In this document: piece after piece, positions 1 to 38,767 of the stretch
Layout of the letters: the number at the start of each line of letters is the position of its first letter
Numbering within the stretch: the stretch's first letter is position 1
Source: an uncultured Gammaproteobacteria bacterium
Lineage (GTDB): Bacteria > Pseudomonadota > Gammaproteobacteria > Pseudomonadales > Azotimanducaceae
Assembly: GCA_913043815.1 (NCBI GenBank)
Contig: CAJWNY010000021.1
Span: 1 to 38,767, forward strand
Reading direction: 5' to 3'
Length of the DNA stretch: 38,767 bases
Notes under the pieces: generated by a model
Told to the model about the DNA's origin: nothing
What the model saw: only the letters and a program-made list of their open reading frames with translations
Databases searched by the model: none
Program-made: the position numbers and the translations under genes

Positions 1-63
1 GGTTTGTTGGTTTGTTGGTTTGTTGGTTTGTTGGTTTGTTGGTTTGTTGGTTTGTTGGTTTGT
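1..63. repeat. Octamer tandem repeat (GGTTTGTT), about 7.9 copies
   Basis: Seven perfect copies of GGTTTGTT followed by seven of the eight bases of another copy, after which the pattern breaks. The array begins at the first base of the window, so its real length is unknown. It lies about 130 bases upstream of the uup start codon, outside any reading frame I can support. An 8-bp unit is not a multiple of three and would be prone to slippage, so length variation is plausible. It could also mark an assembly edge. Confidence 0.95.
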
Positions 64-196
64 AAGACTGGCACGCCCCGACGTTAAAACAGATAAAACT
101 CGACCTCGGTGCAAGTTTTTGCAGTTATCCCTGCTTTGCACAGATATAATGACGCGCTGTTAATTCGGCCCACGCCCAAAAAATGACCCAACAAAT

Positions 197-2104
197 ATGA
201 CTCTTATTCGCTGCGACAACCTAAACATCCATTTTGGTGATTATCCATTATTGACCGATGCCAACTTTTCCATTGAACCAGGAGAGCGCGTGTGCCTCAT
301 CGGTCGCAACGGTGCGGGCAAATCAACTTTGTTGAAAATCATCTTGGGCGAGGTACAACCGGACACAGGTGTTATGCACCGTAAAGATAATTTGACCGTA
401 AGCGTGTTAGAGCAGCAGTTGCCAGCAGCGGAAAACCTAACCGTTCTAGAGGTGGTTCAACAAGGACTAGGTGAGCTCATTGAACTGATAAAACGCTTTG
501 GCGAAATCAGTGCCACGGCTGTCACGACAAGAGACCTTGAAGAAATGGAGGTCATGCAGTCGAGGATCGATACATTGGGCGGATGGCAGCCTGAGCAACA
601 GGTAGATGCAATTATCACCCAGCTCGGCCTACCGAGAGATTCTTACATGTCAGCGTTGTCTGGCGGCTGGCGACGCAGAGTGGCATTGGCGCGAGCATTA
701 GTATGTAAACCTGACTTATTGCTTTTAGACGAGCCTACCAACCACTTGGATATATCAACCATAGAGTGGTTGGAACACGAAGTGCGGGGCTATCAGGGCA
801 GTGTTATTTTCATTACCCACGACCGTGCATTTTTGCAGCGCCTAGCTACCAGAATTGTAGAAATTGATCGTGGCCAAATCATTTCTTGGCCCGGGGACTA
901 CACCAACTACTTACAGCTAAAAGAGCAAGCGAACGAAGAAGAAGAAACCCGCAACGCCCTATTCGACAAGCGCTTGGCCCAAGAGGAAACTTGGATTAGA
1001 CAGGGCATTAAGGCACGCCGAACCCGCAACGAAGGCAGGGTGCGGTCATTGGAGGCCATGCGCCGGGAACGCGGACAACGGCTCAATCAACAAGGCAAAG
1101 CCAAGATAGAAATTTCCAACGCAGACGGCTCCGGCAAGAAAGTCATTGAAGCAAAGAACGTTACCCACGGCTATGGCGGCAACGAACTGCTGCAAGACTT
1201 CAATCTGCGCGTTATGCGCGGCGACCGCATTGGCATTATCGGTAACAACGGCGTGGGTAAATCAACGCTTCTGAAAATACTCTTGGGCCAACTGACCCCT
1301 GACAGCGGTAGTTCAAAAGTAGGCACTAATCTGACCGTTGGCTACTTTGACCAAGTTCGACAGGAGCTGGAATGGGACAAGAGCGTTGCTTGGAATGTTG
1401 GCGAGGGCAAAGACAACATCACCATCAACGGCGTAGACAGACATGTTGTTGGTTACCTGAAAAATTTCCTCTTCACCCCTGCCCGAGCCATGACACCTGT
1501 AAGCCGTTTATCCGGAGGCGAATGCAATAGAGTACTACTCGCCAAACTATTCACTCAGCCGAACAACTTTTTGGTGTTGGACGAACCCACCAACGACCTC
1601 GACATAGAAATGTTGGAAGTCTTAGAAGAAAAGTTAGTTGAGTACGATGGTACCCTCATCATAGTTAGCCACGACCGCGACTTTATGGACAACGTGGTAA
1701 CCAGCACACTGGTTTTTGAGGGCGACGGTAGTGTGGTGGAATATCAGGGCGGCTATAGTGATTGGGCCGAGCGGGGCAAATCACTGAACGTCAACGACAC
1801 GCCCGATCTACCCAATCAGACAGATCTAGCGGAGGCAGCAACTGGGCCCAGCAGCCAAGCTGCCGCGCCTAAAAGCAAAGTAAAACTCAGCTATAAAATA
1901 CAGCGGGAACTGGACCAACTACCGAAAAAAATAGAAGAGCTGGAGCAAAAACTGGAGACATTGCAGAGCAGCATGGCGGACCCGAGCTTTTACGACAAAC
2001 CCTTTGGCAAGACAGAACCACTATTGAAAGAGGCGACCCAGGTTCAGACCGATTTAGATACAGCAACCGAGCGTTGGATCGAGTTAGAGGAAATGATTGG
2101 CTAA
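197..2104 (+). CDS. uup: ABC-F family ATPase Uup
   Basis: A cytoplasmic, duplicated ABC ATPase without membrane segments, 635 residues, the usual length for Uup. The first ATPase domain has Walker A GRNGAGKST at residues 36-44, signature LSGGW and Walker B LLLDEPTNHLD. The second has GNNGVGKST near 349-357, a variant signature SGGECNR and Walker B LVLDEPTNDLD. An Arg/Glu-rich linker joins them, and a charged, coiled-coil-like C-terminal domain (about 565-635) is the Uup-type DNA-binding extension that distinguishes Uup from EttA and YheS. ABC-F proteins act on ribosomes; Uup also affects precise transposon excision in E. coli. The ATG at 197 begins directly with the ABC fold, so I keep it, although no strong ribosome binding site is visible. 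Confidence 0.95.
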   Translation: MTLIRCDNLNIHFGDYPLLTDANFSIEPGERVCLIGRNGAGKSTLLKIILGEVQPDTGVMHRKDNLTVSVLEQQLPAAENLTVLEVVQQGLGELIELIKRFGEISATAVTTRDLEEMEVMQSRIDTLGGWQPEQQVDAIITQLGLPRDSYMSALSGGWRRRVALARALVCKPDLLLLDEPTNHLDISTIEWLEHEVRGYQGSVIFITHDRAFLQRLATRIVEIDRGQIISWPGDYTNYLQLKEQANEEEETRNALFDKRLAQEETWIRQGIKARRTRNEGRVRSLEAMRRERGQRLNQQGKAKIEISNADGSGKKVIEAKNVTHGYGGNELLQDFNLRVMRGDRIGIIGNNGVGKSTLLKILLGQLTPDSGSSKVGTNLTVGYFDQVRQELEWDKSVAWNVGEGKDNITINGVDRHVVGYLKNFLFTPARAMTPVSRLSGGECNRVLLAKLFTQPNNFLVLDEPTNDLDIEMLEVLEEKLVEYDGTLIIVSHDRDFMDNVVTSTLVFEGDGSVVEYQGGYSDWAERGKSLNVNDTPDLPNQTDLAEAATGPSSQAAAPKSKVKLSYKIQRELDQLPKKIEELEQKLETLQSSMADPSFYDKPFGKTEPLLKEATQVQTDLDTATERWIELEEMIG

Positions 2105-2172
2105 ATGACAGTCAAATAGGCAGTTTTTGGGCGCGCGCTATGGACGCCCATTAGCCTAGGCATTCGCCTCTC

Positions 2173-2925
2173 TTATCCTCGCAGCATTTGCTCGGTCACT
2201 TTCACCAAACTGCCATAGTGGCTTTTCAGCATCAATACGCCCTCTTGGCGATAAAGTAATAGCCCGTCCAAAAAATCAACCGGCGCAGCAGACAATGATT
2301 CCAAACCGGCACCGTGACGCACTGTATACACAGTCATGTCATGCGTCACACATAAGTCTAGCTGCTTTGCGTCAGCCTCAATGGGCGGCGCATCTAGCTT
2401 ACCCAACATCACTTCCAATACCATCGCCACTGCTTGTGGCGCGCGCATCATGACATCTGGCTTAACCTCGCCATCGAACCACGTTTGAATATAATTGGCC
2501 AAACCTCCAGCAGACCTCAAACCCTTCCACATACGAATTTGATCCAAAGCATAAAATACACCGAGTGCTTCTAACGGCCGAGCCTTATCTACTTTCAGCA
2601 AATCTAAGTCTGAATCTTTTCTACGCGCATTTACTCCCGCTAATACAAACTCACCAGTTTCTATGCAGCGGTGCGGTGGACTGGCGTAAGCTCGGCAATT
2701 TATGCCTGCTAACAAATTTTCGCCCAATTTTTTTGCCAAGCCTCGACCATGGTCGGTGAGTGGGTTTTCTAGATCGTGTATATCGCGGCGAAACTCTCTG
2801 GCTGAATGACGCATAAGCAACACACCGCGCTCTGCGCTTTGGGCAAATGTTTCATTCACCATGGCGGCGGTGGCAATGCCATATTGGTCATGATGGGTGC
2901 TTAAATCGTGCTGTTTATTCGACAT
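2173..2925 (-). CDS. Histidine phosphatase superfamily protein
   Basis: 250 residues. The N-terminal part of the fold carries LLMRHSARE (R39, H40), a variant of the RHG catalytic motif with Ser in place of Gly. It is followed by LTDHGRGLAKKLG, the second conserved arginine in SPPHRCIETGE, and a late CVTHD segment supplying the second histidine. This order is that of the phosphoglycerate-mutase/acid-phosphatase-like superfamily. The substrate is not evident; it lacks the hallmarks of SixA, CobC or GpmA. About 33 residues precede the fold and look unstructured rather than like a signal peptide. It is convergent with uup and divergent from the SDR gene at 3049. Confidence 0.75.
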   Translation of the reverse strand: MSNKQHDLSTHHDQYGIATAAMVNETFAQSAERGVLLMRHSAREFRRDIHDLENPLTDHGRGLAKKLGENLLAGINCRAYASPPHRCIETGEFVLAGVNARRKDSDLDLLKVDKARPLEALGVFYALDQIRMWKGLRSAGGLANYIQTWFDGEVKPDVMMRAPQAVAMVLEVMLGKLDAPPIEADAKQLDLCVTHDMTVYTVRHGAGLESLSAAPVDFLDGLLLYRQEGVLMLKSHYGSLVKVTEQMLRG

Positions 2926-3048
2926 GTCTAATTTGTTCTTACTTCAAGGCGTGTATTACTATCTTAGGTAGAGCGGGAACTCAATTGTTATGCTCACACT
3001 GGGGCACGCGTACATTGAGAAAGGCCAGAACAAGTCAAGGAGAATAGG

Positions 3049-3963
3049 ATGAGTCGATTAGAAGGAAAAGTTGCCGTAATCACAGGCGCAGGTAGAGGCA
3101 TTGGCCGAGAAATCGCATTACTTATGGCCGCTCAAGGCGCAAAGATCGTGGTCAACGATTTAGGCGGCAATACAGATGGTACGGGCAACGCTATGATTGC
3201 CGACGACGTAGTGGCTGAAATCCGCGCAGCAGGTGGAGAAGCAACCTCGAATACCGATTCGGTGGCCGACGTTGCCGGTGGCGAGGCGTTAACCCAGTGT
3301 GCTCTAGAAAACTTTGGCGGAATGGATATCTTGGTCAACAACGCTGGCATACTGCGCGACAAAACTATATTTAAAATGAGTGAAGCCGATTGGGACGCCG
3401 TCATTGCCGTGCACTTGAAAGGCCACTATTGCTGCACCCGCCCTTTTGCTAACTACATCCGAGCGGAAAACAGAACTGGATGCAGAATTATCAATTTTTC
3501 CAGCGTCTCAGGACTCTTCGGCAACTTCGGCCAGGCTAACTACGCCGCAGCAAAAGCCGGCATTGCTGGGTTTTCAAGGGTCATGGCATTGGAACTGGCT
3601 AAATACGGCTGCACCAGCAACACTATTTCGCCTGGGGCATTGACCCGCATGACTATCCCTTTGCGCGAAAACCGTGGGGAGAAAGTCGAAGAAGAGGATA
3701 TGGCTTCTGGTGGACCACAACATATTGCGCCAATCTGTGCGTGGATCGCTGGCGAGGAAGCCGCGAGCATTACTGGAGAAATATTCCACACAGGACGAGG
3801 CGGCGTATCTATTATGCAGCAGCCAAAAGTCATCAAACAATTCCAAAAGAAAACCGGCGTTTGGAGCATGGCCGAATTAGACCAAATTGTGCCGAAATTG
3901 GTTGCGGCAAAAAAAGCCAATGCAATTGCTGCAAATGTAAGCGCAGAACCCATTGAAGTATGA
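3049..3963 (+). CDS. SDR family dehydrogenase, MFE-2/HSD17B4-like
   Basis: An NAD(P)-dependent short-chain dehydrogenase of 304 residues. Visible motifs are the cofactor loop TGAGRGIG (12-19), NNAG (97-100) and catalytic Ser152, Tyr165 and Lys169 (YAAAK). The long insertion after the first strand (VVNDLGGNTDGTG) and the C-terminal extension beyond residue 250 resemble the (3R)-hydroxyacyl-CoA dehydrogenase unit of peroxisomal multifunctional enzyme 2 and bacterial relatives in steroid or fatty-acid oxidation. A clear AAGGAGAA ribosome binding site precedes the ATG. It heads a same-strand cluster with a flavin monooxygenase and a VOC protein, which suggests catabolism of a hydroxylated or ring substrate. 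The exact substrate is unknown. Confidence 0.85.
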   Translation: MSRLEGKVAVITGAGRGIGREIALLMAAQGAKIVVNDLGGNTDGTGNAMIADDVVAEIRAAGGEATSNTDSVADVAGGEALTQCALENFGGMDILVNNAGILRDKTIFKMSEADWDAVIAVHLKGHYCCTRPFANYIRAENRTGCRIINFSSVSGLFGNFGQANYAAAKAGIAGFSRVMALELAKYGCTSNTISPGALTRMTIPLRENRGEKVEEEDMASGGPQHIAPICAWIAGEEAASITGEIFHTGRGGVSIMQQPKVIKQFQKKTGVWSMAELDQIVPKLVAAKKANAIAANVSAEPIEV

Positions 3964-4030
3964 GGCTTTCATTGCCAGCGCTCTGAACGCAATTCTAGAG
4001 AGGCTTCGGCACGCTCCACATGACCGGTTA

Positions 4031-4065
4031 TGCCGCGAGGCAGCACCTAAGCTGCCGATGCGGCA
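4031..4065 (+). promoter_or_regulatory. Two-part stem-loop at the 5' end of the monooxygenase gene
   Basis: TGCCGC (4031-4036) pairs with GCGGCA (4060-4065), and inside it GGCAGC (4039-4044) pairs with GCTGCC (4051-4056). A small internal loop (GA/GAT) and a six-base apical loop separate the parts. The hairpin ends one base before AAGGG and about 15 bases before the likely TTG start at 4080, so it could modulate translation. If translation starts at ATG 4020 instead, it is coding sequence. It matches no riboswitch I recognise. Confidence 0.45.
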
Positions 4066-4079
4066 AAGGGCGCACCACC

Positions 4080-5270
4080 TTGAGGAATGATCCGGTACTT
4101 ATTGTCGGCGGCGGCATTGGCGGTATGACAACTGCTCTGGCCCTGGCGCAACAGCAAATTCCCGTAATCTTATTTGAGCAAGCGACAGAATTTTCTGACG
4201 TTGGAGCGGGCATTCAACTGAGTCCAAACTGCTCACGAGTTCTGCGCGCGCTAGGGCTGACCCAAGAATTAGATGGTCAAGGGTTTCTACCTCAGTACAC
4301 CCAGTTTAGACATTGGCGTAGCGGCAAAATAATTTCCGAAACCAGCCTGGGCCAATCTGCGGAGAAAGCCTATGGCGCGCCCTATTATCACTTTCACCGA
4401 GGTGATCTAGTTAACCTCCTGGTGGAGGCGGCAAACGACCAACCATTGATTCAACTGAAACTAGACAGCCGCGTAGAATCTATTGAACAGGGCAATAATA
4501 GCGTAACCATTTTGGTCAATGGGAAAACACATACCGGTACCGCGCTCGTCGGCGCCGACGGCATTCATTCAAAAGTTCGAGAAATTTTATTCGGGTTGGA
4601 GACCCCATCGTTTACCGGCAACGTGGCCTGGCGCGCATTGGTGCCTACAAATAGCCTACCCGCAAACCTCATACAACCCGCCTCAGTAGCATGGTGGGGA
4701 CCGGGAAAACACTTTGTGCATTACTATGTGCGTGGTGGCTCCATGGTCAACTGTATTTGCGTAGTTGAAACCAAAGAATGGCAAGATGAGTCTTGGAGTA
4801 TCAACGGCCACTTCCCAGATCTAGCCGCAGAATTTGACAACTGGCATCCGACCATAAACACCTTGTTAGAAAATGTAGAAAAAACAAAATTATATAAATG
4901 GGGATTGTTTGACCGCCCACCGATGGAGCAATGGAGCATTGGCAGAACCACATTACTGGGCGATGCCTGTCACCCTACGCTTCCTTTTATGGCGCAAGGC
5001 GCCGCCATGGCCATTGAAGATGCTGCTGTCCTAGCTGGTTGTCTAAACCAAACCCCAAATCCAACCGCCGCATTTTTGCGCTACGAAAATTTGCGTAAAA
5101 AACGCACGGCTATGATTCAGCAATTATCACGGCGAAATGCTAGGATTTTTCACCTCAAAGGTATAGCTGCTTGGGCGCGTAACAGAGCCGCAAAACGCGC
5201 GAGCGGCAGTACAATGAGGAAATTATACGGCTACGATGCACTCAGCGCCTTTGACATTAGTACTGGCTAG
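4080..5270 (+). CDS. FAD-dependent aromatic-ring hydroxylase (salicylate/3-hydroxybenzoate type)
   Basis: A class A flavoprotein monooxygenase of 396 residues that would insert one oxygen into a phenolic ring using NAD(P)H. From the TTG start: FAD dinucleotide motif GGGIGG (10-15), the DG motif in VGADGIHS (about 158-164), and the GD motif in LLGDACHP with the following MAQGAAMAIEDA. Overall layout resembles salicylate 1-monooxygenase or 3-hydroxybenzoate 6-hydroxylase. An in-frame ATG at 4020 would add 20 Cys/Arg-rich residues unlike the family. TTG at 4080 places the FAD strand at the expected distance and has AAGGG nine bases upstream, so I prefer it. It lies between an SDR and a VOC dioxygenase-like gene on the same strand. 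Confidence 0.85.
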   Translation: MRNDPVLIVGGGIGGMTTALALAQQQIPVILFEQATEFSDVGAGIQLSPNCSRVLRALGLTQELDGQGFLPQYTQFRHWRSGKIISETSLGQSAEKAYGAPYYHFHRGDLVNLLVEAANDQPLIQLKLDSRVESIEQGNNSVTILVNGKTHTGTALVGADGIHSKVREILFGLETPSFTGNVAWRALVPTNSLPANLIQPASVAWWGPGKHFVHYYVRGGSMVNCICVVETKEWQDESWSINGHFPDLAAEFDNWHPTINTLLENVEKTKLYKWGLFDRPPMEQWSIGRTTLLGDACHPTLPFMAQGAAMAIEDAAVLAGCLNQTPNPTAAFLRYENLRKKRTAMIQQLSRRNARIFHLKGIAAWARNRAAKRASGSTMRKLYGYDALSAFDISTG

Positions 5271-5326
5271 CGTCGTAAAACAGAATTTGAACAAAAACTC
5301 AAAAGACAAAACACTGGGGAAAACTA

Positions 5327-6031
5327 ATGGGTGAGCAAATCAATCCAAATAAAGTGGAAGGCCTCCATCACTTAGCCATCTGCACCGCGGATATGAAAAG
5401 CCAGATTGATTTTTTCACCGACAAAATGGGCATGCAGTTACAGGCGCTATATTGGATGCATGGTGTAGAAAATACCTGGCATGGATTTCTGCGACTGAAC
5501 GACGAAAGCTCACTGGCTTTTGTCTCTAATCCGGACATATCAAATATTCCTACACAGATGGGTACAACCTATGCTGGGAACCCCGGCGCAAACTCAGCTG
5601 CCGGCACCATGCAGCACTTAGCCTTTAAGGTAAAAGACCACACCGAGTTGATGGCAATGCGCGACAGACTACGCTCAAAAGGTGTACCCGTACTTGGGCC
5701 TTTAGACCACGGCATGTGTGTGAGCATGTACTTTGCTGGACTAGAAAATTTGTCTTTGGAGCTATCATACTCGGCAGAGCCCATCAACAACGAATTATGG
5801 ATCGATCCAGAAGTTGTGGAACAAGCCGGAATTTCAGCAGAAGAGCTCATCCGTTATAAGAACCCCAGTTCATTTGCCGATCGTAAAGGCAGCATTGGCC
5901 AACCAGCAATAAACGATTCTACTGGCCCGCATATGACTAATTACCCACCTGGGGTATATGAGCAGTCTATGCAAATACCCGACGAAATTGCGTTAAACAT
6001 GCTAGAAAGTAAGCCGCCGGTTAGCCCCTAA
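5327..6031 (+). CDS. VOC superfamily protein, extradiol-dioxygenase-like
   Basis: 234 residues with one vicinal-oxygen-chelate unit. The expected metal ligands are visible: His15 (GLHHLAI), His97 (MQHLAFKV) and Glu145 (LSLELS), the 2-His-1-Glu set of extradiol dioxygenases and glyoxalases. About 80 C-terminal residues after the VOC core are Pro/Asn-rich and not a second VOC repeat, so this is not a two-domain catechol dioxygenase of the BphC type. Together with the upstream ring hydroxylase, a ring-cleaving or isomerising role is reasonable but inferred. A GGGGA ribosome binding site precedes the ATG. The stop lies one base before the ATG of a broken TetR gene. Confidence 0.8.
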   Translation: MGEQINPNKVEGLHHLAICTADMKSQIDFFTDKMGMQLQALYWMHGVENTWHGFLRLNDESSLAFVSNPDISNIPTQMGTTYAGNPGANSAAGTMQHLAFKVKDHTELMAMRDRLRSKGVPVLGPLDHGMCVSMYFAGLENLSLELSYSAEPINNELWIDPEVVEQAGISAEELIRYKNPSSFADRKGSIGQPAINDSTGPHMTNYPPGVYEQSMQIPDEIALNMLESKPPVSP

Positions 6032-6032
6032 A

Positions 6033-6680
6033 ATGCCCTCCCGGGAACAAAATAAGATACTGGTTAAAGATCGTATTATCCAAGCAACTCAGTCTTTCTT
6101 GGATGGTCGTAAGAATGATGGGATTAGTGCGATCACCAGTCGACAAATTACGTCGGGACCAGACATCAGCTATCAAACTCTCTGAAACCAATAATCTTCT
6201 CAAGCGCAAATCTACGCGGCATTGCTTAGAAAGAAATCTACGCCATTGGGCCTAAAGCTAGAATTGGACGTCAAGAATTACGAAGGAGATTTAGCTGCAA
6301 CTTTTGCAGCAATAAACTCTGAGCGCTTGGCTCATATAACTCCTACAGACTAAACCATATGGCAGTTCATCGCCAACAACATGCGCACCAATGTAAAAGG
6401 TCCAATACATGACCAGGGCTCTGAAGAAACGATTCTGGTCCGAATATTAGGCCCGCAAGTTTATGAGCAAACTCACCCCTTGCTGCGTATGGACCAAGGC
6501 ATGGGCTATCCACAAACCCAAATAGATCTGCCGCTACTTGCCTATACGCTCATTTGCCTTACCGACTGCGCGGTGACACGTTACTTAAGGTTTTCAAAAG
6601 TCAGCAAAATATCAATTTTACAAACAGCCAAAGAACAATACGCCTTAGTGCTTTTAAATATGAGCAACGCCCAATATTGA
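6033..6680 (+). pseudogene. TetR/AcrR-type regulator with three in-frame stops
   Basis: Reading from ATG 6033 in one uninterrupted frame gives about 215 codons, the usual TetR length, but with TGA at 6183, TAA at 6192 and TAA at 6351. The N-terminal 50 codons look like a TetR helix-turn-helix: RIIQATQSFL, then ITSRQIT, then DISYQTL. The stops fall at the two aromatic positions of the usual YNHF segment and in the ligand-binding domain. No frameshift is needed, so the gene seems to have died by point mutation and fairly recently. It follows the VOC gene by one base, so it was probably the local regulator of the ring-hydroxylation cluster. Sequencing error is unlikely to give three stops without an indel. 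Confidence 0.8.
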
Positions 6681-6748
6681 GCCGCGGGCCCTAGACCTTA
6701 GTGGAGCTTCATTAGTCCTTCCTGATTAATTGCAAGATTGGTGCTGGG

Positions 6749-7207
6749 CTAACGTCTAGGCCTAAAAGAAACGATATTTTCTCCAGTAATTACTTCTTGC
6801 TTGGGCTGAATCAGCACTTCCCACGTAATGGTATTGTCTTTTTCACGAAAGAAACCGCGACATGCAATACCTGTATCTACGAGGAATAAGGCCAGCGTGC
6901 CTGACTGAGTTTGCGCCTCGTTCCACACCAAGGCTAAATTAGGCTCGCTCTCAAGCTTGGCTATGCCATCTAATGCAGCCGATAAAATGCGTGCATCAAT
7001 GACATAAGTGCCAACATCATTAGGCGCGACACGAATTGAAATAGGGCCATGTCCAGCACCCGTCAAATCGCCTGTAAGGGTAAAGCCATCGTCGTCTTCA
7101 ACAATTTTAAGCGCTAGTTCTAGCCCAACACCTAAAGTTGCGCCATCAACTAAAACACTGCCTTTGCCTATCCAATCGCCCCGTTTAAGAATCAATACTT
7201 TCTCCAT
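6749..7207 (-). CDS. Conserved-looking hypothetical protein, beta-rich
   Basis: I do not recognise the family. The 152 residues begin MEKVLILKRGDWIGKG and alternate short strands with Gly and Asp turns (GFTLTGDLTGAG, PISIRVAP, TGIACRGFF, TITWEVLIQ). This suggests a single beta-barrel or lipocalin/heme-binding-like domain without signal peptide or membrane segment. Codon use is like its neighbours. A TTG at 7228 would add seven residues, but ATG 7207 is the better start because the conserved-looking strand begins there. It lies downstream of the SRAP gene on the same strand with about 95 bases between. Confidence 0.65.
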   Translation of the reverse strand: MEKVLILKRGDWIGKGSVLVDGATLGVGLELALKIVEDDDGFTLTGDLTGAGHGPISIRVAPNDVGTYVIDARILSAALDGIAKLESEPNLALVWNEAQTQSGTLALFLVDTGIACRGFFREKDNTITWEVLIQPKQEVITGENIVSFRPRR

Positions 7208-7303
7208 GTTTGAATTTATTTTCTTCAATCATTCTAGCTTTCATTGGTACTTCCATTTGTGAGTTTGCTCTGTCATTTCCAAGCGAGCGCGGCCATCATA
7301 ATG

Positions 7304-8008
7304 TTAATGCAGTTCCTCTATCACCAGCGGAGGACCAATAACCTGATAACAACGCTGATCTTTGTTGCGCGAACTGTTCACCCAAGTAGAAACTGGGCTG
7401 CCATACAGAGGAACCGGCAATTTGGAATCAAACAGCGGTTCTAATTCTGACGTCGGTATAACCCTATTCAACCAAGCTTTAGCCTGATCAATAGTCAAAA
7501 ATATTGGTTGTCGGTGATGTACCGGCTGCATTTGTTCATGTGCAGAAGTCGTTAACAGCGTAAAACTATACAAACTAGCTGCCTCTCCAGCTGTACCGCG
7601 GGGTGACCAACAATCCCAGAGGCCTGCTAGCAAAAGCGTTTGCTCGCTTTGACCATGAATAAGATAAGGTACTTTTTGTCCCTGCTCGCGGCACCATTCA
7701 TAAAAACCGCTTACTGGAACCACGCAGCGCCGCTTTGCATAAGGCCCACGAAAAGCTGGGCTAGTTGCTGCAGTTTCCGACTTGGCATTAAACATACTGT
7801 ATTGAGTACTGGGCTCTCTCGCCCATGACGGCGTTAACCACCAGCGCATGCTGGTCAACTCAACAGCACCAGCTTCGTTCATACGTAAAACGGAAATATT
7901 CTCCGTAGGCGCAGCGTTAAAATTATCTTTCCCCGAGTAAGCTTCAACTAAGAACTCAAACAAGATCTGGGTTAGGTCACTAGCACGAATATTCAGACGT
8001 CCGCACAT
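7304..8008 (-). CDS. yedK: SOS-response-associated peptidase (SRAP/HMCES, YedK-like)
   Basis: A SRAP-domain protein of 234 residues that covalently traps abasic sites in single-stranded DNA. The start at 8008 gives Met-Cys-Gly-Arg, so that Cys2 becomes the N-terminal nucleophile after Met removal, the family hallmark. Other conserved elements are Asn31 in FNAAPT, Asn74 with SET (FNAKSETA), Glu104 in GFYEW and His164 in PVHHRQP, where NRMP is more usual. A longer upstream reading frame exists but would bury Cys2, so it is rejected. The ATG lies two bases after the stop of the AhpD-like gene (TGACTATG) and has no strong ribosome binding site of its own, which points to translational coupling. 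Confidence 0.93.
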   Translation of the reverse strand: MCGRLNIRASDLTQILFEFLVEAYSGKDNFNAAPTENISVLRMNEAGAVELTSMRWWLTPSWAREPSTQYSMFNAKSETAATSPAFRGPYAKRRCVVPVSGFYEWCREQGQKVPYLIHGQSEQTLLLAGLWDCWSPRGTAGEAASLYSFTLLTTSAHEQMQPVHHRQPIFLTIDQAKAWLNRVIPTSELEPLFDSKLPVPLYGSPVSTWVNSSRNKDQRCYQVIGPPLVIEELH

Positions 8009-8010
8009 AG

Positions 8011-8673
8011 TCAGCTTTGGTGCTTGCCCAATTCCCAACCCGCCTCTTGCAGCTGACTCTCACCAAAAGATGTCGGCACCGCTTCAAGGGCGGTGGCTAC
8101 CGTGTCATTCCAACGGTTAAGAAAGCCAAAGGTTGAGATCACAGCCACTATTTGGGTAATCTGCCGCTGGCTAAAGTGCGTCTGAAGCGCTGCAAAATGA
8201 CTTTTTTCTGCGCCATTGGGCACTTGTCCCGCAGCCAGCGCGAGGCCCACTACCGCTCGCTCAGCCTCACTGAAACAATCTGCTTCCACATAATTTAACA
8301 CCTGTAAAAGCTTCTCGCCTTGAGCGTCGGGTTTGTCGCTCATACGTTTACTGTTGTGTCCCGTATGCGCCTGGCAATAACGGCAACCGGCACTGACACT
8401 TACTGAGAAAGCTATAAGTTGCAGCAATGCCGACGGCAGATTCTCTTCGGGGGCATTTTGCTCCGGGACAATCTTCAGCATGTTTTCAAGCATCGCCTTA
8501 GTGTCGCCGCCCATCACAGTACCAAATAGTATCGAGAACGCCACCGGCAACTGCCGCATATGCGCCATTGTGCGCACGCTGTTCGGCACAAAACCCATAG
8601 TGGCTTCGGACATAGCCATGACAGGTTTGAGCTCATCCAACTCATCAAAATCTAACGGAGGAATATGCGCCAC
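8011..8673 (-). CDS. AhpD/carboxymuconolactone decarboxylase-family protein
   Basis: 220 residues with the AhpD core motif GCRYCQAHTGHN (Cys97, Cys100, His103). This is the redox-active CxxC with proton-relay His typical of peroxidase-related CMD proteins. A hydrophobic helix (LLQLIAFSVSVSAG) precedes it, as in the family. The start is GTG 8673 with GGGAGA six to seven bases upstream. It is cotranscribed with and coupled to the SRAP gene, giving a pair that combines a thiol-based peroxidase-like protein and an abasic-DNA sensor; a shared oxidative-damage role is inference. The electron donor is unknown. Confidence 0.85.
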   Translation of the reverse strand: MAHIPPLDFDELDELKPVMAMSEATMGFVPNSVRTMAHMRQLPVAFSILFGTVMGGDTKAMLENMLKIVPEQNAPEENLPSALLQLIAFSVSVSAGCRYCQAHTGHNSKRMSDKPDAQGEKLLQVLNYVEADCFSEAERAVVGLALAAGQVPNGAEKSHFAALQTHFSQRQITQIVAVISTFGFLNRWNDTVATALEAVPTSFGESQLQEAGWELGKHQS

Positions 8674-9026
8674 GATAGGTCTCCCAATTTTTAATAAAAA
8701 GTTTTAAATAATAGGCACTTTGTATAGGCTCCTCGATAAAAAGCGCTTAGTGAAAGGTCCCTACTTAAAGTGCGAAGCGAGGTAATTCAATAATGTTCAT
8801 CTTGGCGGTAAAGCCCGAGCATCACAACTCCTAGAGCAATGACAGAAAAAAACTTACCTTCAGTCCCCCGCTCCACAGACTTGGCCAAGCCGAAGACATA
8901 ACTTTGTCAGAGAGATTTGCACAGCGGTTTCATGCCGTTTGCCGTAACATCTAAAAAATATAGTCAGCGCCGGTCATTCTATGCGAACAAGCCGGCAACT
9001 TTATCGCGAATTTTGGTAGTTACATC
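8674..9026. other. Intergenic region between divergent genes
   Basis: 353 bases separating the GTG start of the AhpD-like gene from oligopeptidase B. No supported ORF. It contains GCACTTT (8715-8721) with its complement AAAGTGC (8767-8773), and CCTCG (8731-8735) with CGAGG (8778-8782), interleaved so that both stems together would form a pseudoknot. The pairs are short and could be chance. I see no convincing promoter or terminator. Confidence 0.4.
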
Positions 9027-11177
9027 ATGATCAGTACCCCAGCCCACCCGGGACCGACGAATGCGCCAGTGGCCCAGCGACGACCGCACAGCTATACCTT
9101 CCATAGCAACGTTGTTGAAGACCCTTATGCCTGGCTTAAAGACGCGGGTTATCCCAATGTGAGTGACCGCGAAATCTTGCAATATTTGCAGGAGGAAAAC
9201 GCTTACTTTGACGAGTTTTTTGCCCCTCACAGCGAACTGGTGAATACCCTCTTTGAAGAATTAAAGGCGCGCAAACCAGAGCAAGAGGAAAGCGTACCCT
9301 TTGTAGAAAACAACTTTAGCTACCAATGGCGCTTTGCCAAAGGTGCCCAATACCGTACTTGGTATCGCAGCAAATCGTTGACAACTGCCACAGACTTGGG
9401 TGCGCAATGGGAAACATTATTAGATGAAAATATTTTGGCCCAAGGCCACCAGTACTTTCGTTTGGGCGCGCTTTCGGTCAGCCCCGACGGCACAAAACTC
9501 GCCTACAGTGTGGATACCAATGGCAGCGAGCGCTACCAGCTACATACAATTGATTTAGCTACACGCGAGTCGCTAACCCAAAGCATAGAGAACTGTGCCG
9601 GCGAACCGGTCTGGAACAGCACTGGCGACGGTTTCATTTATCTAACTGTTAACGAACAGTGGCGTCCCAATAAGGCGTTATTTAGAGATCTAAATTCAGC
9701 TGAACCAGTGCCTGAAGATCCAGACGATGCAGTCATCGTGGAGGAAGCTGATGAATCCTTTTTCCTAAGCGTAGACCTAAGCAAAAGCCAACACTTGGTA
9801 TTTTTACATTCCGGCGACCATGTCACTACAGAGGTGCATTACCTGCCTAGAGCAGACCTGCTTACTACGCCTAAGCTGATTAGCCAACGTATGTCAGGCC
9901 ACGAATATTATGTAGATCACCAAGGTGATGATGCTGAGTCCGGCCGGCTGCTGATCAGAAGCAATCAACGTCAAGCTAACTTTGACCTATATCAGGTCGG
10001 TTTAAGCGATTCCGCCGCAAAGTCATCTGCTCAACTAGACCAATCCAACTGGCAAAGTATTGTTACTGGAGACGAGCATACTTACCTAACCAATCATATG
10101 GTTTTTAAAAAACATCTGTTTGTTGAAGTCAGAGTAGACGGCTTGGATCAAATGATGGTTGTAGAGCAAAATGGCGAAAGTCACTTTATTCAGTTGCCTG
10201 AAGAATCCTATTCGCTAGGCTTCGGCACTAATGCGGATTATGGCTCAGAATTTTTGCGCCTAGGCTATACCTCAATGGTGACTCCAAGTACGGTTTACGA
10301 CTACGCCTTAGACACCAGAGTTTTACAACAACGTAAAGTACAACTAGTACCCGGCGGTTATGACGCGAAAAACTTCGTTACCCGGCGGCTAATGGCCACG
10401 GCCAGAGATGGCACCCAGGTGCCCATAAGTTTAGTGCAACGCAAAGACACCTCAGTGGACGGCAGCGCTCCCCTTTATCTTTATGGCTATGGCGCTTACG
10501 GCCACGCTATTCCGCCCGCATTTTCAAGCAACATTATTTCCCTACTCGACAGGGGCTTCACCTTCGCTATAGCGCATATTCGTGGTGGCGATGATTTGGG
10601 CTATCACTGGTATACCCAGGGAAAGTTAAAACAACGGACCAACACATTTAACGACTTTGTAGATTGTGCAAAGCACCTAGTAGAAACTCGATACGTAGCA
10701 GCGGGACGCATAGCCATTGGGGGCGGCAGCGCCGGCGGAGAGCTTATGGGCGCAGTTGTTAATCAAGCTCCTGGGCTTTTTGGCAGCGTCGCGGCACACG
10801 TACCCTTTGTGGACGTACTCAACACCATGCTTGATGCGGATCTACCGCTGACACCAATGGAGTGGCCAGAATGGGGCAATCCAATTAAAGATGCCGAAGC
10901 ATTCGCGTTCATTCAATCGTATTCGCCCTACGATCAAGTCCGCGCTCAAGGCTATCCGCCTATAATGGTCACAGCCGGATTAAACGACCCTCGGGTAACG
11001 TACTGGGAACCTGCAAAGTGGGTAGCTAAATTACGCCACGTTAAGACGGACAGCAATGTATTGGTATTGAAAACCAATATGGGTGCCGGCCACGGCGGGC
11101 AATCAGGACGCTTTACAGCGCTAAAAGAACTGGCTGAAGAGTATGCCTTTTTCTTAGTTACATTAGGCATCAAATAA
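9027..11177 (+). CDS. ptrB: Oligopeptidase B (prolyl oligopeptidase family S9A)
   Basis: A 716-residue serine peptidase that would cut short peptides after basic residues in the cytoplasm. The N-terminal segment VVEDPYAWLKD and the middle region (about 70-430) form the beta-propeller that gates access. The C-terminal alpha/beta-hydrolase holds Ser568 in GGGSAGG, Asp654 in GLNDPRV and His689 in GAGHGG. Downstream of the nucleophile, VPFVDVLNTMLD and EWPEWGNP are characteristic of oligopeptidase B rather than prolyl endopeptidase. The usual IRGGGE loop reads IRGGDD, a small departure. No signal peptide. ATG 9027 is the only sensible start. Confidence 0.93.
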   Translation: MISTPAHPGPTNAPVAQRRPHSYTFHSNVVEDPYAWLKDAGYPNVSDREILQYLQEENAYFDEFFAPHSELVNTLFEELKARKPEQEESVPFVENNFSYQWRFAKGAQYRTWYRSKSLTTATDLGAQWETLLDENILAQGHQYFRLGALSVSPDGTKLAYSVDTNGSERYQLHTIDLATRESLTQSIENCAGEPVWNSTGDGFIYLTVNEQWRPNKALFRDLNSAEPVPEDPDDAVIVEEADESFFLSVDLSKSQHLVFLHSGDHVTTEVHYLPRADLLTTPKLISQRMSGHEYYVDHQGDDAESGRLLIRSNQRQANFDLYQVGLSDSAAKSSAQLDQSNWQSIVTGDEHTYLTNHMVFKKHLFVEVRVDGLDQMMVVEQNGESHFIQLPEESYSLGFGTNADYGSEFLRLGYTSMVTPSTVYDYALDTRVLQQRKVQLVPGGYDAKNFVTRRLMATARDGTQVPISLVQRKDTSVDGSAPLYLYGYGAYGHAIPPAFSSNIISLLDRGFTFAIAHIRGGDDLGYHWYTQGKLKQRTNTFNDFVDCAKHLVETRYVAAGRIAIGGGSAGGELMGAVVNQAPGLFGSVAAHVPFVDVLNTMLDADLPLTPMEWPEWGNPIKDAEAFAFIQSYSPYDQVRAQGYPPIMVTAGLNDPRVTYWEPAKWVAKLRHVKTDSNVLVLKTNMGAGHGGQSGRFTALKELAEEYAFFLVTLGIK

Positions 11178-11245
11178 AGTAGCGCCAGGTGAAAGACTAT
11201 AAGCCTTTCCCTAATCGCAGAGCGGCGAATAATAGGTATTAGTGG

Positions 11246-12472
11246 CTAGGAGAGCTGATCTCTTAGCTCTTGGCGAAATTCCGGCGCGGCAATTTCAATC
11301 AAAGCCTCTGCTCTAGCCCGATTAGGCAAATGCTTGAGGTGAGCCACACCAAATTCTGTCACTACTATATCTACATCAGTGCGAAGCGCCGTGACCATTT
11401 CAACCTTTTGCACTATCCGCGATACAGAACCACCCCTTGCGGTGGCATTCATAGCAACAATAGAGCGCCCACCTTTGGATGCTTTGGCCGCGCGCATAAA
11501 ATCAACTGAACCGCCGGTGCCAGAAATCTGACGACCATTAGCCACCTCAGCATTAACCTGCCCAAACAAATCTACCTCCACCGCAGAATTAATAGAGACA
11601 AAATTTTCTAGCTGGCGAATCGCTTGCACCTCATGAGTATGATCTGCACCGCGGAAACTCACATCACCGCGCTGACCAAGCCACCTCATCAGATCAGTGC
11701 TGCCCAAAGCCATACCGGTAATATGCTGGTGTCTATCAATAGCCTTGACGGCTCCGGTGATGTTGCCTGCTTGAATAAGCGCCATACCGCCATCATCGAT
11801 TAAACCACCATGCAAACCCAAGTCGTTCTTGCCTCCAAGTTGCGACAAAATAGCTGCGGGAATGGCGCCAATGCCTGTTTGCAGACAGTCGCCATCACCG
11901 ACTAACTGCGCAACCAATGTGCCAATCTGCCTAGCAGCTTCGTCTATTTTTGGCACTGGCATCTCAACTAAGGGACGGTTCGTTTCAAAGAGGTGGTCAA
12001 TTTGCTCAATGTTAATTCGTGTACTGCTTGCCGGCGCCACAAAACCAGTGTTTAGCTCAGCTATAATAATTTTAGCGGATTGCATCACCCCTTCATGAAA
12101 ATCTACATTCGGTCCAAGCCGAAGCACACCCTTGGCATCCTTAGCTACCTGAACAAGATATACGTCTACGTTATGCGCAAGGTAGTCAAATACAGCGCGC
12201 ATCTGCATAGGCAAATAATTCACTCGCGCAAGATCTGCTTTGGCTAAGGTAGAGGTCATAAAAAATGTAGTTATCGAGGATGTGGCATTCCAAGCCGTGA
12301 AATCCGTGCCATTAAGGCCGGGCAAAGGAAACTGAATGAATTCCAAATTTGCCGGTAAATCTACTTCAGCCATAGCCTTCAACAATCCAGTAGGTTCATT
12401 ACTACTACCCGCTACATAAATACGCTGCCCGGGTTGAAAGAGTTGAGACAGTTTTTGTTCTAAGTTCGACAT
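11246..12472 (-). CDS. Acetyl-CoA hydrolase/CoA-transferase family protein, atypical active site
   Basis: 408 residues with the two-domain layout of the AcCoA hydrolase/transferase family (4-hydroxybutyrate or butyryl CoA-transferases). Recognisable are TGIGAIPAAIL (199-209), INSAVEVDLFGQVNAE (294-309) and GTGGSVDFMRA (318-328). In canonical members a segment reading HTEM or HSEM carries the Glu that forms the CoA thioester. Here the aligned segment LGLHGGLIDDGG (218-229) has Gly instead. It may belong to a variant subfamily with another nucleophile, or be a non-transferase. It follows a small membrane-protein gene on the same strand by 35 bases. Confidence 0.8.
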   Translation of the reverse strand: MSNLEQKLSQLFQPGQRIYVAGSSNEPTGLLKAMAEVDLPANLEFIQFPLPGLNGTDFTAWNATSSITTFFMTSTLAKADLARVNYLPMQMRAVFDYLAHNVDVYLVQVAKDAKGVLRLGPNVDFHEGVMQSAKIIIAELNTGFVAPASSTRINIEQIDHLFETNRPLVEMPVPKIDEAARQIGTLVAQLVGDGDCLQTGIGAIPAAILSQLGGKNDLGLHGGLIDDGGMALIQAGNITGAVKAIDRHQHITGMALGSTDLMRWLGQRGDVSFRGADHTHEVQAIRQLENFVSINSAVEVDLFGQVNAEVANGRQISGTGGSVDFMRAAKASKGGRSIVAMNATARGGSVSRIVQKVEMVTALRTDVDIVVTEFGVAHLKHLPNRARAEALIEIAAPEFRQELRDQLS

Positions 12473-12507
12473 AATTTCTTATCACTATTTTTCAAATGAG
12501 CAGGCAG

Positions 12508-12867
12508 TCACTTGGACCGGTGAAGAAAAAGTAGATAGCCATAGGCGCCCACATAATAGGCAGGAGGAAACCACATGGGCCAAAGGGTAACAAACGTATC
12601 AGGCCCCATTGGCATACCCAGATAACCATGACGGACCAACAAAAAGCCGAATGCGATAAGCAAGCCAGCAACGAAGGCCAAGGATAAACCTTGCTGGGGG
12701 GAAAAAAGCACGCAAACAAAGCCGCCGCACAGGCCACCCAACCATACAGGTCCAAGTAACGCGACGATGGTAGGCAGATTCAGAAAAAGGTCCGTACTGA
12801 CGGTCCAAACAAACAGACCCAAAGACAGAGCCACGCCAGTTCGCAAAAATAACAACAATGTCAGCAC
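12508..12867 (-). CDS. Small integral membrane protein of unknown function
   Basis: 119 residues, strongly hydrophobic, with about four predicted membrane segments (roughly 3-23, 30-52, 59-78 and 96-114) and a short HRSK tail. The start is GTG 12867 with only a weak ribosome binding site. Two other frames are open across part of this stretch on the same strand, but their residue composition is less protein-like. It precedes the CoA-transferase-like gene by 35 bases and is probably cotranscribed with it. I do not recognise the family. Confidence 0.55.
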   Translation of the reverse strand: MLTLLLFLRTGVALSLGLFVWTVSTDLFLNLPTIVALLGPVWLGGLCGGFVCVLFSPQQGLSLAFVAGLLIAFGFLLVRHGYLGMPMGPDTFVTLWPMWFPPAYYVGAYGYLLFLHRSK

Positions 12868-13070
12868 TCTAAGTCCGATAAGTTAAGCAGCTTCTATAAT
12901 AAACGCATTTAGTTAGGTTCTATAGCAATGCCGTTATAGCTCACCAAGTTTCACTTGTTGTTTCATTCGCAACAAAGCGCAATAGAAAGCTACAATATAG
13001 GCGATAAAAACAAGAATCTTCCCTCATATTCAGTCCAACCGGCACTAGAATTTAGGTTAAGGACATTATA

Positions 13071-13991
13071 TTGCTGATCTATAGTCACCCTGAATACCAG
13101 AATCATCAAGTCGCCAATGGTCATGCAGAATGCCCCGAGCGTCTGAGCCACCTGCTAGCTCATTGGGACAAAATATCCCTAAGCCAGGACCTCAATTTTG
13201 TTGAACCCCAAGCAGTCTCCACCGATAGGCTCTTGGCCGTGCACCCGAAAACGCACCTCGACTTTATTGCAAAAATGTCTCCTTTAAAGGGCGAAGCTGT
13301 GGCGCCTCTCGATCCAGATACTTGGCTTGGACCGCATAGTCGCAACGCTGCCCTTTTAGCTGCAGGCGCGTTGTGCAGTGGAGTGGATGCTGTATTAGCT
13401 AACAAAGACACCCGAGTATTCTGCGCGGTTAGACCACCGGGGCATCATGCGGAGATAGACAGCGCCATGGGCTTTTGCATCTTTAACAGCGTTGCCGTTG
13501 GCGCAATGGCAGCCCTCGAACACGTTGATATAAACAGAGTCGCCATCCTCGACTTCGATGTTCACCATGGCAACGGCACCGTAGATATATTTAAGGATCG
13601 TCCAGAAGTATTAGTCTGCTCGAGCTTTCAATACCCCTATTACCCCAACCGTCACGCCGACACTCAGCGCGCCAACATAGTCAACACACCTCTTGAGGCA
13701 GGTAGCGACGGCAACAACTTTAGACAGGCCATTGAGAAGAGCTGGCTACCTGCCCTTGAACGACATAAACCGGATTTAATTTTTGTTTCGGCTGGCTTCG
13801 ACGCCCACCGACTAGACCCACTGGCATCGTTAAATTTGATAGAGGATGACTTTATTTGGATCACCAAACTCATTACCGCCACCGCTAATCAATACGCTAG
13901 AGGGCGGATTATTTCTACACTTGAAGGCGGCTATCACTTAGATGCGCTGGCAAGCTCGGCTACCGCGCACATCTTGGCTATGACCAACTGA
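13071..13991 (+). CDS. Histone-deacetylase-like amidohydrolase
   Basis: A zinc-dependent deacetylase of 306 residues related to bacterial HDAC-like amidohydrolases, acetylpolyamine amidohydrolases and AcuC. Key residues are visible: the His pair in RPPGHHAE (125-126), zinc ligands Asp163 and His165 in DFDVHHGNGT, the third ligand Asp244 in SAGFDAH, and the transition-state Tyr288 in EGGYHLD. The substrate, acetyl-lysine or a small acetylated amine, cannot be told. The TTG start has AAGGA upstream at suitable spacing, and the product begins directly with the family's N-terminal strand. About 200 bases separate it from the divergent membrane-protein gene. Confidence 0.9.
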   Translation: MLIYSHPEYQNHQVANGHAECPERLSHLLAHWDKISLSQDLNFVEPQAVSTDRLLAVHPKTHLDFIAKMSPLKGEAVAPLDPDTWLGPHSRNAALLAAGALCSGVDAVLANKDTRVFCAVRPPGHHAEIDSAMGFCIFNSVAVGAMAALEHVDINRVAILDFDVHHGNGTVDIFKDRPEVLVCSSFQYPYYPNRHADTQRANIVNTPLEAGSDGNNFRQAIEKSWLPALERHKPDLIFVSAGFDAHRLDPLASLNLIEDDFIWITKLITATANQYARGRIISTLEGGYHLDALASSATAHILAMTN

Positions 13992-14017
13992 ACTCATCCG
14001 ACCAGCTTTAATATGAA

Positions 14018-14791
14018 CTAAACTCGACCCAACATCTGGCCTCCGCCATCGCAGTAGAGGCGTTCTCCCGTTAGGTAAGAATTTTGTTCACCCACCAAAA
14101 AGCGCACTACATTAGCCACGTCTTCTGGCTGGCAAACACGGCCAAAAGGCATGCTTTCATCCAGAGAACGAATGTCTTCTACGCCCTGCACCGCATGAAT
14201 TAAACGTTTACCCATATCGGTATCCACGAGCCCAGGCGCAACTATATTGACGCGAATACCATTTGGGCGTTCTTCCTTGGCCAAGGTATAGGCCAAAGCT
14301 TCCATTGCAGTTTTGCCCATATTATAGGGCGCACCGTGACTGCCTAACGAGCGGGTAGCTACGCTTGAAATCATAATGATGTCGCCACGCGCTTCACCAC
14401 GCATTTTTGGTATCACAAGCCCTGCTAGGTAATGCGGTCCAAAAGCGTGCGTCGCTATAACCCGGCGCATTTCTGCTGGTTCAGTGTCCACTACCGCTTG
14501 GCCGCGGCTAGCAATACCCGCATTGTTAATTAGTATACTAATGGCACCCAAGTCTGCCTCAATTGCCGCAACCATTTCGGCATCTTGATCATAGTCATCT
14601 ATAGAGGCGCCGTAAGCCTTAGCCTTACCGCCCGCGGCAACAATCTGATCAACCACTTCTTGGGCAGATTCCGCGTCCCGCCGATAATTTACTGCGACGG
14701 TTGCGCCATCTGTGGCTAATGCCAACGCTATGCCGCGCCCAACTCCGCGCCCGCCACCTGTGACCAAGGCCACTCTTCCTAGTAATGACAC
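14018..14791 (-). CDS. SDR family oxidoreductase, FabG-like
   Basis: A 257-residue classical short-chain dehydrogenase. Cofactor loop TGGGRGVG (11-18), NYRRD after the second strand suggesting NADP preference, NNAG (89-92), and catalytic Ser143, Tyr156 and Lys160 (YNMGK). The C-terminal DGGG is typical of this group. GGGAGA upstream of ATG 14791 is a good ribosome binding site. It lies 54 bases downstream of a PaaG-like isomerase on the same strand, so an acyl-CoA-linked 3-ketoacyl or alcohol oxidation is likely; the substrate is inferred only from that context. Confidence 0.88.
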   Translation of the reverse strand: MSLLGRVALVTGGGRGVGRGIALALATDGATVAVNYRRDAESAQEVVDQIVAAGGKAKAYGASIDDYDQDAEMVAAIEADLGAISILINNAGIASRGQAVVDTEPAEMRRVIATHAFGPHYLAGLVIPKMRGEARGDIIMISSVATRSLGSHGAPYNMGKTAMEALAYTLAKEERPNGIRVNIVAPGLVDTDMGKRLIHAVQGVEDIRSLDESMPFGRVCQPEDVANVVRFLVGEQNSYLTGERLYCDGGGQMLGRV

Positions 14792-14845
14792 TTTCTCTCC
14801 CTGTATATTTTTACGCGAGCCAAATTTCTTTAGCCATAAAATTAG

Positions 14846-15628
14846 TTACTGGCCTTTAAATTCCGCATCACGCTTTTGCAAGAATGCAGAAACGCCCTCA
14901 CGAAAATCTTCTGAGCGACCCGCTTCGTTTTGCAACTGGGCTTCTAGCTCTAACTGCTGCTCATAAGAATTAGACCAAGTCTGCCAATAAGCTTTACGAA
15001 TAAGTGTTAGTGAGCGAGGTCCATTCGCTAGACGTTGGGCGACTTCTAAGGCACCTTTCTCGAGGCTTTCGCCATCTTCAAATAGTCTATTAACCAAACC
15101 CCATTCTTGGGCTTGCTCTGCGCCTAAGCGTTCCGCCAGCATGGACAACTCCATAGCCCGGCCCCAGCCAATCATGCGCGGCAATAAAAAAGTAGCGCCG
15201 CCATCTGGAATAAGACCAATGCGCGCAAAGGCCTGTAAAAAGAAAGCATTTTTGGATGCGCAAACAATGTCGCCCATCATGGCAAAACTCATGCCCACAC
15301 CTGCGGCGGCGCCATTAATTGCCGTGACCATTGGCATTTCTAAACCGCGCAATTCGAACATCAAAGGGTGATAGCTATTACGCAGACTAGACCCTGCCTC
15401 CCCGGACTTACGATCTGCATCATCATCCTGAAGGTTTGCGCCAGCGCAAAAAGCACGGCCGTTACCGCTTAGTAAAAGACAGCGGACTTCGCTGCCCTTA
15501 GCTTTAATCTTTGCCACTGCCTCGGCAAAATCTCTCAGCATCTGACCGCCCATGGCGTTCATAACTTCAGGATGGTTAAACTTCAAAACCGCGACACGAC
15601 CGACAAACTCTAAATGCATTCTTTCCAT
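14846..15628 (-). CDS. Enoyl-CoA hydratase/isomerase family, PaaG-like
   Basis: A 260-residue crotonase-fold enzyme. The oxyanion-hole segments are FCAGANL (60-66) and NGAAAGVG (105-112). The first hydratase Glu (position of Glu144 in mammalian crotonase) is Ser114, while Asp142 in IGLIPDGG occupies the place of the catalytic Asp of PaaG. The tail AGRSEDFREGVSAFLQKR is also very PaaG-like. It therefore probably isomerises rather than hydrates; PaaG acts on epoxyphenylacetyl-CoA and on cis-trans enoyl-CoAs. No other paa genes are in the window, so a general enoyl-CoA isomerase role is equally possible. GGGAGA precedes ATG 15628. Confidence 0.87.
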   Translation of the reverse strand: MERMHLEFVGRVAVLKFNHPEVMNAMGGQMLRDFAEAVAKIKAKGSEVRCLLLSGNGRAFCAGANLQDDDADRKSGEAGSSLRNSYHPLMFELRGLEMPMVTAINGAAAGVGMSFAMMGDIVCASKNAFFLQAFARIGLIPDGGATFLLPRMIGWGRAMELSMLAERLGAEQAQEWGLVNRLFEDGESLEKGALEVAQRLANGPRSLTLIRKAYWQTWSNSYEQQLELEAQLQNEAGRSEDFREGVSAFLQKRDAEFKGQ

Positions 15629-15776
15629 AGCAAATCTCCCTTCTTATTTTTCTACTAATGCACAAAAGACTACCTCAAAGCCAGTCAATGATCACGCGAA
15701 TGGGTTAAACACAGGGTGCAATTTAGTGGTTAGAGGTGGGCAGGTTACGCACCATGTGACCATTTGCTATGATGAA

Positions 15777-16745
15777 ATGATGCATAGCCTTAACGAAGAT
15801 AGCCCTATCAAAAACAGTGAATCCAGCCACGGACACAGCCATAGCCACGGCCACTCTCACCACCATCACAGCGGCGACAAAAAAGCACTGAAAAAGGCGT
15901 TTATCCTTATCTCCACCTTTATGTTTGTGGAATTAGGTGTAGGCATCTGGACTAATGCATTGGTTTTATTAGCCGACGCCGGACATATGTTTTTAGACGC
16001 CACGGCACTGGGCCTTGCCTGGTGGGCGGCGCACATTGCTGACCGTGGTTTTGATCAAAAACTCTCTTATGGCTATCACCGCTTTCAGGTATTGGCAGCA
16101 TTCGTAAATGGGCTAACCCTAGTGGTGCTTGTTGTTTGGATCAGTGTGGAAGCAACTATGCGATTGTTCTCTCCTGAAGCCATGCTGCCACTCCCTGCGT
16201 TGTTAGTGGCAATCACCGGGTTTCTGGTAAATCTAATCGCCTTCCGCTGGCTTCATGACACCAGTGGCAACACCAATATTCGCAGTGCGGCGCTGCACGT
16301 TTTAGGCGATTTACTGGGCTCTACCGCAGCCATCATTGCCACATTAGCGGTACTTGTTTTCGGCTGGCTGTACGCAGACCCCATACTAACCCTCATTATT
16401 GTGGTAATTCTCTCTCGAGGGGCTTACTACGTTGTCAAAGAGTCCGCGCACATTCTTCTAGAAGGCGTGCCTGAGGGTGTAAATCTTGGGGATATAGAAA
16501 CGACGCTATCCAATGAGGTATCTGACGTTATTCAAGTACACCATGTACACGCTTGGGGACTCACCGCCGAAAAACCATTGCTCACACTGCACGCTTTGGT
16601 CAATGAGGGCGCAAAGATTCAAGTGGTGGTAAAAGACATTAAGCAGGTGCTGCGCAACGTTTACAAAATTGAGCATTCAACCATTCAGGTTGAAATTGGA
16701 CCTTGCCCAGATGATCATAGTGAGCACGACGAACATAGTCATTAG
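15777..16745 (+). CDS. Cation diffusion facilitator, zinc-type (CzcD/ZitB-like)
   Basis: A 322-residue inner-membrane metal/proton antiporter. A His-rich cytoplasmic N-terminus (residues 18-31, alternating His/Gly/Ser) is followed by six membrane segments. The transport site is visible as HxxxD in helix 2 (His70, Asp74 within ADAGHMFLD) and HxxxD in helix 5 (His174, Asp178), the pattern for Zn/Cd/Co. A cytoplasmic C-terminal ferredoxin-like domain follows, with a second His/Asp-rich tail. An open frame extends back to 15552, antisense to the PaaG-like gene, but that part is not protein-like. Starts at ATG 15777, ATG 15780 or GTG 15756 are all possible. Confidence 0.92.
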   Translation: MMHSLNEDSPIKNSESSHGHSHSHGHSHHHHSGDKKALKKAFILISTFMFVELGVGIWTNALVLLADAGHMFLDATALGLAWWAAHIADRGFDQKLSYGYHRFQVLAAFVNGLTLVVLVVWISVEATMRLFSPEAMLPLPALLVAITGFLVNLIAFRWLHDTSGNTNIRSAALHVLGDLLGSTAAIIATLAVLVFGWLYADPILTLIIVVILSRGAYYVVKESAHILLEGVPEGVNLGDIETTLSNEVSDVIQVHHVHAWGLTAEKPLLTLHALVNEGAKIQVVVKDIKQVLRNVYKIEHSTIQVEIGPCPDDHSEHDEHSH

Positions 16746-16799
16746 CGGTGTGCCCAGCGCACGCAGATGCGCTGTAACCATTATCAGGACTTCATTGAA

Positions 16800-17801
16800 T
16801 TAACCTGTGGCTAATAAATCCAACGCTCTGTCTATCAACGGTTTCATCGACAGCGCGGTGGTTTCCCAAACCTCGTCTTCGCGTTTACCGCGTCTATGCA
16901 AACTCAAGTTTAGACCACTGATAATGGCAAATTTGTAGGCCGCCAATGCTCGGTACCAATTAATGTTTTGTACTTCTTGACCATAAGCATTTTGATACAG
17001 GTCAATCAGCGTATCTGGCGTTAAGAACATTGTACGGTCTGTATTTTCTACCCAAGCTTCCCCATCACTGAAGGTACAAATCCATCCGACATCATTCAAT
17101 GTTGCTCCTACGCCTGTTAATTCCCAGTCTATGAGCGCAAGCAGTTGGGCATCTTTTGATGCAAATAAATTGGCAGTTTGGAAGTCTCCGTGAAAGATGC
17201 CTACTGGCGCGTTTTGCGGCACAGTGTCGAGCAATCTTTGACGCACCGCAGGGACATCTTTTAGCCGCTCTGGTTCTGCGGCCTTGGCATAGAATCTGTC
17301 CCAACGAGTTACATCGTCGGCAAAGGGTACCGGATCGCCCAGATACGGTACTTTGCTAATATCAACTTTGTGTACCGCAGCCAAAGACGACATCGCTTGG
17401 CGACCAAACTCATGAATTTGATCAGCACTGAGATTAGAACCCCAGTCCTCGGCGCCCAAACGCATAACATCGCCTTCTAACCAAGGCACAATAAAATAGG
17501 GACTGCCAAACCACTGCTCATCGTCTCCTGACCATTTTACTGAGCAATGTGGCACGCCGGTACCATCCAACGCATTGAGCACTGCCACCTGCCGCAGCAC
17601 ATCGGCTGTACCTACCCAGTTCACGCCGGGAGGTGGCAAGCGAATAAACCACGAATCTTTCTGCCCTGCATACGCCACACGAAAACCATAGGCAAATCCC
17701 GCATGACCAGGCATGGTAATGACTTCCTGTATTTCTACAGGCGATGAATAACGCGCCTCGCAAAAAGGTATTAGCCGCGCTCTAAGTTCTTCTAACTCCA
17801 T
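16800..17801 (-). CDS. APH-like phosphotransferase (ACAD10/11 kinase-domain type)
   Basis: A 333-residue aminoglycoside-phosphotransferase-fold kinase. The catalytic loop is HGDFQTANLF (His204, Asp206, Asn211) and the metal-binding Asp is in IDWELTG (Asp225). Such proteins in lipid-degrading bacteria resemble the kinase part of human ACAD10 and ACAD11, which act on 4-hydroxyacyl-CoAs; antibiotic resistance is unlikely. It lies 112 bases downstream of an acyl-CoA ligase on the same strand, which supports an acyl-CoA-related role. The N-terminal lobe is short and the usual nucleotide-binding Lys is replaced by the FIRLPPP segment seen in this subgroup. Confidence 0.85.
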   Translation of the reverse strand: MELEELRARLIPFCEARYSSPVEIQEVITMPGHAGFAYGFRVAYAGQKDSWFIRLPPPGVNWVGTADVLRQVAVLNALDGTGVPHCSVKWSGDDEQWFGSPYFIVPWLEGDVMRLGAEDWGSNLSADQIHEFGRQAMSSLAAVHKVDISKVPYLGDPVPFADDVTRWDRFYAKAAEPERLKDVPAVRQRLLDTVPQNAPVGIFHGDFQTANLFASKDAQLLALIDWELTGVGATLNDVGWICTFSDGEAWVENTDRTMFLTPDTLIDLYQNAYGQEVQNINWYRALAAYKFAIISGLNLSLHRRGKREDEVWETTALSMKPLIDRALDLLATG

Positions 17802-17913
17802 ACCCTGCTCCCCAAGAGTTTCCTACCGATCTAGATCACCGACAATGTAAGCCGGTTAGTTTTTACCAATAAGGTAAGCAAAAATGCTCACCCACTTCCG
17901 GACAAAGACGCCT

Positions 17914-19455
17914 TTACTCTGCTGCGTTCTTATCGAATTGATCCCGCAGTACACGCTTAAGTATTTTGCCGCTAGGATTGCGAGGAATCGCGCTAACAAA
18001 CTCAACAGCCTTAGGTTGTTTGAAGCGTGCCAGTTTGCCCTGACAAAATTCCATCACATCTGCCTGCGTAATATTTTCGTCAGTAGCTACAACTATCGCC
18101 AAGGGCGACTCACCCCAGCGCTCACTCTGCTGGCCAATTACCGCAGCTTCGCTGATGCCCGGATGCTCTGATAAAACGCCCTCTATCTCAGCAGGGTAGA
18201 CATTTTCACCGCCGCTGATGATCATGTCTTTGATTCGGTCTTGAATAGAGACAAAACCTTCTTCATCCATAATCGCGATATCACCAGTATGCAGCCATCC
18301 GTTCACAATAGTCTCGGCAGTGGCTTCTGGACGATTCCAATATTCGACCATGACGTGTTCGCCGCGCACCAGAACTTCACCGGCCACGCCAGGAGGACAG
18401 TCATTACCTTTCTCGTCAGCAATCCGTACTTCCGTATGGAAAAAAGCCTTGCCAGTAGACTCTGGTCTTGCAAGCGCATTTTCCGCGTCCATCAGACAAG
18501 TCGGCCCACAAGTTTCTGTCAGTCCATAAACCTGCTGAATGCCAATATTCATATCATGAAAGATCTTCGTCAATGCAGGCGGCACAGGGGCTGCGCCTGT
18601 CATAATCCAGCGCAAGCTAGAAAAATCAAAGCGCTCAAAATTTGGCACTTGCAGCATGGAGCTCAACATTGCTGGTACAGCTAAACCGCTGGTGATTTTC
18701 TCTCGCTCAATGGCCTCCCAGGCGCTCACCGGGTCGAAGGAGCGCATCACCACCGAAGTTACCCCACGGTATACATTCACTGCCAGCGGCGTTAACGCCC
18801 CAACATGAAACATGGGCAGACATGCCAAGTAACGTTCTGGATCGTGATAAATTGCTGTGGCCGAAATGCTCAACAAACCCCAAATAGAAGTGTGGTGGGT
18901 GTGCACAACACCTTTTGGCAATCCCGTAGTGCCTGAGGTATACATGATGTACAGCATATCGTGGTCAGCAGCAGACACGTCGGGCTCATTGGTCGGCGCC
19001 GCATCGCGAAAACCACGATAACTCTCGGCAAAATAGGCCACGTCAACATTGGTCACCTGCAACCATTGCTTGATGTCTGTTTTATCGCCACGGCTATGCA
19101 GTTCCGCCACGGTATCAACAAACTCATTGTCGAAAATCAATCGGCTAGTGCCACTGTCTTTAAGAATAAATTCCAGTTCATCAGGGACCAAGCGCCAGTT
19201 CAGCGGCACAACTACCGCGCCAACTTTCGCAAGGGCATAGTAAGACTCCATAAACTCACTGGAATTCATGAGCAACAAACCCACACGCTCGCCTTTAACA
19301 ACACCCGCTTTAACAAACGCATTTGCCAGTTGATTACAACGCAAGTTCAGCGCTTTAAAGGTAAGCCTTAAACTGCCATCGCTCTCAACATAGGCCTCTC
19401 GATCAGGTGAAAGAAATGCGCGTTTACTCAGAAATAGCCCTAAATTATTTTTCAT
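17914..19455 (-). CDS. Acyl-CoA synthetase (AMP-forming), long-chain/FadD-like
   Basis: A 513-residue ANL-superfamily ligase that would activate a carboxylic acid to its CoA thioester via an acyl-adenylate. The phosphate loop is YTSGTTGLPKG (172-182), followed by YGLTETCGP, WLHTGD and the hinge region. The C-terminal lysine in PRNPSGKILKR is the acylating residue. There is no N-terminal membrane segment. ATG 19455 is preferred because GAG lies eight bases upstream and the product starts as in relatives; a GTG at 19470 would add five residues. The substrate pocket does not tell chain length. Confidence 0.92.
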   Translation of the reverse strand: MKNNLGLFLSKRAFLSPDREAYVESDGSLRLTFKALNLRCNQLANAFVKAGVVKGERVGLLLMNSSEFMESYYALAKVGAVVVPLNWRLVPDELEFILKDSGTSRLIFDNEFVDTVAELHSRGDKTDIKQWLQVTNVDVAYFAESYRGFRDAAPTNEPDVSAADHDMLYIMYTSGTTGLPKGVVHTHHTSIWGLLSISATAIYHDPERYLACLPMFHVGALTPLAVNVYRGVTSVVMRSFDPVSAWEAIEREKITSGLAVPAMLSSMLQVPNFERFDFSSLRWIMTGAAPVPPALTKIFHDMNIGIQQVYGLTETCGPTCLMDAENALARPESTGKAFFHTEVRIADEKGNDCPPGVAGEVLVRGEHVMVEYWNRPEATAETIVNGWLHTGDIAIMDEEGFVSIQDRIKDMIISGGENVYPAEIEGVLSEHPGISEAAVIGQQSERWGESPLAIVVATDENITQADVMEFCQGKLARFKQPKAVEFVSAIPRNPSGKILKRVLRDQFDKNAAE

Positions 19456-19824
19456 TATTTTCTCGTGCACAGGTTTATTTAGATAGCCTATTGTTGACCA
19501 AACTTTTCCTCAATAACAGAGGCTGTGAGCAAGAACCCAACCGAGTTTTTCACAGTCAGAAAATGCTCAAGCGAGCAACGGCAAAGATAATCAAACAACC
19601 GAAAATAGTTTTTGAGGGCGGCTACTTCCCAGATTTAGATGACCAGTTTTGAGGAGTAGCTTGGACCCTACATATGCTGTTCGAGCCCGAGAACCTTTAC
19701 AAGACGCGTGTCAATCCGGGCAAAGCCACCAAAATGCTTGCTATACGGAAGAGGAGTCAGGGGTAGACACATCAAAAATTTCGTGCAACCCTTGTTCACC
19801 CTTTGTACCTGTACAATTATCGCA
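19456..19824. other. Intergenic region between divergent acyl-CoA ligase and MerR gene
   Basis: 369 bases. No supported gene: an 81-codon plus-strand frame (19407-19652) overlaps the ligase start and lacks a ribosome binding site. CTGTGA (19523-19528) and TCACAG (19550-19555) form a 6-bp inverted repeat of unknown meaning on the ligase side. The last 22 bases hold the GTAC palindrome and possible -10 listed separately. Confidence 0.45.
19803..19817 (+). promoter_or_regulatory. GTAC palindrome overlapping a possible -10 box before the MerR gene
   Basis: TTGTAC (19803-19808), CT, GTACAA (19811-19816) is a perfect 6+6 bp inverted repeat. Its right arm overlaps TACAAT (19812-19817), one mismatch from a sigma-70 -10 box. 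No good -35 is visible at normal spacing; TTGTTC sits only 14 bases upstream. The ATG at 19825 is so close that a transcript from this promoter would be leaderless or nearly so. Autoregulation by the adjacent MerR protein is inferred from position and from two related sites downstream. Confidence 0.6.
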
Positions 19825-20832
19825 ATGACGCTTTCAGGCAATACAAACGATTACTACCGCATTGGCAGTGTCGCATCCTTAACGGGCATAGCCGTTGAGC
19901 GCCTACGTGCGTGGGAAAGGCGTTATCAATTCAGCCCTGCCTACAAAGACGGCAAAACTCGCTTCTACAGCAAAGATCAGCTTGAAATACTAAAGAAAAT
20001 TAAACGCTTAATTGATCAGGGGCAGACCATATCTAGCGTTATTAATTTAACCGAAGAGCAACTTGATGCACGTTCTGGCAACGCTGAGAGTGCACCACAG
20101 GTGCAGAATTTGGTCGGTCAGTCACCTAGAATTAGTTTGATTGGCGCTAATTTACTGCAATTAGAACAACGTGTTAGCGAAAATCCACGCTTAGATATTG
20201 TATCCCGCTGGGCCAACTTAGACGCGTTTCTCGGCGAACAAATCAGCTCGCCGGGCGATTTAGACGCACCACAAGTATTAGTACTGCAGCTTCCAGTACT
20301 TGCAGAGCAAGCAATTAGGCAAACTCAGCAGGCTTTGCCTAACACTAAAATCATCACTCTTTATCAGTTTGCGACAGCTAATCAAATCAGCCGTTGCCAA
20401 GAACAACAAGTTTCTACCCTAAAGTGGCCGCTGTCCTGGGCGGAAATAGAATATACCTGCATCAACGAGTTTGGCCTGCCGAGGTTATATGGCGTCAGCG
20501 CACCTCGTCGCTTTAGCGATGAGGAGCTGATTGCCATTGCGGCAGAAGATCACGATCCAAACCAGTGCGCACAGCACCTTGTTGAGCAAATACACCAACT
20601 AAATGCTTTAACCGACTACTTGCAGAGCTGTGCAAGCGAAGAAGAAGTTAAGGAAGCCGGCGACAAGCGCCAGAGCCTTGAGGCCTTGGCACAAACGCGA
20701 ACGGAAACAGCGCAAGCGAGAGCCCAACTCGAAACCGCGCTAGATAGCTTATTAACTGCGACGTACAAACAGCTGCCCGCTGCAACAACTCAGTCTCAGC
20801 CCGTTCGCCCGGACGGTTTTTCTACTCACTAA
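19825..20832 (+). CDS. MerR-family regulator, MlrA/CarA/LitR type without B12 domain
   Basis: 335 residues. The winged helix at about 10-80 has YRIGSVASLTGI followed by RLRAWERRY, the WERRY signature of the MlrA/CarA/CarH/LitR branch rather than metal sensors. Residues 100-250 look like a degenerate alpha/beta sensor domain (RISLIGANLLQLE, QVLVLQLPV, KIITLYQ), but I cannot find the His-containing cobalamin-binding motif of CarH. A Gln/Ala/Glu-rich coiled coil ends the protein. It may belong to the B12-less LitR-like regulators described in Pseudomonas; that is inference. The chosen ATG places the helix-turn-helix near the N-terminus as usual. A GTG at 19708 would add 39 implausible residues, although ATG 19825 lacks a ribosome binding site. 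Confidence 0.82.
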   Translation: MTLSGNTNDYYRIGSVASLTGIAVERLRAWERRYQFSPAYKDGKTRFYSKDQLEILKKIKRLIDQGQTISSVINLTEEQLDARSGNAESAPQVQNLVGQSPRISLIGANLLQLEQRVSENPRLDIVSRWANLDAFLGEQISSPGDLDAPQVLVLQLPVLAEQAIRQTQQALPNTKIITLYQFATANQISRCQEQQVSTLKWPLSWAEIEYTCINEFGLPRLYGVSAPRRFSDEELIAIAAEDHDPNQCAQHLVEQIHQLNALTDYLQSCASEEEVKEAGDKRQSLEALAQTRTETAQARAQLETALDSLLTATYKQLPAATTQSQPVRPDGFSTH

Positions 20833-20849
20833 ACGTTTATTCCATACGT

Positions 20850-20870
20850 TTTGGTTAATATCGAACCAAA
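20850..20870 (+). terminator. Stem-loop after the MerR gene
   Basis: TTTGGTT (20850-20856) pairs with AACCAAA (20864-20870) across a seven-base loop, 17 bases after the MerR stop codon. No T-run follows, so it is at best a weak or Rho-assisted terminator, or an mRNA 3'-end stabiliser. Two TACAAAA heptamers exactly 11 bp apart follow at 20882 and 20893. Confidence 0.4.
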
Positions 20871-20912
20871 CCTAAATAACGTACAAAACCTATACAAAAG
20901 TTCAAATATCTA

Positions 20913-20940
20913 TTGATTTAAGGAATTTGTACTGTACACT
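20913..20940 (+). promoter_or_regulatory. Promoter with GTAC palindrome on its -10 region
   Basis: TTGATT (20913-20918) as -35, a 16-base spacer, then TACACT (20935-20940) as -10; each matches the sigma-70 consensus at four of six positions. A perfect odd palindrome TGTAC-T-GTACA (20928-20938) covers the end of the spacer and most of the -10, where a bound protein would block or remodel RNA polymerase. Transcription would start near 20947, shortly before the structured RNA. The palindrome shares its GTAC arms with the site before the MerR gene. Confidence 0.6.
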
Positions 20941-20946
20941 TTACTG

Positions 20947-21057
20947 CATATTCAAGTTTCAGGCGCGCTCACAACTCACAACACCCTTCCTTACAGTGTC
21001 CTTCCCCCCGAAGTCGAGTTGTTTTCAGACAATTGAGTCTGACGCGCCTTTTTTATT
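20947..21057 (+). ncRNA. Predicted structured small RNA, about 110 nt, with C-rich loop and intrinsic terminator
   Basis: No protein fits here, yet the bases pair in nested fashion. P1 is AGGCGCG (20961-20967) with CGCGCCT (21043-21049). P2 is ACAACTC (20971-20977) with GAGTTGT (21016-21022). P3 is TCAGAC (21025-21030) with GTCTGA (21037-21042). P2 and P3 inside P1 make a three-way junction, and a run of six T plus ATTT follows at once, as in an intrinsic terminator. The 38-base P2 loop holds CCTTCC and TCCTTCCCCCC, complementary to Shine-Dalgarno sequences. A promoter lies just upstream. Boundaries and function are predictions; it matches no RNA family I know. Confidence 0.6.
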
Positions 21058-21070
21058 TAAGTCCTCTAAG

Positions 21071-21095
21071 CCGCCCCGAACCTTGTTCGGGGCGG
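21071..21095. terminator. GC-rich 11-bp hairpin
   Basis: CCGCCCCGAAC (21071-21081) pairs perfectly with GTTCGGGGCGG (21085-21095) around a three-base loop, very stable for its size. No T-run follows on either strand, so it is not a textbook terminator. It could end readthrough from the small RNA, or act as a Rho-linked stop for the minus-strand kinase gene ending at 21469. A weaker CGTTT/AAACG hairpin follows within 10 bases. Confidence 0.45.
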
Positions 21096-21332
21096 GCTGC
21101 GAGCGTTTCTTCTAAACGGCTTCTAGAAGACTGTCGTTAGTACCTAAGCAAAAATAACTTGGGCCGCCAATCTTTTCCCTCACAAGCCTTCAGCATAATC
21201 AGCACGGACAAAACGAATTAACGTTCGATGTTTTTACTTTTAGAAACAACCAGTAATTCCTAACCTCCATCCTAGAGTATCCGAAGTAAAACTGTTGTTT
21301 TGGGTATAGTGTTTCTTAAAAGACTCTAGCAA

Positions 21333-21359
21333 TGTTTGTGTACAATCGTGTACCAAACA
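21333..21359 (+). promoter_or_regulatory. GTAC dyad before the 31-codon ORF
   Basis: TGTTTG (21333-21338) and CAAACA (21354-21359) form the outer arms. Inside are two GTAC cores (21340-21343 and 21350-21353), so the arms match over ten bases with one bulged base. TACAAT (21341-21346) is a possible -10 box. It is the third GTAC-core dyad in 1.6 kb around the MerR gene. Centre spacing differs (2, 1 and 6 bases at the three sites), so binding by one protein to all three is a hypothesis. Confidence 0.5.
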
Positions 21360-21376
21360 ATAGTAGAGGGATAAAA

Positions 21377-21472
21377 ATGCAATTTGGATCAAAACAATTC
21401 TATGACGACTATGAGGCGGCGCACCAGAACTCTGAGGCAGCTAAAGTAAGGTCTGCAGCACCTTACAATTAA
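21377..21472 (+). CDS. Predicted 31-residue small protein
   Basis: A short ORF starting MQFGSKQFYDDYEAAH and ending APYN, hydrophilic and without a membrane segment or recognised motif. Support for it being real: AGAGGG six bases before the ATG, a GTAC dyad and possible -10 in front, and a stop that falls exactly at the end of the convergent kinase gene (TAA at 21470-21472 against the opposite stop at 21469-21471), so it does not intrude on that gene. It is too short for coding statistics to decide. Function unknown; it may be a target or partner of the MerR regulator. Confidence 0.5.
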   Translation: MQFGSKQFYDDYEAAHQNSEAAKVRSAAPYN

Positions 21473-22500
21473 TAGCTCAGAAATTCTAACGCTGCCTCAG
21501 CGCGTAAGGTAATACCTTCTTTCTGAGCATCCAAGTCTACATCGCGATTCTCACCCATAGCTCCCACCAAGTAGCGCTTATAGACACCCTGACCAATTGC
21601 AGCCAAACGCCAGTGAGAGAATGCTCTATAGTAATTAATGTCTGATAAATCTCGTCCAGATGCCTTCGCATATAGGTCAGACAACGTTTCACGGCTACAA
21701 AAACCACCAGCAGCGGTAGGCACTACGTCTTCCGCGCCTTCTCCCGGTAGCACCCAAGAATTAAGCAAATAGCCCACATCGGCCAAAGGATCGCCTAGGG
21801 TACAAAGCTCCCAGTCTAAAACCGCTGCAATTTCACCTTGTCCAACAATCATATTACCTAAACGATAATCACCGTGAACAATGGTAGCGCCCACTTGCTC
21901 GGGCATACGCGCTGCAAGCAGCCTAGTACTTTCATCCATGGCCGGGACTTCGTGAGTCTTGGTGGCTGCCCATTGTTTAGTCCAGCGGTTCATTTGACGC
22001 TGTAGATAGGCCTCTTTACGCCCCAGATCGCCTAAATTAACTTGGTCTGGATCTATATCGTGCAGAGCCGCAAGCACTTCAATAACACTGGCACCCAGCG
22101 TCGCACGTTCGCTCACCGGAATAGCTTGAGTCACTTCTGCGTCATGCAAAACCGGCCCGCTGACATAGTCCATCACATAAAAAGGCGCATCGTTCACGGA
22201 AACGTCCGTACATAAACCAATGGTTTGCGCCACTGGCACCGAGGAGTTATTCAGCGCTGAAATGATTTTATGCTCGCGCCCCATGTCGTGGGCACTTTCT
22301 AGAACATGACCCAGCGGAGGGCGGCGCAGCACGTAAATGCGCCCATTGGCATCTTTCACGCCATAGGTCAGGTTCGAGTGCCCACCGGCAATGAGGTCAA
22401 ACTCTAAAGGCAACGCCAAATCTGCAATATGCGATTGCATCCACGCCGTAACCGACGCCACATTAATGCCCTGAATATCCCCTGCGCTTGCTACAGCCAT
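21469..22500 (-). CDS. APH-like phosphotransferase (ACAD10/11 kinase-domain type)
   Basis: A 343-residue kinase-fold protein. A Gly-rich GGHSNLTYGV loop and YVLRRPPLGHVL, typical of the ACAD11-like group, lie in the N-lobe. The catalytic loop is HGDYRLGNMIV (His209, Asp211, Asn216) and the metal site is in LDWELCTLGDPLADVGY (Asp229). The closest known role is phosphorylation in 4-hydroxy fatty-acid catabolism, as in human ACAD10/11 and bacterial relatives. It is clearly a paralogue type of the kinase at 16800 but much closer to the canonical family. GGGAGAG precedes ATG 22500. It ends tail to tail with the 31-codon ORF, overlapping by two stop-codon bases and one flanking base. Confidence 0.9.
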   Translation of the reverse strand: MAVASAGDIQGINVASVTAWMQSHIADLALPLEFDLIAGGHSNLTYGVKDANGRIYVLRRPPLGHVLESAHDMGREHKIISALNNSSVPVAQTIGLCTDVSVNDAPFYVMDYVSGPVLHDAEVTQAIPVSERATLGASVIEVLAALHDIDPDQVNLGDLGRKEAYLQRQMNRWTKQWAATKTHEVPAMDESTRLLAARMPEQVGATIVHGDYRLGNMIVGQGEIAAVLDWELCTLGDPLADVGYLLNSWVLPGEGAEDVVPTAAGGFCSRETLSDLYAKASGRDLSDINYYRAFSHWRLAAIGQGVYKRYLVGAMGENRDVDLDAQKEGITLRAEAALEFLSY

Positions 22501-22664
22501 GCCGCTCTCCCGATGTTACTTTGAATTATCCGATGCGGGCTTTGTATGCAAAAGCTTGTAAGCGCATTTGCATTTGGCCTTGCCGATTTGCTTAGCAACT
22601 AAATCACCCCATCTCTTAACAGGAATAATACCGATATCTGAAGCATTTGTAGGCATTTGTCGCG

Positions 22665-22697
22665 ATTTATAAACGCTCTGTCAGAGTATTTATAAAT
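22665..22697. promoter_or_regulatory. 33-bp dyad upstream of cysZ
   Basis: ATTTATAAA (22665-22673) and TTTATAAAT (22689-22697) are exact complements, and inside them CTCTG (22676-22680) and CAGAG (22682-22686) flank a single T. Of 16 base pairs around the centre, 14 are Watson-Crick and one is G-T. It lies in the region between divergent kinase and cysZ genes, about 64 bases before the cysZ ATG. The region also holds four GCATTTG copies: two overlapping at 22564 and 22570, and two 10 bp apart at 22643 and 22653. No T-run follows, so an operator fits better than a terminator. Confidence 0.6.
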
Positions 22698-22760
22698 GTT
22701 GGCACAAACCACAACGTCGCAAGGCTTCATACAGTTTCAACAAACATGTAGAGTCTTCAC

Positions 22761-23516
22761 ATGAATTTTTTTGTTGGTGTAAATTTTTTCTTTCAAGGCT
22801 TCGCTCTGGCCAACAAGCCCGGCTTACGCCACTATTTTTGGCTGCCGGTAAGTATTGGACTGTCACTTACTTCGCTAGCTTTGTACTTTTTTGGCAGCAT
22901 CATTATTGCTGCAGCCACACCTGAATTACCGGATTGGCTTGGCTGGCTAGCGTGGTTTATTGTACCGGTACTCTTCGTCTTCCTGGCGTTAGTCTCTGCT
23001 TGGTCCGTAAGCTTTATTACCATTATTATCGCCTCCCCCCTTTTCAGCAGCCTAGCCAGCGAAGTTGACAAAGCAGCGTACAAAGCACACCTTTCTACCT
23101 GCTCAGAATTAGACGACTCGTCTCTTAATAAGAAAAGGTTTCTGCCTCTATTACAGGGTGTATTCAAAGATATTGCCCGCGAACTGCGGAAACTACGCTA
23201 TAACTTGCCAAGACTCATAGGTCTAATCATTCTTAGCCTAATCCCCGTGGTGAATCTCATTGCACCATTAATTGGGGCCTTATATGGCGCCTGGATTATG
23301 TCGGTGCAGTTTTCTGATTACGCCGCTGACAATAACAACATGGGCTTTACAGATTCCCTAGCGCAACTGAAAAAAAACCTCTTGCCTTCAATGGGCTTCG
23401 GCGCAATGACAAGTTTGGCCATGGCAATACCGCTTCTTAACTTCTTTTTACTACCCGCAGCGGTTGCTGGTGGTACGTTGTTGTGGCGCCACAACCAAAC
23501 AGACAAGACTAAATAG
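22761..23516 (+). CDS. cysZ: CysZ-type sulfate permease
   Basis: A 251-residue inner-membrane protein of the CysZ/EI24 family, which brings sulfate into the cell for cysteine synthesis. The N-terminal FFFQGFALANKPGLRHYFWLP corresponds to the family's opening motif. Hydrophobic segments at about 22-48, 60-92, 148-180 and 212-238 match its helical hairpins, and IIIASPLFSSLASEV is the conserved short segment after the second helix. No cys genes neighbour it, so regulation by CysB cannot be judged, but a 33-bp dyad lies upstream. The ATG has only a weak ribosome binding site (GTAGAG). Confidence 0.88.
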   Translation: MNFFVGVNFFFQGFALANKPGLRHYFWLPVSIGLSLTSLALYFFGSIIIAAATPELPDWLGWLAWFIVPVLFVFLALVSAWSVSFITIIIASPLFSSLASEVDKAAYKAHLSTCSELDDSSLNKKRFLPLLQGVFKDIARELRKLRYNLPRLIGLIILSLIPVVNLIAPLIGALYGAWIMSVQFSDYAADNNNMGFTDSLAQLKKNLLPSMGFGAMTSLAMAIPLLNFFLLPAAVAGGTLLWRHNQTDKTK

Positions 23517-23695
23517 CGACGGACAACTATTACTCCTGCTCACTCGCGACCTAAACTCCCTTCAGCATCACAATACTGGCACCCAGTTTGTCGTGGTTTA
23601 CAGGTTACTCCAGGCCTTGTGAAACCTATCCAATGGGGTACTATTTCACGAAATACGACTTTCAATGTTTCCTGTTGTTTTATCGGGGTACTCAC

Positions 23696-25669
23696 ATGTA
23701 TCGCAGCTTCTTTTCTCTCGCAAAGTATATTGCACTGATCATTTCCGGATTACTGCTGGGCATCAATTCTCACGCAGAAAGAATTGACAATTTTGTATTG
23801 CTCGACCAAAACGGTGAGGCGCAGAACCTTTATTACCATCAAGATTCCAGCGCCATCGTGATCATGATTCAAGGCAACGGTTGCCCCATCGTCCGCAACG
23901 CCCTGACGGACTACAAGCAAGTACGCGACGAGTTCGAGTCTCAAGGCGCTACCTTCTTCATGCTCAATTCAAATCTACAGGACACCCGCAGTGCTATCGC
24001 ACTGGAGGCTAAAAAATACAGCATCGACATGCCTATTATGCATGACGAAACACAGCTCATAGGCGAAGCCCTTAACCTAGTCCGTACTGCTGAAATATTG
24101 GTGATTAACCCTAAGACATGGAACATAGAATATCGCGGCCCAATTAACGATCGCCAAGTTTACGAGCGCCAAAAGCAAGAGGCTTCCGCGCACTATGCCA
24201 AAGATGCAATCCGCGACGTTATTGCCGGTAACACAGTAGCCGTTCCCCAGCGCGATGCCATTGGATGCCTCATTAACTTTGCTGAGAAAAACGGTGCCCA
24301 CGAGCAAATCAGTTACACAGAAACCATCGCGCCTCTGTTGCAAGAAAAGTGCGTGGTTTGTCACACCGATGGCGGCATTGGTCCTTGGGCTATGTCTAGC
24401 TACGAGTTAGTGCGCGGCTTTGCGCCAATGATGCGTGAGGTCATCCGCACCAAGCGCATGCCGCCTTGGCACGCTGATCCTCATGTGGGTGTATGGAAAA
24501 ACGACAAATCTTTGAGCATTGAGCAAACCCAAACATTAGTACATTGGATTGAAGCAGGAGCGCCACGCGGCGAGGGCGTAGACCCATTAAAGGGACTTTC
24601 TATCGTCCAAATCGATTGGCCGCTGGGCAAACCAGACCTAATACTGGAACTGCCTGAGTACAAAATCCCAGCATCTGGCGTGGTTGAATACAAATTCCCA
24701 AGATTAGCCAACCCACTGGATACCGGGGTTTGGGTTAAGTCTGCAACGGTAATTGCCGGCAACAGAGAGGTAGTCCACCATATTTTAGCTGGCTCCATTG
24801 ATGCCGGCTCATCGGCAGAAAAACGCGACAGCGGAGTTTTTGACAACTACCTAATTGGTTACGCCCCAGGCAATGAGTCCAATGTTTTCCCTGCTAAAAC
24901 GGGTGTGTACATTGCGCCCGGAGGAGAATTCACCTTCCAAATTCACTACACACCAAATGGTCTTGAGAGTATCGATAACTCTAAAATAGGTTTGTATTTC
25001 CATGACGAGAAGCCAGAAAACTTCTACCGGCAAGACGTGGTAATTAATCCGATCATCAATATCCCTGCTAATACCGCACGGCATCCAGAAGTGTCTTACT
25101 TCGAGTTCGATAAGCCGGCGCTACTGCACGACCTAGTACCTCACTCCCACTACAGAGGCGTTGCGTCTAAATTTGAACTAATCCAGCCAGACGGCAGCAA
25201 AGAACTTATTCTTTCAGTGCCTAACTATGACTTTAACTGGCAGCGTACTTATGAATTAGTGGAGCCAAAGCAAATTGAGGCCGGATCTAAGTTGGTACAT
25301 ACCACTTGGTACGACAACTCTACTGCGAACAAGAGCAACCCTGATCCAGATCGAAACGTCACCTGGGGCTTGCAGAGCTGGGACGAAATGCTCTACGGAG
25401 CGTTCAGCTATACGTTAGTGAATGAAACAACCGAAGCGCCAATACACGACAAAGACCTAGCGCAATTGACCCAATACTTTGGTTTTATCGACAAAAATTT
25501 AGATGGAAGATTAAGCTGGAAAGAACTGCCAAGGCGTATGAAGAAGCAGTTGGTGCAGGGCTTTCAAGCCGTAGACACCAATGGTGACGGCGGCTTAGAC
25601 ATTAAAGAAATGTACAAAATAGAAAAGCGTCGAGCCGCAAATGAGCAAACTGCTGGCGACGCGCGCTAG
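23696..25669 (+). CDS. Secreted redoxin-cytochrome-copper monooxygenase-like protein with EF-hands
   Basis: 657 residues from ATG 23696 (GGGG upstream); an ATG-less extension back to 23588 is rejected because this start gives a clean signal peptide ending SHA/E near residue 27. A redoxin-like domain follows with a single Cys in QGNGCPIV (Cys63). Next comes a heme-c type motif CVVCH (219-223) with RMPPWH downstream offering a Met or His ligand. A long region resembles type II copper ascorbate-dependent monooxygenases (VHHILAG, FQIHYTPNG, VPHSHYRG). The C-terminus carries two EF-hand loops, DKNLDGRLSWKE (599-610) and DTNGDGGLDIKE (627-638). It would act in the periplasm; the substrate is unknown. 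An intrinsic terminator follows, so it is probably monocistronic. Confidence 0.82.
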   Translation: MYRSFFSLAKYIALIISGLLLGINSHAERIDNFVLLDQNGEAQNLYYHQDSSAIVIMIQGNGCPIVRNALTDYKQVRDEFESQGATFFMLNSNLQDTRSAIALEAKKYSIDMPIMHDETQLIGEALNLVRTAEILVINPKTWNIEYRGPINDRQVYERQKQEASAHYAKDAIRDVIAGNTVAVPQRDAIGCLINFAEKNGAHEQISYTETIAPLLQEKCVVCHTDGGIGPWAMSSYELVRGFAPMMREVIRTKRMPPWHADPHVGVWKNDKSLSIEQTQTLVHWIEAGAPRGEGVDPLKGLSIVQIDWPLGKPDLILELPEYKIPASGVVEYKFPRLANPLDTGVWVKSATVIAGNREVVHHILAGSIDAGSSAEKRDSGVFDNYLIGYAPGNESNVFPAKTGVYIAPGGEFTFQIHYTPNGLESIDNSKIGLYFHDEKPENFYRQDVVINPIINIPANTARHPEVSYFEFDKPALLHDLVPHSHYRGVASKFELIQPDGSKELILSVPNYDFNWQRTYELVEPKQIEAGSKLVHTTWYDNSTANKSNPDPDRNVTWGLQSWDEMLYGAFSYTLVNETTEAPIHDKDLAQLTQYFGFIDKNLDGRLSWKELPRRMKKQLVQGFQAVDTNGDGGLDIKEMYKIEKRRAANEQTAGDAR

Positions 25670-25705
25670 TCGCTAATACAGCCGAAATTGCAGAAAACTG
25701 CTAGG

Positions 25706-25731
25706 AAAACCCCGCTTCAAGCGGTTTTTTT
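25706..25731 (+). terminator. Intrinsic terminator after the redoxin-cytochrome gene
   Basis: CCGCTT (25712-25717) and AAGCGG (25719-25724) pair, with the real loop probably TTCAA, followed by seven T. An AAAAC run precedes it. It lies about 40 bases after the stop codon at 25669. Confidence 0.85.
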
Positions 25732-25823
25732 GTATAAAATCTTGCACTTTTTTTCACTCTTGAGTGCCAAAGAATGCGGCTAGGTGGCGGCATATTAATA
25801 CCTAAATAAACTGGAAGAAAACT

Positions 25824-27029
25824 ATGGAACGTCCTTACGACATCATCATTTGGGGCGCGAGCGGATTCACCGGGCAACTGGTAGTGGACTACATGTCCAA
25901 GAACTACGCTAACAGTAATGTGAGCTGGGCAGTCGCTGGGAGAAACACGGATAAGCTCACATCTATACTCGCCGGCCGGGATGTTCCTGTGCTTAAGGCT
26001 GACAGTCATGACACCAGCTCTTTAGATAACTTAGTACAACAAGGCCGCGTGATATTGACCACGGTAGGTCCTTACGCACGCTACGGCTCTGAACTGGTTG
26101 CTGCCTGTGCGCGCCACGGCACCCACTACTGCGACCTCACTGGAGAGGTCCATTGGATGCGAGAGATGATCACCAAACACCAAGATGAAGCGGTAGCTAG
26201 CGGCGCAAGAATAGTTCATACCTGCGGTTTTGACAGCATACCGTCAGATCTAGGGGTTTATTTTTTACAACAACAAATGCAAGCCAAACATGGCGTCCCA
26301 GCCAAGCATATTAAGTATCGCCCACGCGCCTTTAGCGGCGGATTCAGTGGCGGCACCATAGACAGCATGATGGCTATGATGGAAAGCGCGCAAAAAGACT
26401 CTTCTATCATGAAAACCATGGCCAAACCTTACTGCCTGAATGACAAGATGACTGGCTTAGATGGACCTGACCGCATGAGCGCCTACTTCGATGAAGACTT
26501 TGACTCATGGGTGGGCCCCTTCGTTATGGCTGCAGTTAATACCCGTGTAGTGCGGCGCAGCAACGAATTATTAAACGGCGCTTACGGTACAGATTTCCGC
26601 TACGACGAGGGCACAGTAATTAGTAAAGGGGCTAAGGGTTTCTTGGGCGCCAACGCTTTAGGCGCCGGTACCATGGCATTTGCAGGCTTAGCGGCGCTGC
26701 CCATCACTCGCCCTCTCCTGAAAAAATTTCTGCCTAAGCCAGGAGAAGGCCCAACTCCAGAGGCCATTGAGAACGGTCACTATCACATTGAATTGCGTGG
26801 CATACACCCCTCTGATCCAAGCAAGAATATGACCGCCCACGTTAAAGGCGACAAGGACCCGGGGTATGGTTCTACGTCCAAGATGATTGTTGAGAGCGCA
26901 CTGGCACTGGCTCAAGATGACCTACCAGTTGAGGGCGGCTTCTGGACACCTGCAAGCGCAATGGGCGATGCATTGCTCAGCCGCCTACCCGCCAGTGCTG
27001 GCGTGACATTTGAGATTGAGTCACCTTAG
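25824..27029 (+). CDS. Saccharopine-dehydrogenase-like / trans-acting enoyl reductase family protein
   Basis: 401 residues with an N-terminal NAD(P)-binding fold: DIIIWGASGFTGQLV (6-20), WAVAGRN after the second strand, and TTVGPYARYG. These are the conserved blocks of the saccharopine dehydrogenase-like family that includes mycobacterial trans-acting enoyl reductases and human SCCPDH. The segment HTCGFDSIPSDLGV is also characteristic, and GAGTMAFAGLAALPITRPLL looks membrane-associated. Lysine catabolism is unlikely. The redox substrate, probably a lipid, is not known. It is flanked by terminators on both sides, so it is probably transcribed alone. Confidence 0.85.
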   Translation: MERPYDIIIWGASGFTGQLVVDYMSKNYANSNVSWAVAGRNTDKLTSILAGRDVPVLKADSHDTSSLDNLVQQGRVILTTVGPYARYGSELVAACARHGTHYCDLTGEVHWMREMITKHQDEAVASGARIVHTCGFDSIPSDLGVYFLQQQMQAKHGVPAKHIKYRPRAFSGGFSGGTIDSMMAMMESAQKDSSIMKTMAKPYCLNDKMTGLDGPDRMSAYFDEDFDSWVGPFVMAAVNTRVVRRSNELLNGAYGTDFRYDEGTVISKGAKGFLGANALGAGTMAFAGLAALPITRPLLKKFLPKPGEGPTPEAIENGHYHIELRGIHPSDPSKNMTAHVKGDKDPGYGSTSKMIVESALALAQDDLPVEGGFWTPASAMGDALLSRLPASAGVTFEIESP

Positions 27030-27092
27030 TTCGGCGTTTATCTGAGGGGGTAATGCTTAGGAAAAAAGTACTTACAAAAATAAGAACAGAAA

Positions 27093-27125
27093 TAAAAAAA
27101 GCCCGGCGATGCCGGGCATTTTTTT
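27093..27125. terminator. Bidirectional intrinsic terminator
   Basis: GCCCGGC (27101-27107), GAT, GCCGGGC (27111-27117), with eight A before and seven T after, so it can serve both strands. It separates the convergent enoyl-reductase-like gene (stop 27029) and the molybdenum hydroxylase large subunit (stop 27147). Confidence 0.93.
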
Positions 27126-27146
27126 GCTCTGCAAAATTTAAAAAGG

Positions 27147-29387
27147 CTAAATGATCCCCGCTGTTTCCTCGATACGGTAATTGAAATCGTATTGAGAAAC
27201 CGGCAGTTTGCGCACACGCGTGCCTGTCGCTTGGTAAATAGCATTAGTCAACGCTGGTGCTATGCCAGGGGTACCCGGTTCCCCAGCGCCTCCAATAGCC
27301 TCGCCACTATTAATGATATAGGTCTCAATTGCTGGAGAGTCTTGCATCCGGGTCACAGGATAGTCGTGGAAGGCGGTTTGTTGAACAGCACCATTCTCTA
27401 CGCTAACCTCACCGTACATGGCTGCACTTAAGCCATAGATAATGCCCGATTCCATCTGCGCGGCTACACCGTCAGGAGAAACAGCAAACCCTGCGTCTAT
27501 CGCGCAAACCACGCGATCAACACCAATATTGCCATCTGTCAGCGTGACGTCCACCACCTGAGCAACCAAACTGCCAAAAGATTCTTGCAAGGAAATGCCT
27601 CGCCCCTTACCTTGCGCTATCGGCTCGCCCCAACCCGCTTTCTCTGCGGCAAGGTCAAGTACCTTTAAATGTCTGGGCTTATCCTTTAGCAACTTACGAC
27701 GCAACTGATAAGGGTCTTCGCCAGCTGCCTCGGCAACTTCGTCAAAGAACGCCTCGGTAAAGAAACCGTGCTGGGAATGATCCACACTACGCCACGGCCC
27801 AAAGGGTAAGTGGGTTGGGCTTTCAGTATGGTGGATATGTTGAGCCGTAATTGCATAAGGAATAACAGGCGCTTCTGCGGGCTCATGTTTTTCGTGATAC
27901 ACATTGTCCCAAGCCAAGACTTGCCCATCAGCGGCTACCGCTGCGCGGAACTTTGAACTCACACCAGGACGATAAATGTCGTGCTGCATGTCTTCCGCAC
28001 GAGACCAGATCAACTTAACGGGCGTACCCACTTCTCTAGCGATCATTGCGGCTTGAATAGCAGAATCTGCATTAGAACGACGGCCAAAGCCACCACCCAT
28101 AAAGTGTTGGTGAATGGTAACGTTTTCAGGATCTAAGTCTAATGCGGTTGCCACCTCATAACGAAACCCCAGTGGGTTTTGTGCACCAACCCAGACTTCG
28201 CAAAAATCGCCATTAACACTGGCTGTGGCGTTCATAGGTTCCATACAAGCGTGGGCCAAAAATGGCACCTCGTAAGTAGCTTCCAAAATACGATCAGCAC
28301 CGGCAAACGCAGAAGCAAAATCACCAAGTTCCGTGTCTGCAGTACTGGTGCCATCGGCGGCAGCATTAGTAATGTCATTGTGAAATTGCTCGCGCATTGA
28401 CTCAGTACTCACGCCATCATTACTCGTTTTTGTCCACTTAACATCCACGTCTTTCAGCGCTTGCTCAGCCACCCAATAACCACTGGCAACAACCGCAACA
28501 GCATCGCCTAGGTTAACCACTTGTGTGACACCTACGCGCTGTTTGGCTTTACTTGAATCTAAGGACGCCACTGCGCTACCAAAAACTGGTGCAGCTTTGA
28601 TGGCCGCATATTGCATGCCCGGTACTTGAGCGTCGATACCGAACTCCGCGGTACCATCTACCTTAGAAGGAATATCATGGCGCTCAACGTGCTTGCCCAT
28701 AATTTTGAATTCAGAAATATCTTTCAGCTTTGGGGTTGGCGACGGACTGAACAAAGCCGCGCTTGATGCCAGTTCAGCATAGGTGGCTGTACGCCCAGAG
28801 CCCGCGTGAGTAATGACACTCTCGCTTGTGCTCAGTTCACTTTCAGCAACCTGCCATTTACCAGCTGCAGCTTTGATCAACATTTCTCGAGCGGCTGCAC
28901 CAGCGACACGCATGCCGTGGACACCCGTAGTACGCACACTGGCGCTACCGCCGGTGATTTGTAGGCGCATGGCTTTAGCCACTTGATAAAAAGCACCGTC
29001 AACGGTGGGTACTAACGCTTCAGGGACCGCAGCATCACCTAAAATAAAGCCCTTACCCAATGCCCAGTTAGCATAGTCGTCGGAAGCAGGCGCTTCTTCG
29101 AACCCCACATCAGACCATTTGGCGTCCATCTCATCAGCCAGCATTTGTGCCAACGCAGTTTGTGCGCCTTGGCCCATTTCACTATGCGGGACAATAGCGG
29201 TAATTTCGCCGGCCTCGTTAATTTTCACCCAAATATTGAGCAATTCATCGCCGTCTGTAGTGACCGAAGAAATGACATCGCCACGGCGGTCGCCCTGACG
29301 CAGCGCAACACCAATAACCAACCCACCACCGGCAACGACACCGCCGGCGATAAAACCGCGCCTGCTCCACTTACCTAAATTAGACAT
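27147..29387 (-). CDS. Tat-exported molybdopterin-binding hydroxylase subunit (IorB-like)
   Basis: 746 residues from ATG 29387, chosen because GGAGG lies directly upstream and the product begins MSNLGKWSRRGFIAGG, a twin-arginine signal. A longer frame would hide it. The xanthine-oxidase-family fold shows MGQGAQTALAQMLADE, the molybdopterin-binding GGGFGRR and GPWRSV, and the C-terminal GEAIGGAGEPGTPG with the catalytic Glu. A Tat signal on the large subunit and a separate small 2Fe-2S subunit is the arrangement of isoquinoline 1-oxidoreductase and related periplasmic aldehyde or heterocycle hydroxylases. The substrate is unknown and the usual cytochrome partner is not adjacent. Confidence 0.9.
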   Translation of the reverse strand: MSNLGKWSRRGFIAGGVVAGGGLVIGVALRQGDRRGDVISSVTTDGDELLNIWVKINEAGEITAIVPHSEMGQGAQTALAQMLADEMDAKWSDVGFEEAPASDDYANWALGKGFILGDAAVPEALVPTVDGAFYQVAKAMRLQITGGSASVRTTGVHGMRVAGAAAREMLIKAAAGKWQVAESELSTSESVITHAGSGRTATYAELASSAALFSPSPTPKLKDISEFKIMGKHVERHDIPSKVDGTAEFGIDAQVPGMQYAAIKAAPVFGSAVASLDSSKAKQRVGVTQVVNLGDAVAVVASGYWVAEQALKDVDVKWTKTSNDGVSTESMREQFHNDITNAAADGTSTADTELGDFASAFAGADRILEATYEVPFLAHACMEPMNATASVNGDFCEVWVGAQNPLGFRYEVATALDLDPENVTIHQHFMGGGFGRRSNADSAIQAAMIAREVGTPVKLIWSRAEDMQHDIYRPGVSSKFRAAVAADGQVLAWDNVYHEKHEPAEAPVIPYAITAQHIHHTESPTHLPFGPWRSVDHSQHGFFTEAFFDEVAEAAGEDPYQLRRKLLKDKPRHLKVLDLAAEKAGWGEPIAQGKGRGISLQESFGSLVAQVVDVTLTDGNIGVDRVVCAIDAGFAVSPDGVAAQMESGIIYGLSAAMYGEVSVENGAVQQTAFHDYPVTRMQDSPAIETYIINSGEAIGGAGEPGTPGIAPALTNAIYQATGTRVRKLPVSQYDFNYRIEETAGII

Positions 29388-29388
29388 T

Positions 29389-29892
29389 TTATGCCTCCTG
29401 TGGATTGTTTGCTTTTGGATCGAAAACACCGACAACGCTTTCACCAGCTGCGCGCTTAATGGCCTTGCGAATACGACCGTACATACCGCAGCGGCAGATA
29501 TTACCGGACATAGCAGCGTTTATTGCAGCGTCATCGGGGTTAGAATTTTGTTCGAGTAATGCAACCGCTGACATAATTTGCCCAGATTGACAGTAACCAC
29601 ACTGGGGGACCTGCTCCGCAACCCAAGCCTCTTGCACTGGGTGCATTGCACCTTCAGTTGACGCAAGGCCTTCAATCGTCGTCACTGCTGAGCCTTGGGC
29701 TGCTGCTAACGGGGTAACGCAAGAACGAATGGCTTGGCCATTAAGATGTACGGTACATGCACCGCACTGAGCCACACCGCAACCAAACTTAGTACCGGTT
29801 AACTGTAAGTTTTCTCTTAATGCCCAAAGCAATGGCGTATTTGAGTCGATATCCAAAGACTGCTCTGAACCGTTAAGCGTAAATGTGATCAT
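29389..29892 (-). CDS. 2Fe-2S subunit of the molybdenum hydroxylase (IorA-like)
   Basis: 167 residues with two 2Fe-2S clusters. Plant-type ferredoxin ligands are Cys38, Cys43, Cys46 (CGVAQCGAC) and Cys58; the helical domain ligands are Cys98, Cys101 (CGYC) and Cys133, Cys135 (CRC). It passes electrons from the molybdenum subunit to an external acceptor and is probably carried through the Tat system with it. Its TAA stop is one base before the ATG of the large subunit, and the GGAGG for that gene lies inside this coding end, so the two are translationally coupled. AGGAGCTTCC precedes its ATG. Confidence 0.93.
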
Positions 29893-29959
29893 GGAAGCTC
29901 CTTAAAATGCCCATTTTGTGAAGAAGTCAGCAAGCGAGCGCTTCGGATATTAACATCTG

Positions 29960-29980
29960 GCGCACTGAAATCCAGTGCGC
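29960..29980 (-). terminator. Hairpin between the carboxylase and molybdenum hydroxylase genes
   Basis: GCGCACTG (29960-29967) and CAGTGCGC (29973-29980) pair perfectly over 8 bp around a five-base loop. It lies 143 bases downstream of the carboxylase stop and upstream of the IorA-like start on the minus strand. No T-run follows on the minus strand, so Rho-independent termination is unproven. It probably marks the operon boundary. Confidence 0.5.
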
Positions 29981-30122
29981 GCCTGTGATGGGTAAGCACA
30001 AATTTGCTAGACCGAAGTTCATAACTGACTGCATAACTAAGGGTCTGACTAGGTGCCTAACCAGCGCGCCCTATAACGCTCTGTGCAGGTTTCCGTGTCC
30101 GGCTCGGTCATGATCGGCGCTT

Positions 30123-33100
30123 CTACCACGTATCAACGTTGGGTCGTTTTTTACCTTTACGTCCTTCAATTGGCGGCACAGATTGCAGACCTCGGCTGAT
30201 CCAGTTACGGGTTTCAGCAGGATCAATGACGTCATCCAATTCAAAGTGCGAAGCCATATTCACCGCTTTTCCGCGCTTGTACATATCGGCCACCATGCTC
30301 TCGTACTTCTCTGCCCGCTCAACAGGGTCCTCTATCGCCTGCAATTCCTTGCGATAGCCCAGTTTCACAGCTCCTTCCAGGCCCATGCCGCCGAACTCAC
30401 CGGTAGGCCAAGTCACTGTGAATAACGTGGCCTTAAAGCTGCCACCAGCCATTGCTTGAGCGCCTAGGCCATAACCTTTGCGCGTTACAATCGTCATCAA
30501 TGGCACATCAATGTTGGCACTGGTGACAAACATACGGGCTGCGTGTCGTACCACCGCGGTTTTTTCAATTTCTGGCCCCACCATAATGCCTGGGCAGTCA
30601 CACAGGGAAAGAATGGGAATGTCGAAGGCATCACAAAGCTGCATAAATCGAGTGCCCTTATCGGCTCCAGGCGCATCAATGGCGCCAGACAAATGCGCAG
30701 GATTGTTGGCAATAATCCCCATAGGACGACCTTCAACACGAATAAAGGAAGTAATAATGCCAAAACCCCAGTGCTCACGCAGTTCCAGCACCGAATCAAT
30801 ATCAGCAATTCCTTTGATAACTTCGCGCATATCGTAATAACGCAGGCGATTTTCCGGCACCATAAACCGAAGCTCCCGCGGATCTGGAGATTCCCACTGA
30901 TCCAACGGACCTTGAAAGTAGGAAAGATATTTTTTCGCAGCAGCGACGGCTTCAGCTTCATCAGCCACAGCAATATCCACAACGCCGTTTTCTATCTGCA
31001 CATCCACTGGCCCAACTTCATCGGGCGTAAATACACCCAAGCCACCGCCTTCAATCATTGCCGGTCCGCCAATCCCAATGTTCGAACCCTCGGTGGCAAT
31101 AATAACGTCGCAGCAACCTAGCAATACGGCATTACCGGCAAAGCAACGGCCAGTGGTGATGCCAACAATCGGTACCAAGCCTGAGAGCCGCGCAAAATAA
31201 GTAAAAGCCAAGCAATCTAGCCCAGCCACGCCGGACCCGTCGGTATCACCTGGGCGGCCACCACCGCCCTCAGCAAACAGCACAGTGGGTAAACGATACT
31301 TTTCAGCTATTTCAAAAAGCCGATCTTTTTTGTCGTGGTTTTTCATGCCCTGAGTGCCAGCAAGCACCATGTAGTCGTAGGACATAATCAAAGCGCGGCT
31401 GCGCTTTTCGTCAAACAATTGACCATTGATTTGACCTAAACCCGCCACCATACCGTCACCGGTGGTATTTTTAATCAGGTCTTCAATAGAGCGGCGACGA
31501 CGCTGGCCGGCAATTACCACCGAGCCATACTCAATGAATGTGCCTTCGTCGCAAAGGTCTGCAACATTTTCTCGGGCAGTACGCCGTCCAGTTTTGTAGC
31601 GCTTGGCAACAGCCTCGGGACGATTCTCATCTAGCCCTGCACCCTTGCGGTCAAATACCTCTTGCAGGTCTGGGCGGATATAATCTAAATCAATCTCGGC
31701 CTTAGCCTCTTCTTCAGCCACTGCCACGTCTTTGGATTGCAGATAAATCAACGGATGCCCTTGAAAAATAGTATCGCCAGCGGCCACACCAAGACTTTGC
31801 ACAACGCCACTAATGTTTGCGCGCACTTCATGCTCCATCTTCATGGCTTCCATAATGAGCACTAGCTTGCCAACGTAAACCTCATCACCCGGTTCAATAT
31901 CAAAGCTCACAACCGTACCCTGCATAGGCGCAATAATAGCTTCAGTACCCGCAGGTAAATCTGCATTCACCAGGTCCAGAATACGCGGTCCACCGCCCAT
32001 ACCAGGAAGACCAGATTTGCCGTGTTCTAAAACCGCCAATGGATCATTGAAGTTCACCTGAGCACCGGCTAAGGCGGACGACGCCTCCTCAACAGATTGA
32101 GTGGATGCAGCCACCAAACTGGCCATGTGTTCGTCTATATATCTTGTATTTACCGCGTTATTGGCAAAGTCGGTAGATGCAATAAGGGCCGCAAGAAAAT
32201 CGATATTGCAGCTTACGCCCTCGACCACAAAATCTTTTAAACCACGCTGAGCACGCTTAAGGGCATCAGCATAATTTTTGGATGGGCTATAGCAAATCAC
32301 CTTGGCGAGCAAGGAATCGTAATTGGGATTGGTGGTATAACCCGCATAGCCATAGGTGTCCGTGCGCAAACCAGGCCCAGTGGGCACTTCAAATTTGGTC
32401 AAGCGCCCACCTGCAGGCATCACTTCGCCTTCAGCGGTCATCGTTTCCATATTCACCCGCAGCTGAATGGCGTAACCGCGAGGGTTAGGCACGTCCACCT
32501 GCCGTAAACCCAAATCATTTAGGCTAGCACCGCCGGCTACTTCAATCTGCGCTCGCACAAGGTCAATGCCAGTTACTTCTTCAGTGACCGTATGCTCCAC
32601 CTGCAAGCGAGCATTGGCTTCAATAAAGAAAAACTCATGGGCAGTAGTGTCCAGCAGAAACTCAATGGTGCCCAAGCCCGCATAGTTGATCTTTTGACCC
32701 AAGCGAACTGCCGCGTGGCACATGGCATCACGTATAGCAGGGTCTAGCGTGGGGCTAGGAGCAATTTCTACCAGCTTTTGGTGGCGTCGTTGCAGACTAC
32801 ATTCACGCTCCCAGATATGGCTAACCGCGCCAGAGCCATCTCCAATAATTTGCACTTCAATGTGCCGGGGGCTAGCAACCAGTTGCTCTGCATACAAGTC
32901 ACCGTTGGCAAAGGCTGCTAAAGCCTCAGACTGACAGCGCGTGAATGCATCTACCAATTCATCAGCACTGCGCACAATGCGCATGCCTCTGCCACCACCA
33001 CCTGCAATGGCTTTAAGCAAAATGCCGCTGTCAGCGTGCGTCGCAAAAAATGCCTTTGCTTGCTCCAAAGTAATAGCCTCAGACAAACCGGCGACGACAG

Positions 33101-33488
33101 GCACATCGCATGTTTGCGCCAATGCTCGTGCTTTGGCCTTATCACCAAAGGCATCTAGGGCGGCAACGCTTGGGCCAATAAAAGTCATGCCAGCGCCCGC
33201 AACTGCTGCGGCAAAATTTGCGTTCTCGCTAAGGAAACCGTAACCGGGATGGATGCCATCACAACCAGCGTCTTTGGCCAACTGCACAATTTGTGCAATA
33301 TCCAAGTAAGATTTCGCGCCGCGCCCCTGCAGGCTAATTGCTTCATCAGCTAAGCGAACATGCAATGACTGAGCGTCATCTTCAGGATAAATAGCAACTG
33401 CGATGAGCCCTAGTTCTTGCGCAGCGCGGGTAATTCGGATGGCTATTTCGCCACGATTAGCGATAAGTACCTTATTTAATTTTGACAC
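30123..33488 (-). CDS. Single-chain biotin-dependent acyl-CoA carboxylase
   Basis: 1121 residues joining all parts of an acyl-CoA carboxylase. The biotin carboxylase (about 1-455) has the ATP-grasp loop AGGGGRGMRIV (162-172) and ARLQVEHTVTEE (293-304). The biotinyl domain (about 515-585) carries EAMKM with Lys550 as the biotin site. The carboxyltransferase (about 610-1110) includes GGGGRPGDTDGSG and NNPAHLSGAIDAPGADK. The order and length resemble the single-chain homohexameric long-chain acyl-CoA carboxylase described in Mycobacterium rather than acetyl-CoA carboxylase or two-subunit propionyl-CoA carboxylases. It fixes bicarbonate onto an acyl-CoA alpha carbon; chain-length preference is not readable. 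It seems to be transcribed alone. Confidence 0.92.
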   Translation of the reverse strand: MSKLNKVLIANRGEIAIRITRAAQELGLIAVAIYPEDDAQSLHVRLADEAISLQGRGAKSYLDIAQIVQLAKDAGCDGIHPGYGFLSENANFAAAVAGAGMTFIGPSVAALDAFGDKAKARALAQTCDVPVVAGLSEAITLEQAKAFFATHADSGILLKAIAGGGGRGMRIVRSADELVDAFTRCQSEALAAFANGDLYAEQLVASPRHIEVQIIGDGSGAVSHIWERECSLQRRHQKLVEIAPSPTLDPAIRDAMCHAAVRLGQKINYAGLGTIEFLLDTTAHEFFFIEANARLQVEHTVTEEVTGIDLVRAQIEVAGGASLNDLGLRQVDVPNPRGYAIQLRVNMETMTAEGEVMPAGGRLTKFEVPTGPGLRTDTYGYAGYTTNPNYDSLLAKVICYSPSKNYADALKRAQRGLKDFVVEGVSCNIDFLAALIASTDFANNAVNTRYIDEHMASLVAASTQSVEEASSALAGAQVNFNDPLAVLEHGKSGLPGMGGGPRILDLVNADLPAGTEAIIAPMQGTVVSFDIEPGDEVYVGKLVLIMEAMKMEHEVRANISGVVQSLGVAAGDTIFQGHPLIYLQSKDVAVAEEEAKAEIDLDYIRPDLQEVFDRKGAGLDENRPEAVAKRYKTGRRTARENVADLCDEGTFIEYGSVVIAGQRRRRSIEDLIKNTTGDGMVAGLGQINGQLFDEKRSRALIMSYDYMVLAGTQGMKNHDKKDRLFEIAEKYRLPTVLFAEGGGGRPGDTDGSGVAGLDCLAFTYFARLSGLVPIVGITTGRCFAGNAVLLGCCDVIIATEGSNIGIGGPAMIEGGGLGVFTPDEVGPVDVQIENGVVDIAVADEAEAVAAAKKYLSYFQGPLDQWESPDPRELRFMVPENRLRYYDMREVIKGIADIDSVLELREHWGFGIITSFIRVEGRPMGIIANNPAHLSGAIDAPGADKGTRFMQLCDAFDIPILSLCDCPGIMVGPEIEKTAVVRHAARMFVTSANIDVPLMTIVTRKGYGLGAQAMAGGSFKATLFTVTWPTGEFGGMGLEGAVKLGYRKELQAIEDPVERAEKYESMVADMYKRGKAVNMASHFELDDVIDPAETRNWISRGLQSVPPIEGRKGKKRPNVDTW

Positions 33489-33736
33489 TGAACTCCCCCG
33501 ATTTATTGTTTTTGGGATTCACACAATTGCATTCGACATTTAAATATTGGGACTGAATCACAAAAAATCAGACGCAAAAGTTGTCTTAGGCTCAGCAATG
33601 GAATCTCGCTCTTAAGCAAGATTTTGTCTTTAAGGGGGGAGGAATACAAGCGAAGGACAGAGCCTTCGTTGTTTTAAATCTTTCACTGTTAAAAAGATTA
33701 GGGCGAGGTTGAGGAACGACGTACCGATCAGGCGAA

Positions 33737-34090
33737 CTAAACGTCAGACTTTTCCACAAACTCTGACTTAAGCTTTATTGCACCCACATTGTCCATTCTG
33801 CAATCAGTGTCGTGGTCGTCATCTACCAAACAAATGTTTTTCACTTTTGTACCAACCTTCACCGCCGAGGATGAGTCTTTCACATTGAAATATTTAATTA
33901 CGCTAATCGTATCGCCATTCTGCAAAAGGATGCTGTGTGCATTTTTTACATCCTCCCCTAAAATACTGTTGGTCTCTGTAGCACACCACTCACTAGCACC
34001 CTCTGGACAGACTAAAAAATCACCGTCTGGATAAAGAAGAGCGGAACTACACTCTAGACGAATAGGTAACTCAACAGTAATGACATCCAC
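33737..34090 (-). pseudogene. Degenerate PhnA/YjdM-like zinc-ribbon protein
   Basis: The C-terminal 70 residues match PhnA-family proteins closely (LLQNGDTISVIKYFNVKDSSSAVKVGTKVKN in general pattern, ending GAIKLKSEFV). The N-terminal zinc ribbon, normally CPxC and CPEC, reads RLEC and CPEG, so two of four zinc cysteines are lost (Arg and Gly). No ATG exists where the family starts; the nearest is a GTG at 34090 without ribosome binding site. The frame is otherwise open, so it may be an early pseudogene or a zinc-free variant. PhnA is not the phosphonoacetate hydrolase; its role is unclear. It is separated by about 250 bases from the carboxylase gene. Confidence 0.65.
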
Positions 34091-34201
34091 AAAAATCAAC
34101 GTCAATCTAACTAACACGATAGCTGCATAGCACCTGAAATGAATAAATTGCTAAGCATTCAGGGCAAGTCTAGCCAATAAAAATTTCGACCGAGACAAAG
34201 G

Positions 34202-34426
34202 CTAATCTAACGGCTCATCTAATTTGCGCTCAATTCTGAGCCGTTCACGCATGTCCTCTATCACCTGACAATTCTTTTTAGTCTTCTTGGAGCATGAAAA
34301 CAGATCATGTTCGCCATCACCCCATTCGAAGGCTTTCCAATCCGATTTTTCTTCAATCGAGTTGTCATCTAGCTCATCGTCTTCTACATCTTTCGCGTCA
34401 TCACCTACGCCCTTCATCAAGGTCAT
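34202..34426 (-). CDS. Small acidic hypothetical protein
   Basis: 74 residues, very acidic in the first 40 (DDAKDVEDDELDDN) and then Lys/Arg/Glu-rich, ending IEDMRERLRIERKLDEPLD, which should be a helix. The acidic start plus the C-terminal RxIE/ERRL-like helix is reminiscent of the short PA3496-type proteins of Pseudomonas, but the match is loose. A GGGTTGGG stretch before ATG 34426 may serve as ribosome binding site. There is no membrane segment. The neighbouring PhnA remnant and the 250-base gap upstream (34427-34676, nothing recognised) suggest a low-constraint accessory patch. Confidence 0.45.
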   Translation of the reverse strand: MTLMKGVGDDAKDVEDDELDDNSIEEKSDWKAFEWGDGEHDLFSCSKKTKKNCQVIEDMRERLRIERKLDEPLD

Positions 34427-34676
34427 CCCAACCCAAAACAGATAATACCTATCTTTCGTTTACGGTTAAGTTACTTGTCTATAGAAAAATATTCAGCGTA
34501 TGGTCGGGCGAATCCATTGCAAAAAACCCCCTAGCCAGCGCCCTAAAACAACGTCGCTTACAGGCGCAAATACCCTGCGAAACGCATAGCCATTCAGCTG
34601 AACTCTCTGCCGTTGTAAGCGGATGTAAATAGATTTTCTCGAGCAGTTTTGATTAAATAAGGATGACCAGCTTTGG

Positions 34677-35591
34677 CTAGACAATGCTCTCTAGTGTGCC
34701 TTTTACCTGTGCCATACGCTCAATGCTAGCCAATGCTTCTGACTGATTGGACGACATATTGCGAATAATGACATCGGTGAACCCGGCTTCCGCAAAGGCA
34801 GCCAACTCATCAACTACTTGGTTAACGCTGCCCACCAACATCGAATTTGGCGCAAACCCTCTATAGCCTTTTGCCACAGCGTTGCTTCTAAAGTCTTCTG
34901 CCTCTTGAGAAGTGCCGCCGACAAAAATGTCACGTCTTACGGCTACGGCCGTAGGCTCACGATTATGCTCGGCACAGGCCTGACGATACTGGTTAAGTTG
35001 ATCTGTTGCGCTCTGCAAACTCAAGCCGGGCTGGGCCAGCCAACCTTCAGCCAACTGCGCAGTTCTGTTCAGTGCTGCTGGCGCAGATGAACCCACCCAG
35101 ACCTCTATCTTTTGCGCGGGCAGTGGTGCAATTTTGGCATTCTTAATATTCCAAAAACGTTCATGCGTGACGGTTTCGCCAGCCCAAAGTCTCTGCATAA
35201 TATCTAGGCTGTCTTCAAACATGGGCACTCTATACTTCATATCGATACCCATGCCCTCACTTTGCGGGCGCTCCCCGCCCAGCGCGCACTGCAAAATAAA
35301 TCGACCTTCCATAATAGCGGCAAGAGTCGCAATCTGCTCAGCCAGCAACACAGGATGCCACAGCGGCAAAAGATACAGCGCGCCCGCCGGCTTATTATTC
35401 CATTCGGCAAGCAAGCGACCCAGCATTGGCGAATTTTGATAGTACGCCTGAGGTGTAACATGATGATCACCAATGAAAAGGCTGTCTAAATCGGCTTGCC
35501 GAGCCGCAGCCGCACGTTCGATCATATATCTGGCACCTATACTTGGGTCTTCAACGCGGTAGCTAGAACTAATAGATATGCCAATGCGCAT
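34677..35591 (-). CDS. LLM-class flavin-dependent oxidoreductase
   Basis: A 304-residue TIM-barrel monooxygenase-like protein of the bacterial luciferase family, using FMN or F420. The start MRIGISIS, LFIGDHHV, YLLPLWHPVLLAEQIATL, GRFILQCALGG and the later KIEVWVGSSAP are the usual barrel blocks. ATG 35591 is preferred over ATG 35597 and the upstream frame because AAGGA lies eight bases before it. F420 use is typical of actinobacteria, so FMN is more likely here. It follows a Nudix gene on the same strand by 109 bases, so it may or may not share its transcript. Confidence 0.85.
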   Translation of the reverse strand: MRIGISISSSYRVEDPSIGARYMIERAAAARQADLDSLFIGDHHVTPQAYYQNSPMLGRLLAEWNNKPAGALYLLPLWHPVLLAEQIATLAAIMEGRFILQCALGGERPQSEGMGIDMKYRVPMFEDSLDIMQRLWAGETVTHERFWNIKNAKIAPLPAQKIEVWVGSSAPAALNRTAQLAEGWLAQPGLSLQSATDQLNQYRQACAEHNREPTAVAVRRDIFVGGTSQEAEDFRSNAVAKGYRGFAPNSMLVGSVNQVVDELAAFAEAGFTDVIIRNMSSNQSEALASIERMAQVKGTLESIV

Positions 35592-35700
35592 AGTCATCTT
35601 CCTTAAATTCAAATTTGCTCAACAATTTAGTGAAGAGCGTGCCCGTTGTTTTGCATTAATCACTGGCGCGCGCGTCTAAAAAAACCCTTCGCTACAACAG

Positions 35701-36330
35701 CTACATATTATCTAGTGCCGTATCCAACGAGAGAGAAAAACTTTTGTCAAAATAAATGCTGTGTTCTAACAAACGCTCGTTTTCAAACAAAAAGTCCCCT
35801 ACTAACGGCGGCAGGTTCATGCCAAATTTTTGGTCTTTCACTTGGCTAATCGTCTGACTAAAAAACTGGCTTACATGCTGCTGCAATACAGTTGGCAGCC
35901 AAAGCTGGTCATCTGGCCACATGTCAGCAAAAGGGATTTTTTCAATATCACACCAAAAGGGTTTCGCTTCTGAGGTCTCTGTTAGCTGGCCGCTGAATTG
36001 ATCTGCGGTATAGACATAACCAAGCCACTGGGACCCTTCTAACTCTACAAAGCGCAGCTCAGCACGACACACCGGGTGCCCGACTTGCAATCCAACTTCT
36101 TCTAACACTTCTCTCGTAGCGCAAGCGGTCAAACTCTCTCCCGCGTCTAACTTGCCGCCAGGGCCATTAACTCGACCCTGACCATGGCCCGTTTTTTTGT
36201 GAATCAGCAACACTTGCAGGAGTCCTTTATGCATGCGCAGCACAAACAACAAAGTCCCAATCAACTCAGGCTGCCAACGCTCTACCCATAGGGTATCGAT
36301 CTCTATATTGGGGACTTTGGCCGCCGTCAT
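35701..36330 (-). CDS. Nudix hydrolase, MTH1-like nucleotide sanitiser
   Basis: 209 residues with a perfect Nudix box from Gly59 to Leu81 (GKLDAGE, then seven residues, REVLEEVGL). The preceding segment GHGQGRVNGPGGK matches the pattern of human MTH1 (NUDT1), which hydrolyses oxidised purine nucleoside triphosphates, more than that of E. coli MutT. About 60 residues after the Nudix fold are extra and not recognised. Its ATG overlaps the TAA of the dUTPase gene (TAATG), so the two are translationally coupled. Together they would clear damaged and uracil nucleotides from the pool. Confidence 0.87.
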   Translation of the reverse strand: MTAAKVPNIEIDTLWVERWQPELIGTLLFVLRMHKGLLQVLLIHKKTGHGQGRVNGPGGKLDAGESLTACATREVLEEVGLQVGHPVCRAELRFVELEGSQWLGYVYTADQFSGQLTETSEAKPFWCDIEKIPFADMWPDDQLWLPTVLQQHVSQFFSQTISQVKDQKFGMNLPPLVGDFLFENERLLEHSIYFDKSFSLSLDTALDNM

Positions 36331-36974
36331 TAGACTGTGTAGCGCGCTTCCAAACCGGCGTATAACTTGTCCGACAGACCTTCAACTACGTCAGACAACT
36401 CACCCAACAATTCAACCAAGTGTTCGTTGTCTTCGCGGCCCTGCCAAAGTTTGCGGTACTCACCGCTCTTGTAGCCATTGTTTTGGCGGAACCGGTTAAG
36501 AATATTTTTACCAATGTACATGCCGTACAACTCTGGCAAGTCCATAGGCAAGCTAGCCATCGCCAACTTGAAAGACGATAAGTCAAAAGACCGAGTAGCC
36601 AAGCAGGTTGCTGCCAGTTGCTCAATAGATAGACGAAAATTCTCTGCACGCACTTCTTCGGATGCATTGGTGTTGGCGGCTTCAACTGCGCTGAGTTGGG
36701 CGGCAATGGCTTCATCAATTGGCCCGACACGTAACATTTCACTGAGACCAAAATGCCAAATATCCACTAGTTCTAACTTTACTTGAGCTAAATCTGGGCT
36801 TTGTTTTTTCCACCACTTCCACCCAAAGTGGTCGAGCATTTCTGCACACTCAACCCATACCGCTCGATAATATTGATGGCTTTGATTGCGCCATTGCGGA
36901 TGTACTAAAGCATTATGCTCATCTTGCATTTGCGCCATGGTATGCAACATTGCTAATGCATTTTCTGTCGACAT
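36330..36974 (-). CDS. All-alpha dimeric dUTPase-like protein
   Basis: 214 residues, mainly helical, of the MazG/dUTPase-2 superfamily. The metal site ExxE...ExxD is visible as Glu42-Cys-Ala-Glu45 and Glu68-Leu-Val-Asp71, and the intervening DHFGWKWWKKQ matches the conserved block of dimeric dUTPases of Campylobacter and kinetoplastids. It would hydrolyse dUTP (and dUDP) to dUMP. This type is unrelated to the trimeric Dut. GGGAAG precedes ATG 36974. It heads a minus-strand operon with the Nudix gene and perhaps the LLM oxidoreductase. Confidence 0.87.
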   Translation of the reverse strand: MSTENALAMLHTMAQMQDEHNALVHPQWRNQSHQYYRAVWVECAEMLDHFGWKWWKKQSPDLAQVKLELVDIWHFGLSEMLRVGPIDEAIAAQLSAVEAANTNASEEVRAENFRLSIEQLAATCLATRSFDLSSFKLAMASLPMDLPELYGMYIGKNILNRFRQNNGYKSGEYRKLWQGREDNEHLVELLGELSDVVEGLSDKLYAGLEARYTV

Positions 36975-37205
36975 CGATTTCTTCCCTTTAGCTCTTTAAA
37001 CACTTAGTTATTTAGCGCCCGCAATGCCTTGGCCCAAGCCTGCGCCGCCAGCGTATCCCATGAACTCCCCGATGTGTAGCTGGCCGCCAACACTTTCCTC
37101 AGTTGCAACAGCTATTATGAGCAGGTAGCCTTATTTGTTAAATTTCGAGCGTTGCAAGCCACAGCGATAACGCCAAATTCTAATCATAAATCTCGGGGAG
37201 GATTC

Positions 37206-38399
37206 ATGGATCTCACATTCGGTTCAGAGTACGACGAATTTCGCGCAGAGGTACAAAATTTCCTCGCCAACAACGGCCAAAAAGCACCTAAAGGCAACGA
37301 ACTGCGCGGCGACACCGCCAAGGATTGGCAAAAGCTATTGATCGAGAACGGCTATACGGCACGCACCATTCCTAAAGAATTTGGAGGCTTTGGCGCAGAG
37401 CCCGATATTCTTAAGTCTAGAATCATTGCCGAAGAATTCTCCAGCGCCCGAGTCAACTCGGGGTTAGGTGGTCAAGGCATTTCAATGCTTGTGCCCACAC
37501 TTCTAGAAATGGGTACCCAAGAGCAAAAAGAGCAATTCATTCGCCCTACCATTCACGGCGAGATGATTTGGTGCCAAGGGTATTCTGAACCCGGCGCAGG
37601 CAGCGACCTGGCTAGCCTCACCACCTCTGCGATTTTAGAGGGAGATGAATGGGTAGTGAATGGACAAAAAATTTGGACCAGTACTGCGCACATTGCAGAT
37701 TGGATATTTTGTTTGGTTAGGACCGAACCGGATGCACCCAAGCATAAGGGTATTTCCTTTTTACTATTCGACATGAAGACACCGGGCATTGAAATTCGCC
37801 CGCTAGTAGATATGACTGGCGCTGCTAACTTCAACGAAACCTTTTATACCGACGTGCGCGTACCTAAGCATCAAATTGTTGGCGAGCGCGGCCAGGGCTG
37901 GCAGGTCGCTAACGCCATTTTGGGACACGAACGCGAAACTCTCGCCCCTGCAAATATTGCCCAAACCCGCATAAACGCACTTATTGAACTGATGAAAACG
38001 GATACCGCAGACGGTGAACGCCTTATCGATAATCCGGTTTATCGTGATCGCTTAATGAAAGTTCAAGGCCAAGTCATGGCCATGCGCTTCAACGAACTCA
38101 GAGTCCTCTCTGCGCGTTTGAATCCCGGTCAAGATGCGGGACTTTCTCGCATGATCACAAAACTGGAAGGGACCGAGCTACGTCACGAGCTTGAAGGTCT
38201 AGCCATTGACGTAATGGGTGAAATTGGCCTGGCTTATGAAGACAACCCTCACTTGCGCAATTCTGGCAGTTGGCAACGAGAGTACATGTATTTTCTTGGC
38301 CTGATCATTGGCGGCGGCACGTCGCAAATTCAGAAAAATATCATCAGTGAGCGCGGCTTAGAAATGCCTCGTGAACCAAAAATCGAAAAATTACGCTAG
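37206..38399 (+). CDS. Acyl-CoA dehydrogenase, FadE-like
   Basis: A 397-residue FAD enzyme introducing a 2,3-double bond into an acyl-CoA. GYSEPGAGSDLASL and NGQKIWTSTAH are the family signatures for FAD and substrate binding. GGGGAGG lies eight bases before ATG 37206; an upstream extension is rejected. At the C-terminus the usual YEGTSQI reads IGGGTSQI, so the catalytic Glu of short- and medium-chain enzymes is absent at this position. Related steroid-pathway dehydrogenases use a Glu elsewhere and form alpha2beta2 complexes from adjacent genes. A second dehydrogenase gene starts 10 bases after the stop, which supports a heteromeric enzyme. Confidence 0.92.
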   Translation: MDLTFGSEYDEFRAEVQNFLANNGQKAPKGNELRGDTAKDWQKLLIENGYTARTIPKEFGGFGAEPDILKSRIIAEEFSSARVNSGLGGQGISMLVPTLLEMGTQEQKEQFIRPTIHGEMIWCQGYSEPGAGSDLASLTTSAILEGDEWVVNGQKIWTSTAHIADWIFCLVRTEPDAPKHKGISFLLFDMKTPGIEIRPLVDMTGAANFNETFYTDVRVPKHQIVGERGQGWQVANAILGHERETLAPANIAQTRINALIELMKTDTADGERLIDNPVYRDRLMKVQGQVMAMRFNELRVLSARLNPGQDAGLSRMITKLEGTELRHELEGLAIDVMGEIGLAYEDNPHLRNSGSWQREYMYFLGLIIGGGTSQIQKNIISERGLEMPREPKIEKLR

Positions 38400-38409
38400 G
38401 AGAGATTTA

Positions 38410-38767
38410 ATGCAATTTGGATTATCAGAAGAACAAATCCTCCTCCAGGATAACGTTAAGCGCTTTTTGAACGACAACGCCTCATTAGACCTGGTGCGCA
38501 AATACGCAGAGGGCGGCAGCGACGCAGATATTTGGGCTGGACTCAGCGAACTGGGCGTAGCTGCGCTACTTATTCCAGAAGAACACGGCGGTATTGGCAT
38601 GACCCCACTGGACGCCGCCATAGTTGCAGAATGCTTGGGTAACAACGTTACACCTGGCCCTTTTCTTGGCAGCGCGGTTATGGCGCCTACTGCACTTATC
38701 AAAAGCGGCGGCGATCATGGCGAACTGCTGAGCGAGTTGGCAGCAGGCACTCACCGCGTGGGCATCG
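38410..38767 (+). CDS. Acyl-CoA dehydrogenase, second gene (cut by window end)
   Basis: The frame from ATG 38410 is open to the last base and encodes the first 119 residues: MQFGLSEEQILLQDNVKRFL, then GVAALLIPEEHGGIGMTPLD. This is the N-terminal helical domain of an acyl-CoA dehydrogenase, clearly divergent from the gene before it. AGGAGAG spans the upstream stop and serves as ribosome binding site. The close spacing implies one transcript and probably one complex. The catalytic part lies outside the window. Confidence 0.87.
   Translation, partial: MQFGLSEEQILLQDNVKRFLNDNASLDLVRKYAEGGSDADIWAGLSELGVAALLIPEEHGGIGMTPLDAAIVAECLGNNVTPGPFLGSAVMAPTALIKSGGDHGELLSELAAGTHRVGI

Follow-up and report, generated by a model that had tools for sequence, protein, structure and literature searches.

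A conserved pairing of a CarH-type MerR regulator gene with a small RNA absent from Rfam 15 in marine Gammaproteobacteria

Introduction

Which of the elements around a MerR-family gene in an uncultured marine gammaproteobacterium belong to one regulatory unit? A preliminary description of this DNA had joined the MerR gene, a structured small RNA, and a 31-codon microprotein into a single circuit linked by three GTAC dyads. In the window, by which we mean the whole 38,767-nt stretch of DNA that was analyzed, the MerR gene is followed by an RNA gene of ~110 nt, both on the + strand (Table 1). We consider it fairly probable that these two genes form a dedicated pair, in which MerR represses itself and the RNA, and the RNA pairs with the ribosome-binding sites of mRNAs.

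Table 1. Positions of the features discussed, numbered from the first letter of the window.
Feature	Position	Strand	Remarks
Palindrome TTGTACCTGTACAA	19803-19816	no strand	Immediately 5' of MerR start; likely autoregulatory site
MerR-family regulator, 335 aa	19825-20832	+	Pfam MerR_1 (1.9e-14); PDB CarH HTH
MerR CarH-type HTH	residues 11-77
MerR alpha/beta domain, predicted receiver-like	residues ~102-216
MerR C-terminal helices	residues 232-316
Two tandem half-sites ACGTACAA, CTATACAA, 11 bp apart	20879-20897	+	Upstream of RNA promoter
-35 box TTGATT of RNA gene	20913-20918	+	Sequence inspection and comparison
Dyad TGTACTGTACA	20928-20938	no strand	Overlaps -10 box TACACT (20935-20940)
Small RNA gene	about 20946-21054 (start inferred)	+	Own promoter, three-helix fold, terminator
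RNA helix P1	20962-20967/21043-21048	+
RNA helix P2	20971-20977/21016-21022	+
RNA terminator stem P3	21025-21030/21037-21042	+	U-run 21049-21054
C/U-rich RNA loop CCCUUCCUUACAGUGUCCUUCCCCCC	20984-21009	+	Shine-Dalgarno-like complement; proposed target-pairing region
Third GTAC dyad (GTAC-N6-GTAC)	21340-21353		Not conserved
31-codon ORF	21377-21469		Not conserved
Convergent kinase-like gene	21469-22500	-	Next gene after RNA in window

Results and Discussion

The MerR gene and the RNA gene are retained together

In dozens of related species, the MerR gene and the RNA have stayed neighbors, whereas the gene after them varies. RNA model R1 matched 68 of 76 named MerR loci, once in each, on the MerR strand and 47-205 nt 3' of the MerR stop. 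Sixty-seven of these matches had E ≤ 1.6 × 10−8, and the one in L111 was weaker (E = 0.026); four of the eight loci with no match have at most 107 nt of sequence after MerR. Of the 68 loci, 36 have a convergent kinase-like gene no more than 500 nt away, 17 have it at a greater distance, and 15 hold no homologue at ≥50% identity. Comparison of 37 genomes of the same genus shows linked presence and absence: 29 carried both elements, two MerR only, none the RNA only, and six neither (Fisher P = 1.2 × 10−5), with three of the last six being 58-80% complete. The species are related, so these counts are not independent, and the locus sets L001-L059 and L060-L135 draw in part on the same genomes, so their counts should not be summed.

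This layout bears on whether the RNA element, instead of being a free small RNA, might serve a downstream gene as its leader or attenuator. The element ends in an intrinsic terminator, and at the 32 of 68 loci that lack the convergent gene over the first 500 nt, another gene may follow the RNA. In the window and at 36 of the 68 relatives' loci, however, the next gene is convergent and therefore cannot be led by the RNA, and we regard the leader reading as very improbable.

The other two members of the originally proposed circuit fared differently. The 31-codon ORF and the GTAC-N6-GTAC element exist, but searches for the ORF in 57 other genomes (E ≤ 0.001) and in the 76 named loci (E ≤ 1 × 10−5; best loose match, E = 1.1) gave no match, and the stretch that carries both the ORF and the dyad is missing from the four relatives nearest in MerR identity. 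Further copies of 21095-21470 were likewise not found in the genome. Given the missing matches and the absent stretch, we reject the microprotein as a circuit member, and a single circuit in which it is a recent addition in this species seems very improbable. Common control, as first suggested for the whole group, appears well supported for the MerR gene and the RNA because of their conserved order, their shared presence and absence, and the conserved half-sites at both promoters; for the microprotein and the third dyad the suggestion falls away.

The RNA is structured and absent from Rfam 15

The prediction of a structured RNA next to MerR held up. The RNA in the window has a computed fold of −28.9 kcal/mol (z = −4.53), and a covariance model matched it at 20939-21054 with 105.4 bits. 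The RNA alignment (A2) contained 27 of 28 RNAs, one with many N having been omitted. Comparison shows support for the predicted fold: 98.0% of cells at the RNA pairs were paired, against 86.1% in shuffles and 30-51% in slid controls, and 13 of 19 pairs had changed on both sides, against 8.4 and 1-4, respectively. A MAFFT alignment that was not fitted to the structure also gave covariation at seven of the 19 pairs. Further pair types were no better than in shuffles (26 vs. 24.1, a value reached by 80 of 500 shuffles). The RNA did not appear to be coding, as no start column was accompanied by a common stop in most alignment rows.

Searches of Rfam 15 at the gathering score returned no matches in the window or in loci L061, L085, L130, and L133, and the best Rfam result in a 701-base stretch was a CRISPR repeat (E = 3.2) located outside the RNA. 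The RNA thus represents a family that Rfam 15 does not contain, and the portions of the literature available to us contained no account of it or of small RNAs from this clade.

TGTACA half-sites recur at both promoters

The perfect palindrome TTGTAC-CT-GTACAA described before MerR is present, and its form TTGTACCTGTACA occurs in 8 of 71 MerR loci. In 52 of these 71 loci, the 90 nt preceding MerR hold at least one exact TGTACA, with a mean of 1.06 per locus compared with 0.018 after shuffling (71 of 77 loci were counted; six were omitted for a partial gene, a nearby contig start, or an unrelated sequence). Within 120 nt of the start, an exact TGTACA was found at 40 of 49 loci for MerR versus 1 of 49 for the divergent acyl-CoA synthetase.

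The TGTAC-T-GTACA dyad reported on a −10 box in front of the RNA is also there, and the −10-like TACACT that it overlaps starts 16 nt after TTGATT. At the dyad position, TTGTACTGTACA was the best-matching 12-mer in 45 of 69 loci and was present with at most one mismatch in 60; the −35 box was TTGACA at the corresponding place in 41 of 69. Farther upstream, two CTGTACAA-like sites (at least six of eight letters) stood 11 bp apart in 45 of 69 loci, a count for which shuffled controls gave a mean of 0.085 and a maximum of 2, and a half-site spacing of 18 occurred in two of 69. The letters alone prove little, as the 1-bp-spaced dyad occurs at three places in the 2.85-Mb genome and the reversed control pattern at two; it is the conservation of position that argues for an operator. 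In the window, TGTACN{0,8}GTACA occurs four times versus 0.17 expected, and two of these occurrences (29747 and 36515) lie inside ORFs. Comparison across genomes shows half-sites conserved beside MerR at its own promoter and at the RNA promoter, and not at the third dyad.

One point against the repression reading is that an activator might use the upstream repeats as its site. Many MerR-family proteins are activators, and half-site pairs upstream of the −35 box in 45 of 69 loci are in a place suited to activation, so MerR might activate the RNA from the 11-bp repeats while the −10 dyad serves as a tuning site. Against this, the dyad lies over the −10 box, TTGACA serves as the −35 box at 41 of 69 loci, and the inferred spacer of ~16-17 nt is not the 19-20 nt of MerR-activated promoters; such a promoter should need no help. 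The operators of CarH and class II LitR, according to the parts of the reports available to us, also lie over or beside promoter boxes and mediate repression (PMC9304148, PMC9758184). We consider activation unlikely.

The MerR protein combines a CarH-type HTH with a predicted receiver-like domain

The gene had been called MlrA/CarA/LitR-type, and the ORF does encode a CarH/MlrA-type HTH. The CarH HTH was the best PDB match in a profile search (A4; E = 2.1 × 10−12 across the HTH) and among the best two in a single-sequence search. The LitR-type label suits the HTH and does not extend to the rest of the protein. For the window protein, the NCBIfam CarH model matched over the HTH (45.2 bits vs. 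a cutoff of 400), and full-length MlrA identity was rejected at 36.2 bits versus a cutoff of 417. The 57 MerR members matched 12 Pfam families in all (E ≤ 0.05, complete list), with no B12-binding model among them, and sensing of light or B12 by MerR found no support. The B12-binding_2 four-helix bundle was likewise not found after the HTH, either by Pfam in the 57 members or in the structure model, which passes from the HTH through one short helix into an alpha/beta domain. A link to defense was also discarded, since the PADLOC mad1 match covers the HTH only.

The full-length structure model (pLDDT 85.2, pTM 0.50) had CarH as its best Foldseek match. When the effector domain was modeled alone (pLDDT 86.0, pTM 0.80), the best 50 of 1318 matches at E ≤ 10 were CpaE, receiver, and related domains, and we predict that the C-terminal part of MerR is receiver-like. 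By inspection, no phospho-acceptor Asp stands at the end of strand 3, which in the model runs into QLPVL, so the domain would be a pseudo-receiver at most; Q155, P157, and V158 are invariant in 26 aligned MerR sequences. The protein sets comprised 26 of 30 proteins for the invariant residues, 57 of 77, and, in a further set, 48 of 57.

The regulon looks narrow, and target searches gave no candidate

The motif TTGTACNGTACA was found at 43 distinct places in 40 genomes, of which 28 are RNA promoters and 15 lie elsewhere; six of the seven examined among those 15 are inside reading frames. The strict form CTGTACA-N4-CTGTACA occurs in two of 40 genomes; since the pairs usually depart from it somewhere, this is a weak test. 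Judged by motif search, the regulon looks confined to the MerR-RNA pair.

No RNA target emerged from a seed search or from duplex tests on four neighboring genes, which used 37 to 41 of the 69 RNA loci. The seed GGGGAAGGAC before ATG matched 16 times, spread over 10 of 40 genomes (three times for the reversed control), and never in the window's own genome; start sites favor letters like this seed in any case. Duplexes with the starts of the upstream kinase-like gene had a mean z of −0.46 (n = 28), with 6 of 28 below −1.65 and L101 at −4.10, which is at most a faint hint that this gene is a target. Mean values were 0.17 for the downstream kinase-like gene (n = 26; two below −1.65), −0.50 for acyl-CoA synthetase, and 0.18 for MerR (n = 37 each; 8% and 14% below −1.65, respectively).

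Empty target searches and strongly conserved helices would also suit an RNA that acts by its structure or by binding protein, for example as a sponge for an RNA-binding protein, with the C-rich loop as the protein site. What speaks against such a role is the long unpaired CCUCC/CCUUCC, which complements the Shine-Dalgarno sequence; an unpaired C-rich stretch of this kind is the usual mark of pairing regulators. In 69 RNAs, the C/U-rich stretch includes those letters of the large loop that are conserved best, and GGA motifs are rare (mean 0.29 per RNA), which argues against a CsrA sponge. We hold a structural or protein-binding role to be possible though doubtful.

Proposed mechanism and significance

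From these observations, we infer a model of repression rather than activation. MerR would bind TGTACA half-sites through its CarH-type HTH and repress its own gene, and by occupying the −10 region and the upstream 11-bp repeats, it would keep an otherwise strong RNA promoter off. A signal acting on the receiver-like C-terminal domain may release MerR and lead to a burst of RNA. The RNA, probably with Hfq, whose gene was found in the genome, would expose, among three stable helices, a long C-rich loop that may pair with the ribosome-binding sites of target mRNAs and lower their translation.

A more specific version is tentative, and we would sooner doubt it than accept it: a new class of one-output regulator, in which a CarH-type MerR has a pseudo-receiver in place of the B12 photosensor, its regulon has contracted to itself and the RNA, and the anti-Shine-Dalgarno loop is the sole effector of the signal. 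In a lineage farther off (L130, L132, and L133), a different, larger structured RNA would follow the same regulator slot.

From little-studied marine bacteria, these results bring a small RNA family that Rfam 15 lacks and a regulator likely dedicated to it. Because its three components, operator, RNA, and regulator, are both compact and conserved, the circuit lends itself to reconstruction in a laboratory strain and to a direct search for its signal and targets.

Comparison with known systems

In OxyR-OxyS, GcvA-GcvB, and SgrR-SgrS, a transcription factor gene adjoins a small RNA gene under its control. Our locus resembles them in this adjacency, which is conserved in 68 of 76 loci, and differs in its protein family, its same-strand order, an RNA of unrelated kind, and a regulon that seems, from motif searches, not to reach beyond the pair. 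Small RNAs of the C-rich, anti-Shine-Dalgarno kind, such as RoxS, use unpaired C-rich loops to complement ribosome-binding sites. The RNA described here has such a loop as well, but it has no Rfam match and a three-helix fold with one large loop.

On the protein side, the class II LitR proteins of Pseudomonas (PplR and PmlR2) are described, in the parts of the source available, as having a CarH-like HTH, as thought not to bind B12, and as repressing from TGTACA-N12-TGTACA operators through TGTACA half-sites (PMC9758184). The HTH is shared, and the half-sites are shared as judged from motifs. Class II LitR, however, retains the B12-binding_2 four-helix bundle, which was not detected here, and its N12 spacing contrasts with the repeats of 11 bp or the overlapping dyads of our loci, where a spacing of 18 upstream of the RNA occurred in 2 of 69.

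CarH and class I LitR offer the nearest HTH, as the best PDB profile match, and a similar operator: the portion of the CarH report available to us describes tandem 11-bp repeats containing TnnACA (PMC9304148), an arrangement seen here in 45 of 69 loci. They are B12 photoreceptor repressors, whereas the 57 MerR members had no B12-binding Pfam match, and where CarH has a four-helix bundle after the HTH, the model here has one short helix and then a receiver-like domain. The output of CarH is carotenoid genes and that of the present regulator would be a small RNA, which would link CarH/LitR-style DNA recognition to an RNA output.

A structured RNA family beside the MerR gene

The stretch 3′ of the MerR gene, on the same strand, folds at −28.9 kcal/mol (z −4.53) and has no Rfam match at the gathering score. 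A DNA search found the region in 28 of 58 genomes, its own included. RNAalifold, run on 27 sequences, predicted three helices in which 7 of 19 pairs showed compensation; these 27 then served to build a covariance model. It matched 68 of the 76 named MerR loci of relatives (MAGs and single-cell genomes labeled K189A clade, OM182, HTCC2089, Pseudomonadales, or only Gammaproteobacteria) as well as the window, once per locus, on the same strand and directly 3′ of MerR (median 81 nt from the stop, range 47 to 205 nt). E-values were at most 1.6 × 10−8 in 67 of the 68 matched loci, the other being L111 (E = 0.026). No match was found in L086, L124, L127, and L131, which have at most 107 nt of downstream sequence, in L135, a Solirubrobacterales record with MerR similarity over 61 residues only, or in L130, L132, and L133.

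In a 69-row alignment fitted to the model, 98.0% of cells were paired, versus 86.1% after shuffling and 30% to 51% with slid partners. Changes on both sides occurred in 13 of 19 pairs (8.4 shuffled, 1 to 4 slid), and further pair types showed no excess (26 versus 24.1 in shuffles). Judged by these comparisons, the predicted RNA is a real gene family, and the proposal of a structured RNA beside MerR was borne out. It is carried by 32 of 40 genomes of the genus. Across the order, under stricter filters, it was detected in 7 of 293 genomes, all within the window's family, and the RNA family therefore looks restricted to one lineage.

Coordinates of the features discussed (positions in the window unless a locus or contig is named)
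Feature	Location	Strand
MerR gene	19825-20832	+
Small RNA gene	about 20946-21054	+
Two kinase-like (APH fold) genes and AMP-binding acyl-CoA synthetase	16800-19470, 21469-22500	
Extra 3′ stretch	21065-21465	
Third GTAC dyad	21340-21353	
31-codon ORF	21377-21469	
GTAC dyad in 2Fe-2S protein gene	29747-29757	
GTAC dyad in dUTPase-like gene	36515-36529	
Second MerR gene	G000 contig C18:21993-22862	
Side-branch conserved stretch, 3′ of MerR	L130:4853-5300	
Side-branch conserved stretch, 3′ of MerR	L132:4859-5300	
Side-branch conserved stretch, 3′ of MerR	L133:4853-5300	

Linkage of MerR and RNA

MerR and the RNA were both searched for in 37 genomes of the genus: 29 contained the two together, two MerR only, and six neither (Fisher P = 1.2 × 10−5, uncorrected for kinship); three of those six are only 58% to 80% complete. 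Of the two with MerR only, one (G027, taken to be L086) has a contig that stops 50 nt past MerR, and the other (G014, taken to be L111) keeps the dyad and a weak RNA match. By this count, MerR and the RNA co-travel across genomes. Homologues (at least 50% identity) of the divergent acyl-CoA synthetase and the downstream kinase-like gene occur in 54 and 53 of the 76 loci, respectively, and synteny thus contributes to the picture. In only 36 of 68 loci is the kinase-like gene convergent and within 500 nt of the RNA; in 17 it lies at a greater distance, and in 15 it was not detected. Five loci (L076, L082, L084, L108, and L129) have the RNA with none of four neighbours seen; the pair, on this evidence, outlasts its surrounding genes.

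In the window, which is contig C21 of an incomplete 2.85 Mb genome, two kinase-like genes and the synthetase flank the pair. The conserved neighbours hint at acyl-CoA metabolism near the circuit.

The preliminary description had also placed a third dyad and a 31-codon microprotein in the circuit, which was not upheld. Searches with the ORF gave no match at E ≤ 0.001 among 57 other genomes or at E ≤ 1 × 10−5 in the 76 loci (best loose match E 1.1), and its host stretch is extra relative to the four relatives with the highest MerR identity, so the microprotein was rejected as a module member. From RNA end to the convergent gene's coding end is 63 to 65 nt in those relatives versus about 418 nt in the window. 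The extra stretch, about 350 bp between RNA terminator and convergent gene, occurs nowhere else in the genome.

The regulator protein

The MerR product has an HTH of CarH/MlrA type. In its full-length model (pLDDT 85.2, pTM 0.50), the HTH is followed by an alpha/beta domain and then by long C-terminal helices; the best Foldseek match was CarH (E 2.9 × 10−6), at low TM-scores of about 0.2. Modelled by itself (pTM 0.80), the alpha/beta domain matched CpaE and receiver domains (best E 5.7 × 10−5, TM mostly about 0.6 to 0.7 among the 50 matches listed). None of 57 MerR members matched any B12 Pfam model at E ≤ 0.05, and inspection found no receiver phospho-acceptor in the domain. We therefore call the protein a CarH-type HTH with a putative pseudo-receiver-like effector domain: the assignment to the MlrA/CarA/LitR type held for the HTH but not for the effector part.

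A second MerR gene shows similarity over residues 8 to 307 (24% identity). Many genomes of the genus show comparable long, weak matches; among them are G003, G022, G024, and G033, in which both the main MerR and the RNA are missing.

Operators, promoters, and possible targets

Conservation of the GTAC dyads beside MerR had been suggested as a check. It holds for the dyad at the RNA −10 box and, as TGTACA sites, for the region before MerR, where the exact palindrome is uncommon. At the RNA −10 box, the best 12-mer was TTGTACTGTACA in 45 of 69 loci, with at most one mismatch in 60. In 41 of 69 loci the −35 box reads TTGACA, 14 to 17 nt from TACANN. In 27 loci reading TACATAAT at the RNA promoter, a better −10, CATAAT, lies two bases on, and the working spacer would therefore be about 16 to 17 nt. 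Of 71 loci, 52 have an exact TGTACA within 90 nt 5′ of MerR, a mean of 1.06 sites per locus versus 0.018 after shuffling; just 8 carry the palindrome TTGTACCTGTACA. Within 120 nt of the start, TGTACA was seen for the divergent synthetase in 1 of 49 loci versus 40 of 49 for MerR.

Across 40 genomes of the genus, TTGTACNGTACA is found at 43 distinct positions, of which 28 are RNA promoters; of the 15 others, seven were opened, six lying within reading frames and one being intergenic (G028). The two further dyads in the window look like chance.

Good promoter boxes with a dyad covering the −10 point to repression: MerR bound there would silence an otherwise good RNA promoter. The RNA loop (majority letters about CAGUCCUCCCUUUCAAGUGUCCUUCCCCCAGAAG) includes stretches complementary to the Shine-Dalgarno sequence, with which it could pair in target mRNAs, and Hfq is encoded in the genome. 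Against shuffled loops, pairing with the start regions of four neighbouring genes gave nothing convincing (mean z −0.46, n = 28; 0.17, n = 26; −0.50, n = 37; 0.18, n = 37). The RNA's targets probably lie outside these genes.

A side branch and comparison with known systems

In L130, L132, and L133, MerR is about 30% identical, the covariance model finds no RNA, and a TGTACAGTACA dyad is kept 3′ of the MerR stop. At this place the three share a conserved stretch (mean identity 81% over 466 columns) that is predicted to fold, although for one sequence the fold beat shuffles by a modest margin only (z −1.96). From these three sequences, the stretch may be a different, larger structured RNA, a second family in the same slot.

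CarH operators are described in PMC9304148 as tandem 11-bp repeats nnnnTnnACAn. Two CTGTACAA-like sites lie exactly 11 bp apart 5′ of the RNA promoter in 45 of 69 loci (0.085 shuffled), and these pairs fit that repeat as given there; all other spacings between 6 and 21 were seen in two loci at most. Reading function by comparison and from established knowledge, we place the MerR-RNA pair, as a new form, within the known arrangement in which a regulator is accompanied by a neighbouring small RNA.
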